64,000 nt of DNA, from NCBI RefSeq assembly GCF_011492945.1, contig NZ_CP045119.1:868001-932000 (forward strand), read 5' to 3'. Of the stretch, positions 1 through 64,000 are shown piece by piece. Every line of letters begins with the position of its first letter. The stretch's first letter is position 1. Both the position numbers and the translations under genes were made by a program. Below the pieces are notes generated by a model. It was not told where the DNA came from. It ran no database searches and worked only from the letters and a program-made list of their open reading frames with translations. The DNA is from Rubrobacter tropicus. Its GTDB lineage: Bacteria > Actinomycetota > Rubrobacteria > Rubrobacterales > Rubrobacteraceae.

Positions 1-91
1 GAGGTCTCCCGACCAGGCCTAGAGAGGTTCCCCCTGATACCGCGCGGTCCGCTCCACCAGCGCCGCGCCTACGCAGTTGGGCCTCTTTGGA

Positions 92-219
92 AGGCTGTCA
101 GCTTTCAGCCATCAGCTTTCAGCAAGGACAAAAAAGCTGACCGCTGAAAGCGTAGGCGAAGCCGGAGCGGGCCGATAGCTGACCGCGCGGATTGCGGTGG
201 CATTGAGCCACCGCAATCC
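92..219 (+). repeat. Intergenic heptad-word repeat, long form, copy A1
   Basis: TCAGC occurs at 98, 105, 112 and 119, exactly every 7 bp. An A-rich spacer follows, then GCTGA at 136 and 143, and GCCGA/GCTGA at 171 and 178. The element ends in a perfect 13-bp hairpin (arms 189-201 and 207-219, loop ATTGA) just past the stop of the NlpC-like gene. Three more copies lie in the window in the same orientation. The hairpin could serve as a terminator for the minus-strand gene, but no T-run follows. Confidence 0.75.
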
Positions 220-222
220 ACT

Positions 223-726
223 TTAGCGCACAGGCATCCTCTTCGCCCCGCGGTAACCATTTTGGAAGCGCATCTGCGTCTCGACCACCCTGCCGAAGTA
301 GCCCGAGGCATGCACGAAGTACCCGCTACCGGAGTAGACGCCGACGGTGTCGAGGTAGCCGTTCTTGTCGGCGTCGAAGAAGACCGCGTCGCCGGGCCGT
401 AGGTCGGCACTCGCGATGCGCTTGCCGTACTTCCATTGCCGGCGCACGTCGTCCGGCAGGACGACGCCGAAGCGCGCGTAGACCACGCGCGTCAGGCAGG
501 GGGTGTCTATGGTCGCCGCCGACGCCCGGCAGCGGCGGTTCCGGTAGTCGTGCGGCCTGCCCAGGTATTCGCGGGCCTCCCGCACCACGTCGCCGCCCGA
601 CGCCCTCGCGGCCGTTGTCGCCGCGTCGGGGCTCTCCTCCCCCCTGGCCGCGCCCGCCGCCAGGGCAAGCCCGACCAGGATCGCCGCCACCATTGCTGCC
701 AGGCCCCTGGGCACCGCTGATCCCAT
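223..726 (-). CDS. NlpC/P60-like secreted protein, probable cell-wall protein
   Basis: 167 residues. I start at the ATG at 726 because a purine-rich GGGAGGGCGGAAGG precedes it and residues 8-28 then form a signal peptide or anchor (AAMVAAILVGLALAAGA). A longer frame upstream encodes nothing recognisable. The rest resembles the NlpC/P60 fold: C77 sits where the nucleophile Cys is expected (TPCLTRVVYARFG), followed by LRPGDAVFFD and VGVYSGSGYFVHA. Family members cleave peptidoglycan stem peptides outside the membrane. The residue expected to be the catalytic His is T127 here, so activity is doubtful. Family confidence is moderate. Confidence 0.7.
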   Translation of the reverse strand: MGSAVPRGLAAMVAAILVGLALAAGAARGEESPDAATTAARASGGDVVREAREYLGRPHDYRNRRCRASAATIDTPCLTRVVYARFGVVLPDDVRRQWKYGKRIASADLRPGDAVFFDADKNGYLDTVGVYSGSGYFVHASGYFGRVVETQMRFQNGYRGAKRMPVR

Positions 727-1339
727 CCTTCCGCCCTCCCCGCTTCGTGGCCACCAAACCGAACAACGCGTCGGGAACCGACACGCGAGGATTCTGACAG
801 CCCTGGTACGCCACTGCAACAGCCAAACGGCCAAACCTTCTGGCCGTTCGGCCAGGAATTCCACCTTCACACCCTTACTGCCAGCCACGCGGCACGCAGG
901 TATCACGGGGTTCGTGTTGTGACGGCGGTATGCAGAAATATCGAGCCCATGGCGAACGGGCCACGAGTTGCAGAGGTTTTGAGGCATAGAGGTTTCGAGG
1001 GGTGCGTCACGAAACAAGAGCCCCGACCCTCCGCCCCTAAAAGCCTTCAGAGCCTCAAGACCTTAAAGCCTAACGAACCTCCGGGTTCGGTCCTTATGCA
1101 ACCCACTATGAGAATAAGACCATGGCATCCGCGGCGGTTTTCGCTGGTCGATCCGACCCGGTTTTCCGATGCCTTCGTGCCTTGACTGGGATCAGTCGGT
1201 CGGCCCGGGCGACGGGTGATCTGTAGCCGGAACCCTGGCCGGACCCGAGGGCCGGCGTACATCCGCCTGCTCTCCGGCAGGACCTTGAGCCTGCAACGGG
1301 CGCAAGATACACGTCGGGAAGCGACGAACCCCGTCCACG
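727..1339. other. Intergenic spacer without a supported gene
   Basis: About 610 bases. Both strands carry only short frames without good starts or recognisable products. The one structured stretch is the GAGG/CCTC word array at 973-1081, listed separately. Confidence 0.6.
973..1081 (+). repeat. Intergenic word array, GAGG/CCTC dialect (C3)
   Basis: GAGG occurs at 973, 981, 989 and 997, exactly every 8 bp. About 45 bp later come CCTT, CCTC, CCTT, CCTA and CCTC at 1044, 1053, 1061, 1069 and 1078, every 8-9 bp. Same word on the left, reverse complement on the right: the architecture of the TCAGC and CAGG arrays elsewhere in the window, with another word. Confidence 0.6.
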
Positions 1340-1762
1340 TTACTCGTCCTTTAGCCGCAAGTAATCGTCTACCCTGAACTTGAAGGATTTCTCGCGACGG
1401 TTCCCGCGCGCGTCTTCGACCACGAGGAATATCCGGGGACGGCCCTCGTATCCAGCCTCTTTGAGGTCCTTCGCGAGCGCCTTGGCGCGCGTGTGGAACC
1501 GGGAAGACTCCCCGGGCGTCAGGATGAAGGGCAGGGCGTGATCCCCGCCGAAAGGTCCCTCGTAGACTGGTCCCGGCTCTCCTTTCGCAGACACGTAGAC
1601 ACTGACGATCTCGACCTCTTCTTTACCGGCGTTGGTCACCCCAAAGAAGACGTGCAGGGGGGAGATGTCGCCTCCCGGGCCGGCGAAGGCACCGAGGGAC
1701 TGCGAGAGCCGCAGGTTTGGGCCGTCCCTTCTCCCGATCACGCGTCTAGCCCAACCAGCCAC
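1340..1762 (-). CDS. Hypothetical protein, paralogue of the upstream membrane protein
   Basis: 140 residues from a GTG start. No known domain recognised. Residues 35-135 read like a beta-sandwich: VFFGVTNAGKEEVEIVSV, a central LPFILTPGESSRFHT, and a C-terminal EDARGNRREKSF. The same order (ITNEG, VPGNGVGYRF, TDRLGNAYRRSF) occurs in the gene directly upstream on the same strand, so the two are probably duplicates. This copy lacks the N-terminal membrane helix of its neighbour, so it may be cytoplasmic or a shortened copy. Only 57 bp separate the two, which suggests co-transcription. Confidence 0.6.
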   Translation of the reverse strand: MAGWARRVIGRRDGPNLRLSQSLGAFAGPGGDISPLHVFFGVTNAGKEEVEIVSVYVSAKGEPGPVYEGPFGGDHALPFILTPGESSRFHTRAKALAKDLKEAGYEGRPRIFLVVEDARGNRREKSFKFRVDDYLRLKDE

Positions 1763-1819
1763 GGGAACAGCATATGACAGCGGGGCGAGAGACGCGAGCC
1801 CGCGCGACGCTGTCCTACG

Positions 1820-2488
1820 CTATTCCGTTCCCTGATCCGGCCCCTCATGGTAGGCCCAGAGGTCGGTGTTTACCCGGAAAGAACGCCGGTAGGCGTTGCC
1901 CAGCCTGTCGGTCGCCTCCAGCGAGAGCCTGACGTTGCCCGCGTGGCCTTCTTTCTCCAGCGTGTTCGCCAGGCGGGTCAGGGAGAACCTGTACCCGACG
2001 CCGTTGCCCGGGACGAGCTCCACGGGAAAGCCCTCGGCCGCGTCGGAACCAGCCACGTTGGCGGCGTCCCTGGCGAGGTTTTGGGGCAGCGTCCTCTTCT
2101 GGACGGGATCGAGCACCATACGCCGCCCGAACGGCTCCCTCTCGCGGAACACGAGCCTGACGGCGCTGATCCAGGCCACCCTCTCGCCCTCGTTGGTTAT
2201 GGAGAACCGCACCACCGCGGAGCCCCGCGGGTACTCCACGCCGTGCTCCCTGAGAAAGTCCCCGAGCCGCATGTAAAGCCCCTCCTGGGTCTCGTCGTGC
2301 ATCTGCGGGGCGGGGGGGCCCCCGGAGGGACTCCCACCCGGCACGCCGACCCGGTACTCGTAGCGAACCCTGACCTTGAGCCTCGGCCTCCGGTCTCGCC
2401 TCTGCAGGTAGAGGTTGAGCAACGAGAGCACGAACGCCAGCACCGAGACCACGACGGGCCCCACCTCTGCCAGATCCCCACCCCTCAA
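1820..2488 (-). CDS. Hypothetical membrane-anchored protein with C-terminal beta domain
   Basis: 222 residues from a TTG start; GGGAGG lies about 10 bases upstream. One hydrophobic helix at residues 8-27 (VGPVVVSVLAFVLSLLNLYL) is followed by a basic stretch QRRDRRPRLK, giving a likely short N-terminus outside and the rest inside, though topology is uncertain. The C-terminal half (VRFSITNEGERVAWISAVRL through RLGNAYRRSF) matches the pattern of the downstream paralogue. No catalytic motif is visible. A perfect palindrome at 2559-2580 lies 71 bp upstream and may be its operator. Confidence 0.65.
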   Translation of the reverse strand: MRGGDLAEVGPVVVSVLAFVLSLLNLYLQRRDRRPRLKVRVRYEYRVGVPGGSPSGGPPAPQMHDETQEGLYMRLGDFLREHGVEYPRGSAVVRFSITNEGERVAWISAVRLVFREREPFGRRMVLDPVQKRTLPQNLARDAANVAGSDAAEGFPVELVPGNGVGYRFSLTRLANTLEKEGHAGNVRLSLEATDRLGNAYRRSFRVNTDLWAYHEGPDQGTE

Positions 2489-2558
2489 ACTTCCAACCCT
2501 CCCGCGTCGTCCCTCTCGCCTTCGTCATCGCACGCACTACCGGCTTCTGTCGCACTCT

Positions 2559-2580
2559 ACTACAAACATTAGTTTGTAGT
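2559..2580. promoter_or_regulatory. Perfect 22-bp palindrome, candidate operator
   Basis: ACTACAAAC, ATTA, GTTTGTAGT: 9-bp arms with a 4-bp centre. The TACA/TGTA half-sites recall BlaI/MecI-type operators. It lies between the start of the membrane gene (2488, minus) and the end of the aminotransferase gene (2627). No T-run flanks it, which argues against a terminator. Confidence 0.45.
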
Positions 2581-2626
2581 CTACGTCGAGACCGGGCTGT
2601 GGGGGATGGGAAGCGGGTACCGGGGG

Positions 2627-3805
2627 CTACCGGGCCGTCCGGGCCAGGACCTCGTTCATGCGGTCGAGGGCGCGGGAGATGTTCTCGCGGGAGTTGGCAT
2701 AGGAGAGGCGGAGGTGGCCCTCGCCGTGGCGGCCGAAGGCGGTGCCCGAGAGGCAGGCGACCCCGGCCTCGTTCAGGAGCAGGTCGGCGAGGTCCGCGGC
2801 GGGGTGGCCCGTGGCAGAGATCTTCGGGAACGCGTAGAAGGCGCCCTGGGGGGAGATGCACTCGACGCCCGGCAGGTCGTTGAGGCCGGCCACGATCAGG
2901 TCTCTGCGCCCGCGGAATTCTTCTAGCATCCTGTCTACGCCGTCCTGGGGGCCGTGGAGGGCGGCGAGGCCCGCGTGCTGGGTGGCGGCGGCCGTGCAGG
3001 AGTTGGAGTTGACCTGGAGCTTCGTCACCTGTTCTGCGAGGGGTTCCGGCATCACGCCGTAGCCGAGGCGCCAGCCGGTCATCGCGTAGGTCTTGGAGAA
3101 GCCGTCGAGGACGATGGTCCGTTGGTCGGGGCCGAAGCCGGGTTCCGAGGCGATGCTGGCGAAGGAGCCGGAGTAGAGGAGGCGGGCGTAGATCTCATCG
3201 CTCAAAACGGTGACTTCCGGGTATTCTCGCAGTATCTCCGCGATGCCCGCGATATCTTCGGCGGTGAAGACGCCGCCGGTCGGGTTGGCGGGGGAGTTGA
3301 GGATCACGAGCCTCGTCTTCCCGCTCAAGCCCGCCCCGAACTCGTCGAGGTCGAACCTGAACCCGTTCTCCTGGCGCAGGGGGACGAAGACGGGGGTACC
3401 GCCGACGAAGTCCACCATGCTCTCGTAGATGGGGAAGGCGGGGTTGGGCATCAGGACCTCGTCGCCCCTCTCGACGAGCGCCAGGATCGCGAAGAACATG
3501 ATCGGCTTTCCGCCTGGCGTGACGACGACCTGGGCCGGATCCACGCTTATGCCCCTGCTCCTCGCGACGTCGGCGGCGATCGCCTCGCGCAGCTCGGGGA
3601 TGCCGGCGGTCGGGGTGTAGTGGGTCTCGCCCGAGCGGAGCGCCCGGCAGCCGGCCTCGACGATGTGCCCGGCCGTGTCGAAGTCCGGCTCCCCGATCTC
3701 GAGGTGGATTATGTCGCGACCCTGCGCCTCGAGCGCCTTCGCCTTAGCCAGGACGGAGAACGCCGTCTCCGTCCCGAGGCGCCCCATACGACCCGCCAGC
3801 TTCAC
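2627..3805 (-). CDS. PLP-dependent class I/II aminotransferase (aspartate aminotransferase type)
   Basis: 392 residues. The GTG at 3805 is chosen because AAAGGGAGGG precedes it and the family N-terminus (LAGRMGRLGTETAF) begins there; the frame extends further upstream without homology. Fold type I marks are all present: IGEPDFDT near 37-44, HYTPTAGIPELR for the substrate loop, NSPANPTGG near 170, DEIYARLLY near 203, and the Schiff-base lysine K238 in FSKTYAMTGWRLGY. The reaction is amino-group transfer between an amino acid and a 2-oxoacid in the cytoplasm. The exact donor (Asp, Ala or an aromatic) cannot be told. Divergent from the HAD phosphatase gene. Confidence 0.92.
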   Translation of the reverse strand: MKLAGRMGRLGTETAFSVLAKAKALEAQGRDIIHLEIGEPDFDTAGHIVEAGCRALRSGETHYTPTAGIPELREAIAADVARSRGISVDPAQVVVTPGGKPIMFFAILALVERGDEVLMPNPAFPIYESMVDFVGGTPVFVPLRQENGFRFDLDEFGAGLSGKTRLVILNSPANPTGGVFTAEDIAGIAEILREYPEVTVLSDEIYARLLYSGSFASIASEPGFGPDQRTIVLDGFSKTYAMTGWRLGYGVMPEPLAEQVTKLQVNSNSCTAAATQHAGLAALHGPQDGVDRMLEEFRGRRDLIVAGLNDLPGVECISPQGAFYAFPKISATGHPAADLADLLLNEAGVACLSGTAFGRHGEGHLRLSYANSRENISRALDRMNEVLARTAR

Positions 3806-3926
3806 AAGACCCTCCCTTTTTCGGACCGGACCTCCCGCATTACACCACGGGTCGGACGCGGTATCATCGGGACGCTCTTGGTGGCCGGGGAAACGCCCCG
3901 GGGTCACGGTTTTCGAGGGGAGATCT

Positions 3927-4766
3927 TTGGTCGCGGAAAGGAACGACGGGCTGCGCTTCGACCTCGCGGCCTTCGACCTGGACGGCACGTTACTGCGCAG
4001 GGACCTCGAGATAACGGACCGCGCCGTTGCGGCCCTGAACGGCCTGCGGGAACGGGGGGTGCGCCTGGTCATCGCGACGGGCCGGCGCTACGAGTCCGCT
4101 GTCGAGCACGCGAGGAGGCTTGGTTTCGGCGGGGAAGATCCCGTCGTCTGCTACGGCGGCTCCATGGTCAGGCGGATGGGCGGGGAGACGCTCCTGCACC
4201 GGACGCTACCCAAGCCTCTGGGCCTTGAGGCCCTGGAATGGGCCGCGGAGCGCGGACTGCACGCCCGCGTCCTCGTGGACGGACGCGTCATTACCTCCCG
4301 GGACAGCCCGGCCGCCGTGCGGTTCATGCGGCGTTTCGAGGAGCCCGGCGGCGTCGTGGTCGATTCCCCGTCCGAATGGCTCGCCAACGGCGGAGAAGAG
4401 CCGACGAAGCTCGTGATCGTGGACCATCCCGACGACGTCGAGGGTTGGCTGAAAGAGGCCCAGGACGCGTTCCGGGGCAGGCTCTTCGTGACCCGCAGCC
4501 TGCCGCACTACGTCGAGGTCGGGGGTATCGAAGGAACGAAGTCGAGGGCGCTCGGGTTCCTCTGCGAGCGGTGGGGGATAGACCGGGAGCGCGTGCTCGC
4601 CTTCGGGGACGCGGACAACGACGTGGACATGCTCCGCTTCGCCGGCTGCGGCGTCGCCGTCGGCCCGATGACAGACGGGGTGCGCGAGGCCGCCGACGAG
4701 GTGGTCCCGAACGTGGACGAGGACGGGGTTGCCCGCTTCGTCGAAAGACTCTTGAGGAGCGCCTGA
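3927..4766 (+). CDS. HAD-superfamily hydrolase, Cof type (class IIB)
   Basis: 279 residues. The TTG at 3927 is preceded by GAGGGGAG with about 5 bases spacing, and the catalytic motif then falls near the N-terminus. Motif I is FDLDGTLL (D17 nucleophile, D19 acid/base), motif II is VIATGR, motif III the lysine of GTKSRAL, motif IV GDADNDVDM. The cap between motifs II and III is the size expected for Cof/YidA-like phosphatases. These dephosphorylate sugar phosphates, FMN or similar metabolites; the substrate is unknown. The stop directly abuts the ATG of the DNA glycosylase gene, so the two are very likely one transcript. Confidence 0.88.
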   Translation: MVAERNDGLRFDLAAFDLDGTLLRRDLEITDRAVAALNGLRERGVRLVIATGRRYESAVEHARRLGFGGEDPVVCYGGSMVRRMGGETLLHRTLPKPLGLEALEWAAERGLHARVLVDGRVITSRDSPAAVRFMRRFEEPGGVVVDSPSEWLANGGEEPTKLVIVDHPDDVEGWLKEAQDAFRGRLFVTRSLPHYVEVGGIEGTKSRALGFLCERWGIDRERVLAFGDADNDVDMLRFAGCGVAVGPMTDGVREAADEVVPNVDEDGVARFVERLLRSA

Positions 4767-5582
4767 ATGCCCGAGCTACCCGAGACCACCGTGATCTCCC
4801 AGGACGTCGCCGCGCTCGCCGCCGGGCGCGAGGTGCTGCGGGCCGCGGTCTTCCGGCCCGACGTGACCAACGTGGAGATGGAGGAGTTCCCGCGCAGGCT
4901 CGTCGGGCGCCAGCTGTTCGGGACCGGCAGGCGGGGCAAGATCATAGTCCTCGACTTCGGCGACGTCGTCGGCATAATCCACCTCGTCATCTCGGGCCGC
5001 GTCCTCCGCCTCCCCGAGTGGCGGGAACCCGATAGGATGAACACGGCCGTCCTCGAATTCGAGGGAGGCCCGGTCCTCGCCTTCACCCGCCTCTGGCTCG
5101 GCTACTTCGACCTCTACGAGCCGGGCGAAGAAGAGAACCACCCCCTGATCTCGCGCCTCGGCCCCGACCCGTTCTCAGAAGACTTCACCGTCGAATACCT
5201 GACGAAGGCCTTCGAGAGAAAAGCGAACATAAAAGGTCTCCTCCTCGACCAGTCCGTGATCGCCGGCCTGGGCAACATCTACGTGGACGAGGTTCTCTTC
5301 GCCGCCGGCGTCCACCCGACCCGGAGGGCAAACACCCTGACTGCCGAAGAGACCCAAAAAGTCCACGCCGCCACCCGCGACATCCTCCGCCGCGCCATAG
5401 ACCTCCGCGGCACCACCTTCGACTCCTACCACGACGCCTTCGGCGAGACGGGCAAATACCAGCACCAACTCCAGGTCTTTACACGGGCCGGCGAGCCTTG
5501 TCCGCGGTGCGGCACCACCGTCGGCAAGAGCCGCGTCGCGGGTAGAGGGACGTATGCGTGCCCGACCTGCCAGCCCGTGTAG
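4767..5582 (+). CDS. Formamidopyrimidine-DNA glycosylase family protein (MutM/Nei)
   Basis: 271 residues. It starts MPELPE, where processing exposes P2 as the Schiff-base nucleophile and E3 is the catalytic acid. K58 in GRRGKI is the conserved DNA-binding lysine. The helix-two-turn-helix is LDQSVIAGLGNIYVDEVLF near 155-175. A C-terminal zinc finger has C245, C248, C265 and C268, with R260 in GRGTYAC as the finger arginine. Family enzymes excise oxidised bases and nick the abasic site in base-excision repair. Whether this is a true 8-oxoG enzyme or another Fpg/Nei branch is open: the usual HLGMSGRL segment reads HLVISGRVL. Coupled to the HAD gene upstream. Confidence 0.9.
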   Translation: MPELPETTVISQDVAALAAGREVLRAAVFRPDVTNVEMEEFPRRLVGRQLFGTGRRGKIIVLDFGDVVGIIHLVISGRVLRLPEWREPDRMNTAVLEFEGGPVLAFTRLWLGYFDLYEPGEEENHPLISRLGPDPFSEDFTVEYLTKAFERKANIKGLLLDQSVIAGLGNIYVDEVLFAAGVHPTRRANTLTAEETQKVHAATRDILRRAIDLRGTTFDSYHDAFGETGKYQHQLQVFTRAGEPCPRCGTTVGKSRVAGRGTYACPTCQPV

Positions 5583-5880
5583 CACGCTCCGGCTTCGCCT
5601 CCGCTTTCAGCCCGGCGCCTGCAGCGCCTTTCAGCACGCTCCGGCTTCGCCTCCGGTCGCTCTCAGCACGCCGCCTGACGGCGGCTTTCGGCTTCTTTAG
5701 TGGGGGGCGTGGTCCGCAGCGTCGGACGTAACCCCTCGAAACGGCGCGGCTGGAACTAGCCATTGCGGGCGGGCGCCGGTTCGCCCCAAGAGGTACCTGC
5801 TGAAAGCCACCGAAGGAGGCGTGCTGAAAGCTTAGGCGAAGCCGGAGCGTGCTGAAAGGCGCGAAGCCCGAGCGCGCTAG
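5583..5880. repeat. Intergenic TCAGC/GCTGA word element (B1)
   Basis: About 295 bp without a gene. The left arm has three TCAGC words, each followed by GC-rich mini-hairpin sequence such as CCGGCTTCGCC. A central unique part follows, then three GCTGA words on the right with the matching AGGCGAAGCCGGAGCG. The arms can pair into one large interrupted hairpin. It ends at the stop codon of the lipoprotein gene. Confidence 0.65.
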
Positions 5881-6443
5881 CTGGTCGCTTCTATGAGATC
5901 CGGGTTCTCGTCGGCGAGGGTTCTGGCTTCTTCGTATGCCTGCTCGGCCCTCTCGTAATCGTTGCCCACCTGTTCTAGGAGGTCGAGGGCTTCCTGGCGG
6001 TTGTTTTCGAGGGCCGGGTCTTCCTGGAGCAGGGTGTAGAACTCTATCTCGCGGTCTTCGGCGGAGATCTGGGCCTCCATGGCGTCCGAGAGGGTGCTCG
6101 CGTAGCGCTTTACGGCCGGGTCGACGTCGAGGTCGTTCACTTCGCTTAGGGAGGCGTTCGCCTCTTGAAGCCTTGAGCGGGCCTCTTCCATGGCGTCCCT
6201 GGCTTCCGTTATGCGGTCTTGCTGGGCTGAGGGGTCGTTGCCGGCTTCGATCTCGCTCTTCACGTCCGCGTAGGTGTCGCGGGCCTCGCCGAAGGACCTG
6301 TTGTGCTCGGAGATCGCCGCGTTCGCTTCGACGATGGCCTGGTCGGCCTGCTCGCCGGGGCTCTCGCCGAAGAGGCCGGAGCAGCCGGCGAAAAGGAAAG
6401 CGGAGAGCAAGATCACAACGAACAGCGCCTGACGGTTTATCAT
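5877..6443 (-). CDS. Helical lipoprotein of unknown function
   Basis: 188 residues. A Sec lipoprotein signal is clear: MINRQALFVVILLSAFLFAGC with lipobox LFAGC, so the protein should sit on the outer face of the membrane. The remainder is rich in Ala, Glu, Asp and Arg, strongly helical and coiled-coil-like, with no Trp and no catalytic motif. An alternative ATG three codons upstream (6452) would share the bases CATG with the start of the divergent gene; neither start has a clear ribosome-binding site. A role as an extracytoplasmic adaptor is only a guess. Confidence 0.75.
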   Translation of the reverse strand: MINRQALFVVILLSAFLFAGCSGLFGESPGEQADQAIVEANAAISEHNRSFGEARDTYADVKSEIEAGNDPSAQQDRITEARDAMEEARSRLQEANASLSEVNDLDVDPAVKRYASTLSDAMEAQISAEDREIEFYTLLQEDPALENNRQEALDLLEQVGNDYERAEQAYEEARTLADENPDLIEATS

Positions 6444-6450
6444 GTAGGGC

Positions 6451-6873
6451 ATGAGCGAGGGAAGTCTACCGCCTTTCGGTATATCAAGGCCAGGGTCTTT
6501 TCCGGGTCTGGTCAAGCGCGCGCTCGGCCGCTTCTTCGGGAAGCCCCGCCACGCGGAGATCCCGGCGTCCGACCCGGCGCTGGGCACGCGGGCGGCTTCC
6601 GTCGTGCGCCGTCACGCCGACGAACGCGCCACGCTTCTGGAGCGGGCGGAGAGGCTCCTTGGGAAAGCTCTCCGGCTCGAGGAGGCCGGGACGCCCAGCG
6701 AGAGCGCCGGCAACCGCGCCGAGCGGGCGTGGAGAGAGGTCGAGGAAGGCCTCGCCGCGTTGCGCGCCTCTTTTGTCGCGTCCGAGGGCGCCGAGGGCGC
6801 CGAGGCCTTCGACCGGGAGCTTGGCAGGAGGTACCCGGCGCTCGGGCTCAAGATGCACGGCCTGAACGCCTGA
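6451..6873 (+). CDS. Hypothetical protein, helical
   Basis: 140 residues from the ATG at 6451. No family recognised. The N-terminus is Pro/Gly-rich and basic; residues 45-125 are probably helical (RRHADERATLLERAERLLGK, WREVEEGLAALRAS). No membrane segment and no cysteine. Start-to-start distance to the divergent lipoprotein gene is only about 7 bp, leaving no room for two separate promoters, so the true start may be further in. Codon usage is like that of its neighbours, which supports coding, but the call rests on the open frame alone. Confidence 0.5.
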   Translation: MSEGSLPPFGISRPGSFPGLVKRALGRFFGKPRHAEIPASDPALGTRAASVVRRHADERATLLERAERLLGKALRLEEAGTPSESAGNRAERAWREVEEGLAALRASFVASEGAEGAEAFDRELGRRYPALGLKMHGLNA

Positions 6874-6888
6874 CGGTTACCGCTCTCT

Positions 6889-7341
6889 TTAGTCCCCCGT
6901 GATGGACCCGTAGGCCTGCTTGGCGAAGTTGCGGGCCGAGGGGCCCGTCTTCGGGTTCAGGAACAGGAAGGCCACGCCCGCGACGAGTAGGAGAAAGAGG
7001 AAGCCGCGCCCGCCGCCGCCCTGCTTGACCCTTTGTCCGCGCACCCGCTTGGTCCCTTCCTGGGCGGCGCCCGCGGCGGCCTCGACCTGCTTGCGCAGCT
7101 TGTCGTCGTCCCAGAGCCTGCCGACGATCTCCGTCGGGTCCTCGCCCGAGAGCTCGTCGAGGATAGTCCGCGCCGACTCTATGAAGACGCGGATGTTGTC
7201 CCTGAGGTCGTCGTCGTAGAGCAACCTCTCGGCCACCGGCCTCGCCCCGGCGTAGGCCGCCGACAACGCGGCCGCCGGGATGAACGAGTTGCCCTGGGCC
7301 TGCTCTTTTAGCTTCTCTGCCCGGCTCTTCCTGCCAAACAC
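6889..7341 (-). CDS. Hypothetical protein with C-terminal membrane helix
   Basis: 150 residues. The first 95 are polar and probably helical (FGRKSRAEKLKEQAQ, LYDDDLRDNIRVFIESARTI, LWDDDKLRKQVEAAAG). A Gly/Arg-rich linker leads to one hydrophobic helix at about 113-129 (GFLFLLLVAGVAFLFL) and a short tail. This suggests a tail-anchored-like protein with a cytoplasmic helical domain. Function unknown. It lies downstream of ileS on the same strand side but converges with the preceding plus-strand gene. Confidence 0.65.
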   Translation of the reverse strand: MFGRKSRAEKLKEQAQGNSFIPAAALSAAYAGARPVAERLLYDDDLRDNIRVFIESARTILDELSGEDPTEIVGRLWDDDKLRKQVEAAAGAAQEGTKRVRGQRVKQGGGGRGFLFLLLVAGVAFLFLNPKTGPSARNFAKQAYGSITGD

Positions 7342-7406
7342 GCGATACCTCCTGCGCCTGATCCTGACCTCTACGAAGACTACATCATACCCGTTTGCCC
7401 TGACCT

Positions 7407-10400
7407 CTACCCCGCGGGCTCCAGCCTGACCATCAACGCCTCCCCGTCGACGCTCACCTCCTCGTAACCTTCTGCGTCCCCGGCGTCGAGGTCGAGCTCC
7501 CGGGCGAGCACCTCGGTCTTGAAGTACTCCCCCCAGCGCCCGCCGAGCAGGTCCGCCACCCGCTCGTTGCCCCGCAACCCGACCGAGATGCCCTCCTCTA
7601 TCTCGAACCCGCCGTCCCGCCTCAGGTTCTGCACCTTGTGGACCAGCTCCCTCACGAGCCCCTCGTCCTCCAACTCTTTATCGAGCCTGACGTCCAGCGC
7701 GACCGAGAGGCCGCCCTCGCGGGCGAGCGCGTAACCGTCTCTTTCGGTCGGCTCGACGAGCAACTCCTCCGCGGCGAGCGTGACGGTCTCTCCGTCCACA
7801 TCCACCGCGACGGCCTCCCCGGCCGCGGCCCTGGCGCCGACGGCCGGTGGGACCTCCGCCAGCGCCCGCCTGATGCCCGGTACGAGCCTCCCGTACTTCG
7901 GCCCTACCACCCCGAGGTTCGGCTTGAGGTCGTAGGACGTTACGTCCTCGGCCGCCCCGAAACGAAGGTCCTTTACGTTCAACTCCTCTAGGACTATGTC
8001 CTTCAGGCTCTCGACGCCCTCCGCCAGGTCCTCGTTCTCCGGGGACTCGTCCACGACCACTACCTCCCTCAGGGGCTGGCGGTTCTTGACGGCGGCCGCG
8101 TTGCGGGCCGCCCGCCCGAGCCCGACGACCCGCCTCGCCCCGGCCATCCGGCCGGAGAGTCCTTCGTCCACCAGAGTCTCGTCGAAGGCGGGCCAGGCCG
8201 CGAGGTGGACGCTGTCGGGGGCGTCCGGGTCGGCGCTTGCCAGGTTCTGGTAGAGCTCCTCGGCGACGAACGGGGTGAAGGGGGCAGTCAGCTTCGTGAC
8301 CGTCGTCAGGCACTCGTAGAGGGTCGAGTGGGCCGCCTTCTTGTCCCTGTCGTCCTCGCCTTTCCAGAAGCGCCTGCGGCTGCGGCGCACGTACCAGTTG
8401 GAGAGCTCGTCCACGAACTCCCCGATGGCCCTTCCCGCGGCCGTTACGTCGTAGGCGTCCAGGCGCTCCGTCACGGTCTTTACCGTGAGTTGGAGTTCGG
8501 AGAGCGCCCAGCGGTCCATGAGGGTCCGGTCCCGGGGCTCGACGAAGTCCTCCTGCGGGTCGAAGCCGTCTATGCGGGCGTAGGTCACGAAGAACGAATA
8601 CGTGTTCCAGAGGGTCAGCAGGTACTTGCGGACCGCCTCGTCGACCTGGTCCTCGCTGAACCGCCGCGTGTTGCCCGGGTTGGTCGCCGTATACAGCGCC
8701 CACCGCAACGCGTCGGCACCCTGCTTTTCGAAGACCTCCCACGGGTCTATGACGTTGCCAAGGGACTTGCTCATCTTCTTGCCCTGGGAGTCCAGGATGT
8801 GCCCGAGCACCAGGCAGGTCCTGTACGAGGACTCCCCGAAGAGCATGGTCGAGACGGCGAGCAACGAATAGAACCAGCCCCGCGTCTGGTCCACGGCCTC
8901 GCAGATAAAGTCGGCCGGGAACTGGCGCCCGAAGTGCTCGGCGCCCTCCGCGCCCGAGTGGGGGTAGGCGTACTGGGCGAACGGCATCGAGCCGGAGTCG
9001 AACCAGACGTCGAGCACCTCGGGCACGCGGCGGGCCTCTTCGCCCGTCTCGGGGTGCCTGACGCGCACGTCGTCTATGTACGGGCGGTGGAGGTCGTCGG
9101 GGACCCGCGCGGGGTCGAGGGCTATCTCCTTCAGCTCCTCGACGCTGCCGACGACGACCGTTGCGCCCGATTCCGTGCGCCAGATCGGCAACGGCGTGCC
9201 CCAGTAGCGCTCGCGGCTCAAGGCCCAGTCTATGTTGTTCCTGAGCCAGTCCCCGAAGCGCCCCCATTTCACGTGCTCGGGGACCCAGTTGATCCCCTCG
9301 TTCTCCGACAAGAGGTCGTCGAGCACGGCCGTCGTCCTCGCGTACCAGGCCCTTTTTGCGTAGTACAACAGCGGCGTCCCGCACCGCCAGCAGTGCGGGT
9401 AGGCGTGCTCCAACTCCTCGGCCCGGAACAGGGCGCCACCCTCGCGCAACTCGTCCACGAGCCCCGGGTCGGCCTCCTTGACGAACACGCCGGCGAACCG
9501 CCCGACCCTCTCGTCGAAGGTGCCGTCGGGCTTTACCGGGTGGATCGTCGGCAGCCCGTACCTCTGCCCGAGGCGGGCGTCGTCTTCGCCGTAGGCCGGC
9601 GCCGTGTGAACGAGCCCCGTCCCTTCCGTGGTCGTCACGTAGTCGCCGAGCACGACCGTCCACAGGTTCTCCGACGGCTCGACGCCTATGTAGTCGAACG
9701 GGCGCCTGTACTTCAGGCCCTCGAGGTCCGAGCCTTTGCGCGTCTCGACCACCTCGTAGCCGTCACCGCCGAAGACCTTTTCGAGGAGTTCGGAGGCCAC
9801 GATCAGCCTCTCACCATTCGCCTCGACGGTCGCGTAGTCCACCTTCGGGTTCGCGGCGACGGCGGCGTTCGAGACCAGGGTCCATGGGGTCGTGGTCCAG
9901 ATCAGGAGGCTCGTGTTCCCGTCGTCTTCCAGCGGCAGCCTGACGTAGACGCTGGGGTCTATGACGTCCTCCGGGTACTGCTGGTAGCCGAGGGCTACTT
10001 CGGCGGAGGAGAGGGAGGTCTGGTCGCGGGGGCAGTGGGCGCTTACCTTGTAGCCTTCGTAGAGGAGGTCCTTGCCGTGGAGGGTCTTGAGGGCCCACCA
10101 GACGCTCTCTATGTACGAGTTGTCCAGGGTGCGGTACGGGTCGTCCATGTCCACCCAGAAGCCGAGGCGCTCGCTCATCGCCTTCCAGTCGTCGACGTGG
10201 CGGAAGACCGACTCGCGGCAGAGGCGGTTGAAGTCCTCGACGCCGTGTCGCTCTATGTCGTCCTTGCCCGAGAGGCCGAGCTCCTTCTCGACCCCGATCT
10301 CGACGGGCAGGCCGTGGGTGTCCCAGCCGCCCTTGCGCTCGACCCGAAAGCCCTGCATGGTCTTGTAGCGCGGGATCAAGTCCTTGAAAGACCTAGCCAG

Positions 10401-10580
10401 AGCGTGGTGGAAGCCGGGTTTCCCGTTTGCCGTCGGCGGCCCTTCATAGAACACGAACGGCCTGTCCTCCGGCCGCTCATCCACGGACCGGCGAAAGGTC
10501 TCCCGATCCCGCCAGAGACCCAGGACCTTCTCTTCCAGATCTGGAAACCGTACCCGCGGGTCTACTCTCTCGAACGTCAT
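7407..10580 (-). CDS. ileS: Isoleucyl-tRNA synthetase
   Basis: 1057 residues, the length of the long, eukaryote-like IleS class often found in actinobacteria. The class I HIGH motif appears as FHHA (H58-H59) after YEGPPTANGKPG, and KMSKS is at about residue 600 (GKKMSKSLGNVIDPW). The editing domain lies between, with WTTTPWTL, and the anticodon-binding region follows. The enzyme charges tRNA-Ile and edits valine. ATG start at 10580. The gene stands alone, preceded by a promoter and a T-box leader with an ATC specifier, which fits control by uncharged tRNA-Ile. Confidence 0.97.
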   Translation of the reverse strand: MTFERVDPRVRFPDLEEKVLGLWRDRETFRRSVDERPEDRPFVFYEGPPTANGKPGFHHALARSFKDLIPRYKTMQGFRVERKGGWDTHGLPVEIGVEKELGLSGKDDIERHGVEDFNRLCRESVFRHVDDWKAMSERLGFWVDMDDPYRTLDNSYIESVWWALKTLHGKDLLYEGYKVSAHCPRDQTSLSSAEVALGYQQYPEDVIDPSVYVRLPLEDDGNTSLLIWTTTPWTLVSNAAVAANPKVDYATVEANGERLIVASELLEKVFGGDGYEVVETRKGSDLEGLKYRRPFDYIGVEPSENLWTVVLGDYVTTTEGTGLVHTAPAYGEDDARLGQRYGLPTIHPVKPDGTFDERVGRFAGVFVKEADPGLVDELREGGALFRAEELEHAYPHCWRCGTPLLYYAKRAWYARTTAVLDDLLSENEGINWVPEHVKWGRFGDWLRNNIDWALSRERYWGTPLPIWRTESGATVVVGSVEELKEIALDPARVPDDLHRPYIDDVRVRHPETGEEARRVPEVLDVWFDSGSMPFAQYAYPHSGAEGAEHFGRQFPADFICEAVDQTRGWFYSLLAVSTMLFGESSYRTCLVLGHILDSQGKKMSKSLGNVIDPWEVFEKQGADALRWALYTATNPGNTRRFSEDQVDEAVRKYLLTLWNTYSFFVTYARIDGFDPQEDFVEPRDRTLMDRWALSELQLTVKTVTERLDAYDVTAAGRAIGEFVDELSNWYVRRSRRRFWKGEDDRDKKAAHSTLYECLTTVTKLTAPFTPFVAEELYQNLASADPDAPDSVHLAAWPAFDETLVDEGLSGRMAGARRVVGLGRAARNAAAVKNRQPLREVVVVDESPENEDLAEGVESLKDIVLEELNVKDLRFGAAEDVTSYDLKPNLGVVGPKYGRLVPGIRRALAEVPPAVGARAAAGEAVAVDVDGETVTLAAEELLVEPTERDGYALAREGGLSVALDVRLDKELEDEGLVRELVHKVQNLRRDGGFEIEEGISVGLRGNERVADLLGGRWGEYFKTEVLARELDLDAGDAEGYEEVSVDGEALMVRLEPAG

Positions 10581-10600
10581 GGCCCACTACCTCTCAAGCT

Positions 10601-10654
10601 AAAACCCCCGCCCCAGGCGGACGGAGTCTCCGACTCCAACCGCAGGGACGGGGG
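10601..10654 (-). terminator. T-box intrinsic terminator
   Basis: 10-bp stem with one G-T pair (arms 10654-10645 and 10614-10605) followed by four T residues. It ends 20 bases before the ileS start codon. It is the regulated terminator of the T-box. Confidence 0.75.
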
Positions 10655-10920
10655 CCTCGTGAGAACCCTCGCGGTACCACCCCGCTTGCCAGGAGCTGAC
10701 CCCCTGACCTCTTTGCGGCGTCGCGCTCTCGCGGAACGCCCCCGCTCTAACGGGCGGACCCGGCCGGCCTTACTAACGTCTAGACCACGCGTTCTTGATC
10801 TTCCGCTTTGGGCCGGCGGCTCGGGGAGGATCTTCGGGCCGCTTCCCGCGCCGGGCTCACACCGTCCCCGGCTCGCTCTGACGGGGGTGGCGGCCTTACT
10901 CGTTCCCGTCGTCGCCTGTA
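10601..10920 (-). ncRNA. T-box leader of ileS (isoleucine, ATC specifier)
   Basis: Read on the minus strand. Stem I carries a GGTGTGAGCCCGG-type segment, and the specifier loop GAAGATCC contains ATC (10831-10829), an Ile codon. The conserved T-box core GGTGGTACCGCG is at 10681-10670. An intrinsic terminator follows: CCCCCGTCCC (10654-10645) pairs with GGGGCGGGGG (10614-10605) and TTTT comes next (10604-10601). Uncharged tRNA-Ile should favour the antiterminator and allow ileS transcription. Confidence 0.9.
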
Positions 10921-10926
10921 AGGGGC

Positions 10927-10955
10927 TTTGTAGCGCCAAAGAGCGGGTGTGTCAA
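10927..10955 (-). promoter_or_regulatory. ileS promoter
   Basis: On the minus strand TTGACA (10955-10950) and TACAAA (10932-10927) are separated by exactly 17 bp, a near-consensus housekeeping promoter. The transcript would start near 10920, right at the 5' side of the T-box. Confidence 0.75.
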
Positions 10956-11091
10956 GGAGCGGGCGGTGATCCGGTCCGAGCGGCCGGATCGTAATCTATT
11001 TGTAAGGACTTGTAAGCCCGAGTCAACGGTTCGGGAGTAGACTCTTTTTGGAGAGCACGGTCGTGCAGGAAGCGTATTGGAGAGCGGTAGC

Positions 11092-12774
11092 ATGAGGATT
11101 AGAGCGGGAATAGCGGGGATCGTCGGTTTGGTAGTGGCGCTGGGCGTCACGGAGCTGGTTCACGGCCTCTACGATCTGGTGCCTTCGGTGCTCGGGTCCA
11201 TAGCGCAGGTAGTGGTCGAGTGGACGCCGGGCGGGATCGTGACGCAGGGCATCGAGCTTCTTGGCACGGCTGACGTACCAGTCCTGATCGGGTCCGTCGT
11301 CATAGGGACGCTCGCGGTCTCGGCCCTCCTCGGCATCCTGGCCGTGCGGCGACCGGCCCTGGCCCTGCTCGGCGTGGCCCTCCTGACGGCGCTCGGCATC
11401 GCCGTCTCGTTCGTGGAACCGTTCATCAACCCGGTCGCCACCGTGGCGAACGTCGTCGTAGGCCTCCTCGCCGGCACCATCGTGGCCGAGCTGATGCTCC
11501 GGGCCGCGGGGCTCAGGGAGGTGAAGAAGGCTGCGCTCGAAGCCGCACCCGCCGGGACACCCGGCAGCCCGGAGTCACCCGCCGTCCGGTGGCGTGAAAC
11601 CGGCGCCGGGAGCATGTCCGTCGGCCGCGGGGGCTTTCTGGCGCTCGGCGGCGGCGCGGTGGTCGCGGGCCTCGCCGCCCTCGGCCTCGGACGCTTGCTC
11701 TCCGGCGGCTCCCAGACCGCGTCCGCCCCGAAGAGGCTCGACCTGTCCAACGAACCCGCGGGCAAGCCCTCCGGGAACGAGGGCGAGAGTGACGGGGGCG
11801 GGAAGGAGGCCGTAACGCACGAGACCCTGCCGAAACCGCCAGCCGACGCCTCCATAGACTTGCCCGGGATGCCCAAGCTCATCACCCCGGCCGCCAACTT
11901 CTACCTGATAGACGCGGCACTAACCTCCCCGAGGGTGAACGCGGACGACTGGAAGCTCTCCGTAAAGGGGGCCGTGCAGAACCCCGTCGAGTTCTCCTAC
12001 AAGGACCTGCAGGAGATGTCCACCCTGGAGTCCGACGTGACGCTCTCTTGCGTCTCGAACACGGTCGGCGGCGGGCTCGTCTCCAACGGGCGTTGGACCG
12101 GGGTCCTGCTCTCGGACGTGTTGAAGGAGGCCGGCGTCAGCCGGGAGAACATCTCGAGCGCCAGCCGGCAGCTCGTCGGGCGCAGCGTGGACGGCTGGAC
12201 GGCCGGTTTCGAGACGGATATTGCCCTCGACGGCCGGGAGGCGCTCGTCGCCTTCGGTCTAAACGGCAGCGAGTTGCCCGTCAAGCACGGGTATCCGGTG
12301 AGGCTCGTGGTTCCGGGGCTCTACGGATACGTCTCGGCGACGAAGTGGCTCTCCGAGATCGAGCTGACGAGCTGGGACTTCGACGCGTACTGGATCCAAC
12401 GCACCTGGACCAAGGAGGGCCCGGTCAAGACCCAGTCCCGCATCGACACGGTAAAGGGCGGCGATAACCTCCAGGCGGGCCGGGTCCCCGTAGGCGGCGT
12501 CGCCTGGGCCCCCCACCGCGGCATCGATAAGGTCGAGGTCTCCACGGATAACGGCAACACCTGGAACGAGGCCCGCCTGGCATCCCAGCTCCACCCCGAC
12601 ACCTGGCGCCAGTACGTCTACGACTGGGACGCGAAGCCGGGCTCCTACACCCTCAAGGTCCGCGCCACGGACGGCGAGGGCGTCCTCCAGACCGCCGAAG
12701 ACCGCCCGCCCCACGGCGGAGGCGGCACCGACGGCGCCCAGGGCTACCACACGATGGAGGTCACCGTAGCCTGA
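11092..12774 (+). CDS. Membrane-anchored molybdopterin oxidoreductase, sulfite oxidase type
   Basis: 560 residues. The ATG at 11092 follows GGAGAG with 7 bases spacing; a TTG five codons earlier is less likely. The N-terminal 150 residues form about four membrane helices, followed by a linker and a fifth hydrophobic segment (LALGGGAVVAGLAALGLG). From about residue 255 the oxidoreductase molybdopterin domain starts (LITPAANFYLIDAAL). C320 in TLSCVSNTVGG is the expected Mo-ligating cysteine, and GYPVRLVVPGLYG is typical of the family. A C-terminal Mo-co dimerisation domain ends in HTMEVTVA. It should act outside the membrane on sulfite or an oxidised sulfur or nitrogen compound; the substrate is unknown. 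Confidence 0.88.
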   Translation: MRIRAGIAGIVGLVVALGVTELVHGLYDLVPSVLGSIAQVVVEWTPGGIVTQGIELLGTADVPVLIGSVVIGTLAVSALLGILAVRRPALALLGVALLTALGIAVSFVEPFINPVATVANVVVGLLAGTIVAELMLRAAGLREVKKAALEAAPAGTPGSPESPAVRWRETGAGSMSVGRGGFLALGGGAVVAGLAALGLGRLLSGGSQTASAPKRLDLSNEPAGKPSGNEGESDGGGKEAVTHETLPKPPADASIDLPGMPKLITPAANFYLIDAALTSPRVNADDWKLSVKGAVQNPVEFSYKDLQEMSTLESDVTLSCVSNTVGGGLVSNGRWTGVLLSDVLKEAGVSRENISSASRQLVGRSVDGWTAGFETDIALDGREALVAFGLNGSELPVKHGYPVRLVVPGLYGYVSATKWLSEIELTSWDFDAYWIQRTWTKEGPVKTQSRIDTVKGGDNLQAGRVPVGGVAWAPHRGIDKVEVSTDNGNTWNEARLASQLHPDTWRQYVYDWDAKPGSYTLKVRATDGEGVLQTAEDRPPHGGGGTDGAQGYHTMEVTVA

Positions 12775-12850
12775 CCGAGCCCGAAAACCGCCTATCGAAA
12801 GTGCTAAACTGCAGGTTGAGGTTGAGGGTGTTGCCCGTCCCCGGCGGCCG

Positions 12851-12921
12851 GAAACCCCGTTGTAACCAAAGTGTTTCCGGCGCGTAACACTTTCGTAACT
12901 CGGCGGCAAGGGCATCGTAAC
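12851..12921. promoter_or_regulatory. Seven direct repeats at 11-bp spacing, GlnR-box-like
   Basis: GAAAC (12851), GTAAC (12862), GTTTC (12873), GTAAC (12884), GTAAC (12895), GCAAG (12906) and GTAAC (12917) lie exactly 11 bp apart. The known actinobacterial GlnR consensus is gTnAC-n6-GaAAC, which these units match in spacing and mostly in sequence. An 8-bp inverted repeat (AAAGTGTT/AACACTTT, 12868-12893) overlaps. The only downstream gene is the endonuclease V gene. Another winged-helix response regulator is possible. Confidence 0.5.
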
Positions 12922-12958
12922 GGGTTAAGGGTAAGATTCAGATTAAACCGAGCCCTGG

Positions 12959-13026
12959 CCGATGGGACCATTCCCCCCTCCAGATCCCATCGGTCGGGAC
13001 GGTTTTCTTTTTTGGTCTTTTTTCTG
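12959..13026 (+). terminator. Intrinsic terminator or attenuator hairpin
   Basis: Perfect 9-bp stem CCGATGGGA (12959-12967) and TCCCATCGG (12985-12993), followed after about 10 bases by T-rich sequence with runs of six T. It could end the molybdoenzyme transcript or a short transcript from the 11-bp repeat region upstream. It could also attenuate the endonuclease V gene 45 bp downstream. Confidence 0.55.
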
Positions 13027-13070
13027 CGGCACCGGCGTTTCCGGGCGGCATCGCGGGGTAATCTGGTGGC

Positions 13071-13754
13071 ATGAAGGTACGGAAACTGCACGACCTCGAC
13101 CTGTCGCCCTCCGGGGCAAGCCGCCTCCAGAAAGAGCTGGCGCCAAAGGTGGTCACCGGGCCGCCCCTGGACCCCACGAGCATAAACCACGTCGCCGGCG
13201 CCGACGTCTCCACGGAGGGCGACAGGGCCTACGCGACGGTCGTAGTCTTGGATTTTCCCGGCCTCGCGCCGGTCGAGGTGCGGGGTTTCGAGACGGAGCT
13301 CACGTTTCCATACGTGCCGGGTTTGCTCGCCTTCAGGGAGATACCGGCGGTGGCGGGCGCGCTCGAGAAGGTCGAGACGCCGGTGGATGCCGTCATCTTC
13401 GACGCCCAGGGCCTCGCCCACCCGCGCCGCATGGGCCTCGCCTCGCACCTCGGGCTCTTCCTCGACGTACCATCCATCGGCTGCGCCAAGACCCGCCTCG
13501 TCGGCACGCACGACGAGCCGGGCCGGGAGAAAGGCAACGCCACCGACCTCGTCCACAAGGGCGAGATCATCGGAAAGGTGCTAAGAACGCGCAGCAACGT
13601 CTCACCGGTCTACGTCTCCATCGGGAACCACACGGACCTGCAAAGCGCCGTCGAGCTCGTCCTGGCCTGCTCCCCAAAGTACCGCCTGCCCGAGACGACC
13701 CGCCAGGCCCACGACGCTGCGAACCACCTGCGGCGCGGAGAGACATTGTTTTAG
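13071..13754 (+). CDS. nfi: Endonuclease V (deoxyinosine 3' endonuclease)
   Basis: 227 residues, the usual length. The family hallmarks are in order: AGADVS (first catalytic Asp), FPYVPGLLAFRE (the YxPGLLxFRE motif), DAQGLAHPRRMGLASHLG with the second acidic residue, IGCAKTRL, and PVYVSIGNHTDLQSAVELVL. The enzyme nicks DNA one base 3' of deoxyinosine, repairing deaminated adenine. It follows a terminator-like hairpin and a GlnR-like repeat array, so its expression may be conditional. Confidence 0.93.
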   Translation: MKVRKLHDLDLSPSGASRLQKELAPKVVTGPPLDPTSINHVAGADVSTEGDRAYATVVVLDFPGLAPVEVRGFETELTFPYVPGLLAFREIPAVAGALEKVETPVDAVIFDAQGLAHPRRMGLASHLGLFLDVPSIGCAKTRLVGTHDEPGREKGNATDLVHKGEIIGKVLRTRSNVSPVYVSIGNHTDLQSAVELVLACSPKYRLPETTRQAHDAANHLRRGETLF

Positions 13755-13756
13755 CC

Positions 13757-13955
13757 TGTCAGCCGGTCAGCGCGCTTTGGGCCTGCGGCCCTCGCTTTCA
13801 GCTTGTCAGCTTTCTTCCGCTCGCGGCCAAATCTGGCAGCGCTGTCCGAGACGATCCATGTAAAGTTGGGCGTCACGGGTTCAGAAAACCGGCTGACGAG
13901 CTGAGAGCCGCGAAGCGGCGTGCTGACGGGCTGAAATGTTGCCGCCGCTGGGGGA
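13757..13955. repeat. Intergenic TCAGC/GCTGA word element (B2)
   Basis: Four TCAGC words on the left, the mini-hairpin GGGCCTGCGGCCC among them, and four GCTGA words on the right (from about 13889), so the arms are balanced. From 13956 to the binding-protein gene I see no gene. Confidence 0.65.
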
Positions 13956-14254
13956 GAAGTACCCGGCCGGCAGGTATGAAGTAGGGGGGATTGTGCAGTA
14001 CACGAATGGGGGGCTCGGGGTGATAAGGCCTCGGCTCAGGTTCGGTCGCCGGCCCGAGATCACGACGTTCGTCTTGCGGGCCGAAGCTCGCTAGAGAAGC
14101 GGTTTATCTGCCTTATGGCCGGGTAGCGCCGGTATTGAATGGGTGCTAAGTTACTCCGAGAGGGCATCCGGGATCTTGGATGCCGCGTAGATTCAGGTTA
14201 AGAGAGCTTTTCGGGAAGGGGAAGATCTTGCCAAGAGTCAGAGGTATCGGGCCT

Positions 14255-15934
14255 ATGAACCGCCGCGATTTCTTGAAGCTGGGCGGCGCCGGTCTCGCCG
14301 GCGCCACGTTGCTCGGCGTGGCCGGCTGCGGCGGGGAGCAGGTCGGGGGCGGCGGGGGCGGGGGTGGCGGTGGGGGCGGCACCTTCACCTACGGCCGCGG
14401 GGCGGATTCAGTTACGCTCGACCCCGTCAACGCCACGGACGGCGAGTCGTTCGCCGTCACGCGCCAGATCTTCGACGGCATCCTGGAGTTCGAGCCTGGA
14501 ACCACCAACCCGGTGGCGTCACTGGCGGCCGAGATACCCAAGCCCGAGCAGGGCGGGCGCCGCTACACCATCGACCTGCGCGAGGGCGTCAAGTTTCACG
14601 ACGGGTCGGAGTTCAACGCGGAGGCGGTTGTCTTCAACTTCGACCGTTGGCGCCTCGCGGACAACGAGTACCACAAGGGCGGCGGCAACCAGACGTCGAA
14701 CTTCTCCTACTACGTCTCGCAGTTCGGCGGCTTCGACGGCGACTCGATAATCGAGAGCGTCGAGGCGGTGGACGAGTACACGGTGCGTTTCGGACTCAGG
14801 GAGCCGCTCGGGCCGTTCCTGCGGAACCTTGCCATGAGCGCTTTCGCCATCGCCTCGCCGACGGCCATCGAAAAGGACGTCGAGGCGTTCTGGGAGAAGC
14901 CGGTCGGGACCGGGCCTTTCGAGTTCGACGCCTGGGACAAGGGCTCGGAGGTGAGCCTGAAGGCCAACAAGGACTGGTGGGCCTCCGACCTGCCGGCCGA
15001 GCAGGGCGGCGGGGGTCCGAACGTGGACAGGATCGTGTTCCGGTCCATCGAGGACAACTCGTCCCGGGTGGCGTCGCTCTCGGGCGGCCAGCTCTCGGGC
15101 GCCGACGGCCTGACCCCTGACGACGTGCCCACCGTCGAGGAGAACGAGGACCTGAAGGTCCTTACCAGGCCGCCCCTGAACATCGGCTACCTGGCGCTAA
15201 ACACGCAGAAGGCGCCCTTCGACGACCTCAACGTCCGTCGGGCTATGGCGGCGGCCATAAACATGGAGGAGATCGTCCAGGCCTTCTTCGGCGACACGGC
15301 CCAGGTCGCGACCAACGCCTATCCTCCGACCGTGCCGTTCTGGCGCGAGGCGACCGAGCCCTACGCCTACGACCCGGACGAGGCGAGGAGGCTTCTAGAG
15401 GAGGCCGGCATGGCCGACGGGTTCGACATGGAGCTGTGGTTCATGCCGATCCCGAGGCCCTACATGCCCGACGGTCGGGGCGTGGCCCAGGCCATGCAGC
15501 GGGACCTCGAGGAGGTCGGCATCAACGCGAAGCTCGTCACCCGCGAGTGGGGCACCTACCTCGAAGAGACGAGCCGCGGGGCCCACGACGCCTGCATCCT
15601 CGGGTGGACCGGGGACAACGGCGACCCGGACAACTTCCTGAACGTGCTGCTCTCCTCGAAGAGCGCCACGCCGGAGGACGCCCTGAACGTGGCGTACTAC
15701 AAGAACCCCGAGCTCGACGAGGTACTCGACCAGGGGGCCACCACCATCGACGAGAACGAGCGCCGGAGGCTCTACGAAGAGGCTCAGGTCATAGTCTACG
15801 AGGACGTACCGTGGGTTCCCATCGAGTACGCCGAGCCCCCTCTGGGTTACCAGAAGAGCGTCAAGGGCGTCACGCCCAACCCGACCGGCAGCGAGGCCTT
15901 CAACACCGTCGAGCTCACGGGCGGCGGCGCGTAG
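14255..15934 (+). CDS. Oligopeptide-type ABC transporter substrate-binding lipoprotein (SBP family 5)
   Basis: 559 residues from the ATG at 14255. An ATG at 14180 adds 25 residues; I prefer the later one because it places the Tat motif NRRDFLKL at the N-terminus. The signal ends in a lipobox GVAGC followed by a glycine-rich linker, so the mature protein is membrane-tethered. Family 5 features are TYGRGADSVTLDP at the mature start, DLREGVKFHDGSEFNAEAVVFN, and VRRAMAAAIN. It captures peptides or other solutes for the two permeases encoded just downstream. No ATPase gene follows in this cluster. Confidence 0.92.
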   Translation: MNRRDFLKLGGAGLAGATLLGVAGCGGEQVGGGGGGGGGGGGTFTYGRGADSVTLDPVNATDGESFAVTRQIFDGILEFEPGTTNPVASLAAEIPKPEQGGRRYTIDLREGVKFHDGSEFNAEAVVFNFDRWRLADNEYHKGGGNQTSNFSYYVSQFGGFDGDSIIESVEAVDEYTVRFGLREPLGPFLRNLAMSAFAIASPTAIEKDVEAFWEKPVGTGPFEFDAWDKGSEVSLKANKDWWASDLPAEQGGGGPNVDRIVFRSIEDNSSRVASLSGGQLSGADGLTPDDVPTVEENEDLKVLTRPPLNIGYLALNTQKAPFDDLNVRRAMAAAINMEEIVQAFFGDTAQVATNAYPPTVPFWREATEPYAYDPDEARRLLEEAGMADGFDMELWFMPIPRPYMPDGRGVAQAMQRDLEEVGINAKLVTREWGTYLEETSRGAHDACILGWTGDNGDPDNFLNVLLSSKSATPEDALNVAYYKNPELDEVLDQGATTIDENERRRLYEEAQVIVYEDVPWVPIEYAEPPLGYQKSVKGVTPNPTGSEAFNTVELTGGGA

Positions 15935-15965
15935 GACGTAGGAGAAGGCCGACGGGGGAGGAGAC

Positions 15966-16967
15966 CTGGCTACTTTCATAGGGCGCAGGATCCTGCAGCT
16001 CATACCGGTCCTGCTCGGGGTCTCGCTCGTCGTGTTCTTCATGGTGCGGGCGATACCGGGCGACCCGGCCCAGATCCTGCTCGGCCAGACGGCCACGCCG
16101 GAGGCGGTGCGCGAGGTCAGGGCGCGGCTCGGTCTGGACGAGCCGATCATCGTTCAGTACCTGCTCTTTCTGCGGGACGCGGCGACGGGGGACCTCGGCG
16201 ACTCGCTCGTAGAGGGCAAGCCTGTCACGGCGGCGCTGCTCGACAAGTTCCCCGCGACGCTGGAGCTGGCGCTCGCGGCGCTCCTGTTCGCCGTCGTTAT
16301 CGGAGTGCCGATAGGGGTTATAGCCGCGGTCAGGCAGTACTCCCTGCTCGACAGGATAACCTCGGTCATAGCGCTGACCGGGGTCTCGATGCCGATCTTC
16401 TGGCTCGCCATGGTCTTCGTCGTGATCTTCACGGTGAACCTCGAGCTGCTGCCGTTCCCGGGCCGGGTCGGCAACGACGTGTCGTTTACGAGCTACACGG
16501 GCGTCTACACGGTCGACACCCTCATAACCCTGAACTTTCCCGCGTTCTGGGACGTGCTGAAGCACCTGATATTGCCCGCCGTCGCCCTCGGCACGATCCC
16601 GATGGCCGTCGTGACGCGCATGACCCGCAGCAGCATGCTCGAGGTGATGAACGAGGACTACGTAAGGACCGCCAGGGCGAAGGGCGTGGTGCCGTGGCGG
16701 GTAGTCTTCAGGCACGCTCTCCGGAACGCGATGCTGCCGACGGTGACCGTTATAGGCCTCCAGTTCGGCCTGTTGATGGGCGGGGCCATCCTGACGGAGA
16801 CCATCTTTACGTGGAACGGGATCGGGCAGTTCGCCATCCAGTCGATCGACGGCCGGGACTATGCTGGCATCCAGGGCGTGGTCCTCTACGGCGCGGTCTT
16901 CTTCGTGCTGATCAACCTCCTGGTGGACGTTCTCTACGCCGTTCTCGACCCGCGCGTGAGGCTGTAA
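15966..16967 (+). CDS. ABC transporter permease, DppB/OppB type (probable CTG start)
   Basis: 333 residues if it starts at CTG 15966. GGAGGAG at 15957-15963 lies just in front, and the resulting N-terminus ATFIGRRILQLIPVLLGVSL is what DppB-type permeases have. The next ordinary start, GTG at 16032, would cut the first membrane helix and has no ribosome-binding site. The GDPAQILLGQTATPE periplasmic segment and the EDYVRTARAKGV EAA-like loop that contacts the ATPase are present, with about six helices. It forms the channel with the next gene product. Confidence 0.92.
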   Translation: MATFIGRRILQLIPVLLGVSLVVFFMVRAIPGDPAQILLGQTATPEAVREVRARLGLDEPIIVQYLLFLRDAATGDLGDSLVEGKPVTAALLDKFPATLELALAALLFAVVIGVPIGVIAAVRQYSLLDRITSVIALTGVSMPIFWLAMVFVVIFTVNLELLPFPGRVGNDVSFTSYTGVYTVDTLITLNFPAFWDVLKHLILPAVALGTIPMAVVTRMTRSSMLEVMNEDYVRTARAKGVVPWRVVFRHALRNAMLPTVTVIGLQFGLLMGGAILTETIFTWNGIGQFAIQSIDGRDYAGIQGVVLYGAVFFVLINLLVDVLYAVLDPRVRL

Positions 16968-16969
16968 GG

Positions 16970-17875
16970 GTGGCCGAGGCCCAGGTAAGGGAGACGCCGG
17001 TCGCGGCCGGGGTGCGGACGCGCACCCGCTGGGGCGACTTCCGCCAGGCTTTCCTCGACAACAAGCTGGCCGTCCTCGGGCTCGTCATCATTGCCCTCTT
17101 CATCATTATGGCGGTCTTCGCGCCGCTGCTGGCGCCCTACGACCCGGTAAGGGACCAGAGCCTCAGCGAGCGGTTCGCCGGGCCGAGCGCGTCCCACCCC
17201 CTCGGCCAGGACGAGCTCGGGCGGGACATCCTCTCGCGCATAATCTTTGGGGCGAGGGTCTCGCTCACCGCCGGCCTCGCCGCCGTCGCTTTCGCCACCG
17301 TCTTCGGGACGCTCGTCGGGGTGGTCTCGGGGTACGCCGGGGGGCTTATCGACTCCGTCCTGATGAGGCTCATGGACATCATCCTCGCCTTCCCGAGCAT
17401 CCTGCTCGCCATCGTGATAGTGAGCATTCTCGGACAGGGGCTCACGAACGCCCTGCTCGCCGTTGGGGTGGTCTTGTTGCCCCAGATAGCCCGCGTCGTG
17501 CGGTCTTCCGTAATAAGCATCCGGGAGCGGGACTTCGTCGAGGCCGAGCGGGCGATAGGGGCCTCGAACGTGCAGATAGTCTCGTCCGCGATCCTGCCGA
17601 ATAGCCTGGCGCCCCTGATCGTGCAGTCCACCCTCGCCCTCGCAACGGCGATCCTGGACGTCGCCGCCCTCTCTTTTCTGGGCCTCGGGGCCCAGCCGCC
17701 CCAGCCGGAGTGGGGCGCGATGCTCACCGACGCGTTCCGAAGCGGCTTCGGGGTCTTCACCGAGGGACAGCACGCGATCATATTCCCCGGCATCGCCATA
17801 GCCCTCTCCGTCCTCGCCGTAAACTTCATAGGCGACGGCCTGCGCGACGCCCTCGACCCACGCCGTAGAAGGTAG
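16970..17875 (+). CDS. ABC transporter permease, DppC/OppC type
   Basis: 301 residues from a GTG only 2 bases after the preceding stop, so translation is coupled. The N-terminal part has the OppC_N helix (NKLAVLGLVIIALFIIMAVF) and APYDP; HPLGQDELGRDILSRIIFGA is the family signature, and ERDFVEAERAIGAS the EAA-type loop. Six helices are visible. It pairs with the DppB-type permease. ATPase subunits must be encoded elsewhere. The stop codon lies in a 9-bp hairpin. Confidence 0.94.
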   Translation: MAEAQVRETPVAAGVRTRTRWGDFRQAFLDNKLAVLGLVIIALFIIMAVFAPLLAPYDPVRDQSLSERFAGPSASHPLGQDELGRDILSRIIFGARVSLTAGLAAVAFATVFGTLVGVVSGYAGGLIDSVLMRLMDIILAFPSILLAIVIVSILGQGLTNALLAVGVVLLPQIARVVRSSVISIRERDFVEAERAIGASNVQIVSSAILPNSLAPLIVQSTLALATAILDVAALSFLGLGAQPPQPEWGAMLTDAFRSGFGVFTEGQHAIIFPGIAIALSVLAVNFIGDGLRDALDPRRRR

Positions 17876-17889
17876 CCGAAGGCTACCTT
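17869..17889 (+). terminator. Hairpin overlapping the permease stop codon
   Basis: AAGGTAGCC (17869-17877), loop GAA, GGCTACCTT (17881-17889): 9-bp perfect stem containing the TAG stop. No T-run follows, so it may be a weak terminator or a 3'-end stabiliser. Confidence 0.45.
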
Positions 17890-18027
17890 CAGCTCGCCCG
17901 CAGCGCGGGCTCTCAGCACGCTTAGGCTTCGCCTCCGCTTTCAGCACGCTTAGGGTCTGCTTCGCAGCCCCTCGCTCTCAGCCTGTCAGCCAAGAAAGGT
18001 AGGCGACAGCCGGAGCGTGCTGACGGC
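17888..18027. repeat. Intergenic TCAGC/GCTGA word element (B3, unbalanced)
   Basis: Five TCAGC words on the left with GGCTTCGCC-type mini-hairpins, but only one GCTGA on the right (about 18018). It looks like a right-truncated copy of the class. Confidence 0.6.
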
Positions 18028-18048
18028 TAATTGGTATCATACCCGTTC

Positions 18049-18771
18049 GTGAAGAGTAGACCTTACGGATCCTGGACCCGCCAGGACAAGACATCGACCC
18101 TCTCCCGGGGCAGGCGCGCGTCTTCGCGGGCGCCTGGCCGCGAGGCGGCGCGCGCCCGCGACCGTCGCAGGCCCCGCGGTTCGTCGCGCGGACCGCGCTA
18201 CGACCGGATCCTGCTCGTGACGGCGGGGGTGGTGCTCGTGTTGTTCTCTGTGGGGATGGTGTTCGTCGACGTGCAGGGGGCCGGCGAGGCGGTCTCCACG
18301 GCGCCCAAGAGCGAGGCCATGACGCTCACCGTCCCGAGCATGAAGAGGGTGGAGGAGGTGCCCGTCTACGGAGACCCCGTAAAGGAAGAGACCGCCCTCC
18401 ACAACGGGACGTTCCACGTAAAGGACACGGGCTTCCCGTGGCAGGAGGAGGCGAACGTCTACATCGCCGGCCACCGCCTCGGCTACCCTCGCACGGACAG
18501 CTTCTTCGTCTTCTGGGACCTCAACAGGCTCAAGACGGGGGCCAGGGTCCTGCTGACCGACTCCGAGGACACGAAGTACGTCTACAAGGTCTTCGACCGC
18601 CGCGTCGTCGGGCCGAACGAGGTCTCCGTCAAGAAGCCGATCGAAGGCAAGAACATAGTAAGCCTCCAGACCTGCACCCTGCCGAACTACTCGGAACGCC
18701 TGGTGGTCCGGGCGGAACTCGTGAGGACCGTAAAGGCGCCGGTGGAGCAGGCCAGCTCCGCTGGCAGCTAG
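18049..18771 (+). CDS. Sortase family protein (class D/E-like)
   Basis: 240 residues from GTG 18049; a TTG six codons upstream is possible. A basic N-terminus is followed by one membrane helix (ILLVTAGVVLVLFSVGMVFV) and the sortase barrel. H141 in IAGHRLGYP, C209 in LQTCTLP and R217 in SERLVV form the catalytic triad, so the enzyme should be an active transpeptidase outside the membrane, anchoring proteins to the wall or joining pilin subunits. No LPXTG-type substrate gene was noticed in the window. TATCAT at 18035-18040 lies where a -10 box of a leaderless transcript would be. Confidence 0.88.
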   Translation: MKSRPYGSWTRQDKTSTLSRGRRASSRAPGREAARARDRRRPRGSSRGPRYDRILLVTAGVVLVLFSVGMVFVDVQGAGEAVSTAPKSEAMTLTVPSMKRVEEVPVYGDPVKEETALHNGTFHVKDTGFPWQEEANVYIAGHRLGYPRTDSFFVFWDLNRLKTGARVLLTDSEDTKYVYKVFDRRVVGPNEVSVKKPIEGKNIVSLQTCTLPNYSERLVVRAELVRTVKAPVEQASSAGS

Positions 18772-19030
18772 TCAGCACGCTCCCTGCAGTCTCTTTCAGC
18801 ACGCATCGGACCTTCGGTCCTCGCTCTCAGCCCGTCAGCTTTTTGCCACGCGGGGCGCTACCGGGCTGCGCCATGCGCGGCGGTTCGGGTGTCGAGATAC
18901 GCGGCGAGTCCGGACGACTTGGCTGAAAGCTTCCGAAGGAGGCGTGATGAGAGCGAGGCCCGCGGAGCGGGCCGACGCGTGCTGACGAGGCGCGAAGCGC
19001 CGGGCTGACAAGCTGGCGAAGCCAGCGTGC
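18772..19030. repeat. Intergenic TCAGC/GCTGA word element (B4)
   Basis: Four TCAGC words on the left with the mini-hairpin GGACCTTCGGTCC, a central unique part, then three GCTGA words plus degenerate ones (GATGA, GCTGC) on the right. It runs directly into the hairpin at the 3' end of the methyltransferase gene. Confidence 0.65.
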
Positions 19031-19055
19031 TGCTAGCGCGGTTTCCGCGCTAGCA
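19031..19055 (-). terminator. Perfect 11-bp hairpin at the methyltransferase 3' end
   Basis: TGCTAGCGCGG (19031-19041), TTT, CCGCGCTAGCA (19045-19055). The hairpin encodes the last residues LARKPR and the stop codon of the minus-strand methyltransferase gene. No T-run follows on the minus strand. Confidence 0.5.
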
Positions 19056-19854
19056 GAGAGTACATGAGTGGGATGCGGGGCGAGTTCTCGGGCAGTTTGA
19101 AGGTGTCGAAGCCCGTCTTCTCGAGGATCGGCCACCGGGGGAAGAGCGTGTAGTCGTGCTCGTGCAGGAACTCCAGGGTAAGGCCGGATTGTATTAGGGC
19201 CGTGACCACGTCGGAGAGGGTGTGCTTCCATTCGTAGGTGATGTTGTTGGCGGTCTCGGCGCCCAGGTCGGCGTAGGTGCCGGGCTCGTCCCAGACGTCG
19301 GGCTCTTCTTTGTGGAAGTAGTCGTGCTCGACGGTGAGGTCGTCGTCGCCGAAGACGTTGGTGAAGGGGTGGAACTCCGGGAGGTACAGGAAGCCGCCGG
19401 GCCGGACGAGGCCGGCCGCCACCCCGGCCCACCGTTCGATGTCCGGCAGCCAGTTGAGGGCGCCGAGGCCGGTGTAGACGACGTCGAAGGTGCGCCCCCC
19501 AAGTGCTTCCCTCGCCTCGTAGACGTCCGAGCGGACGAACTCGGCGTCCACGCCGAGCTCCGAGGCGAGGTTGCGGGCGGCCTCGATGGCGGGCGCAGAG
19601 AAGTCGAGGCCGGTGACGCGGGCGCCGCGGCGGGCCCAGCTTAGGGTGTCCTTGCCGAAGTGGCACTGGAGATGGAGGAGGTCCTTTCCGGAGACGTCGC
19701 CCATCTCTTCCAGTTCGAAGGGGCGGAGGTGTTCTTCCCCGGCTTTGAAGCCCTCGACGCCGTAGAAGTCTCCGCCGACGTGGATCGGGACGCGCTCGTC
19801 CCAGCTGGCCTTGTTCGCCTCGCGCCACCGGCCTCGCCAATCGTCCTTGTTCAC
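19033..19854 (-). CDS. Class I SAM-dependent methyltransferase
   Basis: 273 residues from GTG 19854, with GGAGA seven bases upstream. Motif I is LLHLQCHFGKDTLSWARRGA (near 59-78), followed by VTGLDFS for ribose binding and FDVVYTGLGALNWLP as motif IV. The family methylates small molecules in the cytoplasm, but nothing in the neighbourhood points to a substrate. The S9 peptidase gene ends 70 bp upstream on the same strand, so read-through is possible. The last codons and the stop lie inside a perfect hairpin. Confidence 0.88.
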   Translation of the reverse strand: MNKDDWRGRWREANKASWDERVPIHVGGDFYGVEGFKAGEEHLRPFELEEMGDVSGKDLLHLQCHFGKDTLSWARRGARVTGLDFSAPAIEAARNLASELGVDAEFVRSDVYEAREALGGRTFDVVYTGLGALNWLPDIERWAGVAAGLVRPGGFLYLPEFHPFTNVFGDDDLTVEHDYFHKEEPDVWDEPGTYADLGAETANNITYEWKHTLSDVVTALIQSGLTLEFLHEHDYTLFPRWPILEKTGFDTFKLPENSPRIPLMYSLLARKPR

Positions 19855-19924
19855 GGGGGTCTCCTTTTGGTGGGTAGAGGTGGCGTTTCGCCTGGCCCGC
19901 CGCGGCGTATCTGCGGTCCTTCGT

Positions 19925-21865
19925 TCATTTCGTGTCCAGGTTCTCTATGCGTACGGGTTCCACGTCGTCGGCGAGGTCGAAGCCGAAGACGCGGGAGTAG
20001 AAGTAGAGCTCGGCGTCCAGGGCGCGTTTTATGTTCTCCGCCCGGCGGAAGCCGTGCTGCTCGCCTTCGAAGGGGAGGTAGGCGACGGGGAGGCCCTTCG
20101 CTTTGAGGGCTTCGAACATCGTGATGGCCTGGTTCGGGGGGACCACCTCGTCTTCGAGGCCCTGGAAGAAGATGACGGGGCAGGAGAGGCCGTCCGTGTG
20201 GTGGATGGGGGAGCGTTCGCGGTAGAGGTCGGCGCGTTCGGGGTAGGGCCCGATCAGGCCGTCCAGGTACCGCGACTCGAACTTGTGGGTCTCCTCGGCC
20301 AGCGCCGCCGCGTCGCTGACGCCGTAGTGGCTCGCCCCCGCCGCGAAAGCGTCCCTGAAAGCCAGGGCGCACAGCGTCGTGTAACCGCCCGCGCTGCCGC
20401 CCGCTATCAGTAACCGGTCTCCATCCACCAGGCCCTTCTCTGCGAGATACTTCGCCCCGCCTGCGCAGTCGTCGACGTCGACCACGCCCCACATCCCGTC
20501 CAGGCGCCTCCTGTACTCGCGCCCGTAGCCCGTCGAGCCGCCGTAGTTGACGTCGAGCACGGCGAAGCCCCGGCTGGTCCTGTGCTGTATCTCCAAATCC
20601 AGGCTCGGCAGGGTCATCCCGGTCGGGCCGCCGTGGCTCAACACGAGCAGCGGCGGAAGTTCGCCCTCCGGCGCCGCGAAATCCCTGTTCTTCGGCGGGT
20701 AGAAGAAGCCGTGGGCCGTCAGGCCGTTCTCCGTCGGAAACTCCACGGTCTCGGGGGCCGAGAGGTAGCCGGAGTCTATACCGAGGTCGCCCGCCCGGTG
20801 CAAGACCTCGCTGTCGCCCGTTCTCGCGTCCAGGCGCACGATGGCGGGGGGCTCGGTTGGGGAGCCGGCCACGAACAGGATCTCGCCCGAGCCGCCGTTC
20901 GTCCGGAGGTGGCCGATGACGGAGTACGGCGTCTCTATCTGCGCCAGTTCTCCGGTCTGCGTGTTCAGGAGGCCGAGGCGGAAGACGCCGCGTTCGATCG
21001 GGGCGCAGGCGATTCGGGTCGGCGAGAGGAACCCGTAGGTGGACATCCCGAACTGCCACTGCGGGAGCCCGAACTCGGCCTCCATCGGGCAGAGCGGCTC
21101 GACGAAGCCTCTCTCCGAGCGGTACAGGTTCCACCAGCCGGTCCGGTCGGAGACGAAGTGGAGCGTGCCGTCCGGGGACCACTCGGGCTGGAAGACGGAC
21201 TCGTCCGGGCCCCCGGCCACCCTCTCGGGCGCCGCGGGCCTCCCGCTCTCGTCAAGACCCGCCACCCAGAGCTCCGTGCCGTCCCAGGGCATGTTCGGGT
21301 GGTTCCACGTGAGCCACGCGAGGCTTCGGCCGTCGGGGCTCAGGCGGGGAGAGGAGCAGAAGTCCTGGCCGGTGGCGAGCACGGTCTCGGCCCCGTCTTC
21401 CAGGCTTATGCCGACTAGCTCGTTTACGGGCTCGCCCGGGTCCGTGTGGTCCTCGCGGACGGCGATCAGGCGGTTCCTGGCGGCGTCCACCGTCATGTCC
21501 GCGTAACGGTGGTCTATCTCGGCCGTTAGTGGTTCCGGTACGCCGCCCGGGTGCGCGGAGTAAAGCCGCTGGTCGGCGAAGTTCGAGAAGTAGACCGTGC
21601 CGTTGTGGACGACGAAATCTCCCCCGCCGTACTCGTGGACGCGGGTGCGGGCGTTGAAGGGTTGGGGGTTGACGTCCCTGGTTTGGCCTTCGGGGGAGCG
21701 GTGGACTATTACGGTTCGGCCGCCTTCTCCGGGGCGGCCTTCGAGCCAGTAGACGTCTTCGCCTTCGAGGGCCGCGTCTTTAAGGCCGACCATGCCCCGG
21801 ACGATCAGGTCCGATGAGATCGGCGACCTCCAGGAACCGTAACGCCCGGTCTCTGCTGTTGTCAC
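19925..21865 (-). CDS. S9 family serine peptidase (acylaminoacyl/dipeptidyl peptidase type)
   Basis: 646 residues from GTG 21865 with GGGAGGT upstream. The first 380 or so residues form a beta-propeller (WD-like repeats such as [14 protein letters not shown] and [18 protein letters not shown]). The C-terminal alpha/beta-hydrolase has the oxyanion region [17 protein letters not shown], nucleophile Ser in GGSAGGYTT (about residue 490), Asp in GLEDEVVPP and His in EQHGFR near 600. No signal peptide, so it is cytoplasmic and probably trims short peptides. The exact specificity is unknown. Confidence 0.93.
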
Positions 21866-21949
21866 GCCCCTGTACCTCCCGGTTCTCGCCCCACCGTGCC
21901 GCGGATGATAGCAAGGACCGGGTTCCCGGGGCCGCCCCGCCGGGGAGGC

Positions 21950-23092
21950 CTACCCTTTCCGGCTCTCTCTCCGGCTTCTTGAGGCCCCGAAGCTGAGGGT
22001 CGGGTAGAGGAGGACGGCGAGGGGGATGGGGAGCCAGAAGTTGAAGAGCCTGTAGCCGAGGACGGGTATGGCGGCCTCGGGTCCGTAGCCGAGGAGGGCC
22101 AGGGTGCCCAGCATGGCGGCCTCGAAGGTGCCCAGCCCGCCCGGCGTGATGGGCAGGTTGCCGAAGGCGGTCGCCAGGCCGTAGGCGACGAGGATCTCGA
22201 CGGGCGAGAAGCCCACCCCGAGGGCGAGGAAGACGACGATCAGGCACAGGGCGTCGAAGGCCCAGTAGCCAAGCGCCAGGCCGCCGAGCTGCAGCGCCCG
22301 CCTGGGGTTGCCGAGGAGCTGGTCCCGCAGCACCCTAACCTCGTCCCTGAGCCACGACACGACCCTGTGGGACCAGGCCTCCGTCTTGCGGCGGGACCAG
22401 CGCCGGTGCAGGAAGGGGCGCACGATCCCGTACAGTATGCCTGACAGGACCCTGCGGACGGCCTTTGGCCGGCGCTGGGCGACGAAGGCCGCCACGAAGG
22501 CCGCCAGGGTCAGGGCGAACAAGAGCAGCGCGCCGGCAGTGGCGAGGCGGTTCAGCTCCCGATCCAGGACGAGGTAGAGCAAAGAGAGCAGGAGCCAGAC
22601 GCCCAACGCGAGGTAGATGAGGGCGCCCATCGTGGCGACCGCGAGGCCGACCTTCGCGGGCTGGAGACCGCGGTTGCGCAGGACGCCGTAGGTGACGGCG
22701 GCCGACGCCCCGCCGCCGCCCGGCAGCACCCTGTAGGCGCCGTGGATGACGACCGTCAGGCGCAGGGTGAAGAAGCGTCCCAGCCCCCGGCGCCTGCGCC
22801 GCCCGATAGAGGCCCCGAAGCCCGCCGCAGCCCCCGCCGAGCGTCCCAGAAGTTCCCCGTAGCAGAGAAAGCTCGCAAGGATCGCCCCGAAGGCCGCCAC
22901 GAGCAGCGGTCCCGACGAGCCCGCGACGAGGGCCAGCGAACGCCTGATGCCGGGTAGCTGCGGCAGCAACAGGTACAACGCCAGCCCGGCCGAGGCAAGG
23001 TAGAGGACCGTCTTGAGCAGCGTCCTACGCGACAAACTTGAAGAACCTTCCGGCCACCACGACACTCCCCGTTCGAGACGATTCTGGAGCAT
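21950..23092 (-). CDS. Lysylphosphatidylglycerol synthase TM-region/flippase-like membrane protein
   Basis: 380 residues, about eight membrane helices. The family signature is NLPITPGGLGTFEAAML near 320-336, as in UPF0104/MprF flippase domains. A long basic cytoplasmic segment (HRRWSRRKTEAWSHR) lies before the last helices. No aminoacyl-transferase domain is attached, so it is a stand-alone membrane domain, perhaps a lipid or polyprenol flippase. ATG at 23092; a GTG nine codons further in, after GGGGA, is also possible. It stands alone between convergent and co-directional genes. Confidence 0.85.
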   Translation of the reverse strand: MLQNRLERGVSWWPEGSSSLSRRTLLKTVLYLASAGLALYLLLPQLPGIRRSLALVAGSSGPLLVAAFGAILASFLCYGELLGRSAGAAAGFGASIGRRRRRGLGRFFTLRLTVVIHGAYRVLPGGGGASAAVTYGVLRNRGLQPAKVGLAVATMGALIYLALGVWLLLSLLYLVLDRELNRLATAGALLLFALTLAAFVAAFVAQRRPKAVRRVLSGILYGIVRPFLHRRWSRRKTEAWSHRVVSWLRDEVRVLRDQLLGNPRRALQLGGLALGYWAFDALCLIVVFLALGVGFSPVEILVAYGLATAFGNLPITPGGLGTFEAAMLGTLALLGYGPEAAIPVLGYRLFNFWLPIPLAVLLYPTLSFGASRSRRESRKG

Positions 23093-23115
23093 TGTAGATG
23101 CTGGAGCGCTTCGAG

Positions 23116-23226
23116 GGGGCTTCAGGCTACAGGCGTCAGGCCGCCTCCTTCGGAGGCTCTCAGGGATACGAAGTCGGGACCCGGCCGCGTACCCGCACCC
23201 CTAAAACCTGAAATCTGACGCCTAAG
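23116..23226 (+). repeat. Intergenic word array, CAGG/CCTG dialect (C1)
   Basis: CAGG at 23123, 23130 and 23137 (7-bp period), the mini-hairpin CCTCCTTCGGAGG, then CCTG, TCTG and CCTA at 23207, 23214 and 23221 (7-bp period). The right arm overlaps the end of the ABC-2 permease gene. Confidence 0.65.
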
Positions 23227-23983
23227 TTTTCAGTCGGTAGCCCGTTTTGAAGATCCACCAGATCGCCGTCAGGCAAAGGACGAGGAAGAGGACCGTCATC
23301 GAGGCGCTCAACGCCACGCTCACGTCCGCGACCCCGTAGAAGCTCCAGCGGAAGGCGCTGATAAGGTAGACGACCGGGTTGAAGAGGGAGACCGTCTGCC
23401 AGAAGGGGGGGAGCATGTCTATGGAGTAGAAGCTGCCGCCGAGGAAGATCAGGGGCGTCACTATCAGGAACGGCACCAGCTGCAGCTTCTCGAACCCGTC
23501 GGCCCAGATCCCGAGCACGAACCCGAAGAGGCAGAAGGTGATGGCGGTGAGCACGAGGAACAGGAGCATCCAGAACGGGTGCATGATCTGAAGCGGCACG
23601 AACAGGGTCGAGGTGGCGAGGATGAGCAGGCCGAGCACCAGAGACTTGGTCGCCGCGGCCCCGACGTAGCCTATGACGATCTCCAGGTAGGAGACGGGGG
23701 CCGAGAGTATCTCGTAGATGGTGCCGGTGAACTTCGGGAAGAAGATGCCGAAAGAGGCGTTGGAGATGCTCTGCGTCAACAGGGAGAGCATGATGAGCCC
23801 GGGCACGATAAACGCGCCGTACCCGACCCCGTCGACGTCCGTGATGCGCGAGCCTATCGCCGCCCCGAACACGACGAAGTAGAGGGAAGTCGAGATGACC
23901 GGCGAGACGATGCTCTGGAGGACCGTCCGAAAGGTCCTCGCCATCTCGAACTTGTAGATCGCGCGTATCGCGTGGAAGTTCAT
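23222..23983 (-). CDS. ABC-2 type transporter permease
   Basis: 253 residues from ATG 23983, overlapping the ATPase stop by four bases (ATGA), so translation is coupled. Six membrane helices are visible. The ABC-2 signature region [17 protein letters not shown] near 195 and [14 protein letters not shown] are typical of exporters of the Nod/daunorubicin type. Together with the ATPase it should form an exporter for a drug, lipid or polysaccharide. The substrate cannot be told. Confidence 0.93.
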
Positions 23984-24906
23984 CGTTCCTCTCTCACCAG
24001 GTTGACGAAGATCTCCTCCAGCGAGCTCTGTTTGGTCTGGAGGTCCTTGAACCGGATGCCCGTTCCGTTCAGGTCGGCGAGCAGGGCGGCGATGTCGGCG
24101 CGCCCGTTTTGCGCGTCGTACGTGTAGACGAGCTCCGTGCCTTCCGCCGCCAGTTCCAGGTGGTAATCCGCGAGTTCGCCCGGAACGCCTTCGATCCGGT
24201 CGCGCAACTGGAGCGTCAACTGCTTCTTGCCGAGCTTGCGCATCAGTTCGGCCTTCTCCTCTATCAGGACGATCTCGCCGTTGTTGATCACCCCGATGCG
24301 GTCCGCCATCTCTTCCGCCTCGTCGATGTAGTGGGTGGTCAGGATGATGGTGACGCCGCCCTCGCGCAGCCCCCGCACCATCTCCCACATGTCCCGCCGC
24401 AGCTCGACGTCGACGCCCGCCGTGGGCTCGTCCAGAAACAGGATGCGCGGTTCGTGGGAGAGGGCCTTGGCGATCATGACCCGGCGCTTCATGCCGCCCG
24501 AGAGCGTCATGATCTTGCTGTCTTTCTTGTCCCAGAGCGAGAGGTCCCTGAGGACCTTCTCCAGGTAACCGGGGTTGGGTTTCTTCCCGAAGAGGCCCCT
24601 GCTGAAGTTGACGGTGGCCCAGACGGTCTCGAAAGAGTCGGTGGTGAGTTCCTGCGGGACGAGCCCTATCATGGACCGGGCGGCGCGGTACTCGGTGATG
24701 ATGTCGTACCCGCCGGCCAGGATCTCGCCCTTGGTCGGGTTGACGATACCGCAGATGACGCCGATGAGGGTGGTCTTACCGGCCCCGTTCGGGCCGAGCA
24801 GGGCGAAGATCTCGCCCGGCCGGATCTCCAAATCTATGTCCTTGAGCGCCCGGAAGCCGGAGGCGTAGGTCTTTGATAGGTGGGAGACGGAGATGATGGG
24901 CTGCAA
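23980..24906 (-). CDS. ABC transporter ATP-binding protein (exporter type)
   Basis: 308 residues from TTG 24906. Walker A is GPNGAGKTT, the Q-loop VPQEL, the ABC signature [15 protein letters not shown], Walker [13 protein letters not shown] and the switch His in [14 protein letters not shown]. The C-terminal extension after residue 215 is that of DrrA-like exporters. The TTG has no ribosome-binding site of its own. It lies 2 bases after the stop of a 22-codon reading frame with a good ribosome-binding site, so it is probably translated by reinitiation. Confidence 0.94.
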
Positions 24907-24908
24907 GG

Positions 24909-24977
24909 TCAGGCCGCCCGTCCGCGAGCGCGGTCCGACCGAAAGACGCCGCCGGTTACCTCTATGATCCGTGCCAT
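24909..24977 (-). CDS. Leader peptide upstream of the ABC exporter genes
   Basis: 22 codons ([19 protein letters not shown] and three more), ATG at 24977 with AGAGGAG about 8 bases upstream. The stop is 2 bases before the TTG of the ATPase gene. It may be a coupling cistron. A frameshifted ATPase N-terminus is less likely, since the ATPase is complete from its TTG. Confidence 0.45.
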
Positions 24978-25031
24978 GATCTTCGTCTCCTCTCGCGTGC
25001 CCCGGGGCGCCGGTACGCCTCGGCTCTCCTT

Positions 25032-25060
25032 AGTGTATGCGGAAGCCCCCCCGGTCCCAA
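25032..25060 (-). promoter_or_regulatory. Candidate promoter of the ABC exporter operon
   Basis: Minus strand: TTGGGA (25060-25055), 17-bp spacer, TACACT (25037-25032). It would give a leader of about 48 bases before the 22-codon frame. Confidence 0.4.
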
Positions 25061-25199
25061 GCACCTCTTCCCCGGTATGGTCGCCCGCGCGCGTAACCGC
25101 CGCGCCGGACGCAAGTACGGTTTCCGGGCTCGTACCTTCGTACAGGTTAGGCCTTGCGCGCCGGGGAGGTCCCTCAGAAAGGAACCCCCTGAGCCTGGC

Positions 25200-25450
25200 G
25201 CAGACTCCTGGCCTGACGGTTCCTGATGGCTTCGAGAGCCTCGAGACGATCCTCGAGGCCGCCGGCTCCGGCCCGGGGAACGCGGTCGAGGTCAACGCGT
25301 ACCTCTCGGACCGCACCCCCTTCGCGCAGTTCGACGCCGTCTTCAGGGAGTTCTTCGGCGACGGGCCGCCGGCCCGGACCATCGTGGGCTTCGGCCTGCC
25401 CGGTTTACTCGCCGGGATCGACCGCGTCGCCGTGCTCGAAGAGTCCCCGC
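25200..25450 (+). pseudogene. RidA/YjgF-like C-terminal remnant
   Basis: The plus frame reads SLETILEAAGSGPGNAVEVN, then AYLSDRTPFAQFDAVFREFF, GDGPPARTIVGFGLPG and IDRVAVLEE. This follows the second half of RidA enamine deaminases closely, including the ARTxVGF strand. The N-terminal half and a start codon with ribosome-binding site are missing, and the frame runs on into unrelated sequence. I read it as decayed. The surrounding 24980-25618 holds no other gene that I can support. Confidence 0.45.
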
Positions 25451-25618
25451 AGGTAGGAGTCCGGGGCCACCCTCACCGCGCTTCAGGGTTTGCGATGGCG
25501 CGCCTCGACCTCGACGGAGTTTTGCAGGGACGACACCTGCCTTCGGGTCTCGTGCCGGGCTCACTAATGATGGGGGCATAGAAGTAGAATCAAGTAGGGC
25601 TTAGAGAAAGGAGGTGCG

Positions 25619-27163
25619 GTGCGGGCTCTCGGTTGCGTCAGGTCGGCTCGCGCGACCCCGATGCGTCCGGAGACCCGGCGGCGATCGTCCGCGGGCGCGG
25701 CGCTACTCGCGTTGGCCGCGGTTTGCCTGCTCGCCGTCGGATGCGGCTTCCAGATCCGGTCCGTCCAACCCCCGGATCGCCCGAACGTGGTACTGATCCT
25801 GTCCGACGACCTCGACGTCGGCCTCTTGCAGAGGTACGGGGCGCGCTACCCCAACCTCGGGAAGCTGGCGGCAGGGGGTACGACCTTCGAGAACGCCTTC
25901 GTGACCGATCCTTTGTGCTGCCCCTCCCGGGCGACCACGTTGCGCGGCCAGTACGCCCACAACCATCGCATAGTCGGCAACTGGGCGCCGCAGGGCGGCG
26001 CGCGAAAGTTCCGGGATCTGGGGCATGAGCGCTCCACGGTCGCCTCCTGGCTGCGGGAGGAGGGCTACCGGACGGCCCTGGTCGGCAAGTACATGAACGA
26101 TTACCACGGGAACCGCGTGCCGGCGGGCTGGGACGATTGGTACGGGATAACCGGCGGCCACCTAAGCAACGACCTCAACCAGAACGGCAGGATCAGGCAC
26201 CACGACCCCGGGCGCCACCTCGACGACCTGCTCGCCGAAAAGGCGACCGCCTACGTGCGCAGCCCGCCAGACGACCCGGCGCCCTTCTTCATGTGGGTGG
26301 GCACCCGGGCGCCCCACGCCCCCGCAAACCCGGCCACCCGCCACGAGGGGACTTTCCCCGACGCCCGGCTGCCGCGGGCGCCCGCCTTCGACGAGGGGGA
26401 CGTCTCCGACAAGCCCGGCTGGGTGCGGGACAATCCGCCCCTGGGCCCCGACCAGGTCGCGTACATGGAAGAGCTTCACCGCAAACGACTCCAGTCCATG
26501 CTGGCCGTGGACGACATGATAGGCGACCTCTTCGACTCGCTGCGCGAGACGGGCGAGCTGGACAACACCTACGTCTTCTTCACCTCCGACAACGGCTGGC
26601 ACGCGGGGGAGCACCGGCTGACGACCGGCAAGTGGGCGGCCTACGAGGAGGACATCCGGGTGCCCCTGATGGTGCGCGGGCCCGGCGTGCCGGAGGGGGA
26701 GAAGCTCCCGCACATGGTCCTCAACAACGACCTCGCCCCGACCTTCGCCGACCTCGCGGGGGTCGACCCCCCGGGCTTCGTCGACGGCCGCTCGCTCGCG
26801 CCGCTTCTCGCGGACGACCCGCCTCCCGAAGAAGACTGGCGCCAGAGGTTCCTGGTCGAGGCCGCCCCCGAGCAAGAGAGCGGCGCGGTCCAGCCGCTCA
26901 GCGGCGACCCGGCGCCGGACGGCGGTCGACGCGCGCCTCCCAGCGGGGACTGGGGACGCCCCGGCTTCGAGGCCGTGAGGACCGGGGATCGCCTCTACGT
27001 CGAGTACGCGACCGGGGAGCGGGAGCTCTACGACCTGAAGGAGGACCCCCACCAGCTGAACAACCGCTACGGGAGGACTGACCCCGGGGCCCTCCGCCGG
27101 CTGGAAGGACGACTCGCGGCGTTACGGGATTGTTCGGGGGCGGGCTGCCGGGCGGCCGAGTAA
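25619..27163 (+). CDS. Sulfatase family lipoprotein
   Basis: 514 residues from GTG 25619, with AGGAGGT four bases upstream. A signal peptide ends in lipobox LLAVGC (C42). The alkaline-phosphatase-fold sulfatase domain begins PNVVLILSDDL, with metal-binding D63-D64. The formylglycine motif C-x-P-S-R is C100-R104 in DPLCCPSRATT, and DNGWHAGEH supplies further active-site residues. If C100 is converted to formylglycine the enzyme hydrolyses sulfate esters outside the cell. C-terminal LYDLKEDPHQLNN is typical. A type I sulfatase needs a maturase (FGE or anSME), which is not in the window. It sits alone. Confidence 0.92.
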   Translation: MRALGCVRSARATPMRPETRRRSSAGAALLALAAVCLLAVGCGFQIRSVQPPDRPNVVLILSDDLDVGLLQRYGARYPNLGKLAAGGTTFENAFVTDPLCCPSRATTLRGQYAHNHRIVGNWAPQGGARKFRDLGHERSTVASWLREEGYRTALVGKYMNDYHGNRVPAGWDDWYGITGGHLSNDLNQNGRIRHHDPGRHLDDLLAEKATAYVRSPPDDPAPFFMWVGTRAPHAPANPATRHEGTFPDARLPRAPAFDEGDVSDKPGWVRDNPPLGPDQVAYMEELHRKRLQSMLAVDDMIGDLFDSLRETGELDNTYVFFTSDNGWHAGEHRLTTGKWAAYEEDIRVPLMVRGPGVPEGEKLPHMVLNNDLAPTFADLAGVDPPGFVDGRSLAPLLADDPPPEEDWRQRFLVEAAPEQESGAVQPLSGDPAPDGGRRAPPSGDWGRPGFEAVRTGDRLYVEYATGERELYDLKEDPHQLNNRYGRTDPGALRRLEGRLAALRDCSGAGCRAAE

Positions 27164-27253
27164 AGGTCCGGCCTCGGCCCGGTGTTCGCGGTCGGCGAAC
27201 CCGGGAACGCTCCGGGGTTTCGCGGTTGCAGGATCGAGGAGGGCACGCCGCCC

Positions 27254-29194
27254 TTAGCCCGATACGGTCACCTCGATGACTCCGTCGGGAAACTCGGAGC
27301 GCAGCCAGTTCGAGTAGCCCCGGCCTTTCGTTTCCCCACAGCCCTTGAGATCCGCCGCCGTCTTCCCGGTCATCAGGGTGGGCACGGGCTTGGAAGCCCT
27401 TCCGGTGCCCTTAAGCAGCACGACGCCTTCGGCGTCCCGGGTTCCTTCGGCCCGGACGACCTCGAAGGCGCCGCTCTTTTGAAGGAGCGAGGGCAGGCCG
27501 AGGATACCGGGGAATTTGGAGCTGCCGGTGATCATCACGTAGTCGGAACCGGTCCGCTTTAGCTGATCCAGCAGGTTCGGCACGGACAGGGAGATGACCT
27601 CGCACCCGCCTTTCGTCTGGACCCAGACCGGCTCTGGCGGTATCCTGGAGATGGCGCCCTCGTCGGGGTCGCATTCCATCTGGATGTTGGGCTTCGACAC
27701 GCACGTCTCCTGGTCCAGCTTCAGGAACGTCCACTCGTGCCGCCCCCCATCCAGGTACGCCAGGTAGTTGCCCTGCGCCGGGTTGACGAGGATGAGCTCC
27801 CCTTCCGGCACGTGCCTGCTCGTCCAGTCGATCATCCCGGACGCCCGGGGCGCCACCGTATGTTGCCTGGACAACGTACCCGCGGGGTCCTCGGGCATCA
27901 TCGCCTGCACCGTCCGCACGGAGGCCACCACCACGAGGATCGCCAACGATACCGCAACCACCGCGCCGGCCACCCGCGCGGGGTGGCCGCGCCCGCGCCA
28001 CGCCGCCACGCCCGCGTCCGCGACGAGGGAGGCCAGGGCGCAGAAAAGCAACGCCTGGGCGACGAGAAATTGGCGCGGGTCCCATCCCATCACCACCACG
28101 AAGAGACAGACCGGCACCTGAAAGAGCAGCGCGAGCGCCAGCAGCCTCCACGGCCCATCCCGCTGGCACGACTTCCACACCGCGTACCCGGCGGTCGCCA
28201 GCAGCACGGGCACGACGAAGGCGGTGGGCGCCAGGGTACCGGCGAGGTAAAGCCCCATGGCCTCAAGGGAGGCTTCGGCCAACGCGGGTCCCGTGGTGGC
28301 GAGCATGAGGAAGGAGAGCGAGATGGTCCAGGCCACCATCAAGAACCACCCGGCCCACCGGCGCCGGCGCCCTCCGGCCAGGAAGAGGGTCATCCTCCCG
28401 GAGGCGTACGCCACGATGGCGAGCGCCAGGAGAGTCACGGCCGCCACCGAGACCGGGAGCTCCAGCGAGGGCGGCAGGCGGTCGAGAAGGTACACCTCCC
28501 CGGTGGCCGACCACCTCCAGAGCCACCACGGCAGGCACGCCAGGATCACGCCCAGGTAGTGCCAGAGCGCCGCTCGCAAGGGCCAGTCGAGCAGCAGAAG
28601 GGCGAGCAGGGCGAGTGGGATGTTGGCGAGCGCCGTCTCCTTGGTCAGTAAGGAGGCACCCAGAAGCAGCCCAGAGAGAAACGCGAGCGCGGGAGTGCCC
28701 CCTTTTATGGCCGCGAGCAGGGCCAGAAGCGTCAACAAGGTGAACGTCAGCAGCAAAGCGTCTATGTTGATCACGAACGCGGACTTCACGTTGAAACCGA
28801 AGAGGGCGAGCAGGGCGGCGGCGAGCAGGCCCGCGGGCGGACCAGAGAGGCGCTTCGCCAGAAAGTACGCCAGCAGCGGGTTGAGGAGCGCCGTCAGGCG
28901 CATCGCCCACACCAGGATCTCCGTGTCGCGCCCGAAGACGAGTATCAGGGAGCCGATCAGGGCCGGCAAAACGGGACCGTGGCCGCCGTTGTAGTTCGAG
29001 AGCCCGGCGAGGCTGTCGATTCCCCCACCGGAGGCGAGTTCGGAGCCGGCGAAGAGGTAGCGGGGGGCGTCCTTGCCCAGGACCGCCCAGGGCTGGTTTC
29101 CGAACCACAAGAGCGCGGGCACGGAGAGCACGGCGACGAGCGGGATGACCGCCAGATCCACCCAGCCGATAGTGGACGACTCGGTCTTACGCAA
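27254..29194 (-). CDS. Glycosyltransferase family 39/ArnT-like membrane protein
   Basis: 646 residues from TTG 29194. About 11-12 membrane helices fill residues 10-430, followed by an extracytoplasmic domain of some 200 residues with three or four cysteines. The first external loop carries the acidic motif GKDAPRYLFAGSEL and HGPVLPALIG, as in lipid-linked sugar transferases of the PMT/ArnT fold. It should move a sugar from a polyprenyl phosphate to a protein or lipid on the outer face. The start is uncertain: GGGGAGGAG lies about 20 bases upstream, too far for ideal spacing. Confidence 0.85.
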   Translation of the reverse strand: MRKTESSTIGWVDLAVIPLVAVLSVPALLWFGNQPWAVLGKDAPRYLFAGSELASGGGIDSLAGLSNYNGGHGPVLPALIGSLILVFGRDTEILVWAMRLTALLNPLLAYFLAKRLSGPPAGLLAAALLALFGFNVKSAFVINIDALLLTFTLLTLLALLAAIKGGTPALAFLSGLLLGASLLTKETALANIPLALLALLLLDWPLRAALWHYLGVILACLPWWLWRWSATGEVYLLDRLPPSLELPVSVAAVTLLALAIVAYASGRMTLFLAGGRRRRWAGWFLMVAWTISLSFLMLATTGPALAEASLEAMGLYLAGTLAPTAFVVPVLLATAGYAVWKSCQRDGPWRLLALALLFQVPVCLFVVVMGWDPRQFLVAQALLFCALASLVADAGVAAWRGRGHPARVAGAVVAVSLAILVVVASVRTVQAMMPEDPAGTLSRQHTVAPRASGMIDWTSRHVPEGELILVNPAQGNYLAYLDGGRHEWTFLKLDQETCVSKPNIQMECDPDEGAISRIPPEPVWVQTKGGCEVISLSVPNLLDQLKRTGSDYVMITGSSKFPGILGLPSLLQKSGAFEVVRAEGTRDAEGVVLLKGTGRASKPVPTLMTGKTAADLKGCGETKGRGYSNWLRSEFPDGVIEVTVSG

Positions 29195-29335
29195 CCAGAA
29201 CCCCGAAGCTCTCTCCTCCCCTGGCCCAGACGGGCCCGGAAACCGAACGCCCGACCACCCTCTCGTCGCGCCGCCCTGCCCGCGTTCGGGGCATTTTGCG
29301 GCCGTCGGAGGGTGCTTTCAACCGGCGGGTAGACC

Positions 29336-29370
29336 GCACCGTGTTGGGGGCACGCCTATCAACACGGTGC
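29336..29370. repeat. Perfect 11-bp inverted repeat
   Basis: GCACCGTGTTG (29336-29346) and CAACACGGTGC (29360-29370) around a 13-base loop, between the start of the GT39-like gene (29194, minus) and the end of the zinc-ribbon gene (29478, minus). No T-run on either side. Confidence 0.45.
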
Positions 29371-29477
29371 TACGCGGGAGTGTGACAACCGTACGCAACT
29401 GTAGCGGTATGCGCGCGGTGGGAAGACGTTTGGCCTTGGTGCTCCGCTCCCGCGGGGCGCCCATCGCGACTGCGCGC

Positions 29478-29693
29478 TCATCGTGGAGCGGGTTTGTGGT
29501 GGCGCGCCTCGACCTCCTGGTAGTTCCCGCATTCCGGGCAGGTAAAGGCGCGGACCTTTCTGGAACCGTATGCGGGGACTATGGTCGTCTTGTTGAAGTC
29601 GTAGACGAAGCCGCAGCTCTCGCACTTCTGGCGGAAGGTAACCACCGTGCCGCGCTCGTTTACTATCTTGCCGCCCGTCATCTCTATCGCCAA
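29478..29693 (-). CDS. Small zinc-ribbon protein
   Basis: 71 residues from TTG 29693, with GGAGG seven bases upstream; an ATG four codons later has no such site. Two CxxC pairs, CESC and CPEC, are separated by about 25 residues (KCESCGFVYDFNKTT and FTCPECGNYQEVE), the layout of a zinc ribbon. The function is unknown; nucleic-acid binding is common for such domains. It lies 36 bp downstream of the alpha/beta hydrolase gene on the same strand and is probably co-transcribed with it. Confidence 0.75.
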   Translation of the reverse strand: MAIEMTGGKIVNERGTVVTFRQKCESCGFVYDFNKTTIVPAYGSRKVRAFTCPECGNYQEVEARHHKPAPR

Positions 29694-29729
29694 GTCGTGC
29701 CTCCGGGAAGGATCTTCTACCCAACCCTC

Positions 29730-30587
29730 CTATTCTAAGCCCATGCGCCCGAATATCCCGGAGAGGAGCGGGCTTTCGGCGTCGAGAAAGCCGTCTATGA
29801 CGTCGTAGTGGTTCTTGCCGGACAAGACGAGGCGGTCGCCCGGCAGCCCCTTCGATTTCCAGGCCGCAAGATAATCCTCCGACTGGCGTTTGAACTCGTC
29901 GGTCTCGTCCCCGCCGTGGGCGACGAGCAGGGGAGGGGCGCTGTCCGGGAGGTGGAGGATCGGGCTGTTCCTCCTGACCTGATCCCACGTCAACTGCAGC
30001 TTCGGCTGGAGGAACGAGTAAGGAAACGGCGCGAGGTCGAAGAGCCCGCTGATGACGGTCGCGCTCTTGATGATGTCCGCGCGGAGCCCGTACTCGCCCT
30101 CCCAGTCCGTCGCGAGCAGCATGGCGACGAGATGCCCGCCGGCCGAGTGGCCCGCGACGTGGATGCGGTCGGGATCTCCGCCGAAGGTTTCGGCGTTTTC
30201 GAAGGTCCGGGCGAGGGCGGCGCGGGCCTGGCGTACGATCTCGTCTATCGTCACGTCGGGGCAAAGCGCGTAGTTCGGGACGACGGTCGCGACGCCCCGG
30301 GAGCCCGGACCGCGCGCGACGAAGCCGAACTCCCTGCTCGTCCGCGCCCGCCAGTACCCGCCGTGGACGTAGACGAGGACGGGGGCGTTCTCTCCCGCGG
30401 GATAAATGTCCACGTGCTCCGCGAGCGTGGGGCCGAAGGGGACGCGGAGGTCGTGGTCCCTCTCCGAGCGGAGCAGGTCGCTCTCCCGCTCGTAGAGGTC
30501 CGCGTAGAAGCCCGCGTTCGGGACCGTGCGCTCGGGGTCGTACTGCTCGTCCAACTCCTCCTGCGTGGCGAAGTTTCGGTACAGCAC
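29730..30587 (-). CDS. Alpha/beta hydrolase, arylformamidase (kynurenine formamidase)-like
   Basis: 285 residues from GTG 30587, chosen because GGGAGGTA sits 4-6 bases upstream; a frame upstream to 30614 exists. The N-terminus LYRNFATQEELDEQYDPERT is typical of the arylformamidase/esterase group. VYVHGGYWRA holds the oxyanion site, GHSAGGHL the nucleophile Ser, and SGKNHYDVID the catalytic His. No other kynurenine-pathway gene is nearby, so an esterase role is equally possible. It is cytoplasmic and has no signal peptide. Confidence 0.88.
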   Translation of the reverse strand: MLYRNFATQEELDEQYDPERTVPNAGFYADLYERESDLLRSERDHDLRVPFGPTLAEHVDIYPAGENAPVLVYVHGGYWRARTSREFGFVARGPGSRGVATVVPNYALCPDVTIDEIVRQARAALARTFENAETFGGDPDRIHVAGHSAGGHLVAMLLATDWEGEYGLRADIIKSATVISGLFDLAPFPYSFLQPKLQLTWDQVRRNSPILHLPDSAPPLLVAHGGDETDEFKRQSEDYLAAWKSKGLPGDRLVLSGKNHYDVIDGFLDAESPLLSGIFGRMGLE

Positions 30588-30589
30588 CG

Positions 30590-30862
30590 CTACCTCCCGA
30601 GCACCCTGCGCCACAACGGAGGCCGGGCGGCGGGTTCGGGCCCGGGACGGCCCTCCCTCTCACCAAGATGGGGAAGCCCGTGCTCGCGTCGGGTCGCGTT
30701 GCGGCCCTTGAGGACCTCCGGGTCCGTCTCCCAGTTCTCGCCCACCTCGCTACGCAACTGGTCCTCGATCCTTCCCAGGGGCTCGCCTTCGACGCCGCCG
30801 ATCTTCGCGGCCTCGTACTTTATGCCGAGCAGGAGGGAGTTCTTGTCTTCGATGACGTTCCC
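30590..30862 (-). pseudogene. Coding-like frame without start codon (remnant)
   Basis: Between the acyl-CoA dehydrogenase stop and the hydrolase start, one minus frame reads IEDKNSLLLGIKYEAAKIGG, then VEGEPLGRIEDQLRSEVGEN, then WETDPEVLKGRNATRREHGL. It ends at a TAG inside the ribosome-binding site of the hydrolase. Composition and GC3 look coding, but no ATG, GTG or TTG lies at the left end; the frame opens only inside the dehydrogenase gene. I do not recognise the family. It may be a 3' remnant or a gene with an unusual start. Confidence 0.35.
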
Positions 30863-30863
30863 C

Positions 30864-32105
30864 CTACGCGCCGTAGGACTGTTCGATGCCGGCGCGGCGT
30901 TCCTTTCTCAGCTCCAGCTTGGCGACGGAGGCGCGGTGGACCTCGTCCGGGCCGTCGGCGAGGCGGAGGATGCGCGACTCGGCCCAGAAGGCGGCCAGCG
31001 GGGTGTCGCCCGAGACGCCGGCCCCGCCGAAGGCCTGGATGGCGCGGTCGAGCACCCTCAGGGTTGCGTTGGGGGCCACCACCTTTATCTGGGCGATCTC
31101 CGAGCGGGCCTCCTTGTTGCCGACCGTGTCCATCATGTGGGCGGCCTTGAGGGTGAGGAGCCTGGCCTGTTCGATCTCCATCCTGGAGTCGGCGATCCAC
31201 TCCATGATCACGCCCTGCTCGGCGAGCGGTTTGCCGAACGCCTCGCGGCCCTTGACCCGCTCGCACATCAGCTCGATGGCCCTCTCTGCGACCCCGATCT
31301 GGCGCATGCAGTGGTGGATGCGCCCCGGACCGAGGCGCCCTTGCGCGATGGCGAAGCCCTTGCCCTCGTCCCAGATGATGTTCTCGGCCGGTACCCTCAC
31401 GTCTTCGAAGAGGATCTCCCCGTGCCCGTGCGGGGCCTCGTCGTAGCCGAAGACCGAGAGGGTGCGCTCTATCGTTACCCCTTCGGCATCCAGGGGGACC
31501 AGGATCATGGACTGCTGCTCGTAGCGCGGGGCCCCGGGGTCGGTCTTTCCCATGAGGATCGAGATCTTGCACCGCCGGTTTCCGGCCCCAGTCGACCACC
31601 ACTTGCGGCCGTTCACCACGTACTCGTCGCCACCGGAGGTGCGCTCTATCCTGGCCTGGATGTTCGTCGCGTCCGAGGAGGCGACGTCGGGCTCGGTCAT
31701 GCAGAAGGCCGACCGGATCTCACCATCGAGCAGCGGCTTGAGCCACCGCTCCTGCTGTTCGGGGCTTCCGTAGCGGGCGAGGACTTCCATGTTCCCGGTG
31801 TCGGGGGCGTTGCAGTTGAAGACCTCGGGGGCGATGAGGCTGCGGCCCATCACCTCGCACAGCGGCGCGTACTCGAGGTTCGAGAGCCCGGCGCCGTGCT
31901 CGGAGTCGGGCAAGAAGAGGTTCCAGAGGCCGGCCGACCTCGCCTTCTCCTTGAGCTCTTCCATGATAGGGGGCGTGCTCCAGCGGTCCCCGGAAGCTTC
32001 TAGCTGCTCGTGGTAAGTCTTCTCGTTCGGGTAGACGTGCTCCTCCATGAACGCCTCGAGAAGCTCCCGAAGCTCCAGAACCTTCTCGCTGTGATCGAAG
32101 TTCAT
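30864..32105 (-). CDS. Acyl-CoA dehydrogenase family protein (ACAD10/11-like)
   Basis: 413 residues. The N-terminal helical domain begins [20 protein letters not shown], and the middle beta-domain carries [15 protein letters not shown] and [12 protein letters not shown], where FAD and substrate bind. The C-terminal helices include [28 protein letters not shown] and ADGPDEVHR. This pattern fits the branch often named ACAD10/11 or acyl-CoA dehydrogenase-like. It oxidises acyl-CoA at C2-C3 with electrons to ETF. Its ATG overlaps the stop of the DapA-family gene by four bases, so the two are co-translated. Confidence 0.93.
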
Positions 32106-33013
32106 CCGGTGTCTCCTTCTGTCAGGCCGAGATACTCCACCAGGTCTTCCAGCTCGCGCAGGGTCTCGGCGTCCAGGGGCGGGGCGGGGGAACGGACGTG
32201 CGAAGAGGCGATAACGCGGCGCATCTTGAAGACCTCCTTGCGGATGCCCACGCCGCCGACGCCGAGCTGGGCCTCGAACCGGATCAGGGGCAGGTACCGG
32301 AAGAAGTGTTCCCGCGCCTCCATCTCCCTGCCCTTCGAGTAGAGGTAGTAGACCCGCACCAATATTTCGGGATAAGCAAACCCGGTCATTATGCCGATGG
32401 CTCCGCGGCCCAGTTCTTCGTAGAAGTACATCCCGCCGAGCCCGCCGAAGATACCGGCGCGTTTGTCCGCGCTCTCTATCCCGTTTGTGAGGGCCGAGAT
32501 CTTGATCGTAGTCGGCGCCTCCTCCAGTTTGACGTACCGGCAGTTCTGGACCTCGTTCATCACCCGCGAGATAAAGGCCGCGGGCATAACGACGCCCGTG
32601 TTGACCGGCTCGTCCTGAACCACGACCGGCACGGAGACGGACTCCGCCACCTCCCGGTAATGCTCGAAGACGAGCCCCAGGTTCTTGAGGTTGTTCGGCG
32701 GCGCTACCATGACCGCCGCCGCCCCGAGCCCCTCGGCCTCCCGCGCCCTCTCTACCGCGACCCGGGTCGCAGGAGCCGAGCAGCCAACGACGACCGGGGC
32801 CTTCCCGTCCGTGGCGGCGACGTAGCGCCCGGCGACGGCGGAGCGTTCGGCGTCGGTGAGCTTGTGGGCCTCGCCCATGATGCCGAGCGCCACGAGGCCG
32901 TCCACCCCGGAGTCCAGGTAGCGTTCGGTGAGGGCCTCAATACCTCCAGAGTCAACGTCCCCGGAGTCCGTGAACGGGGTAAGGGTGATGGGTAGGACGC
33001 CTTGGAGTGACAT
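32102..33013 (-). CDS. DapA/N-acetylneuraminate lyase family aldolase
   Basis: 303 residues, TIM barrel, starting [20 protein letters not shown]. The GxxGE-type motif is GIMGEAHKL and the Schiff-base lysine is K162 in RYVKLEEAP. The tyrosine motif of DapA and NAL (YNxP) reads QDEP here (133-136), so it is unlikely to be dihydrodipicolinate synthase. Some other pyruvate-type aldolase or dehydratase reaction is more likely. Coupled to the acyl-CoA dehydrogenase gene, it may feed a short degradation pathway. Divergent from the FAH-family gene, with 62 bp between starts. Confidence 0.88.
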
Positions 33014-33075
33014 GGTGGGCAGTATACAGGCGCCTTTTTCCTCCCGCGGCCCCGATGGGCTACCATGACGGGCTT

Positions 33076-33936
33076 ATGAGGCTGGCTTCGGCTGAGATCG
33101 GCGGCAACGAGGTGGCGTTCGCGGTGTGGGACGGCCGCGCCCTTCCGGTCGCCGAGGTCCCGGACCCGGACGGATGGCCCGCGGACCTTTTCTCCCTGAT
33201 AGAGAGCGGCAGGCTGGGCGGGTTGCGTCGCAGGTGGGACGGGCTCTCGGAGAGAGAGCTCGAAGACCTCGCCGGACGGACCATACCGGCCGGGGACCTG
33301 TCCTACGCTCCCCCGTATCGTCGTCCGCGCAAGATCTGGGGCATAGGCCTCAACTACGCCGAGCACGCCGGCGACCTCGACGAGGTATCGCCTTCGGAAG
33401 AACCGGCCAGCTTCATGCGCCCGGACACGACGATCATCGGGCCGGGGGACGCGATACTCCTCCCGGAGCAATCCCAAAGGGTGACGGCAGAGGCGGAGCT
33501 CGCGGTCGTCATAGGGCGGGAGGCGAGGAACATCACCGAAGGGGAGGCCCCGGCGTTCGTCGCGGGCTTCACGACCGTGCTGGACATGACGGCGGAGGAC
33601 ATCCTGCGAAAGAACCCCCGCTACCTGACGCGGGCCAAGAGCTTCGACACTTTCTTCTCCTTCGGCCCCGAACTCGTGACGCCCGACGAGATAGACGACA
33701 TAGGGGCCTTGGAGGTTGCCACGGTCCTGAACGGCGAGGTACTTCGCCGGAACACCGTCTCGAATATGACCTTCTCTCCGTGGTGGCTCGTCTCGTTCCA
33801 CTCCCGGATCATGCGCCTCCTGCCGGGCGACGTGATCTCGACCGGAACGCCGGGGGCCGTGGTCGTACGGGAGGGTGACGTGGCCGAGTGCCGAATAACC
33901 GGATTCAAGCCGCTTGCCAATCCCGTCGCCCGGTAG
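33076..33936 (+). CDS. Fumarylacetoacetate hydrolase family protein
   Basis: 286 residues from ATG 33076; the frame continues upstream but the ATG gives the natural N-terminus RLASAEIGGNEVAF. The FAH domain starts KIWGIGLNYAEHAGD, with metal ligands in AEAELAVVIG and later the KSFDTFFSFGPEL segment and GDVISTGTPGAV. The family hydrolyses or decarboxylates acylpyruvates and related 2-oxo acids with Mg or Mn. The divergent partner is a DapA-type aldolase, so both may act on the same 2-keto acid. A C-terminal fragment of a close paralogue lies at 35481-35606. Confidence 0.9.
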   Translation: MRLASAEIGGNEVAFAVWDGRALPVAEVPDPDGWPADLFSLIESGRLGGLRRRWDGLSERELEDLAGRTIPAGDLSYAPPYRRPRKIWGIGLNYAEHAGDLDEVSPSEEPASFMRPDTTIIGPGDAILLPEQSQRVTAEAELAVVIGREARNITEGEAPAFVAGFTTVLDMTAEDILRKNPRYLTRAKSFDTFFSFGPELVTPDEIDDIGALEVATVLNGEVLRRNTVSNMTFSPWWLVSFHSRIMRLLPGDVISTGTPGAVVVREGDVAECRITGFKPLANPVAR

Positions 33937-34027
33937 CCGAGCCGAGGCGTCAATCTTGCGTAGGGTTCTATCTCAAACAAGATCAACGTCGACCTTCGGC
34001 TCTTCTCCTACCATCCTTGCCACCTAC

Positions 34028-34168
34028 TCATGACGCGTCCGTATGTTGCCCCTGCGAGTGGGGGAAGGACCGCTCGTTGCGCAACCCGGGCGCCGCCCAA
34101 GAAAGCGCCACCAGGACCGCGATGAGGACCACGCATACCCGAAGCGGGACGTTCGCCGCGCCGACCAC
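34028..34168 (-). CDS. Possible small membrane protein, 46 residues
   Basis: GTG at 34168 with CGAGGCGC before it; the frame reads VVGAANVPLRVCVVLIAVLV, then ALSWAAPGLRNERSFP, and stops at 34028. One hydrophobic helix (VCVVLIAVLVALSWA) with a polar tail. It begins 37 bp after the lipoprotein gene on the same strand. No homologue recognised; small size makes it uncertain. Confidence 0.35.
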   Translation of the reverse strand: MVGAANVPLRVCVVLIAVLVALSWAAPGLRNERSFPHSQGQHTDAS

Positions 34169-34204
34169 GCGCCTCGGGACGGATGTTCCTTCGTCTTCGG
34201 GGGC

Positions 34205-34870
34205 TCACCCGCCCCTCCACCGCACGGTGTCAATCACCTTCTGCGCCTCGGGCGCGTGTTCGTCGACCTCGTCGGCCGGGCCGCCGAAGCCAATAATCAC
34301 CGTATCGCCCCCCACGTCCTCCAGGACGATCCCACGCACCTTTTCCTCCTTCGTGACGCCCAGGGCGGTTCCGTCGCTGAGCCTGAACTGGTCCACGCAG
34401 TCCGGGCCGCACGCGCCGACGCGGCGGCCCTCCGGCAGGGAGCCGACGACGATGTCGATCCGCCGGCCCTCGATCCCTCCCACCGTGACGGTCTCCGGGG
34501 CGGAGGTTCGCAGGTACGGGTGCCTTCGGAGCCAGCCGACCAGGTCATCGGGGGCCTCGACCACGTCGTAGCGCTCGTTGGGCTTGTAGACTTCCCGGGC
34601 CTTGAAGAACCGCAACCCAGTCTGTTCTCGGGCGAGGGCCAGGTCGTCCGGCTTCTCCGGTGGCAGGTGCGTCCAGCCCTCGCCGACCTCGAAGGAGAAG
34701 GCGGGCTCGAACTCCTCCGTTCGGTAGGCGCCGGGGTCGAGCTTTCGGGTTACGTCCGGCAGTGGTCGGGGCTTGGCTTTCTCGGGCGCCCCGCAGGCGC
34801 CAACCGCGAGGACACAGAAGGCCAACACCACCCCCAGCCTGAGGGCGTGCCGCGTTGCCGACCGGAGCAT
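34205..34870 (-). CDS. Lipoprotein of unknown function
   Basis: 221 residues from ATG 34870 (GAGGG nine bases upstream); the frame extends 22 codons further. Signal peptide with lipobox LAVGAC near residue 27. The mature part begins Pro/Lys-rich, then a mixed fold: AYRTEEFEPAFSFEVGEGWT resembles the start of PsbP/DUF1795-like domains, which are lipoprotein modules. ACGPDC suggests an internal disulfide. It ends IDTVRWRGG. The function is unknown. It lies 40 bp downstream of the DUF3303-like gene on the same strand. Confidence 0.75.
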   Translation of the reverse strand: MLRSATRHALRLGVVLAFCVLAVGACGAPEKAKPRPLPDVTRKLDPGAYRTEEFEPAFSFEVGEGWTHLPPEKPDDLALAREQTGLRFFKAREVYKPNERYDVVEAPDDLVGWLRRHPYLRTSAPETVTVGGIEGRRIDIVVGSLPEGRRVGACGPDCVDQFRLSDGTALGVTKEEKVRGIVLEDVGGDTVIIGFGGPADEVDEHAPEAQKVIDTVRWRGG

Positions 34871-34910
34871 CCCGCGCGACCCTCTACCTCGCCGCCTATC
34901 CCGGTATGCC

Positions 34911-35228
34911 TTACGAAGGAGGCGCGTTCGAATCACGCCAGGCGATCCCCTCGGCTTCGGCCGCTGCGGCTTCCTCGACGTCGAGGACTGGTTCGACGCG
35001 GAACTGGAAGGCCGCGTAGATCGTGGTCGCCTTCTCGATTTCGGCCAAATCGTCGGTTTCCAGGACGGCGTATCCGCCGAACTCGCCGACGCGGACGAGG
35101 AACTGATGGAAGGTGATGGTCTCGGGTATCTCCCATCTCTGGAAGATGTCCAGGATCCGCTTCTGGGCGGCTTCGTGGTCGGCGGCCGATCCCCCGGGGC
35201 GCTCCCACCAAGTCATCACGTACTTCAT
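34911..35228 (-). CDS. DUF3303-like small protein
   Basis: 105 residues from ATG 35228 (AAAGGGG upstream). The sequence KYVMTWWERPGGSAADHEAA, then FHQFLVRVGEFGGYAVLETD, fits the DUF3303 pattern, a dimeric ferredoxin-like alpha/beta fold of unknown function. No catalytic motif is obvious. It is followed on the same strand by a lipoprotein gene and a possible 46-residue membrane protein, so these may form a small operon. Confidence 0.72.
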   Translation of the reverse strand: MKYVMTWWERPGGSAADHEAAQKRILDIFQRWEIPETITFHQFLVRVGEFGGYAVLETDDLAEIEKATTIYAAFQFRVEPVLDVEEAAAAEAEGIAWRDSNAPPS

Positions 35229-35480
35229 ATCGCGAGCCCCTTTCCCGCGCTCCTTGCCGGAGCGATTGCTTCCAGAGTAGCAAGGCCAGAAGGAGCCGGG
35301 CATCCACCAAATGAATGATGTTTGGTACTCTAGTAGCGAACTTTGAAGAACCCCCTCAGCGCGAAGTTCCGACAACGTTGATCTTGCACGCGGTCATACG
35401 AGCGAGGCACGCGGAGCGCGTGGTAGCTAGACTGTCACCATCTCGTCCATAGGCTCTACGTCCACAGTAGCGGTGAAGCG

Positions 35481-35606
35481 GATCCGTTGCTTGGGGGGGA
35501 CGTCATATACACGGGGACCCCGGGGGCTGTCGAGATAAGGCCCGGTGATGTGGCCCAGTGCAGGATCGGCGGTTTCGAGTCGCTTGTAAACCCGGTAAGG
35601 AGGTAA
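35481..35606 (+). pseudogene. C-terminal fragment of a fumarylacetoacetate hydrolase family gene
   Basis: The frame ending at TAA 35604-35606 reads GDVIYTGTPGAVEIRPGDVA, then QCRIGGFESLVNPVRR. It matches the last 36 residues of the intact FAH gene at 33076-33936 at 26 positions. Upstream of a run of seven G (35493-35499) the homology stops, and a TAG lies at 35424. The rest of the gene is gone. Only 2 bases separate its stop from the SDR start, so the SDR was once the next gene in its operon. Confidence 0.7.
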
Positions 35607-35608
35607 GG

Positions 35609-36397
35609 GTGGATCTCGGCCTGGCAGGAAAGACGGCCCTTGTAACGGCTGCGAGCAAAGGGCTCGGGAGGGCGATAGCGACCGAGCTCGCCCGGGAAGG
35701 CGCCCGCGTCGTGATCTCCAGCCGCGACGAGGCGACGCTCGCCCGGACGGCGGAGGAGATCGGGGGCGAGACCGGGGCCGAGGTCGGATACCGGGCCGCG
35801 GATCTCACGAAGGGCTCGGACATCGAGGCCCTGGTGGCGCACGCCGTGGACCGCTTCGGCGGCATCGACATCCTCGTCAACAACACGGGCGGCCCGCCGA
35901 CGGGCTTCTTCGCGGACCTGGACGACGAGGCGTGGGATTTGGCGTTCCGTCAGATCATACTGAGCCTCGTACGCTGCGTGCGGGGTGTGCTCCCCTCCAT
36001 GCGCGAACGCGGCGGGGGCCGCATCGTCAACGTCGCCTCCTCCTCCGTAAAACAGCCCATAGACAACCTCCTCCTCTCCAACACGTTCCGCGCCGGCTTG
36101 AACGGTCTCGCCAAGAGCCTCTCCCTGGAGCTCGCCCCGGACGGCATCCTGGTCAACACTTTGGGCCCCGGCCGCATCCTCACCGGACGGACCGAATCCG
36201 TGGACGCCGGGCAGGCCGAGGCGCAGGGCGTCTCCGTCGGGGAGGTCCGCGAGCAGTTCGCCGCCCGGATACCGCTCGGGCGCTACGGGACGCCGGAGGA
36301 GTTCGCCCGCGTCGCCGCCTTTTTGGCGTCGCCGGCCAACGGCTACGTGACGGGGCAGGCCATCCTGGTCGACGGCGGGATGGTCAGGGCGCTCTAG
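35609..36397 (+). CDS. SDR family oxidoreductase lacking YxxxK
   Basis: 262 residues from GTG 35609, with AAGGAGGT just upstream. The Rossmann glycine motif is TAASKGLGRAI; NNTGGPP replaces NNAG. The catalytic region reads NVASSSVKQPIDNLLLSN, followed by TFRAGLNGLAKSL: at the YxxxK position there is SNTFR, so the usual catalytic Tyr and Lys are missing. This is known for one branch of FabG-like SDRs. C-terminal GYVTGQAILVDGG is typical. The substrate is unknown. It follows a FAH remnant, which hints at a former catabolic operon. Confidence 0.88.
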   Translation: MDLGLAGKTALVTAASKGLGRAIATELAREGARVVISSRDEATLARTAEEIGGETGAEVGYRAADLTKGSDIEALVAHAVDRFGGIDILVNNTGGPPTGFFADLDDEAWDLAFRQIILSLVRCVRGVLPSMRERGGGRIVNVASSSVKQPIDNLLLSNTFRAGLNGLAKSLSLELAPDGILVNTLGPGRILTGRTESVDAGQAEAQGVSVGEVREQFAARIPLGRYGTPEEFARVAAFLASPANGYVTGQAILVDGGMVRAL

Positions 36398-36405
36398 AGC
36401 GGTTT

Positions 36406-36540
36406 GCAAAGAGGTCGACCTCTTTGCGAAGCTGTCAGCCTTTAGCCATCGGCTTTCAGCCAAGAACAAAAAAGCTGAAAGCCGACAGCGGAGGCGAAGC
36501 CGGAGCGGGCCGATAGCCGACGGCGCGGGTCGCCGGCCCG
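36406..36540 (+). repeat. Intergenic heptad-word repeat, long form, copy A2
   Basis: It opens with the perfect palindrome GCAAAGAGGTC/GACCTCTTTGC (36406-36427). TCAGC, TTAGC, TCGGC and TCAGC follow at 36435, 36442, 36449 and 36456, exactly every 7 bp. After the A-rich spacer come GCTGA and GCCGA at 36474 and 36481, then GCCGA at 36509 and 36516. The degenerate words keep the period. Confidence 0.75.
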
Positions 36541-36576
36541 ACTTCTGTGTCCCCGAAGCATTGTGGATAGAATGCG

Positions 36577-36592
36577 GCGATGCGGGCATCGC
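36577..36592. promoter_or_regulatory. Palindrome upstream of hsp20
   Basis: GCGATGC, GG, GCATCGC: 7-bp arms. It lies 3 bp downstream of TAGAAT (36568-36573), a possible -10 box, and 44 bp before the hsp20 ATG. It resembles neither a CIRCE nor a HAIR element. Confidence 0.4.
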
Positions 36593-36635
36593 GGGGCTGA
36601 CGCACCACTTTGGTAGACCGACGTCAGGAGGAGAG

Positions 36636-37097
36636 ATGAGCGAGCAGCGCAGGAACCCGTTTCGGGGTTTTCTCGACATGGCGAGCGAGATGAACCGGAT
36701 GCGCTACATCGGCTCCTACGGCCAGGATTCCGGCCAGGAGGACCGCGAGAGGACCCACGCCACGGCCTGGGTCCCGACGGCCGACGTGTTCGCGCGGGGA
36801 AGGGACCTCGTGATCCGGATGGAGCTCGCGGGCGTCGCCCCGCAGGACATCGACGTCTCGTTTCACGAGAATACCCTGACGGTGTCCGGAGAGCGGGGCA
36901 GGGACGTCGACGAGGTGAGCTTCTACGTCCACGAGCGCTTCTACGGCGTCTTCCGCCGAAGCATGACCCTGCCTGCCGGCGTAGACGAGGACGACATAAC
37001 CGCCGAGTTCGACAACGGCCTCGTCGAGATCACCGTTAAAGGCGGCGCCGTCTCGTCGGAACCCCGTCGAATAGAGGTACGCAACAGGGCAGGCTAG
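36636..37097 (+). CDS. Hsp20/alpha-crystallin family small heat-shock protein
   Basis: 153 residues from ATG 36636, with AGGAGGAGAG directly upstream. The N-terminal 45 residues (RNPFRGFLDMASEMNRMRYI) are the variable arm. The alpha-crystallin domain runs from WVPTADVFARGRDLVIRMEL to the IxI-like end, with GVAPQDIDVSFHENTLTVSG and FRRSMTLPAGVDEDDITAEF as typical strands. It binds unfolding proteins in the cytoplasm without ATP. A palindrome with a possible -10 box precedes it, so a repressor may control it. Confidence 0.93.
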   Translation: MSEQRRNPFRGFLDMASEMNRMRYIGSYGQDSGQEDRERTHATAWVPTADVFARGRDLVIRMELAGVAPQDIDVSFHENTLTVSGERGRDVDEVSFYVHERFYGVFRRSMTLPAGVDEDDITAEFDNGLVEITVKGGAVSSEPRRIEVRNRAG

Positions 37098-37395
37098 TCA
37101 GCCCGGCGCTTCGCGCCTTTCAGCACGCTGCAGCCTTCGGCTTCCGCTCTCAGCACGCCTCCCTGCGGGAGGCTTTCAGCCTGTCAGCCAGTCGTCTGGG
37201 GACGTTACGCTTCGCGACGTCCGAACGGCAGCGCAAAGCGCGGCCCGGTCACGCCTCTGACGGCAAAAGCTGACGGGCTGAAAGCGAGGCCCGCGGAGGC
37301 GAAGCCGGAGCAGTCCGAAGCGTGCTGAAAGTGGAGCCCGTAGGGCGGAACGTGCTGAGAGCGGAGCCCGACAGGGCGTAGCGGGCTGATGAGCG
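37098..37395. repeat. Intergenic TCAGC/GCTGA word element (B5, best balanced)
   Basis: Five TCAGC words on the left and five GCTGA words on the right. Mini-hairpins GGCGCTTCGCGCC and CCTCCCTGCGGGAGG sit between left words. The centre (37195-37265) is unique. From 37396 to the BCCT gene at 37619 I see no gene, only an AT-rich patch near 37525-37555 that could hold its promoter. Confidence 0.7.
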
Positions 37396-37618
37396 TTCGG
37401 GTAACATATCCGGGACGTTCCTGAGCCGCTTCGCTCACGGAGGGCCTTCGGCCCGGGCGTGGCTCGCAGCGTTTCTGCCGCGGCGCTCTGTCGCACCCCC
37501 GGTCCGGTCGGGCCCGTTCTTACGTTTTTTATTTGGGAGCAATGCATATTTTGGTGCAGGAGCGAAGCCGGTAAACCGGAAGATGGGTCGCCGGGGGTTT
37601 GATAAGAGAGGGGTTCGT

Positions 37619-39289
37619 ATGCAACAGGCACGGGAAGAGAGATCCCAGGTCGGCGCAGTATTCTGGGTTTCGGCCGCGTTCGCGCTCGGCTTTATCTTGT
37701 GGGGGGCGTTGGCGCCGGCCAACTTTGGCGCGGTGACGCAGGCCATCTTCGACTGGGTCGTCTCGAACCTCGGGTGGTTCTACCTGCTGGCGGGTAACTT
37801 CTTTTTGATCTTCGTCGTCTTTCTCGCCCTCAGCCGCTACGGGAAATTGCGGATCGGTAAAGAAGGCGAAAGGCCCGAGTTCAGCACCTTCGCGTGGTTC
37901 GCGATGCTCTTCCAGGCGGGGATGGGGCCGGCCCTGATCTTCTGGGGCGTGGCCGAACCCCTGGCCCACTACAACGACCCGCCGTTCGGGCTCGCCAAGG
38001 CCGGCTCGACGGACGCCGCCCAGCTGGGCATCCAGTACTCCTACTTCCACTGGGCGCTTCATCCGTGGGCCATGTACGCCGTCGTCGGGCTCGTCGTCGG
38101 GTACTTCAGCTTCCGCAGGGACGAGCCCGGCCTCATAAGCCCCGTCTTCAGGCCGCTCTTCGGGGATAGGGTGGACGGGCCGCTCGGCAAGACCATAGAC
38201 GTGATGAGCGTCATAGCCGTGCTCTTCGGGGTCGCCGTGGCGCTCGGGCAGGCGGGGCTTCAGCTCACCGCGGGGCTCGGCCAGACCTTCGGGACCCCCG
38301 TCGGGGTGGTCGCGCAGCTCGTCGTTATCGGCGTCACCACCGTGGCGTTCATGATCTCGGCCTCGACCGCCGTCGAGAAAGGCGTGAACTACCTGAGCCA
38401 GATCAGCATGTACATAGCCGGCGTGCTTCTCGTGATCTTCCTCGTCATAGGACCTACGGCCGTCCAGCTCGGCGCCCTGACGCAAGGGCTCGGCGACTAC
38501 TTCGGCGGCCTGATCCCGATGAGCATGAGGATGAACTCTTTTGATCAGGACAACGCCTGGCTCGGCTCCTGGACGGTCTTCTACTGGTCGTGGTGGATCG
38601 CCTGGTGCCCCTACGTCGGCCTGTTCATAGCGAGGATCTCCCGCGGGCGCACCATCCGCCAGTTCGTCCTCGGCACCGTCATAGGCCCGAGCGTCGTCAC
38701 TTTTGTCTGGATAGCGGTCTTCGGCGGCTCCGCCCTCTACCTCGACAGGACGCAGGGCGGCGGCATCGCCGACCGGGTGGTCAGCGACCCGGCGAGCGGG
38801 ATGTTCGTCTTTCTGGAGCAGTTCCCGCTCGCCCTGCCGCTCTCGATCCTGACGCTCGCGGTGCTCTGGATCTTCTTTGTCGCCGGCGCCGACGCGGGGA
38901 CCATCGTCCTCGGCAGCCTCTCCACCGGCGGGCCCCGGGAACCGAAGCGGTGGATCAAGCTCTCCTGGGGCGTGGCAATGGCCGCCATCGCCGGCATCCT
39001 GCTCGTCGCCGGCGGCCTGGGCGCCCTGCAATCCGCCTCGGTCCTCACCGGCGTTCCCTTCGCCGTGATAATGGTCCTGATGTGCGTGGCGTTCTTCAAG
39101 CACCTCCGCTCGGAGGCCCGAGAGGCCGACCGCGAGGAACGGGAAGACCGGGGCATCACGATCCGGCGCCGTCCTGGAACGTCCCCCCCGGGCGGACCGG
39201 TGACGGGCCAGGCTTTCACCGCCGAGAACCCGCTGCGGGGACAAGAAGGGCGGCCGAACACGGGCGGTCTGGGACCGGAGGACCGTTGA
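37619..39289 (+). CDS. BCCT family betaine/carnitine/choline transporter
   Basis: 556 residues from ATG 37619 (GAGAGGGG upstream); an ATG 12 codons earlier lacks such a site. Twelve membrane helices. Family motifs are GMGPALIFWGVAEPLAHYND for the substrate helix and TVFYWSWWIAWCPYVGLFIA, RISRGRTIRQFVLG for the aromatic box region. The carrier takes up betaine-type osmolytes with sodium or protons. The C-terminus is long and charged (EAREADREEREDRG), as in osmosensing members. Its TGA overlaps the ATG of a glycine-betaine-type binding-protein gene by one base. Confidence 0.95.
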   Translation: MQQAREERSQVGAVFWVSAAFALGFILWGALAPANFGAVTQAIFDWVVSNLGWFYLLAGNFFLIFVVFLALSRYGKLRIGKEGERPEFSTFAWFAMLFQAGMGPALIFWGVAEPLAHYNDPPFGLAKAGSTDAAQLGIQYSYFHWALHPWAMYAVVGLVVGYFSFRRDEPGLISPVFRPLFGDRVDGPLGKTIDVMSVIAVLFGVAVALGQAGLQLTAGLGQTFGTPVGVVAQLVVIGVTTVAFMISASTAVEKGVNYLSQISMYIAGVLLVIFLVIGPTAVQLGALTQGLGDYFGGLIPMSMRMNSFDQDNAWLGSWTVFYWSWWIAWCPYVGLFIARISRGRTIRQFVLGTVIGPSVVTFVWIAVFGGSALYLDRTQGGGIADRVVSDPASGMFVFLEQFPLALPLSILTLAVLWIFFVAGADAGTIVLGSLSTGGPREPKRWIKLSWGVAMAAIAGILLVAGGLGALQSASVLTGVPFAVIMVLMCVAFFKHLRSEAREADREEREDRGITIRRRPGTSPPGGPVTGQAFTAENPLRGQEGRPNTGGLGPEDR

Positions 39290-40278
39290 TGCCGCGCCCG
39301 AAGTTACTGCTTCCGGCGCTCTTTGTCGCGTCCGTCCTCGTCGCTCTGGCCGCGGGCTGCGGGGCTGGCGGGGGAGATGGAGAATCAAAGAACAAAATTA
39401 CCCCTGACCAGTTCCGGTTGAGCGGCACGCAGCGTGACGCCCAGTTCGCCGTCGGCTCCGAGGCCTTCACCGAGCAGGAGGTCCTCGGCAGCATCACCAT
39501 CCAGGCCCTCGAAGCCGCCGACGCCACGGTCGTCGACAGGACCGGCCTCGGCGGCAACGAGGCCGTCCGCCAGGCGCTGGAGAGCGGCGAGATCGACCTC
39601 TACTGGGAGTACACGGCTACCGGCTGGCTCGTCCACCTCTCCGAGACCCGCTCCATACCCGATCCGCAAGAACAGTACGAGGCCGTCGCCAAACGGGACC
39701 TCGAAGAGAACGGCATCCGGTGGCTCGAACCCGCGCCGGGCAACGACACCTACGCCGTAGCCGCGAGCGAGAAGACCCGTAAAGATCTCGACGTACAGAA
39801 CATCTCCGACCTGGCGCGGCTGGTCGAGGAGCGTCCGCAAGACGCGACGCTCTGCTTCAACAACGACGACGGCTTCCGCACCCGCTTCGACGGGCTGCCC
39901 GGCATGGAGAGGGCCTACGGCTTCCAGTTCCCCGAGGAGAACCTGGTCGAGGTATCCCTGGACGCGGTCTACGGGGCCACGGACGAGGCCGAGATCTGCA
40001 ACTTCGGCGTCGTCTTTACGACCAGCGGCTTTCTCCGCGAATCCGGCCTGAAGCCCCTGGAAGACGACGAGGACTTCTTCGCCGTCTACAACCCAGCCCT
40101 GACCATCCGCGGCGAGATGTTCGACCAGTACCCCCAACTTCGCGAGCTCTTCGCCCCCATCTCCGAAAAACTCGACACACAGACCCTCCTCGACCTGAAC
40201 TACGCCGTCGAAGTAGAGGGCAAGTCCCCCGAAGAAGTAGCCCGCCGGTGGCTCAGGGAGAACGGCTTCGTGGAGTAA
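39289..40278 (+). CDS. OpuAC/ProX-type glycine betaine-binding lipoprotein
   Basis: 329 residues, ATG overlapping the BCCT stop by one base (TGATG). A lipoprotein signal ends LAAGC, then a Gly/Asp-rich linker. The OpuAC domain begins FAVGSEAFTEQEVLGSITIQ and contains ESGEIDLYWEYTATGW, the typical ligand-cleft region of quaternary-amine binding proteins. Normally it would deliver betaine or choline to an ABC permease, but no OpuA-type permease or ATPase gene is nearby. The tight coupling to a BCCT carrier suggests that the two proteins work together. Confidence 0.93.
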   Translation: MPRPKLLLPALFVASVLVALAAGCGAGGGDGESKNKITPDQFRLSGTQRDAQFAVGSEAFTEQEVLGSITIQALEAADATVVDRTGLGGNEAVRQALESGEIDLYWEYTATGWLVHLSETRSIPDPQEQYEAVAKRDLEENGIRWLEPAPGNDTYAVAASEKTRKDLDVQNISDLARLVEERPQDATLCFNNDDGFRTRFDGLPGMERAYGFQFPEENLVEVSLDAVYGATDEAEICNFGVVFTTSGFLRESGLKPLEDDEDFFAVYNPALTIRGEMFDQYPQLRELFAPISEKLDTQTLLDLNYAVEVEGKSPEEVARRWLRENGFVE

Positions 40279-40387
40279 AGGCCAAGCAACGGCACCAACT
40301 TTTCGTGCCCGCCGGAACGTGTGGGACGCGTGGCGGGACCGGGCCGCAGGGAGGTCAGGGGGCGGCCGTCGATTTTCGAAGCCTAAA

Positions 40388-40550
40388 GCGATTTGCAGAG
40401 AGAGTGAGACTGTTTGCAAGGCTATCAGCGATCAGCTTTCAGCCAGGGACAAAAAGGCTGATAGCTGAGAGCGCAGGCCTGTGAAGCAGGCCGGAGCGGG
40501 CTGATGGCTGACGGCGCGGTTTTCGGGAGCGACGAGCTTCCGAAAACCGC
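40388..40550 (+). repeat. Intergenic heptad-word repeat, long form, copy A3
   Basis: TCAGC at 40425, 40432 and 40439, GCTGA at 40457 and 40464, then GCTGA at 40500 and 40507, each pair or triplet on a 7-bp period. It ends in GCGGTTTTCGGGAGC/GCTTCCGAAAACCGC (40516-40530 and 40536-40550), a 15-bp hairpin with one mismatch next to the VOC gene stop, which may serve that gene as terminator. Confidence 0.75.
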
Positions 40551-40551
40551 T

Positions 40552-41007
40552 CTAGGGTATCTCGGCGGTGCTCCACTCGGCGTGCTTCAGGCCGGCCTCG
40601 ACGGGGACGCCCGGCTTGGCCCACACGATCTCGTGCTCGCCCCCGTCGGGGTCGGTGAAGCCGAAGTTCAGTAGCGAGCCCATGTCCGTAACCGCCCCGT
40701 CGCCCACCCCTTCGGCGACGACGCGTCGGCGAAGTTCCCAAAACGCCTCCTCGCTGGCCGCGCTGAGCGCGAAGTGGTCCAGGCGGCCGCGCCGAAACAT
40801 CGGCAGGGGACCCGGCGGTTCGACGTCGGGCACCTGGAAGGGGTGCAAGACCGTGTGCGGTCCCACCTCGATAAAGGCGTGCCGGAGGCCCTCTTCTTCC
40901 AGGTCGACCGTCGCCCGCGCCCCGAAGACGCGCCCGTAAAAGGCGATCAGCCGCTCCATGTCGGACGTGACGAACGTCAGGTGGTGGATGTCGTTTAGCA
41001 GTCGCAA
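40552..41007 (-). CDS. VOC/glyoxalase family protein
   Basis: 151 residues from TTG 41007, with AAAGGAGG five bases upstream. The start LNDIHHLTFVTSDMERLIAF and a second module LDHFALSAASEEAF show the paired beta-alpha-beta-beta-beta units. HH at 8-9, H75 of LDHF and E127 of GEHEIVW could bind metal. Members include glyoxalases, ring-cleavage dioxygenases and resistance proteins; this one cannot be narrowed. It lies on the same strand as the hydrolase genes but 495 bp from them. Confidence 0.85.
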   Translation of the reverse strand: MRLLNDIHHLTFVTSDMERLIAFYGRVFGARATVDLEEEGLRHAFIEVGPHTVLHPFQVPDVEPPGPLPMFRRGRLDHFALSAASEEAFWELRRRVVAEGVGDGAVTDMGSLLNFGFTDPDGGEHEIVWAKPGVPVEAGLKHAEWSTAEIP

Positions 41008-41501
41008 TTTCGCCTCCTTTTGCCGGGGCCGCGTTTGCCCCCTCGGGGCATGCTAGCCCGAGCGCGGGGCGCGGCCACCGGCAGATCTGCGTATTTTGGG
41101 CGCGTCGGCCCCGGAGGGCGGCCGGGCAAGACCGCCTAACGCGAAAGGACCACAAGATGCAACAAGCCGGTCTTTGCGGCCGGCCTAAGCCCCGCCACGC
41201 GCCCCGGACCCAAAGGCGGGGTTTCACGCGCTCCACCCCAAATGACCGCGAGAGAGGGGGGCACAAGAAGGCGGGGGTACTCGACAGAACGGTGTCGCCA
41301 AGCGCCGCGGTCGTGAGACGGTCGCCGAAGAGCTGCCGAGGGGTGGTCCCCGGATTTTTCCGCCCTCGCAGGTCCGCCAGGATCTCTCCTTTTCCGCTAT
41401 CCTCGGCGGCTTGTCTCGCCACGGAAGGTGCCACAAAGCTACGAATGCGGCTTCTTCCCGAAGATATCTTCGCGGCTTCCCACGCGCTGACCATCCGAGC
41501 C
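41008..41501. other. Intergenic spacer, no gene supported
   Basis: About 490 bases. Long frames exist in several phases on the minus strand, as expected from high GC, but they lack starts, ribosome-binding sites and recognisable products. No repeat words of the intergenic classes were seen. Confidence 0.5.
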
Positions 41502-42311
41502 TCAGTTTCGGGCCTCGACCTCCTGCCAGAAGGCGTCGACGCGGGCGTTCCACTTGTCGGGGATCTCCTGGAAGGGCTGGTGGGCCTCGCCGGGCAGCAC
41601 CTCGAAGCGGGCGCCGGGTATCGCATCGGCGACGGCGTGGCCGAACCGGGGCGGCAGTATGACGTCGAATTCCCCCGCCAGCACCAGCGTGGGCGCGGCG
41701 ATCTGCGGGAGGCGGTCGGTCGTGTCGTGCTCGCGGCAGACGTCGACCTGAGCCTGAAAGGCCCCGGTCGACTGCCCATGCGCGAAATTCAGCGCCTCCT
41801 CGACGATCCCGGCTACCGAGCCGTCCGCGTGCGCGCGCGGCGTGTAGACCCACGTGAAGAAGGCCTCGAAGAAGGCGCGCCCGCTCGGCGCGGCCTCCGG
41901 CAGCCAGCGCCAGAAGTCGAGCTGCGAGCGAAACAGCGCGTCGGGGCGGGCATAGGTGCTGTTGAGGACGAGGCTGCGGACGAGCTCGGGGTGGCGGACC
42001 GCCAGCTCCTGCGCGATCGCGCTCCCCATCGAGAAGCCGGCGACGTGGGCGGAGGGCACATCGAGCGCCCGCAGAACCGCGGCCGCGTCGTCCGCCATCA
42101 CCGCCGCCGAGGCGGGCCCTTCGGGCATCGCAGTTCGGCCCGCTCCGCGGTTATCGAACGCGGTCATGCGGTAGCGGTCGGCGAGCCCGTCGAGCTGAAA
42201 CTGCCACGACTCGACGGTGTCGCCGAGACCGCCGATAAGCAGGACGTCCGGCCCCTCTCCCACCTGCTCGGTCCAGATGTCGAGGTCGCCTGCACGCACG
42301 TGCTCTCCCAC
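41502..42311 (-). CDS. Alpha/beta hydrolase (second of a pair)
   Basis: 269 residues from GTG 42311, with AAAGGAGGAGG before it and only 2 bases after the stop of the upstream hydrolase gene. The fold shows LLIGGLGDTVESWQ, AFDNRGAGRT, the nucleophile elbow GFSMGSAIA, DVILPP (Asp) and GEAHQPFQE (His). It resembles 3-oxoadipate enol-lactonase/TodF-like hydrolases, but substrate assignment is not possible. Coupled to a second, different hydrolase, so the pair probably came to this operon together. Confidence 0.9.
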   Translation of the reverse strand: MGEHVRAGDLDIWTEQVGEGPDVLLIGGLGDTVESWQFQLDGLADRYRMTAFDNRGAGRTAMPEGPASAAVMADDAAAVLRALDVPSAHVAGFSMGSAIAQELAVRHPELVRSLVLNSTYARPDALFRSQLDFWRWLPEAAPSGRAFFEAFFTWVYTPRAHADGSVAGIVEEALNFAHGQSTGAFQAQVDVCREHDTTDRLPQIAAPTLVLAGEFDVILPPRFGHAVADAIPGARFEVLPGEAHQPFQEIPDKWNARVDAFWQEVEARN

Positions 42312-42313
42312 CT

Positions 42314-43114
42314 TCAGCCTCCTCCTTTGGTCGCGTACACAAAGGTCAGCACCTCGGACGTGAACAGCCCGGTGCCGGTGTCCATCGCCGAGTGTCCCTG
42401 TCCGGGCATGACGACGACGCGGGAGTCCGGCAGCGACCCGTCCACCTCCTCCGCGGCCTTTCTCATGGCGGCCGGGCTCTCGCCCCCGCTCAACAGCAGC
42501 GTCGGAGCTTCGAGATCCCCGAACCGCTCCGGCTCGAACCCGTAGCCTTTGACCGCTCGCAGCTCCCGCGGGATAGTGTGCGCGGCATCCACTCGTGCCT
42601 GCCACACGGGCAGCGACCGCATGTACTCCACCGTCTCGGGCGGCAGCCCGGCGACCTCGCGCATCGTGGTGACGATGACCCCATCCCGGTCGCCGGCCGC
42701 GAGCATCGCCTCCATCCGCTCGATGACCTCGGACGGGTAGATCTCCTCGCCGGCCACCTCGATCCCCGGATCGTAGAGCACCAACTTCCGAACGTTCCGG
42801 GTGAGCAGCGCGGCCTCGAGCGCGCACAACCCCCCGTAAGAGTGGCCCAGCACGTGCACCGGCTCTCCGATGGAGTCCACCATCGCCGCTACATCCTCGT
42901 ACTCCCGCTCGATGGCGTAGCCGTCGGCGTCGCCGCTGCTCCCGCGCCCCCGGCGGTCGAGCGCGTAGACGGTGAAGTGTTCCTCGAGCGCCGGGAGAAC
43001 CGGATTCCAGCGGCTGTGATCGGCGGCAGTCCCGTGGACCAACACCAGCGGGGGGCCTTCTCCGCCGCGCCAGTGAGCGATCGGCGTGCCGTCTCTGGAG
43101 GTGATCGTCTCCAT
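42314..43114 (-). CDS. Alpha/beta hydrolase (first of a pair)
   Basis: 266 residues from ATG 43114 with GGAGAG upstream. LVLVHGTAADHSRWNPVLPA holds the oxyanion site, ALDRRGRGSSGDADGYAIE the lid start, GHSYGGLCALEAA the nucleophile Ser, and MPGQGHSAMDTG the His. SPAAMRKAAEEVDGSLPDS is typical of small-molecule esterases. The substrate is unknown. It lies about 100 bp downstream of the DUF2182 gene on the same strand. Confidence 0.9.
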   Translation of the reverse strand: METITSRDGTPIAHWRGGEGPPLVLVHGTAADHSRWNPVLPALEEHFTVYALDRRGRGSSGDADGYAIEREYEDVAAMVDSIGEPVHVLGHSYGGLCALEAALLTRNVRKLVLYDPGIEVAGEEIYPSEVIERMEAMLAAGDRDGVIVTTMREVAGLPPETVEYMRSLPVWQARVDAAHTIPRELRAVKGYGFEPERFGDLEAPTLLLSGGESPAAMRKAAEEVDGSLPDSRVVVMPGQGHSAMDTGTGLFTSEVLTFVYATKGGG

Positions 43115-43211
43115 TTGCCGTTCTCTCCTTCCCACGCTTCCCGCAGGTCGTCGGGCCGATCCTGCCGTGAACCGGCTGGTGGTCAACGGTTCGCTGTTCC
43201 GTGGGTGCCGC

Positions 43212-44399
43212 TCACCGCCTCCCCAAATCGCCACACGCGAGGCTGACCGCCGGCCCTTGGGAACCGTACGATTCCGCGTGGACATTCACGTAGGACTCCC
43301 CGCCGGAGAAGAGTTGGGCAACCGTGAATCCCTCTATGACGGTGTCGCTCGACCCATCGCCGCTGGTACCCGACACGACCGGCGTCAGGGGATGTTCGAT
43401 CTCCCCGGCGTCACTATGATGGCCGTGGTCTTGGTGGCGTCCGTGGTTTTCGTCGTTTCCCGCCGGCTCTCCGGCGCAAGAGCCAGGATGAATGTGGGCC
43501 AAATACATCGCTCCGGGGTCGGGCAAGCCCTCGACATCGAGCCGGATCTCGATTCCGCCAGACGTATCGGTGAAGTTGGCGGTCCCGCTCACGGCGGAGT
43601 CGTTTGCGGGAGCCAGCGGGATCCTGGCGGAAGATTGCAGCGCCGGCGCTATCCCGAGCGTCAAGCCAAAACCCAGCAACACTACGCCGAGCGGAGCACC
43701 GATCCTCCGTCCCCAGGAGACGTTCTTCTCGACGGCCATCACCGCCCCCAGCACCAGCATCCAGCCGAGACTCCCGGCCCCGACCACGAACATCAAGAGC
43801 ATCAAAGACCAGCAGCACCCGACGCAAAACAGCCCGTGATGCACCCCTAGTCGGAACGCTTGAGATCTCTCGCGGTTTCCCCGCCAGTGCTCCGTGACGA
43901 AGCTCAAGGGGGAGCGGCATTTCTCCAGGCACTTGTACTTCAGCGGCGTGAACTGGTAGAGGCCGGCCAGCATTATGATCCCCGCCCCCAAAACCCATGT
44001 GTTGGCCTCAAGCAGCCCGCTCTGCCCGATTAGCCGGTGCAAAGCCCAACCGCCGAGGTAGACGACACCGCCGAACAGCGTCCAGGTTCCTATGTAGCCG
44101 GCGATGAGTAGCGCGACCAGCAGCGCGCGATCCCGCCGCTGGCGGGCGATGGTGCGGAACAGCGTGATCAGGGGCAGGCTGGTCGGTAGCATCATGGCGA
44201 CCACCATTACGGTCCAACCGATTACGAACACGAGCACGAAGGAGCCGCCACGCGCGAACGCGGTGGAGTCGTGGTGCCCGTAGAACAGCCCACCGGGGGA
44301 CCGTCCCCACGCCCACAGCGCCAGCCAGGCGAGGGCGATCAGCGTCGCCATCAGGACGAAAAAGAGCCTGTTATGGTCGTCGCGCGGCGCGGCCCACAC
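43212..44399 (-). CDS. DUF2182 membrane protein fused to a CHRD-like, His-rich C-terminal domain
   Basis: 395 residues from GTG 44399. Residues 10-270 form about six to seven membrane helices of the DUF2182 (predicted metal-binding membrane protein) type: WTVMVVAMMLPTSLPLITLF, YQFTPLKYKCLEKC and GLFCVGCCWSLMLLM carry conserved Met and Cys. The last 120 residues are an extracytoplasmic beta domain (TANFTDTSGGIEIRLDVEGL, LAHIHPGSC, ESYVNVHAES) like CHRD. Its loop is very His-rich (NHGRHQDHGHHSDAGEIEH). Metal binding is a fair inference. The DUF1326 gene directly upstream is a known companion. Confidence 0.85.
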   Translation of the reverse strand: MWAAPRDDHNRLFFVLMATLIALAWLALWAWGRSPGGLFYGHHDSTAFARGGSFVLVFVIGWTVMVVAMMLPTSLPLITLFRTIARQRRDRALLVALLIAGYIGTWTLFGGVVYLGGWALHRLIGQSGLLEANTWVLGAGIIMLAGLYQFTPLKYKCLEKCRSPLSFVTEHWRGNRERSQAFRLGVHHGLFCVGCCWSLMLLMFVVGAGSLGWMLVLGAVMAVEKNVSWGRRIGAPLGVVLLGFGLTLGIAPALQSSARIPLAPANDSAVSGTANFTDTSGGIEIRLDVEGLPDPGAMYLAHIHPGSCAGEPAGNDENHGRHQDHGHHSDAGEIEHPLTPVVSGTSGDGSSDTVIEGFTVAQLFSGGESYVNVHAESYGSQGPAVSLACGDLGRR

Positions 44400-44467
44400 G
44401 GAGTTTCAACTTTCTCTCAGAAGATCAAAGCCGGGGCGGGAGCCGAAGATGCTCCCGCCCTTCACCT

Positions 44468-45088
44468 TCAGGCCGCCTCGAAGCTGAAGTGACCCTGAAT
44501 CGCGTTGTTGTTCGAGATGTCCATGTCCTTCAGCCCATAGCTGGAGGAATTCCTCTGGTACTTCGCGGCCTTGCTCACGTACGCGGGCGAGCCGGGGATG
44601 GTCGAAAACACGGTCTCCTGCAACGTGGTCGGTTTCTCGGTAGCACCCACGTAAGAGTCCATGTCCGCCTCGACGACCGGGGCCGGGCCGGAGCCGACCC
44701 TCAGCGAGCCCTTGCCCTTCTCGACCGTGAAGGTGATCGGCGCCCGCTCGACCGAGACGACCTCGCCGATCAACCGCGCGAAGTCTTCTAGCGGGCCCCC
44801 GAGCTTGCCGGTGAAGACGTTCAGCATCGCTTCCTGCTGCTCGGGCGTCGCCCCGTCGTCCACGAAGGCGGCAACCTTCCAGTCGCCCTGGAAGATGTTG
44901 CCGGGTATGTGGGTTACGCTCGCGAAGGTGCGCCCCGAGACGTCCACCCCGTCGACCGTCCCCGCATCGATGTGGTACGCCACCACCGCGTCGCAGGTGC
45001 CGTTATCGGGGTCCTCGCCGATCCAGCACGGACACAGTACGTTGCAGTCGCAGACCTCCAGTATGCGTCCTTCGAGCCGGTAAGCCAC
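44468..45088 (-). CDS. DUF1326 domain protein
   Basis: 206 residues from GTG 45088 with AAAGGAGGAGAG upstream. The N-terminus EVCDCNVLCPCWIGEDPDNG carries the conserved Cys cluster of DUF1326, which may bind metal. The rest is a beta-rich fold (VAYHIDAGTVDGVDVSGRTF, PITFTVEKGKGSLRVG). The function is unknown, but DUF1326 and DUF2182 genes often occur side by side, as here (68 bp apart). Together they may handle a metal ion at the membrane. Confidence 0.88.
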   Translation of the reverse strand: MAYRLEGRILEVCDCNVLCPCWIGEDPDNGTCDAVVAYHIDAGTVDGVDVSGRTFASVTHIPGNIFQGDWKVAAFVDDGATPEQQEAMLNVFTGKLGGPLEDFARLIGEVVSVERAPITFTVEKGKGSLRVGSGPAPVVEADMDSYVGATEKPTTLQETVFSTIPGSPAYVSKAAKYQRNSSSYGLKDMDISNNNAIQGHFSFEAA

Positions 45089-45338
45089 TCTCTCCTCCTT
45101 TCCGACTCGTCGTTGATCTTCCCCCGTCTGATGCGATCTCGCTACTCGATAAACCTCCTCCCGCGCTCGTTGTCCGGGTACTCTGGTCCGCTTTGATCCT
45201 TGCCCACTCACCCCCGGAGGATGTTGCGGTCGTGACGAGGCGCTAGAAGCGCCAGGGGTCTTTTCCTGTTGGCAGAACCTCCACGTCCGCGTAGCCGGCT
45301 TCGAGCATCGGCCCGATCCCGAATGCCCCGTTACCCGC

Positions 45339-46772
45339 TCACGCCGTCGGCTTGATGTTCTGGTTGAGGCGGAAGAGGTTGGTCGGGTCGTAGCGGTTCT
45401 TCAGGGCGACAAGCCGTTCGTAGTTCTCGCCGAAGGCGCCGCGCAGCAACCCGTCCCCTTCTTCCAGGAAGCCGGGGAAGTTCAGGTACATCCCGCCGCT
45501 GGAGAAGCGCCGCATGTCGGAGAAACAATCTCTGACCCAGACGATGTTCGCCCCATCTTCTTTCGGTTCTGCTTCCCAGTTCGCCTCGATGCCGAGCAGG
45601 ATGGGCGCGCTGCGGTCGCCGAAAGCGCTCTCGTCCGCACCGACGCGCCCCATCGCCCCGCCCTGGTACCACACGTCTATCGTGGAGTAATCGGAAGGCG
45701 CGTTCTCCGCATGTTGCACGAGGCGTTCGATCACCTCGTCCTCCAACCCGTCCACGTTCACCGACTTCCAGTAGTAGTGCCACCCGTCCGGGTAGTCCTC
45801 GTCCAGAACCTTCTGGGCCTCGGTGTAGGGCATCCGCGCGCTCAGGTCCGCGATGGGCGCGCCGAGATCGCGCAGCGGCCTCAAGGCCCGCTCGCCCTCC
45901 TCGGCCCCACCGGGGTGCATCGCCAGGAGCGCGACGAACTGCTCGCCGTGCCAATTCTCCGGGAAGAGGTCCACCCGCGGAACCCGCCCCAGCACCCCGA
46001 GAGGACTCACTTCATCGGGAGCCTGGGCCGCGTACTCGTCGCAGAAACGCAGCACCTCCTTCGCCCTGTCACCGGGATAAAGCACGAAGCAGAACGTGAC
46101 CTCCGGGCCTACGGGATGCAGGCGGTACTCGAACGAAGTAACGACGCCGAAGTTCCCGCCGCCGCCCCGGATTCCCCAGAAGAGATCGGCGTTCTCGGTC
46201 TCGCTCGCCGTGAGCAAGCGCCCATCCGCCGTGACCACGTCCACGGAGAGGAGGTTGTCCGAGGAGAGGCCGTGTTTGCGCCTGAGCCAGCCGATGCCGC
46301 CGCCCAGAGTGAGACCCGCTATCCCCGTCTCCGAGACCACGCCGAGGGGCGTCGCCAGCCCGAAGACCTGCGTCTCGCGGTCGAGGTCGCCGAGGGTCGC
46401 CCCGGCTTCGGCGCGAACCGCGCGCCGCTCGGCGTCGACCCGTATCCCTTTCATGGGCGAGAGGTCTATGACCAACCCGCCGTCGCAGACAGCGTTGCCA
46501 GCGACGTTGTGCCCCCCGCCGCGCACCGCCACGAGGAGATCATGCTCCCGTGCGAAGTCGACCGAGTCAACGACGTCGCCCACGCCTGCGCACCGGACTA
46601 TGAGCGCGGGCCGCCTGTCTATCAGACCGCTCCAGATCCGCCGCGCCTCCTCGTAGGCGGCGTCTGTGGGTTGGATCGCCTCTCCCCGCAACCCGGCCCC
46701 GAACCGCTCGACCAGCGAATCCTCGATCGACGCATCCGCCCCCGTCAGCGTAACGACGCGCATCTCCGCCAT
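45339..46772 (-). CDS. FAD-binding oxidoreductase, berberine-bridge enzyme type
   Basis: 477 residues from ATG 46772, GGAGGTGAG upstream. The PCMH-type FAD domain shows PALIVRCAGVGDVVDSVDFA and VAVRGGGHNVAGNAVCDGG, where H88 is the likely covalent flavin site. TPLGVVSETGIAGLTLGGGI and FWGIRGGGGNFGVVTSFEY follow. The C-terminal BBE motif is YERLVALKNRYDPTNLFRLN near 450-470. No Tat signal, so it is cytoplasmic. Enzymes of this group oxidise sugars, alcohols or amines. The substrate is unknown. Confidence 0.92.
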   Translation of the reverse strand: MAEMRVVTLTGADASIEDSLVERFGAGLRGEAIQPTDAAYEEARRIWSGLIDRRPALIVRCAGVGDVVDSVDFAREHDLLVAVRGGGHNVAGNAVCDGGLVIDLSPMKGIRVDAERRAVRAEAGATLGDLDRETQVFGLATPLGVVSETGIAGLTLGGGIGWLRRKHGLSSDNLLSVDVVTADGRLLTASETENADLFWGIRGGGGNFGVVTSFEYRLHPVGPEVTFCFVLYPGDRAKEVLRFCDEYAAQAPDEVSPLGVLGRVPRVDLFPENWHGEQFVALLAMHPGGAEEGERALRPLRDLGAPIADLSARMPYTEAQKVLDEDYPDGWHYYWKSVNVDGLEDEVIERLVQHAENAPSDYSTIDVWYQGGAMGRVGADESAFGDRSAPILLGIEANWEAEPKEDGANIVWVRDCFSDMRRFSSGGMYLNFPGFLEEGDGLLRGAFGENYERLVALKNRYDPTNLFRLNQNIKPTA

Positions 46773-46941
46773 GCCCGCTCACCTCCTCGCAAATTCCCCA
46801 CATCACCCCGCCATCTCGACGGAGATAGCCACAACCGTATCAGGGCCGCGACGCGGGCACATCGCCCGAAAGTGCTAGTCCCCGAACTTACTAACCGAGC
46901 CGCGAGAATTAGGGTTCTTCGGGCGCAAGATTCGTGACCGT

Positions 46942-47220
46942 TCAGTACGCGCCTCGAAGAGGACGGCCCACGGGAGACACCCGCCGGCGCCGCTTGCCGC
47001 TGGACGCGCTCCTGCAGCAGGACGTTGACCGCACGCGGTCGAACGCCTCCGGATCGAAGCCTCTGCCGAGGATCTCTTGGGTCCGGCGACGTTCGCAGTC
47101 TCTGAACGGGCTGGCGGCGAGGTTCAGTAGCTCTTGGTAAGCCCAGGATCCTCCGCGGTCTTCCGGTGGACATGCCCTCTTACCGCCGATACGGATCGGA
47201 GAGTCCTTCTTGGGGTCCAC
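46942..47220 (-). pseudogene. Plasmid pRiA4b ORF-3-like remnant
   Basis: The minus frame reads VDPKKDSPIRIGGKRACPPE, then DRGGSWAYQELLNLAASPF and GRGFDPEAFDRV. GKRACPPEDxGGxxxYxExL and FDPExFD are hallmarks of the C-terminal part of the pRiA4b ORF-3 family. A TAG lies 10 codons upstream of this stretch. The expected VN after FD is found only in another frame (AVNVLLQERV), so the gene is truncated at its 5' end and frameshifted near 47025. Confidence 0.65.
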
Positions 47221-47339
47221 CTTCGAGACCTTCGATTGGTAGATCTATGTCGAGGAAGCCGCTTCCAATCCGGCCGTGCGGACGTTCTAAGCTCCGCAAA
47301 GCCCCGAGCTCTTTATGCTCCCAAAGACCCCGCCACCTC

Positions 47340-47379
47340 TTGACGCCGGCCGTCCTGTATGCAATATACTACATCCAAA
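47340..47379 (+). promoter_or_regulatory. Promoter and operator of the E1-SDR operon
   Basis: TTGACG (47340-47345) and TATACT (47365-47370), 19 bp apart, form a promoter. TGCAATATACTACATCCAAA (47360-47379) overlaps the -10 box and differs at three of 20 positions from the sequence at 54239-54258 before the second operon. Confidence 0.65.
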
Positions 47380-47425
47380 TTAGCTGGAACCGGTGTCGGG
47401 TTCGACGTGGGGCGGGAGGCGATGG

Positions 47426-48451
47426 ATGAGGGATGGCGGGGTACGGGCTGAGCTTGGGGACGAGAAGCTGGTCGAGATGTTGCGGCTGATGTTCAGGATC
47501 CGGCGCTTCGAGGAGAAGCTGGCCCGGCTCTTCAAGCGGGGGAAGCTGCCCGGGTTCGTGCACCTTTATATCGGGGAGGAGGCCGTGGCGGTCGGGGCTT
47601 GTTCGGCGCTAAAGAGGGAGGACCGAATAACGTCGACCCACCGGGGTCACGGGCACGTCATAGCCAAGGGGGCCGAGGTCAGGCGCATGATGGCGGAGCT
47701 CTTGGGCAAGGTCGACGGCTACTGCCGGGGCAAGGGTGGGTCGATGCACACCGTGGACTTCGGGCTCGGGGTGATGGGGACAAACGGGATCGTTGGCGGC
47801 GGGATTCCTATAGCGGTCGGTTCGGCGTGGGGGGACAAGCAACTCGGGCGGGACTACGTTACGGTCAGCTTCTTCGGGGATGGGGCCTCCAACCAGGGCG
47901 TCTTCTTCGAGAGCATGAACCTGGCGGCGATCTGGAAGCTGCCGGTCATCTTTATGTGCGAGAACAACGGCTACACCGAGTGGACCGCGACGGAGAAGCT
48001 GACCGCGGGGGACATCTCGGACAGGGGCAGGGCTTTCGGCATCCCTTCGGCGCGGGTGGACGGGAACGACGTGCTCGCGGTCAACGAGGCGGTCGCTGAG
48101 GCCGTCAGGCTCGCGAGGGCGGGTGGCGGGCCCAGCCTGATCGAGGCGAAGACCTACCGCTGGCACGGCCACAACGAGGGCGAGGAGGTCTTCTCCGGCA
48201 AGTACCGTCCCGAGGAGGAGATGGCCGAGTGGCGGGAGAAGGACCCAATAGCCGCCCTGGGGGCCCGCCTGACGGAGTGGGGCGTGATGGGCGCCGACGA
48301 CGTGGCCCGGGTCGACGCCGAGGAGACGCGGAGGGTCGAGGAGGCCCTGGAGTTCGCCCAACAGAGCCCTTTCCCCGACCCCGAAGAGGCGCTCGCGCAT
48401 CTGTTCTACGGGGAGAGGCCCGGGTTGCAGAAGGAGGTTCTCGGTGGCTGA
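47426..48451 (+). CDS. 2-oxoacid (pyruvate/acetoin-type) dehydrogenase E1 component, alpha subunit
   Basis: 341 residues from ATG 47426 (GGGAGG eight bases upstream). It starts EKLVEMLRLMFRIRRFEEKL, then LPGFVHLYIGEEAVAVGACS and THRGHGHVIAKGA. The ThDP/Mg motif is FFGDGASNQGVFFESMN through ENNGYTEW, and GKGGSMH is typical. C-terminal HGHNEGEEVF matches the alpha subunits of acetoin or pyruvate dehydrogenases. With the beta subunit it decarboxylates a 2-oxo compound and passes the acyl group to a lipoyl domain. First gene of the operon; a GntR-type operator overlaps its promoter. Confidence 0.93.
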   Translation: MRDGGVRAELGDEKLVEMLRLMFRIRRFEEKLARLFKRGKLPGFVHLYIGEEAVAVGACSALKREDRITSTHRGHGHVIAKGAEVRRMMAELLGKVDGYCRGKGGSMHTVDFGLGVMGTNGIVGGGIPIAVGSAWGDKQLGRDYVTVSFFGDGASNQGVFFESMNLAAIWKLPVIFMCENNGYTEWTATEKLTAGDISDRGRAFGIPSARVDGNDVLAVNEAVAEAVRLARAGGGPSLIEAKTYRWHGHNEGEEVFSGKYRPEEEMAEWREKDPIAALGARLTEWGVMGADDVARVDAEETRRVEEALEFAQQSPFPDPEEALAHLFYGERPGLQKEVLGG

Positions 48452-49433
48452 GGAGCGTTCGATCTACTTCATAAAAGCGATGTACGAGGGCCTGCGCGAC
48501 GCGATGCGCGAAGACGAAACGGTGGTCGTGATCGGGGAAGACGTCGACCGCTCCATCATCGGGGCCACCCGCGGCCTCATAGAAGAGTTCGGGGACGAGA
48601 GGGTAAAGAACACGCCCATCTCCGAGGCCACCTTCGTAGGCGCCTGTATAGGGGCGGCGGCGGCCGGGATGCGGCCCGTCGTGGACCTCATGGTCGGTTC
48701 GTTCTTCTACGTCAGCATGGACCAGGTCGCCAACCAGGCCGCCAAGCTGCCGTACATGAGCGGCGGTCAGGTCTCGCTGCCCATCGTCTACTTCACGGCT
48801 TCGGGACCGTCGGGCTCCGCTGCGGCCCAGCACTCCGAAAACCCGCACCCGATGCTCATGAACGTCGCGGGGTTGAAAGTGGTCATGCCGGGTAGCCCGC
48901 GTGACGCGAAGGGGCTCATGCACGCGGCCATAAAGGACCCGAACCCCGTGGTCTTCTTTCAAGATGCCGTGCTCGGGGGGACCAGGGGGCCGGTGCCGGA
49001 CGGGCCGTACCAGATCCCGCTAGGAGAGGCCGAGGTCAAGCGCGAGGGCGAGGACGTGACGGTGGTCGCCATAGGCGCTCTTGTGAACCGGGCGCTGAGG
49101 GTGGCCGACAAGCTAAAGAACGAGGGCGTCTCCGTGGAGGTGGTCGACCCGCGGACGCTGGTGCCGCTCGACAAGAAGACCATACTGGATTCCGTACGGA
49201 AGACCGGTCGGCTGGTGGTCTGCGACAACGCGCGCATCACGTGCAGCGCGGCTTCGGAGGTCGCGGCGATCGTCTCCGAAGAAGCCTTCGATTCCTTGAA
49301 GGCGGCGCCGCGGCGGGTGGCGTGGGAGGACGTGCCCGTGCCGTTCTCGCCGGTCTTGGAGAAGCGGGTGCTGGTCGACGACGAGAAGATATCGGCGGCC
49401 ATCCGGTCCACGCTGGCGACCGCCACGGTCTAG
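48444..49433 (+). CDS. 2-oxoacid dehydrogenase E1 component, beta subunit
   Basis: 329 residues from GTG 48444, overlapping the alpha stop by 8 bases with AGGAGG before it. The start YFIKAMYEGLRDAMREDETV and the motifs VIGEDVDRS, TPISEATFVGACIGAAAAGM, VFFQDAVLGG and VEVVDPRTLVPLDKKTI are those of transketolase-like beta subunits. The alpha-beta heterotetramer binds ThDP at the subunit interface. The next gene gives it a lipoyl domain, but no acyltransferase (E2 core) or E3 gene follows. Confidence 0.94.
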   Translation: MAEERSIYFIKAMYEGLRDAMREDETVVVIGEDVDRSIIGATRGLIEEFGDERVKNTPISEATFVGACIGAAAAGMRPVVDLMVGSFFYVSMDQVANQAAKLPYMSGGQVSLPIVYFTASGPSGSAAAQHSENPHPMLMNVAGLKVVMPGSPRDAKGLMHAAIKDPNPVVFFQDAVLGGTRGPVPDGPYQIPLGEAEVKREGEDVTVVAIGALVNRALRVADKLKNEGVSVEVVDPRTLVPLDKKTILDSVRKTGRLVVCDNARITCSAASEVAAIVSEEAFDSLKAAPRRVAWEDVPVPFSPVLEKRVLVDDEKISAAIRSTLATATV

Positions 49434-49445
49434 AGAGGAGCGCTC

Positions 49446-49676
49446 TTGCACGACGTGGAGTTGCCCAAATGGGGCATGACCATGCAGGACGGCACGATCT
49501 CCGAGTGGGTCAAAAAGCCCGGGGACAGCGTCGAGGAGGGGGACGTCATAGCCATCATAGAGACGGAGAAGGTGGACGCCGACCTCGAAGCCCCCGAGTC
49601 CGGCGTCCTGAAGGAGATCCTGGTGGAGGCGGGCCGGACGGTCGACGTCGGCACCGTGCTCGCCCGAATCGAATAG
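49446..49676 (+). CDS. Free-standing lipoyl (biotinyl-lipoyl type) domain protein
   Basis: 76 residues from TTG 49446 with GAGAGGAG upstream. A single lipoyl domain: LPKWGMTMQDGTISEWVKKP at the start, then K42 in IETEKVDADLEAPESG as the attachment lysine, and VEAGRTVDVGTVLARI at the end. Normal E2 proteins add an E1/E3-binding domain and a catalytic domain of about 230 residues; both are absent and the stop is clean. It probably carries acyl or reducing equivalents from the E1 pair to an unknown partner. Biotin attachment is less likely because the motif is ETEKVDA, not AMKM. Confidence 0.88.
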   Translation: MHDVELPKWGMTMQDGTISEWVKKPGDSVEEGDVIAIIETEKVDADLEAPESGVLKEILVEAGRTVDVGTVLARIE

Positions 49677-49691
49677 GCTTGAATACGGACC

Positions 49692-50474
49692 ATGTTGCTC
49701 GAAGGTAAGACGGCCTTCGTCTCGGGCGGCGCGAGGGGCATCGGGCTCGCGGTCGCGCGGCGCTTTTGCGAGGAGGGCGCGCGCGTCGTGATCGGGGACG
49801 TAAGGGCCGAGGACGCGGAGGCGGCGGCCGACGGCCTGCGCGAGGCGGGCCACGAGGCCGCGGCCGTCGCCGTCGACGTCACGGACGAGGCCTCGGTCGA
49901 GGAGGCGGCCCGGGCGTGCGATGAGCTTCTTGGCGGCACCGACGTCCTGGTGGCGAACGCCGGTATCATCCGCCCGACGCCGGTCCTCGAGACGGACCGC
50001 GAAGATTGGGAGCGCGTCCTCTCCGTGAACCTGACCGGCGCTTTTCTGTGTTGCAAGGCGTTCGGGCGAAGGATGGTGGAGAGGGGGGGAGGGGGGCGGA
50101 TCGTCGTCACCTCCTCCCTCTTCGGGCGGCGTGGGGGGCGGGAGAACGGCTCGTACTCGGCTTCCAAGTTCGGGGCGATAGGCCTCGTCGAGTCGCTCGC
50201 CGCCGAGCTCGCCCCGCACGGCATACTCGTCAACGCCGTGTGCCCGGGCCAGGTCGACACCGAGTTGTTCCGGCGCTTCGTCGAGGAGCGGGCCGAGGCC
50301 AGGGGCGTGACGGCCGGGGAAGTAGAGGCCGAGGTCGTCGGGCGCATTCCAGTTGGCCGAATGGGGAGCCCCGAGGAGATCTCCTCCGCCTTCGTCTTCT
50401 TCGCCTCCGACCTCTCCCGCTACGTAACGGGCCAGAGCCTCGTCGTGGACGGCGGCTGGACGGTCGGACCGTGA
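49692..50474 (+). CDS. SDR family oxidoreductase
   Basis: 260 residues from ATG 49692. Classical SDR: SGGARGIGLAVARRF for NAD(P), D at the end of the second strand (VVIGDVRA) suggesting NAD, NAGIIRP, catalytic S and YSASK (SSLFGRRGGRENGSYSASKF), and GRYVTGQ-type C-terminus (RYVTGQSLVVDGGW). It oxidises or reduces an alcohol/ketone group. Third enzyme step of the E1 operon; its stop overlaps the start of the next SDR (GTGA). Confidence 0.92.
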   Translation: MLLEGKTAFVSGGARGIGLAVARRFCEEGARVVIGDVRAEDAEAAADGLREAGHEAAAVAVDVTDEASVEEAARACDELLGGTDVLVANAGIIRPTPVLETDREDWERVLSVNLTGAFLCCKAFGRRMVERGGGGRIVVTSSLFGRRGGRENGSYSASKFGAIGLVESLAAELAPHGILVNAVCPGQVDTELFRRFVEERAEARGVTAGEVEAEVVGRIPVGRMGSPEEISSAFVFFASDLSRYVTGQSLVVDGGWTVGP

Positions 50475-51229
50475 GCGGCCTCGAAGGAAAAGTAGCCCTT
50501 ATCACGGGGGGGGCCACCGGCATAGGCCGCGCCGCAGCGATCCTGCTGGCGAAGGAGGGCGCGAGCATCGTCATAGGCGACGTGAACGAAGAGGGCGCGG
50601 CCGAGGTGGTTCGGAAGATCGAGTCCGGCGGAGGCTCCGCCCTCGCCCGCCGCTGCGACGTTGGCGCGGAGCAGGACATCCGGGCGCTGATCGAGACCGC
50701 CGAAGGGGAATACGGCGGCCTCGACGTCGTCTTCGGAAACGCGGGCCTCCTGCGGACGAGCGCCCTGCAAGACCTCTCGGTGGACCTCTTCGAGCGGCAC
50801 CTGCGGCTGAACCTGACGGCCAACTTTCTGCTCGCCAAGCACGCAGCCCCCGCCATGCGCCGCCGCGGCGGTGGCTCCATAATCTTCATGGCCTCGGCCG
50901 GAGGACTTCGCGGCACCCGCGGCTCCGTAGCCTACAACGCCTCCAAGGGCGGCCTCGTAAACATGACCCGCGGCCTCGCGGACGAGCTGGCCGGCGAAAA
51001 CATCAGGGTCAACTGCGTCTGCCCCGGCTGGGTCGACACCCCGTTCAACAGGCCGTTCTGGGAACACGCCGGCGAAGGGGCCGAAGAAGAAGTCCTCAGA
51101 GGCGTCCCCCTCGGCCGCCAGAGCAAGCCCGAAGAAGTGGCGCCCGCCATCGCGTTCCTGGCCGGAAGCGGCTCCAGCTACATAACGGGCCAGGCGCTAG
51201 TCGTAGACGGGGGGATGATGGCAACTTGA
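50471..51229 (+). CDS. SDR family oxidoreductase
   Basis: 252 residues from GTG 50471, overlapping the previous stop by four bases. TGGATGIGRAAAILLAKEGA binds the cofactor, with GDVNEEG pointing to NAD. GNAGLLRTSAL stands for NNAG, and the catalytic residues lie in ASAGGLRGTRGSVAYNASKG. The C-terminus is SYITGQALVVDGGMMAT. It is about as long as, and clearly related to, the preceding SDR, so the two may have arisen by duplication. A word array at 51231-51347 separates it from the amidohydrolase gene. Confidence 0.92.
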   Translation: MSGLEGKVALITGGATGIGRAAAILLAKEGASIVIGDVNEEGAAEVVRKIESGGGSALARRCDVGAEQDIRALIETAEGEYGGLDVVFGNAGLLRTSALQDLSVDLFERHLRLNLTANFLLAKHAAPAMRRRGGGSIIFMASAGGLRGTRGSVAYNASKGGLVNMTRGLADELAGENIRVNCVCPGWVDTPFNRPFWEHAGEGAEEEVLRGVPLGRQSKPEEVAPAIAFLAGSGSSYITGQALVVDGGMMAT

Positions 51230-51230
51230 A

Positions 51231-51347
51231 GGCATCGGGTTTCGGGTTACAGGCTTCAGGGGTGCGAGCATGCAACAGAAGCGCGCAAGACAGACGCCTC
51301 CCGCAAGTTCTCTTGCCTGATACCTGTAGCCTGATGCCTGAAACCTC
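51231..51347 (+). repeat. Intergenic word array, CAGG/CCTG dialect (C2, most regular)
   Basis: CGGG, CGGG, CAGG and CAGG at 51236, 51243, 51250 and 51257, exactly every 7 bp. Then CCTG, CCTG, CCTG, CCTG and CCTC at 51316, 51323, 51330, 51337 and 51344, again exactly every 7 bp. The element lies within an operon, between the second SDR gene and the amidohydrolase gene. Confidence 0.75.
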
Positions 51348-51362
51348 CAAAGGGAGCTCTCT

Positions 51363-52676
51363 TTGCGGACTTTGATCATCGGCGCGACGCTTGTCGACGG
51401 GACGGGGGCGCCGCCCCGGGAAGACGTTACCGTGGTGGTCGAGGACCACCTGGTTACGGATGTGGTCCCCCGGCGCGCGCCCTACTATGACCGGGGTGCG
51501 CCGGTCATCGACGCGCGGGGCGGGTTTGTATTGCCCGGTGTGATCAACCACCACGTCCACGGTCTCACGCGCGGGCCGCTCATGATCGTGGGCGAGCCGC
51601 CCCTCGACGACGCCCGCGTTCGGGCGAACCTGGACAGGCTGCTGACCCAGGGGGTCACCACCGCGCTCAACGTGGACGGGTTCGCCACGGTGGAAGAAGC
51701 CGTCGCCTCGTCCCGCTTCCATCCTCTGACCGTAAAGGTCGCGACCCTGCATACCCCCACGCACCTTCAATGGGCCACGGAGGGACCGTTCTCGTTCGGG
51801 GGGGTGAAGGGGCGGCACCGCTGGACGGTCGAGAAGATGCTGGGGCGCGGGGCGCCGGCCATCGGGGAGGCCGGGCCCGGGGTCGACGCCCACTGGTCGG
51901 ACTACACCCTGATCCCGGAGACCTTCCGGTCCCGGTACGGCGTACGCGTCACGATGGAGGAGGCCCGCGAACTGCGCCTCGCCGCGGAGGGAGGGGACCG
52001 CGCGCGGGTTGGGGATCTTCTTTCCGGGTACGGCGTAGACCCGGGCGAGACGGAAGCCTTCTTCGGACTCCACGAGGCGACCCTGGAGTGGCGCAAGCTC
52101 GCCCGGAAGTCGCTCGAAGAGGCCATCGCCGCGGCGAAGGACTTCGACGACCCGCTGGTCTTGCACCACACTCCGGGGACGTTCGAGGTGGTGGCCGGTG
52201 CGGCCGAGGAGCTCGGTGGGCGCGTGATCGCGGGCCATTCGAACTTCCAGATCCACGACCCCGACGACGCCGCCCGCCGCGCGAAGGAGTTGCGAAACAA
52301 GGGCGCCTGGATCGACATCATGTCCGGCGACGCTTTCTCCGCCCGTGAGTTCCACCCGACCCCGGACGTGACCTTCCGCCTCCTGTCGGATGGCCTGGTC
52401 GACCTGATCTCCACGGACTACGCCGGCGGCTTCTGGGACCCCATGCTTCTTGTTGCCGAGAAGGCCGCCGAAGCCGGGGCCATCTCTATACAAGAGGGCG
52501 TCCGCCTGATGACCTCGGCCCCCGCGGACGCCGTCCCAAAGCTCGCCCCCGACCGCGGACGCGTCGCGCCGGGCGCCGTCGCCGACCTGGTGGTCACACA
52601 TCCGGGACGCCTCTCGGACGTGCGGGCGGTCTTCGTCTCCGGGCGGCGCGTCGAGCTTCCCCACAGGGACTGGTAA
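51363..52676 (+). CDS. Amidohydrolase family protein
   Basis: 437 residues from TTG 51363 with AAAGGGAGC upstream. The composite fold starts LIIGATLVDGTGAPPREDVT and ends GAVADLVVTHPGRLSDVRAV. Metal ligands can be traced: HxH in INHHVHGLT, Glu in AIGEAGPG, His in LVLHHTPGTF, His in VIAGHSNFQI and Asp in LISTDYAGG. Such enzymes cleave amide, lactam or other C-N bonds. The substrate is unknown; in the operon it could open a cyclic intermediate before the SDR and E1 steps. Confidence 0.88.
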   Translation: MRTLIIGATLVDGTGAPPREDVTVVVEDHLVTDVVPRRAPYYDRGAPVIDARGGFVLPGVINHHVHGLTRGPLMIVGEPPLDDARVRANLDRLLTQGVTTALNVDGFATVEEAVASSRFHPLTVKVATLHTPTHLQWATEGPFSFGGVKGRHRWTVEKMLGRGAPAIGEAGPGVDAHWSDYTLIPETFRSRYGVRVTMEEARELRLAAEGGDRARVGDLLSGYGVDPGETEAFFGLHEATLEWRKLARKSLEEAIAAAKDFDDPLVLHHTPGTFEVVAGAAEELGGRVIAGHSNFQIHDPDDAARRAKELRNKGAWIDIMSGDAFSAREFHPTPDVTFRLLSDGLVDLISTDYAGGFWDPMLLVAEKAAEAGAISIQEGVRLMTSAPADAVPKLAPDRGRVAPGAVADLVVTHPGRLSDVRAVFVSGRRVELPHRDW

Positions 52677-52680
52677 CCCC

Positions 52681-53475
52681 GTGACCTCCAAGAAGACCGC
52701 CACCCGGATGTTCATGCTCCACTACGGGGCGGAGCCGTCGCCCAAGTCCATCTCCGTGCGGGGTGCTGCGGACGGGATCATCTGGTGCCCCATTATCGGG
52801 ATCGCCGTCGAGACGGAAATCGGCCGGGTCCTCCTGGATACCGGCATCGGCCGGGCCTTGCTGGAAGACGAGGCCTCCAGAACGGGGATCTACGCCTCCA
52901 AAGAACAGCCCTGGGGCGTCGGCGAAGACCCGTTCCTGACCGCCCTGGAAAGGGTAGGCCTGCGACCCCGGGACTTCGCCCTCGCCGCCGTCAGCCACCT
53001 GCACGTCGACCACACCGGCGGCCTGCGCCACCTCGCGCAGGCGGGCGTCCCGATCTCCGTCCAGCGCGAAGAACTCCTCTTCGCCCGGGAGAGGGCCGGT
53101 CTCGGCGAAGCCTATTACCGCCCCGACTACGTCGACGCCGGCATAGGCTGGCGCGAGCTCGACGGTGACGCGGAACTCGCGCCCGGCGTCCACGCCCTCT
53201 CCACACCGGGCCACACGCCGGGACACATGTCCTACCGGGTCGACCTTCCCGAGACGGGCACCTGGCTTCTGGCCATGGACGCCGCCGACCTCGCCGAGAA
53301 CCTGAACGACCGCGTGCCGCCGGGCCCGACCGCGGACCCCTCGGACGCCGGACGCGCGGAGGCGTCGCTACGCAGGCTGCTGGGGGAGCGGGACCGCCTG
53401 GACGCCAGGCTCGTCCCGGGCCACGACACCGTGTTCTGGCGGGCCGTCGAGCATCCCGCCGGGGGACACCGTTGA
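52681..53475 (+). CDS. MBL-fold metallo-hydrolase, N-acyl homoserine lactonase-like
   Basis: 264 residues from GTG 52681, 4 bases after the amidohydrolase stop. The dinuclear zinc motif HxHxDH is in SHLHVDHTGG; further ligands are the His in TPGHTPGHMSY, Asp in AMDAAD and His in VPGHDTVF. The opening RMFMLHYGAEPSPKSISVRG resembles AHL lactonases. It may hydrolyse a lactone formed in the pathway; quorum quenching is possible but the operon context favours catabolism. Last gene of the left operon. Confidence 0.9.
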   Translation: MTSKKTATRMFMLHYGAEPSPKSISVRGAADGIIWCPIIGIAVETEIGRVLLDTGIGRALLEDEASRTGIYASKEQPWGVGEDPFLTALERVGLRPRDFALAAVSHLHVDHTGGLRHLAQAGVPISVQREELLFARERAGLGEAYYRPDYVDAGIGWRELDGDAELAPGVHALSTPGHTPGHMSYRVDLPETGTWLLAMDAADLAENLNDRVPPGPTADPSDAGRAEASLRRLLGERDRLDARLVPGHDTVFWRAVEHPAGGHR

Positions 53476-53481
53476 GCGTCC

Positions 53482-54174
53482 TTACGGGGCCGGGCTCTTT
53501 GTGGGGACACCGGACAGCTGCTCCAGCAGCCTCTCCAGGCTGCCGCGCCAGTTGTCCTCCACCGCGCGCGCGGCGCGCTCCGTATCGCCCCTCTTCAGGG
53601 CGTCCAGGATGTCGGTGTGCTCCATCGCCGAGCGCTCGGCGATCATGCCCTCCTCGAAGTACGCCACCTCGACGCGGCGGAGCTTGTCTTTCGCGCCGTC
53701 CAGGATCTTGACGAGCTCAGGGTTGTCGGATCTCTGCACGAAGACCCGGTGAAAGGCCCGGTCGGCCTCTGAGGCCGCCACGGGGCTGGCCGCCTTTAGG
53801 GCCTCCTTGAGCCGCTCGTTGGTCTCGGTCATCATCCTCAGTTCTTCTTCGCCCATGCGAGGCGCCGCGAGCCGTATCGCGAGGCTCTCCAACGTCAAGA
53901 TCACGGGGTAGAGCCTCTTGGCCTGCTCCACGTCCACGTGGGCCACCCGCGTCCAGCGATTGGCCGAAGTCTCCACCAACCCCTCGTCCTCCAGCCGCAA
54001 GAACGCCTCCCGGATCGGCATCCGGCTCACGCCGAGCGCCTCGGCGAGCTCGGCGTCGCGCAACCTCTCCCCGGGCTCCAACGTGCCGTCGATGATCCAA
54101 CCCCGCAGGTCCGCGTAGACCTCCTCCCGCATGAGGACCTTGCTCAAACGCTTTTTGTCTCCCGGTACCGGCAT
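53482..54174 (-). CDS. GntR family transcriptional regulator, FCD (FadR) subfamily
   Basis: 230 residues from ATG 54174 (GAGAGGTGG upstream). The winged helix-turn-helix is EVYADLRGWIIDGTLEPGER, then LRDAELAEALGVSRMPIREA. The all-helical FCD effector domain covers residues 90-225, with D and H positions (EADRAFHRVFVQRS, MEHTDILDAL) that bind metal in the family. It lies between two operons, divergent from the right one. Nearly identical operator-like sites before both operons make it their probable common repressor, released by a pathway metabolite. Confidence 0.93.
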   Translation of the reverse strand: MPVPGDKKRLSKVLMREEVYADLRGWIIDGTLEPGERLRDAELAEALGVSRMPIREAFLRLEDEGLVETSANRWTRVAHVDVEQAKRLYPVILTLESLAIRLAAPRMGEEELRMMTETNERLKEALKAASPVAASEADRAFHRVFVQRSDNPELVKILDGAKDKLRRVEVAYFEEGMIAERSAMEHTDILDALKRGDTERAARAVEDNWRGSLERLLEQLSGVPTKSPAP

Positions 54175-54216
54175 CCAACCCCCACCTCTCCACAACTCGC
54201 CCGGAATTGTACCCCC

Positions 54217-54258
54217 TTGACCATGACCTCATCTAAGATGTAATATGTTACATCCAAA
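54217..54258 (+). promoter_or_regulatory. Promoter and operator of the xyloside operon
   Basis: TTGACC (54217-54222) and TAATAT (54241-54246), 18 bp apart. The palindrome GATGTAA, TATG, TTACATC (54237-54254) covers the -10 box. TGTAATATGTTACATCCAAA (54239-54258) recurs with three mismatches at 47360-47379. It also lies 63 bp before the divergent gntR start. Confidence 0.7.
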
Positions 54259-54279
54259 ATAAAACAAAGGGAGGGTTCT

Positions 54280-55515
54280 TTGGGAACGGTCACGTCCGCG
54301 ACGTTGACGGGGGTAGACGGGTCGGTAGAGCAGATCGACGGCTGGTCCTGGGGGACGCTGACGGGGGGGCGGGGCAGGTCGAGTTGGGCTACGACTACGA
54401 GCGTGGGTTGTTGCCCGGGGGCGTGTTCGGGGGGAGGGATGTGGCGGTACCGGCGGTTGTTGCCGGTTGGGGAGGGGGAGGTACGGTATCCGCTTCAGAT
54501 CGGCGGCACCCCCCTCGTGGCGTCGCCGCGGCTGAGGGAAGTGACGGGGATGGGGCGGCTGTGGTTCAAGGACGAGACGCGGACGCCCACGGGGTCGAAC
54601 AAGGACCGGGCGACCGCGCTGGTGCTCGAGCAGGCCTTGCGGAACGGGGTCGGGACCGTCAGTTGCGCGTCGACCGGGAACGTTGCCGTCTCGCTCTCGG
54701 TGGGGGCGGCGGCGTGCGGGGTACGGGCCGTCATCTTCGTGCCGGCCGAGGTCTCCGAGACGAAGCTCAGGCTCATGCTGCTCGCGGGGGCGGCCGTGAT
54801 AAAGGTCGAGGACGGCTACGAGGCGGCTTTCCGGCTCTCGCGGGAGGCGGCAAAGGCCTTCGGCTGGTACGACCGGAACACTGGGGTTAACCCGCTTACC
54901 ATCGAGGCCAAAAAGACTGTGGCGTTCGAGATCTGGGAGCAACTGGGGCGCAGGGTGCCCGACGCCATCATCCTCTCCGTGGGGGATGGGCCGACCTACT
55001 CGGCGATGGTCAAGGGTTTCAGGGAGCTCGTGGCCTGCGGCGCGACGGAGAAGCTGCCCCGGGTGGTCGGGGTCCAGGCCGAGGGTTGCCAGCCGCTGGC
55101 GCGGGCTTGGAGGACGGGCTCCCCCGTCCGGTCGGTCAGGCCCCGGACCGTCGCCGACGGCATAGCCGTGGGGGCGCCGGTCAGCGCGGCGCTCGTGTTG
55201 CGCGACGCTCGGGAGACGGGCGGGGGGTTCGTGACGGTCTCCGACGGGGAGATGCTGGAAGCCATCGGGACCCTCGCTTCGGGGGGCGGCATCGTGGCAG
55301 AGCCCGCGGGGGCGGCGGCGTTCGCGGGGCTCTCGAAGGCCGTATCGGGGGGTTTGATCTCCGAGGACGAAGAGACGGTGGTGCACGTAACCGGGACCGG
55401 GCTCAAGAACCCGCAGTATCTCCGGCCGACGACCGAAGCGGCGATCGTGCGCGCAGGTCTCGAAGAGGTGGAGGCCGTGCTGGAGATGAACTCAACCGAG
55501 AGAGGGCTCGTGTAG
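54280..55515 (+). CDS. Threonine synthase-like PLP enzyme with two compensating frameshifts
   Basis: 411 codons from TTG 54280 (AAAGGGAGG upstream). From MWRYRRLLPV (54439) onward it is a clear fold type II PLP enzyme: LWFKDETRTPTGSNKDRATA carries the Schiff-base lysine, ASTGNVAVSLS the phosphate site, and VHVTGTGLKNPQ the C-terminus. Between 54363 and 54438 the sensible protein (GQVELGYDYERG) is in another frame; the shifts sit in G-runs at 54363-54369 and 54429-54434. The N-terminal zinc-ribbon cysteines of the family are missing. Either sequencing indels or real variation. The enzyme may be a threonine synthase or a related lyase. Confidence 0.8.
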   Translation: MGTVTSATLTGVDGSVEQIDGWSWGTLTGGRGRSSWATTTSVGCCPGACSGGGMWRYRRLLPVGEGEVRYPLQIGGTPLVASPRLREVTGMGRLWFKDETRTPTGSNKDRATALVLEQALRNGVGTVSCASTGNVAVSLSVGAAACGVRAVIFVPAEVSETKLRLMLLAGAAVIKVEDGYEAAFRLSREAAKAFGWYDRNTGVNPLTIEAKKTVAFEIWEQLGRRVPDAIILSVGDGPTYSAMVKGFRELVACGATEKLPRVVGVQAEGCQPLARAWRTGSPVRSVRPRTVADGIAVGAPVSAALVLRDARETGGGFVTVSDGEMLEAIGTLASGGGIVAEPAGAAAFAGLSKAVSGGLISEDEETVVHVTGTGLKNPQYLRPTTEAAIVRAGLEEVEAVLEMNSTERGLV

Positions 55516-55580
55516 GGGTTGGGGGCGTGAAGGTCGGGGACGAGGACGGGCGCAGGGAGTCCGGCGGACAGGAGGAGAAG

Positions 55581-56831
55581 ATGAACAGGAACATAACGCG
55601 GCGGGATTTTTTGAGGGTCTCCGGCGCCGGGTTGGCCGGCGCGGCCGTGCTGGGCGCGGCCGGTTGCGGCGGCGGGAGCGGCGGTGGCGGCGGGGGCGCG
55701 ACGCTCAAGTGGTGGGACTACTACAGCGATCTGCCCGAGACCAGCAATGCCATCGACGCGGCCATAAAGAAGTACATGAACCAGAACCCGGGCGTAAAGA
55801 TAGAGCGCACCGTCGTCGGCTTCGCCGATTTGAAGCCGAAGCTGATCCAGGCCACCGCAACGGGCAAGGTGCCCGACATAGTCATAATAGACAACCCCGA
55901 CCACCAGAGCTTCGCCGACCAGGGCGCCCTCGCGGACCTGACGGACTTCATGGCCGACTGGCCCGGCGCAGACCAGTACTTCGAGGGGCCGATGGCCTCG
56001 ACCATGTACGAGGGCAAGAACTACGGCGTTCCCTTCGAGAGCAACGCGACGGCGCTCTTCTACAACGAGGACCTGCTCGAGCAGGCCGGAATAAGCGGCC
56101 CTCCCAAAACCTGGGAAGAGCTGCGGTCGGCGGGAGAGAAGCTCTCGCGGGGCGACACCCTGGGCTTCCTCTTCTCCGCCGCGGCCTCCGAGGAGGGCAC
56201 GTTCACCTTCCTGCCGTTCCTGTGGCAGGCCGGCGGGGACGTCCAGACCATCGGGGACGAGGCGAGCGTCAGGGCGCTGACGTTCTGGAAGGATCTGGTG
56301 GACAGCGGCGTCGCGTCCAAGGCCATAACGAGCTACGGGCAGGCAGACGTGTACAACCAGTTCGTCGCCGGGAAGGCGGCGATGATGATCAACGGCCCCT
56401 GGCAACTCCCCACGCTCGACGCGGACAAGCCGAAGTTCGCGTGGGACGTGGCACCCTGGCCCAGTGACGTAGAGGAGGCCTCGATCCTGGGCGGCGAGAA
56501 CTTCGCCGCGGGCAACGGGCAGAACGCAGAGGCGGCGTGGGAGGTCATCAAGTGGATGGCCGAGCCGAAGAACGTCAAAGAGCCGCTCCTGACCATCGGC
56601 CTGCCCAACCGCGAGGACATGGCCGACGACGAGGCCTGGACCAGCGACCCCCAGAAAGAGACCTTCATAGGTCAGGTAGAGGTCGCGAGGCCCAGGTCAT
56701 ACGGGCCAAACTACCCGAAGATCTCCGAGCAGATCTGGACGATGTTCCAGAAGGTGCTCACCGGCGAGGCCTCGCCAGAACAGGCCGCCCAGGACGCCGG
56801 CGAGCAGATCAAACCCCTCCTCGAAGGCTAG
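55581..56831 (+). CDS. Sugar ABC transporter substrate-binding lipoprotein (SBP family 1)
   Basis: 416 residues from ATG 55581 with AGGAGGAGAAG before it. The N-terminus has a Tat motif (NITRRDFLRVSGAGLAG) and lipobox LGAAGC, then a Gly linker. The SBP_bac_1 fold shows TLKWWDYYSDLPETSNAIDA, VPDIVIIDNPDHQSFADQGA, YGVPFESNATALFYNEDLLE and AGKAAMMINGPWQLP. It should bind oligosaccharides for the two permeases that follow. With the GH31 and xylulose genes downstream, a xylose-containing oligosaccharide is the likely ligand. Confidence 0.95.
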   Translation: MNRNITRRDFLRVSGAGLAGAAVLGAAGCGGGSGGGGGGATLKWWDYYSDLPETSNAIDAAIKKYMNQNPGVKIERTVVGFADLKPKLIQATATGKVPDIVIIDNPDHQSFADQGALADLTDFMADWPGADQYFEGPMASTMYEGKNYGVPFESNATALFYNEDLLEQAGISGPPKTWEELRSAGEKLSRGDTLGFLFSAAASEEGTFTFLPFLWQAGGDVQTIGDEASVRALTFWKDLVDSGVASKAITSYGQADVYNQFVAGKAAMMINGPWQLPTLDADKPKFAWDVAPWPSDVEEASILGGENFAAGNGQNAEAAWEVIKWMAEPKNVKEPLLTIGLPNREDMADDEAWTSDPQKETFIGQVEVARPRSYGPNYPKISEQIWTMFQKVLTGEASPEQAAQDAGEQIKPLLEG

Positions 56832-56853
56832 GCGAGGACCGGGAGGGCGCGGA

Positions 56854-57768
56854 ATGACCACCACAGATGCGGGTCCCAAGCGCCGGCTCCGCCCGCGCGG
56901 GTTCGGGAACTACATGTTCGTCCTGCCTGCCGCCGTGTTCCTCGTGGCGTTCATGGTGTACCCGATCCTTTTCAACATCCAGATGAGCTTCAGGGACATG
57001 AAGGCGATAAACCTTCTCGGGCCTGGCGCCCCATGGGTCGGTTTCGAGAACTACGCGGCCATGCTCCAGAACCCGCTCTTTCTGGGCGCGCTCTGGAACT
57101 CCGTGCTCTTCACGGTCTTCTCGCTCGTCTTTCAGGTTGGGATAGGGTTCGCGCTCGCGCTCTTCTACAACCGGCCCTTCCCCGGCAACAAGGCCATGCG
57201 GGGCCTCTACCTGGTCGCGTGGACCATACCTGTGGTGGTGAGCGGCGCCATCTTCCGCTGGCTCCTGGACGGCCGGGCCGGCGTAATAAACTGGGTGCTC
57301 GACTCTTTAGGCGTCATAGGAGAACCCGTCTTCTGGCTGACCGAGCCGGACAGGGCGCTTGCCGCCGTGATCTTCATAAACATCTGGCTCGGCATCCCCT
57401 TCAACCTGGTGCTGCTTCTCGCCGGGCTCCAGGGCATCCCCGAAGAACTCTACGAGGCCGCCGCCGTGGACGGGGCGACCGGGCTCACCAAGTTCAGGTA
57501 CGTCACGCTGCCGCTGCTGCGGCCGGCGCTGCTCGCCACCCTCGTCCTCGGGCTCATCTACACGTTCAAGGTCTTCGACGTGATCTGGGCGACCACCCGG
57601 GGCGGCCCCGTCAGCTCGACCGAGGTCCTGCCGACCCTGGCTTACAAGCTGGTCTTCGAGCAGTTCACCTTCGGCGAGGGCGCGGCCATACTCAACCTGA
57701 TGTTCGTGGCCCTGTTCCTGTTCTCGCTCGTCTACCTGTGGCTCGTGCGACGGGAGGAGGCCGGCTGA
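56854..57768 (+). CDS. Sugar ABC transporter permease (MalF type)
   Basis: 304 residues from ATG 56854. Six helices; the start NYMFVLPAAVFLVAFMVYPI and the loop YEAAAVDGATGLTKFRYVTL (EAA motif) contacting the ATPase are typical. It forms the translocation pore with the MalG-type subunit, whose ATG overlaps its stop by one base. No MsmX/MalK-type ATPase gene is in the window, so a shared ATPase encoded elsewhere is expected. Confidence 0.96.
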   Translation: MTTTDAGPKRRLRPRGFGNYMFVLPAAVFLVAFMVYPILFNIQMSFRDMKAINLLGPGAPWVGFENYAAMLQNPLFLGALWNSVLFTVFSLVFQVGIGFALALFYNRPFPGNKAMRGLYLVAWTIPVVVSGAIFRWLLDGRAGVINWVLDSLGVIGEPVFWLTEPDRALAAVIFINIWLGIPFNLVLLLAGLQGIPEELYEAAAVDGATGLTKFRYVTLPLLRPALLATLVLGLIYTFKVFDVIWATTRGGPVSSTEVLPTLAYKLVFEQFTFGEGAAILNLMFVALFLFSLVYLWLVRREEAG

Positions 57769-58607
57769 TGACCACGCGGACCGTCTCGAAGGCGTCCTGG
57801 ATCTACACGGTCGTCAGCCTGCTGATGGTGTGCGTGTTCCTGTTCCCGATCTACTGGATGGTCGCGACGGCCGTGAAGCCCGCGACGGAGATCTTCGCCA
57901 ACCCGCCGAAGCTGATCCCGACGAACGTGGATTTCACGGTCTGGCAGACGCGCATCTTCGAGAACCCGCGCGTGCTGCGCTACTTCGTGAACAGCCTGAT
58001 CCTCGGTTTCGGGACCACCTTCCTGACGCTCGCCCTCGCGGCCCCGGCCTCCTACGGAATCGCCAAGCTGCCGATCAGGGGCAAGTCGTTTCTTCTCTCC
58101 ATAAGCCTCGTCTCGTTGATGTTCCCCGCGATCATGCTCGCCCTTCCTTTTTTCGTGATGTTCAGCCGCATCGGCCTTACCGACAGTTACGCGGGCCTGA
58201 TCCTCGCGAACACCGCCCTCGCCCTGCCGTTCGCGATCATAGTCCTCCGTCCGTTCTTTCTCGCCATCCCGAACGAGCTGACCGCGGCCGCCCAGATCGA
58301 CGGCTGCACCCCTTTCGGCGCCTTCGTGCGCGTGGTGCTGCCCCTCGCCACCCCGGGCCTCTTCACGGCGGCCGTCTTCACGTTCCTCTTCGGGTGGAGC
58401 GACCTGGTCTTCGCCCTCTCCCTGACGACGGAGGAGTCGATGCGTCCGGTCACGGCCGGCCTGTGGAACTTTATAGGGTCGAACGTGACCCAGTGGAACG
58501 CGGTCATGGCGTTCTCGACCCTCGCCATGCTCCCGCCGCTGGCCGTCTTCCTCGTCGCCCAGCGCTACGTCGTCGCCGGCCTTACCGCCGGCGCGGTGAA
58601 GGAGTAG
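57768..58607 (+). CDS. Sugar ABC transporter permease (MalG type)
   Basis: 279 residues from ATG 57768 (TGATG overlap with the previous gene). Helix 1 is IYTVVSLLMVCVFLFPIYWM, followed by VATAVKPATEIFANPPKLIP. The EAA loop reads ELTAAAQIDGCTPFGAFVRV. Six helices. It completes the importer with the MalF-type permease and the binding protein. The following SnoaL-like gene begins 2 bases after its stop. Confidence 0.96.
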   Translation: MTTRTVSKASWIYTVVSLLMVCVFLFPIYWMVATAVKPATEIFANPPKLIPTNVDFTVWQTRIFENPRVLRYFVNSLILGFGTTFLTLALAAPASYGIAKLPIRGKSFLLSISLVSLMFPAIMLALPFFVMFSRIGLTDSYAGLILANTALALPFAIIVLRPFFLAIPNELTAAAQIDGCTPFGAFVRVVLPLATPGLFTAAVFTFLFGWSDLVFALSLTTEESMRPVTAGLWNFIGSNVTQWNAVMAFSTLAMLPPLAVFLVAQRYVVAGLTAGAVKE

Positions 58608-58609
58608 TG

Positions 58610-58978
58610 GTGAACGAAGAGGCCCGCGCCCTGGTCGAGCGGCAGGCGCGGGCCTGGGAGGCCGGCGACCTCGACGCCATCGTCGCGGATTTCGCCCCCG
58701 ACGGCGTGCTCACCTCGCCCGGTGGGACGTGGCGGGGGCCGGGGGAGATCCGGGCCGCTGCCGAGGGGTTCTTCGACGCCGCCGAAAGCGTGACGGTCGA
58801 AGTAACCCGCGTGCTCCTGGACAACGACGCCGGCGCCGTGGAATGGACATGGACGGAGAAGCGCGCCGGCGGGACGTACGTTGCCGAGGACGCCATAATC
58901 TTCGAGCTTCGGGACGGCAGGATCGTCTACTGGCGCGAGTACTTCGACCCGTCCGAGCTGGAGAGGCCGGCCCCTTGA
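58610..58978 (+). CDS. SnoaL-like/NTF2-fold protein
   Basis: 122 residues from GTG 58610 (GGAG six bases upstream; the GTG one codon earlier is also possible). The NTF2-like cone fold is seen in ALVERQARAWEAGDLDAIVA, DFAPDGVLTSPGGTWRGPGE and IIFELRDGRIVYWREYFDPS. The Arg/Tyr/Tyr end is typical of SnoaL-like proteins with small-molecule binding or isomerase activity. Its exact role in the sugar operon is unknown. Its stop overlaps the start of the cupin gene (TTGA). Confidence 0.85.
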   Translation: MNEEARALVERQARAWEAGDLDAIVADFAPDGVLTSPGGTWRGPGEIRAAAEGFFDAAESVTVEVTRVLLDNDAGAVEWTWTEKRAGGTYVAEDAIIFELRDGRIVYWREYFDPSELERPAP

Positions 58979-59451
58979 TCCCGGACTTCCAGAGGTTTTT
59001 GAGGGGCGAAGTCGAGCCGCTCTGGTTTGTCGGGGATCAGGTCATCGACCTGAAGCTCGACGGGGTCCGCACCGGCGGCGCGTTCTTGCTGCTCGAGGTG
59101 ATCACGGGCCCAGGCGGCGGCGCCCCGCAGCCCCACGTCCACACGCGCGAGGACGAGACCCTGATCCTGCTCGAAGGCGAAGTCACGGTAACGATCGGCG
59201 ACGAGAGACGCGCGGTCTTCCCCGGCGACGTCGTCTTCTTCCCGCGCGGCGTGCCGCACAGCTTCACGAACACGGGGACGACCACTTCGCGGGGCATAGG
59301 CGTCGTCTCGCCCGCCGGTCTCGAAGCGTTTTTCAGGGAACTGGGCGCCCCCAAGACGGGACCGGAGCGGCCCGACCGCCACGAAGGACCGGACGAGGCC
59401 GCGTTTCGAAGGGCGGCGGACCGGGCCGGGATGCGCCTCCTGCCGGGCTGA
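58975..59451 (+). CDS. Cupin domain protein
   Basis: 158 residues from TTG 58975, overlapping the previous stop. The cupin motif 1 is QPHVHTREDETLILLEGEVT (H-x-H, E) and motif 2 is PRGVPHSFTNTG (His), giving a full 3-His-1-Glu metal site. Such single-domain cupins serve as isomerases, dioxygenases or binding proteins. In this operon a sugar isomerase or sensor is conceivable, not shown. The C-terminal 40 residues (GPERPDRHEGPDEAAFRRAA) are charged. Confidence 0.88.
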   Translation: MIPDFQRFLRGEVEPLWFVGDQVIDLKLDGVRTGGAFLLLEVITGPGGGAPQPHVHTREDETLILLEGEVTVTIGDERRAVFPGDVVFFPRGVPHSFTNTGTTTSRGIGVVSPAGLEAFFRELGAPKTGPERPDRHEGPDEAAFRRAADRAGMRLLPG

Positions 59452-59483
59452 CGAATTTCAACGACCTTTACGGAAGGGACCAG

Positions 59484-64000: not shown

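Follow-up and report, generated by a model that had tools for sequence, protein, structure and literature searches.

The 23S rRNA IVS of Coxiella burnetii, located inside the 23S rRNA gene, carries a variable number of tandem heptamers ahead of its S23p gene, has inverted termini and has long been considered possibly mobile (PMC4990558). The ends of an IVS pair into a stem, and RNase III excises it. Tandem heptamer repeats have also been described from the spacers of other bacteria, i.e. TAACTGA in Beggiatoaceae (PMC4679880), and GGGAATC in Xanthomonas and GGGGATT in Nostoc (PMC4692102), in all cases without a stated cause; some form inverted pairs, and their presence varies between relatives. 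A term search of these two papers revealed no mention of S23, and in the open-access journal literature searched we found no paper that joins S23 to heptamer arms or deals with Rubrobacter repeats. Two further groups of small dispersed sequences are relevant here. REP/BIME/REPIN elements consist of short palindromes that frequently form inverted pairs; they occur in many intergenic copies, carry a GTAG or CGTC tag (defined in PMC3733652) and are associated with RAYT transposases. MITEs are small, non-coding and dispersed, with inverted ends, and are able to supply stop codons.

The locus described here lies in a 64,000-nucleotide stretch of the Rubrobacter tropicus genome (hereafter the window; C1:868001-932000 of a 4.58-Mb genome in two contigs). 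The BCCT transporter gene of the window has its best protein matches in Rubrobacteraceae. The spacers of the window contain elements with a common layout, in which an arm of TCAGC words on the left and an arm of GCTGA words on the right are separated by a short loop or by a core that measures about 60-130 nt. In the A style the words follow each other back to back with a spacing of 7 nt, and the centre is either a core of that size or a short A-rich loop (e.g. CAAGAACAAAAAA). In the B style the near-centre words are 8 nt apart, units of about 22-35 nt (TTTCAGC-ACGC-mini-hairpin-GC) are found further out, and the core is about 80 nt long. The elements of the window are listed in Table 1.

Table 1. 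Word-armed elements of the window and parts of the element at 37098 (window coordinates; word counts are given as left/right)
Feature	Position	Strand	Remarks
B element, 5/5 words	37098..37395	.	Between Hsp20-like gene (stop codon ends at 37097) and BCCT transporter gene
Left arm of 37098 element	37098..37188	+	TCAGC words at 37098, 37120, 37150, 37176, 37184
Left-arm mini-hairpins of 37098 element	37105-37117; 37130-37147; 37157-37173		GGCGCTTCGCGCC; GCAGCCTTCGGCTTCCGC; GCCTCCCTGCGGGAGGC
Core of 37098 element, about 80 nt	37189..37268	+	B core family member; AGTCGTCTGG..GTTACGC..GCGACGTCCGAACGG..
Right arm of 37098 element	37269..37391	+	GCTGA words at 37269, 37277, 37324, 37354, 37385
B element, 3/3 words	5580..5879	.	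Fills convergent spacer between mutM/fpg and gene at 5877-6587
B element, 4/4 words	13757..13940	.	3′ of endonuclease V gene; absent from orthologous spacers compared
B element, 5/1 words	17880..18026	.	3′ of oligopeptide/dipeptide permease gene; absent from orthologous spacers compared
B element, 4/3 words	18772..19032	.	Between sortase gene and convergent methyltransferase-like gene
A-form element	98..190	.	Heptamer words, short A-rich loop
A-form element (long form)	36395..36535	.	Upstream of Hsp20-like gene; outer TAGAGCGGTTTGCAAAGAGG hairpin
A-form element (long form)	40384..40530	.	
A-form element (long form)	61935..62090	.	

An exact scan for left (L) and right (R) words gave the order LLLLLRRRRR over 37098-37389, LLLRRR over 5607-5855, LLLLRRRR over 13759-13934, LLLLLR over 17889-18023, where the right arm is almost missing, and LLLLRRR over 18772-19008. 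The word counts of an earlier preliminary description of these five B copies (3/3, 4/4, 5/1, 4/3 and 5/5) were thereby reproduced exactly, and the mini-hairpins that it had placed between the words were found at their positions (GGCGCTTCGCGCC in the 37098 copy, GGACCTTCGGTCC in the 18772 copy and GGGCCTGCGGCCC in the 13757 copy). Its statement that the B form shares vocabulary with the long form also proved correct, AGGCGAAGCCGGAGCG being common to both (families D2/D6). In the element at 5580-5879 both stop codons (the mutM/fpg TAG at 5580-5582 and that of the other gene at 5877-5879) are inside the terminal words. The 18772 copy carries a B-family core in reverse orientation and has an 80% identical counterpart at C1:308444-308712. 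The A-form element at 36395-36535 is absent from both orthologous spacers found. The three long A-form elements have extra outer hairpins, starting with TAGAGCGGTTTGCAAAGAGG and ending in a sequence like ..GAAAACCGCTCTA; these hairpins may mark where this form really terminates. The elements produced no match to an Rfam family above the gathering score, and a search for rRNA matches in the window was negative.

Word statistics were obtained from 800 kb of the R. tropicus genome, in which genes had been called with a simple codon-usage script. This segment contains 87 clusters with at least four intergenic TCAGC/GCTGA words, which extrapolates to roughly 500 elements genome-wide. At least four words within 300 nt were present in 85 of 448 spacers, compared with 3.0 expected from dinucleotide shuffles, and at least six words in 59 spacers (0.4 expected); the window alone has seven such spacers out of 34 (six or more words; 0.0 expected). 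The left word precedes the right word in 896 of 959 word pairs. The unit-length word TCAGCACGCTTCGGCTTCGCCTCCG, with up to three mismatches allowed, occurs 122 times in the genome, compared with no occurrences of the reversed control. The cores of B elements belong to one sequence family. Fifteen elements, among them those at 18772 and 37098 of the window, make up the largest similarity group, and about 13 of these align well by eye. A cores are mostly unalignable. The idea of the core as a universal module for all elements was consequently rejected, as it holds for the B family only.

The elements fold strongly, as had been anticipated: comparison with shuffled sequences gave z < -2 for 70 of 79 elements (median z -3.95), and the 37098 copy reaches -179 kcal/mol (z -7.1). 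In the minimum-energy folds, 66% of left-word bases are paired with the right arm. The suggestion that the balance of the arms reflects selection for pairing over their whole length was not borne out. Across the 79 two-armed elements the numbers of left and right words are uncorrelated (r = -0.13; mean difference 1.46 versus 1.47 after shuffling), although the selection of clusters with at least four words biases this test toward negative correlation. The variable dinucleotides of facing words, a comparison unaffected by this bias, agree at chance level, with values of 0.153 when counted from the centre (0.162 +/- 0.024 shuffled) and 0.192 from the outside (0.165 +/- 0.024 shuffled), and the 17888 copy, with its 5/1 words, is plainly lopsided. 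Since both measures stand at shuffle level, word-by-word selection for pairing was rejected; matched arms are not kept up word by word. Pairing of whole arms is nevertheless possible, because any word pairs with any opposite word.

The clusters are found preferentially at gene ends. Forty-two are located in convergent, 39 in tandem and 6 in divergent spacers (n = 87), compared with 48, 150 and 80, respectively, of the background spacers of at least 150 nt (convergent versus divergent, p = 1e-9). Among 123 element ends facing a gene 3′ end, 79 are no more than 30 nt from the stop codon (median 7 nt among those), and this codon is TAG in 57 of the 79, versus 368 of 744 genes (p = 2e-5). Targeting of gene 3′ ends is thus seen as a bias, with about half of the elements between converging genes and many no further than about 10 nt from a stop codon; the terminal arm word often supplies the TAG stop. 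Such a strong 3′ bias, combined with strong folding, might indicate functional 3′-end structures under selection, which would terminate transcription in both directions, stabilise mRNA or be cut by RNase III. Plain terminator-like hairpins seen by eye in some centres (969514, 965877 and 718063), and another one in relative G006 at the 37098 site, also favour this explanation. However, the elements are absent from orthologous gene ends of close relatives, near-identical copies are found at unrelated genes and facing words do not change in a matched manner, so we consider it unlikely, even though some element sites may have a secondary 3′-end role.

Near-identical full-length copies were identified at unrelated loci of the R. 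tropicus genome (95% identity over 237 nt, 86% over 296 nt and 80% over 279 nt). The elements are mostly missing from the orthologous spacers of eight genus relatives, available as draft assemblies (G001-G008). The element at 704373 is missing in G002, G004, G006 and G008, and G002, G003, G007 and G008 have about 7-42 nt where R. tropicus has the element at 886772 (18772 of the window). The element at 905098 (37098 of the window) is missing in G006, which has the terminator-like hairpin in its place. Those at 988120 (core included; G004 and G006) and 960214 (G006) are missing as well. The lack of the words at most sites compared is the very observation that the preliminary description had set against its own reading. 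At several sites the adjoining gene fails to align with the relatives over its final 19-42 nt, which gives the impression that the element has taken the place of the gene end. No target-site duplication was readable at the empty sites, where changed gene ends blur the junctions. These sites represent presence/absence between species, which may also have been caused by losses. Taken together, the comparisons point to a dispersed and probably mobile element, with a bias to gene 3′ ends.

A different kind of variation was observed at C1:989659-989804. The arms consist of TCAGC/GCTGA words in R. tropicus and G002, of AGGTTTTAGG/CCTAAAACC in G004 and G006, and of a similar but weaker version of the latter in G005. 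The vocabulary at this site thus differs by species (TCAGC/GCTGA versus AGGTTTT/CCTAAAA) and both arms have switched jointly; an 8-nt TCAGC style is in use in G007. The proposal that the two arms change together is therefore supported in part: both carry the other vocabulary at this site, but their word counts do not vary together across the 79 elements. The comparison with relatives also revealed, in a convergent spacer at C1:700534-700816, a non-coding stretch of about 280 nt whose identity in G002, G005 and G006 (95-97%) greatly exceeds that of the genes on either side. It ends in a terminator-like hairpin, has no Rfam match and looks like an undescribed conserved RNA.

The claim that the elements grow by word units was confirmed by seven left words at 672487, which form near-identical tandem units, and by 30 consecutive left heptamers at 762712. 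The latter array (C1:762712-762943), located in a convergent spacer, is made up of alternating TATCAGC and GGTCAGC and faces two right words only. Tandem expansions of this kind, the heterogeneous A cores and the differently worded arms of sister species at 989659 might be explained by palindromes that do not move but arise and expand where they lie, at gene ends, through replication slippage and template switching, without any transposition. This is improbable in view of the near-identical full-length copies, core included, at distant unrelated loci, and of orthologous spacers from which whole elements with their core are missing (988120 and 960214).

Inverted ends, dispersed copies and orthologous empty sites are all features of MITEs. 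An ordinary MITE, i.e. an internally deleted derivative of an IS with a DDE transposase, to which S23 is unrelated, would account for them, and the transposase search of the R. tropicus genome covered the Y1 family. The ends of the present elements are, however, variable word arrays and not a fixed terminal repeat, no target duplication was read at the empty sites, and S23 genes occur within the same kind of arms (see below), which makes this origin rather unlikely. Mobilisation as REP/REPIN elements by a RAYT (Y1) transposase would agree with the short palindromic units, the inverted pairs, the location at gene 3′ ends and the resemblance to REP clusters. Yet the TCAGC/GCTGA word is not a GTAG or CGTC tag, and the Y1_Tnp model (PF01797), which found matches in five control genomes, had none in R. 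tropicus; we regard this possibility as very remote.

The orthologous sites provided a link to a protein-coding gene. At the site corresponding to 709846, the word arms of G001 enclose an open reading frame belonging to PF05635 (Pfam). A genus-wide search identified four genes of this family, two in R. tropicus and one each in G001 and G008, and all four S23/TIGR02436 genes are located between word arms. The arm-enclosed proteins scored 121.8 and 112.9 bits with TIGR02436 (cut-off 24; “four helix bundle protein”, NCBI model) and 113.2 bits with PF05635 (cut-off 33.8). One R. tropicus copy is intact (C1:734275-734583) and the other has an internal stop. The latter (C1:61508-61828) is flanked by TTTCAGG/CCTGTAA words, outside of which lies GCTGAATGCTGACGGCTGACA, belonging to the vocabulary of the window. 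The G008 element has exact B arms, which include the mini-hairpin GCCGTCTGGCGAAGCCAGACGGC and surround an intact S23 gene, and a single spacer holds an S23 element in G001 and G008 and an S23-less B element in R. tropicus. The window contains no S23 gene, and the single intact copy of this genome stands against hundreds of S23-less elements. The nearest solved structure to the S23 protein is Xanthomonas XCC0516 (2gsc). The Avd model of diversity-generating retroelements (NF033474) gave a weak match (E 6e-4), in line with the kinship stated for PF05635 and Avd (PMC10053308). No reverse transcriptase (RVT) was found in the genus, and the element is therefore not a diversity-generating retroelement.

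The association within Rubrobacter comprises four genes, and the test in other phyla is independent of them. Outside the genus, S23 genes are flanked by arms built of other words (GGTGACG, AAGGTGC, ACAATTA, TTTTGAA, ACGATTT, GTTAGCT and more); three Desulfobacterota-phylum loci (L249, L255 and L264) have TCAGC/GCTGA words, as in the window. When lags of 3-15 were compared near S23 genes, lags 7 and 14 alone stood out. Of 29 Desulfobacterota-phylum S23 loci, 72% reached a lag-7 match of 22/36 or more and 45% had inverted 12-mers on the two sides of the S23 gene; the corresponding figures for random places were 3.8% and 2.7%. Inspection by eye of six S23 genes on cyanobacterial plasmids showed arrays of 7-base (or near-7) words at each of them. 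In five cases (Calothrix, Pseudanabaena, two Nostoc and Geminocystis) the gene clearly has inverted arrays on either side, whereas the Anabaena sp. 90 gene has an array on one side only. On the Pseudanabaena and Anabaena plasmids (L278 and L281) the S23 gene and its word arrays are situated between cas6 and cas4 of a CRISPR-Cas operon, which is of type I-D in Anabaena. S23/“four helix bundle” genes were present in 87 of the 148 Desulfobacterota-phylum genomes searched, with up to 15 copies. To our knowledge, no function has been assigned to them.

The present elements resemble the 23S rRNA IVS in having an S23 gene, inverted ends and tandem heptamers. They differ from it in their location between protein genes, in arms composed of word arrays and in the lack of an S23 gene in most copies. 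The heptamer repeats of Beggiatoaceae, Xanthomonas and Nostoc are similar in their tandem 7-nt spacer words, but the Rubrobacter words are accompanied by mini-hairpins and a core.

We propose, with a probability of about 60%, that the B elements of the window are S23-less copies (derivatives) of a selfish, mobile-type element encoding S23. Its parent form would be represented by elements with an intact S23/IVP gene (TIGR02436, PF05635) between their arms, as the association of gene and arms suggests. In this model the arms would pair into a branched hairpin, in single-stranded DNA or RNA, and S23, a four-helix bundle and distant relative of Avd, would bind the folded word arrays and assist host replication, recombination or another enzyme in placing new copies of the element at other gene ends. 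The arrays would then change through slippage and through exchange among copies, resulting in a vocabulary that drifts from species to species and is the same in both arms of an element. Copies at 3′ ends would survive because a hairpin is tolerated there. We know of no catalytic domain in S23, and the searches revealed neither a Y1/RAYT transposase in the genome nor a reverse transcriptase in the genus; S23 may also be a passenger in the element.

Because S23 genes of distant bacteria are likewise located between inverted word arrays of about 7 bases, these word-armed elements may constitute an overlooked class of bacterial selfish element. A wider generalisation seems to us possible rather than probable. 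According to it, S23/IVP proteins define widespread selfish elements without a transposase, whose ends are inverted, lineage-specific arrays of words of about 7 bases. The element itself would supply the machinery that recognises (or writes) the words, and a change of vocabulary would therefore affect both arms, and every copy in the genome, at once. Copies lacking S23 would multiply to hundreds, as in R. tropicus.

If S23 and the heptamer repeats are parts of one element, there would be a candidate cause for long-unexplained repeats and a protein on which to test it, and the kinship of S23 and Avd would hint at the origin of retroelement accessory proteins. In Rubrobacter-like genomes, such an element would account for hundreds of palindromic spacers and for altered gene 3′ ends.
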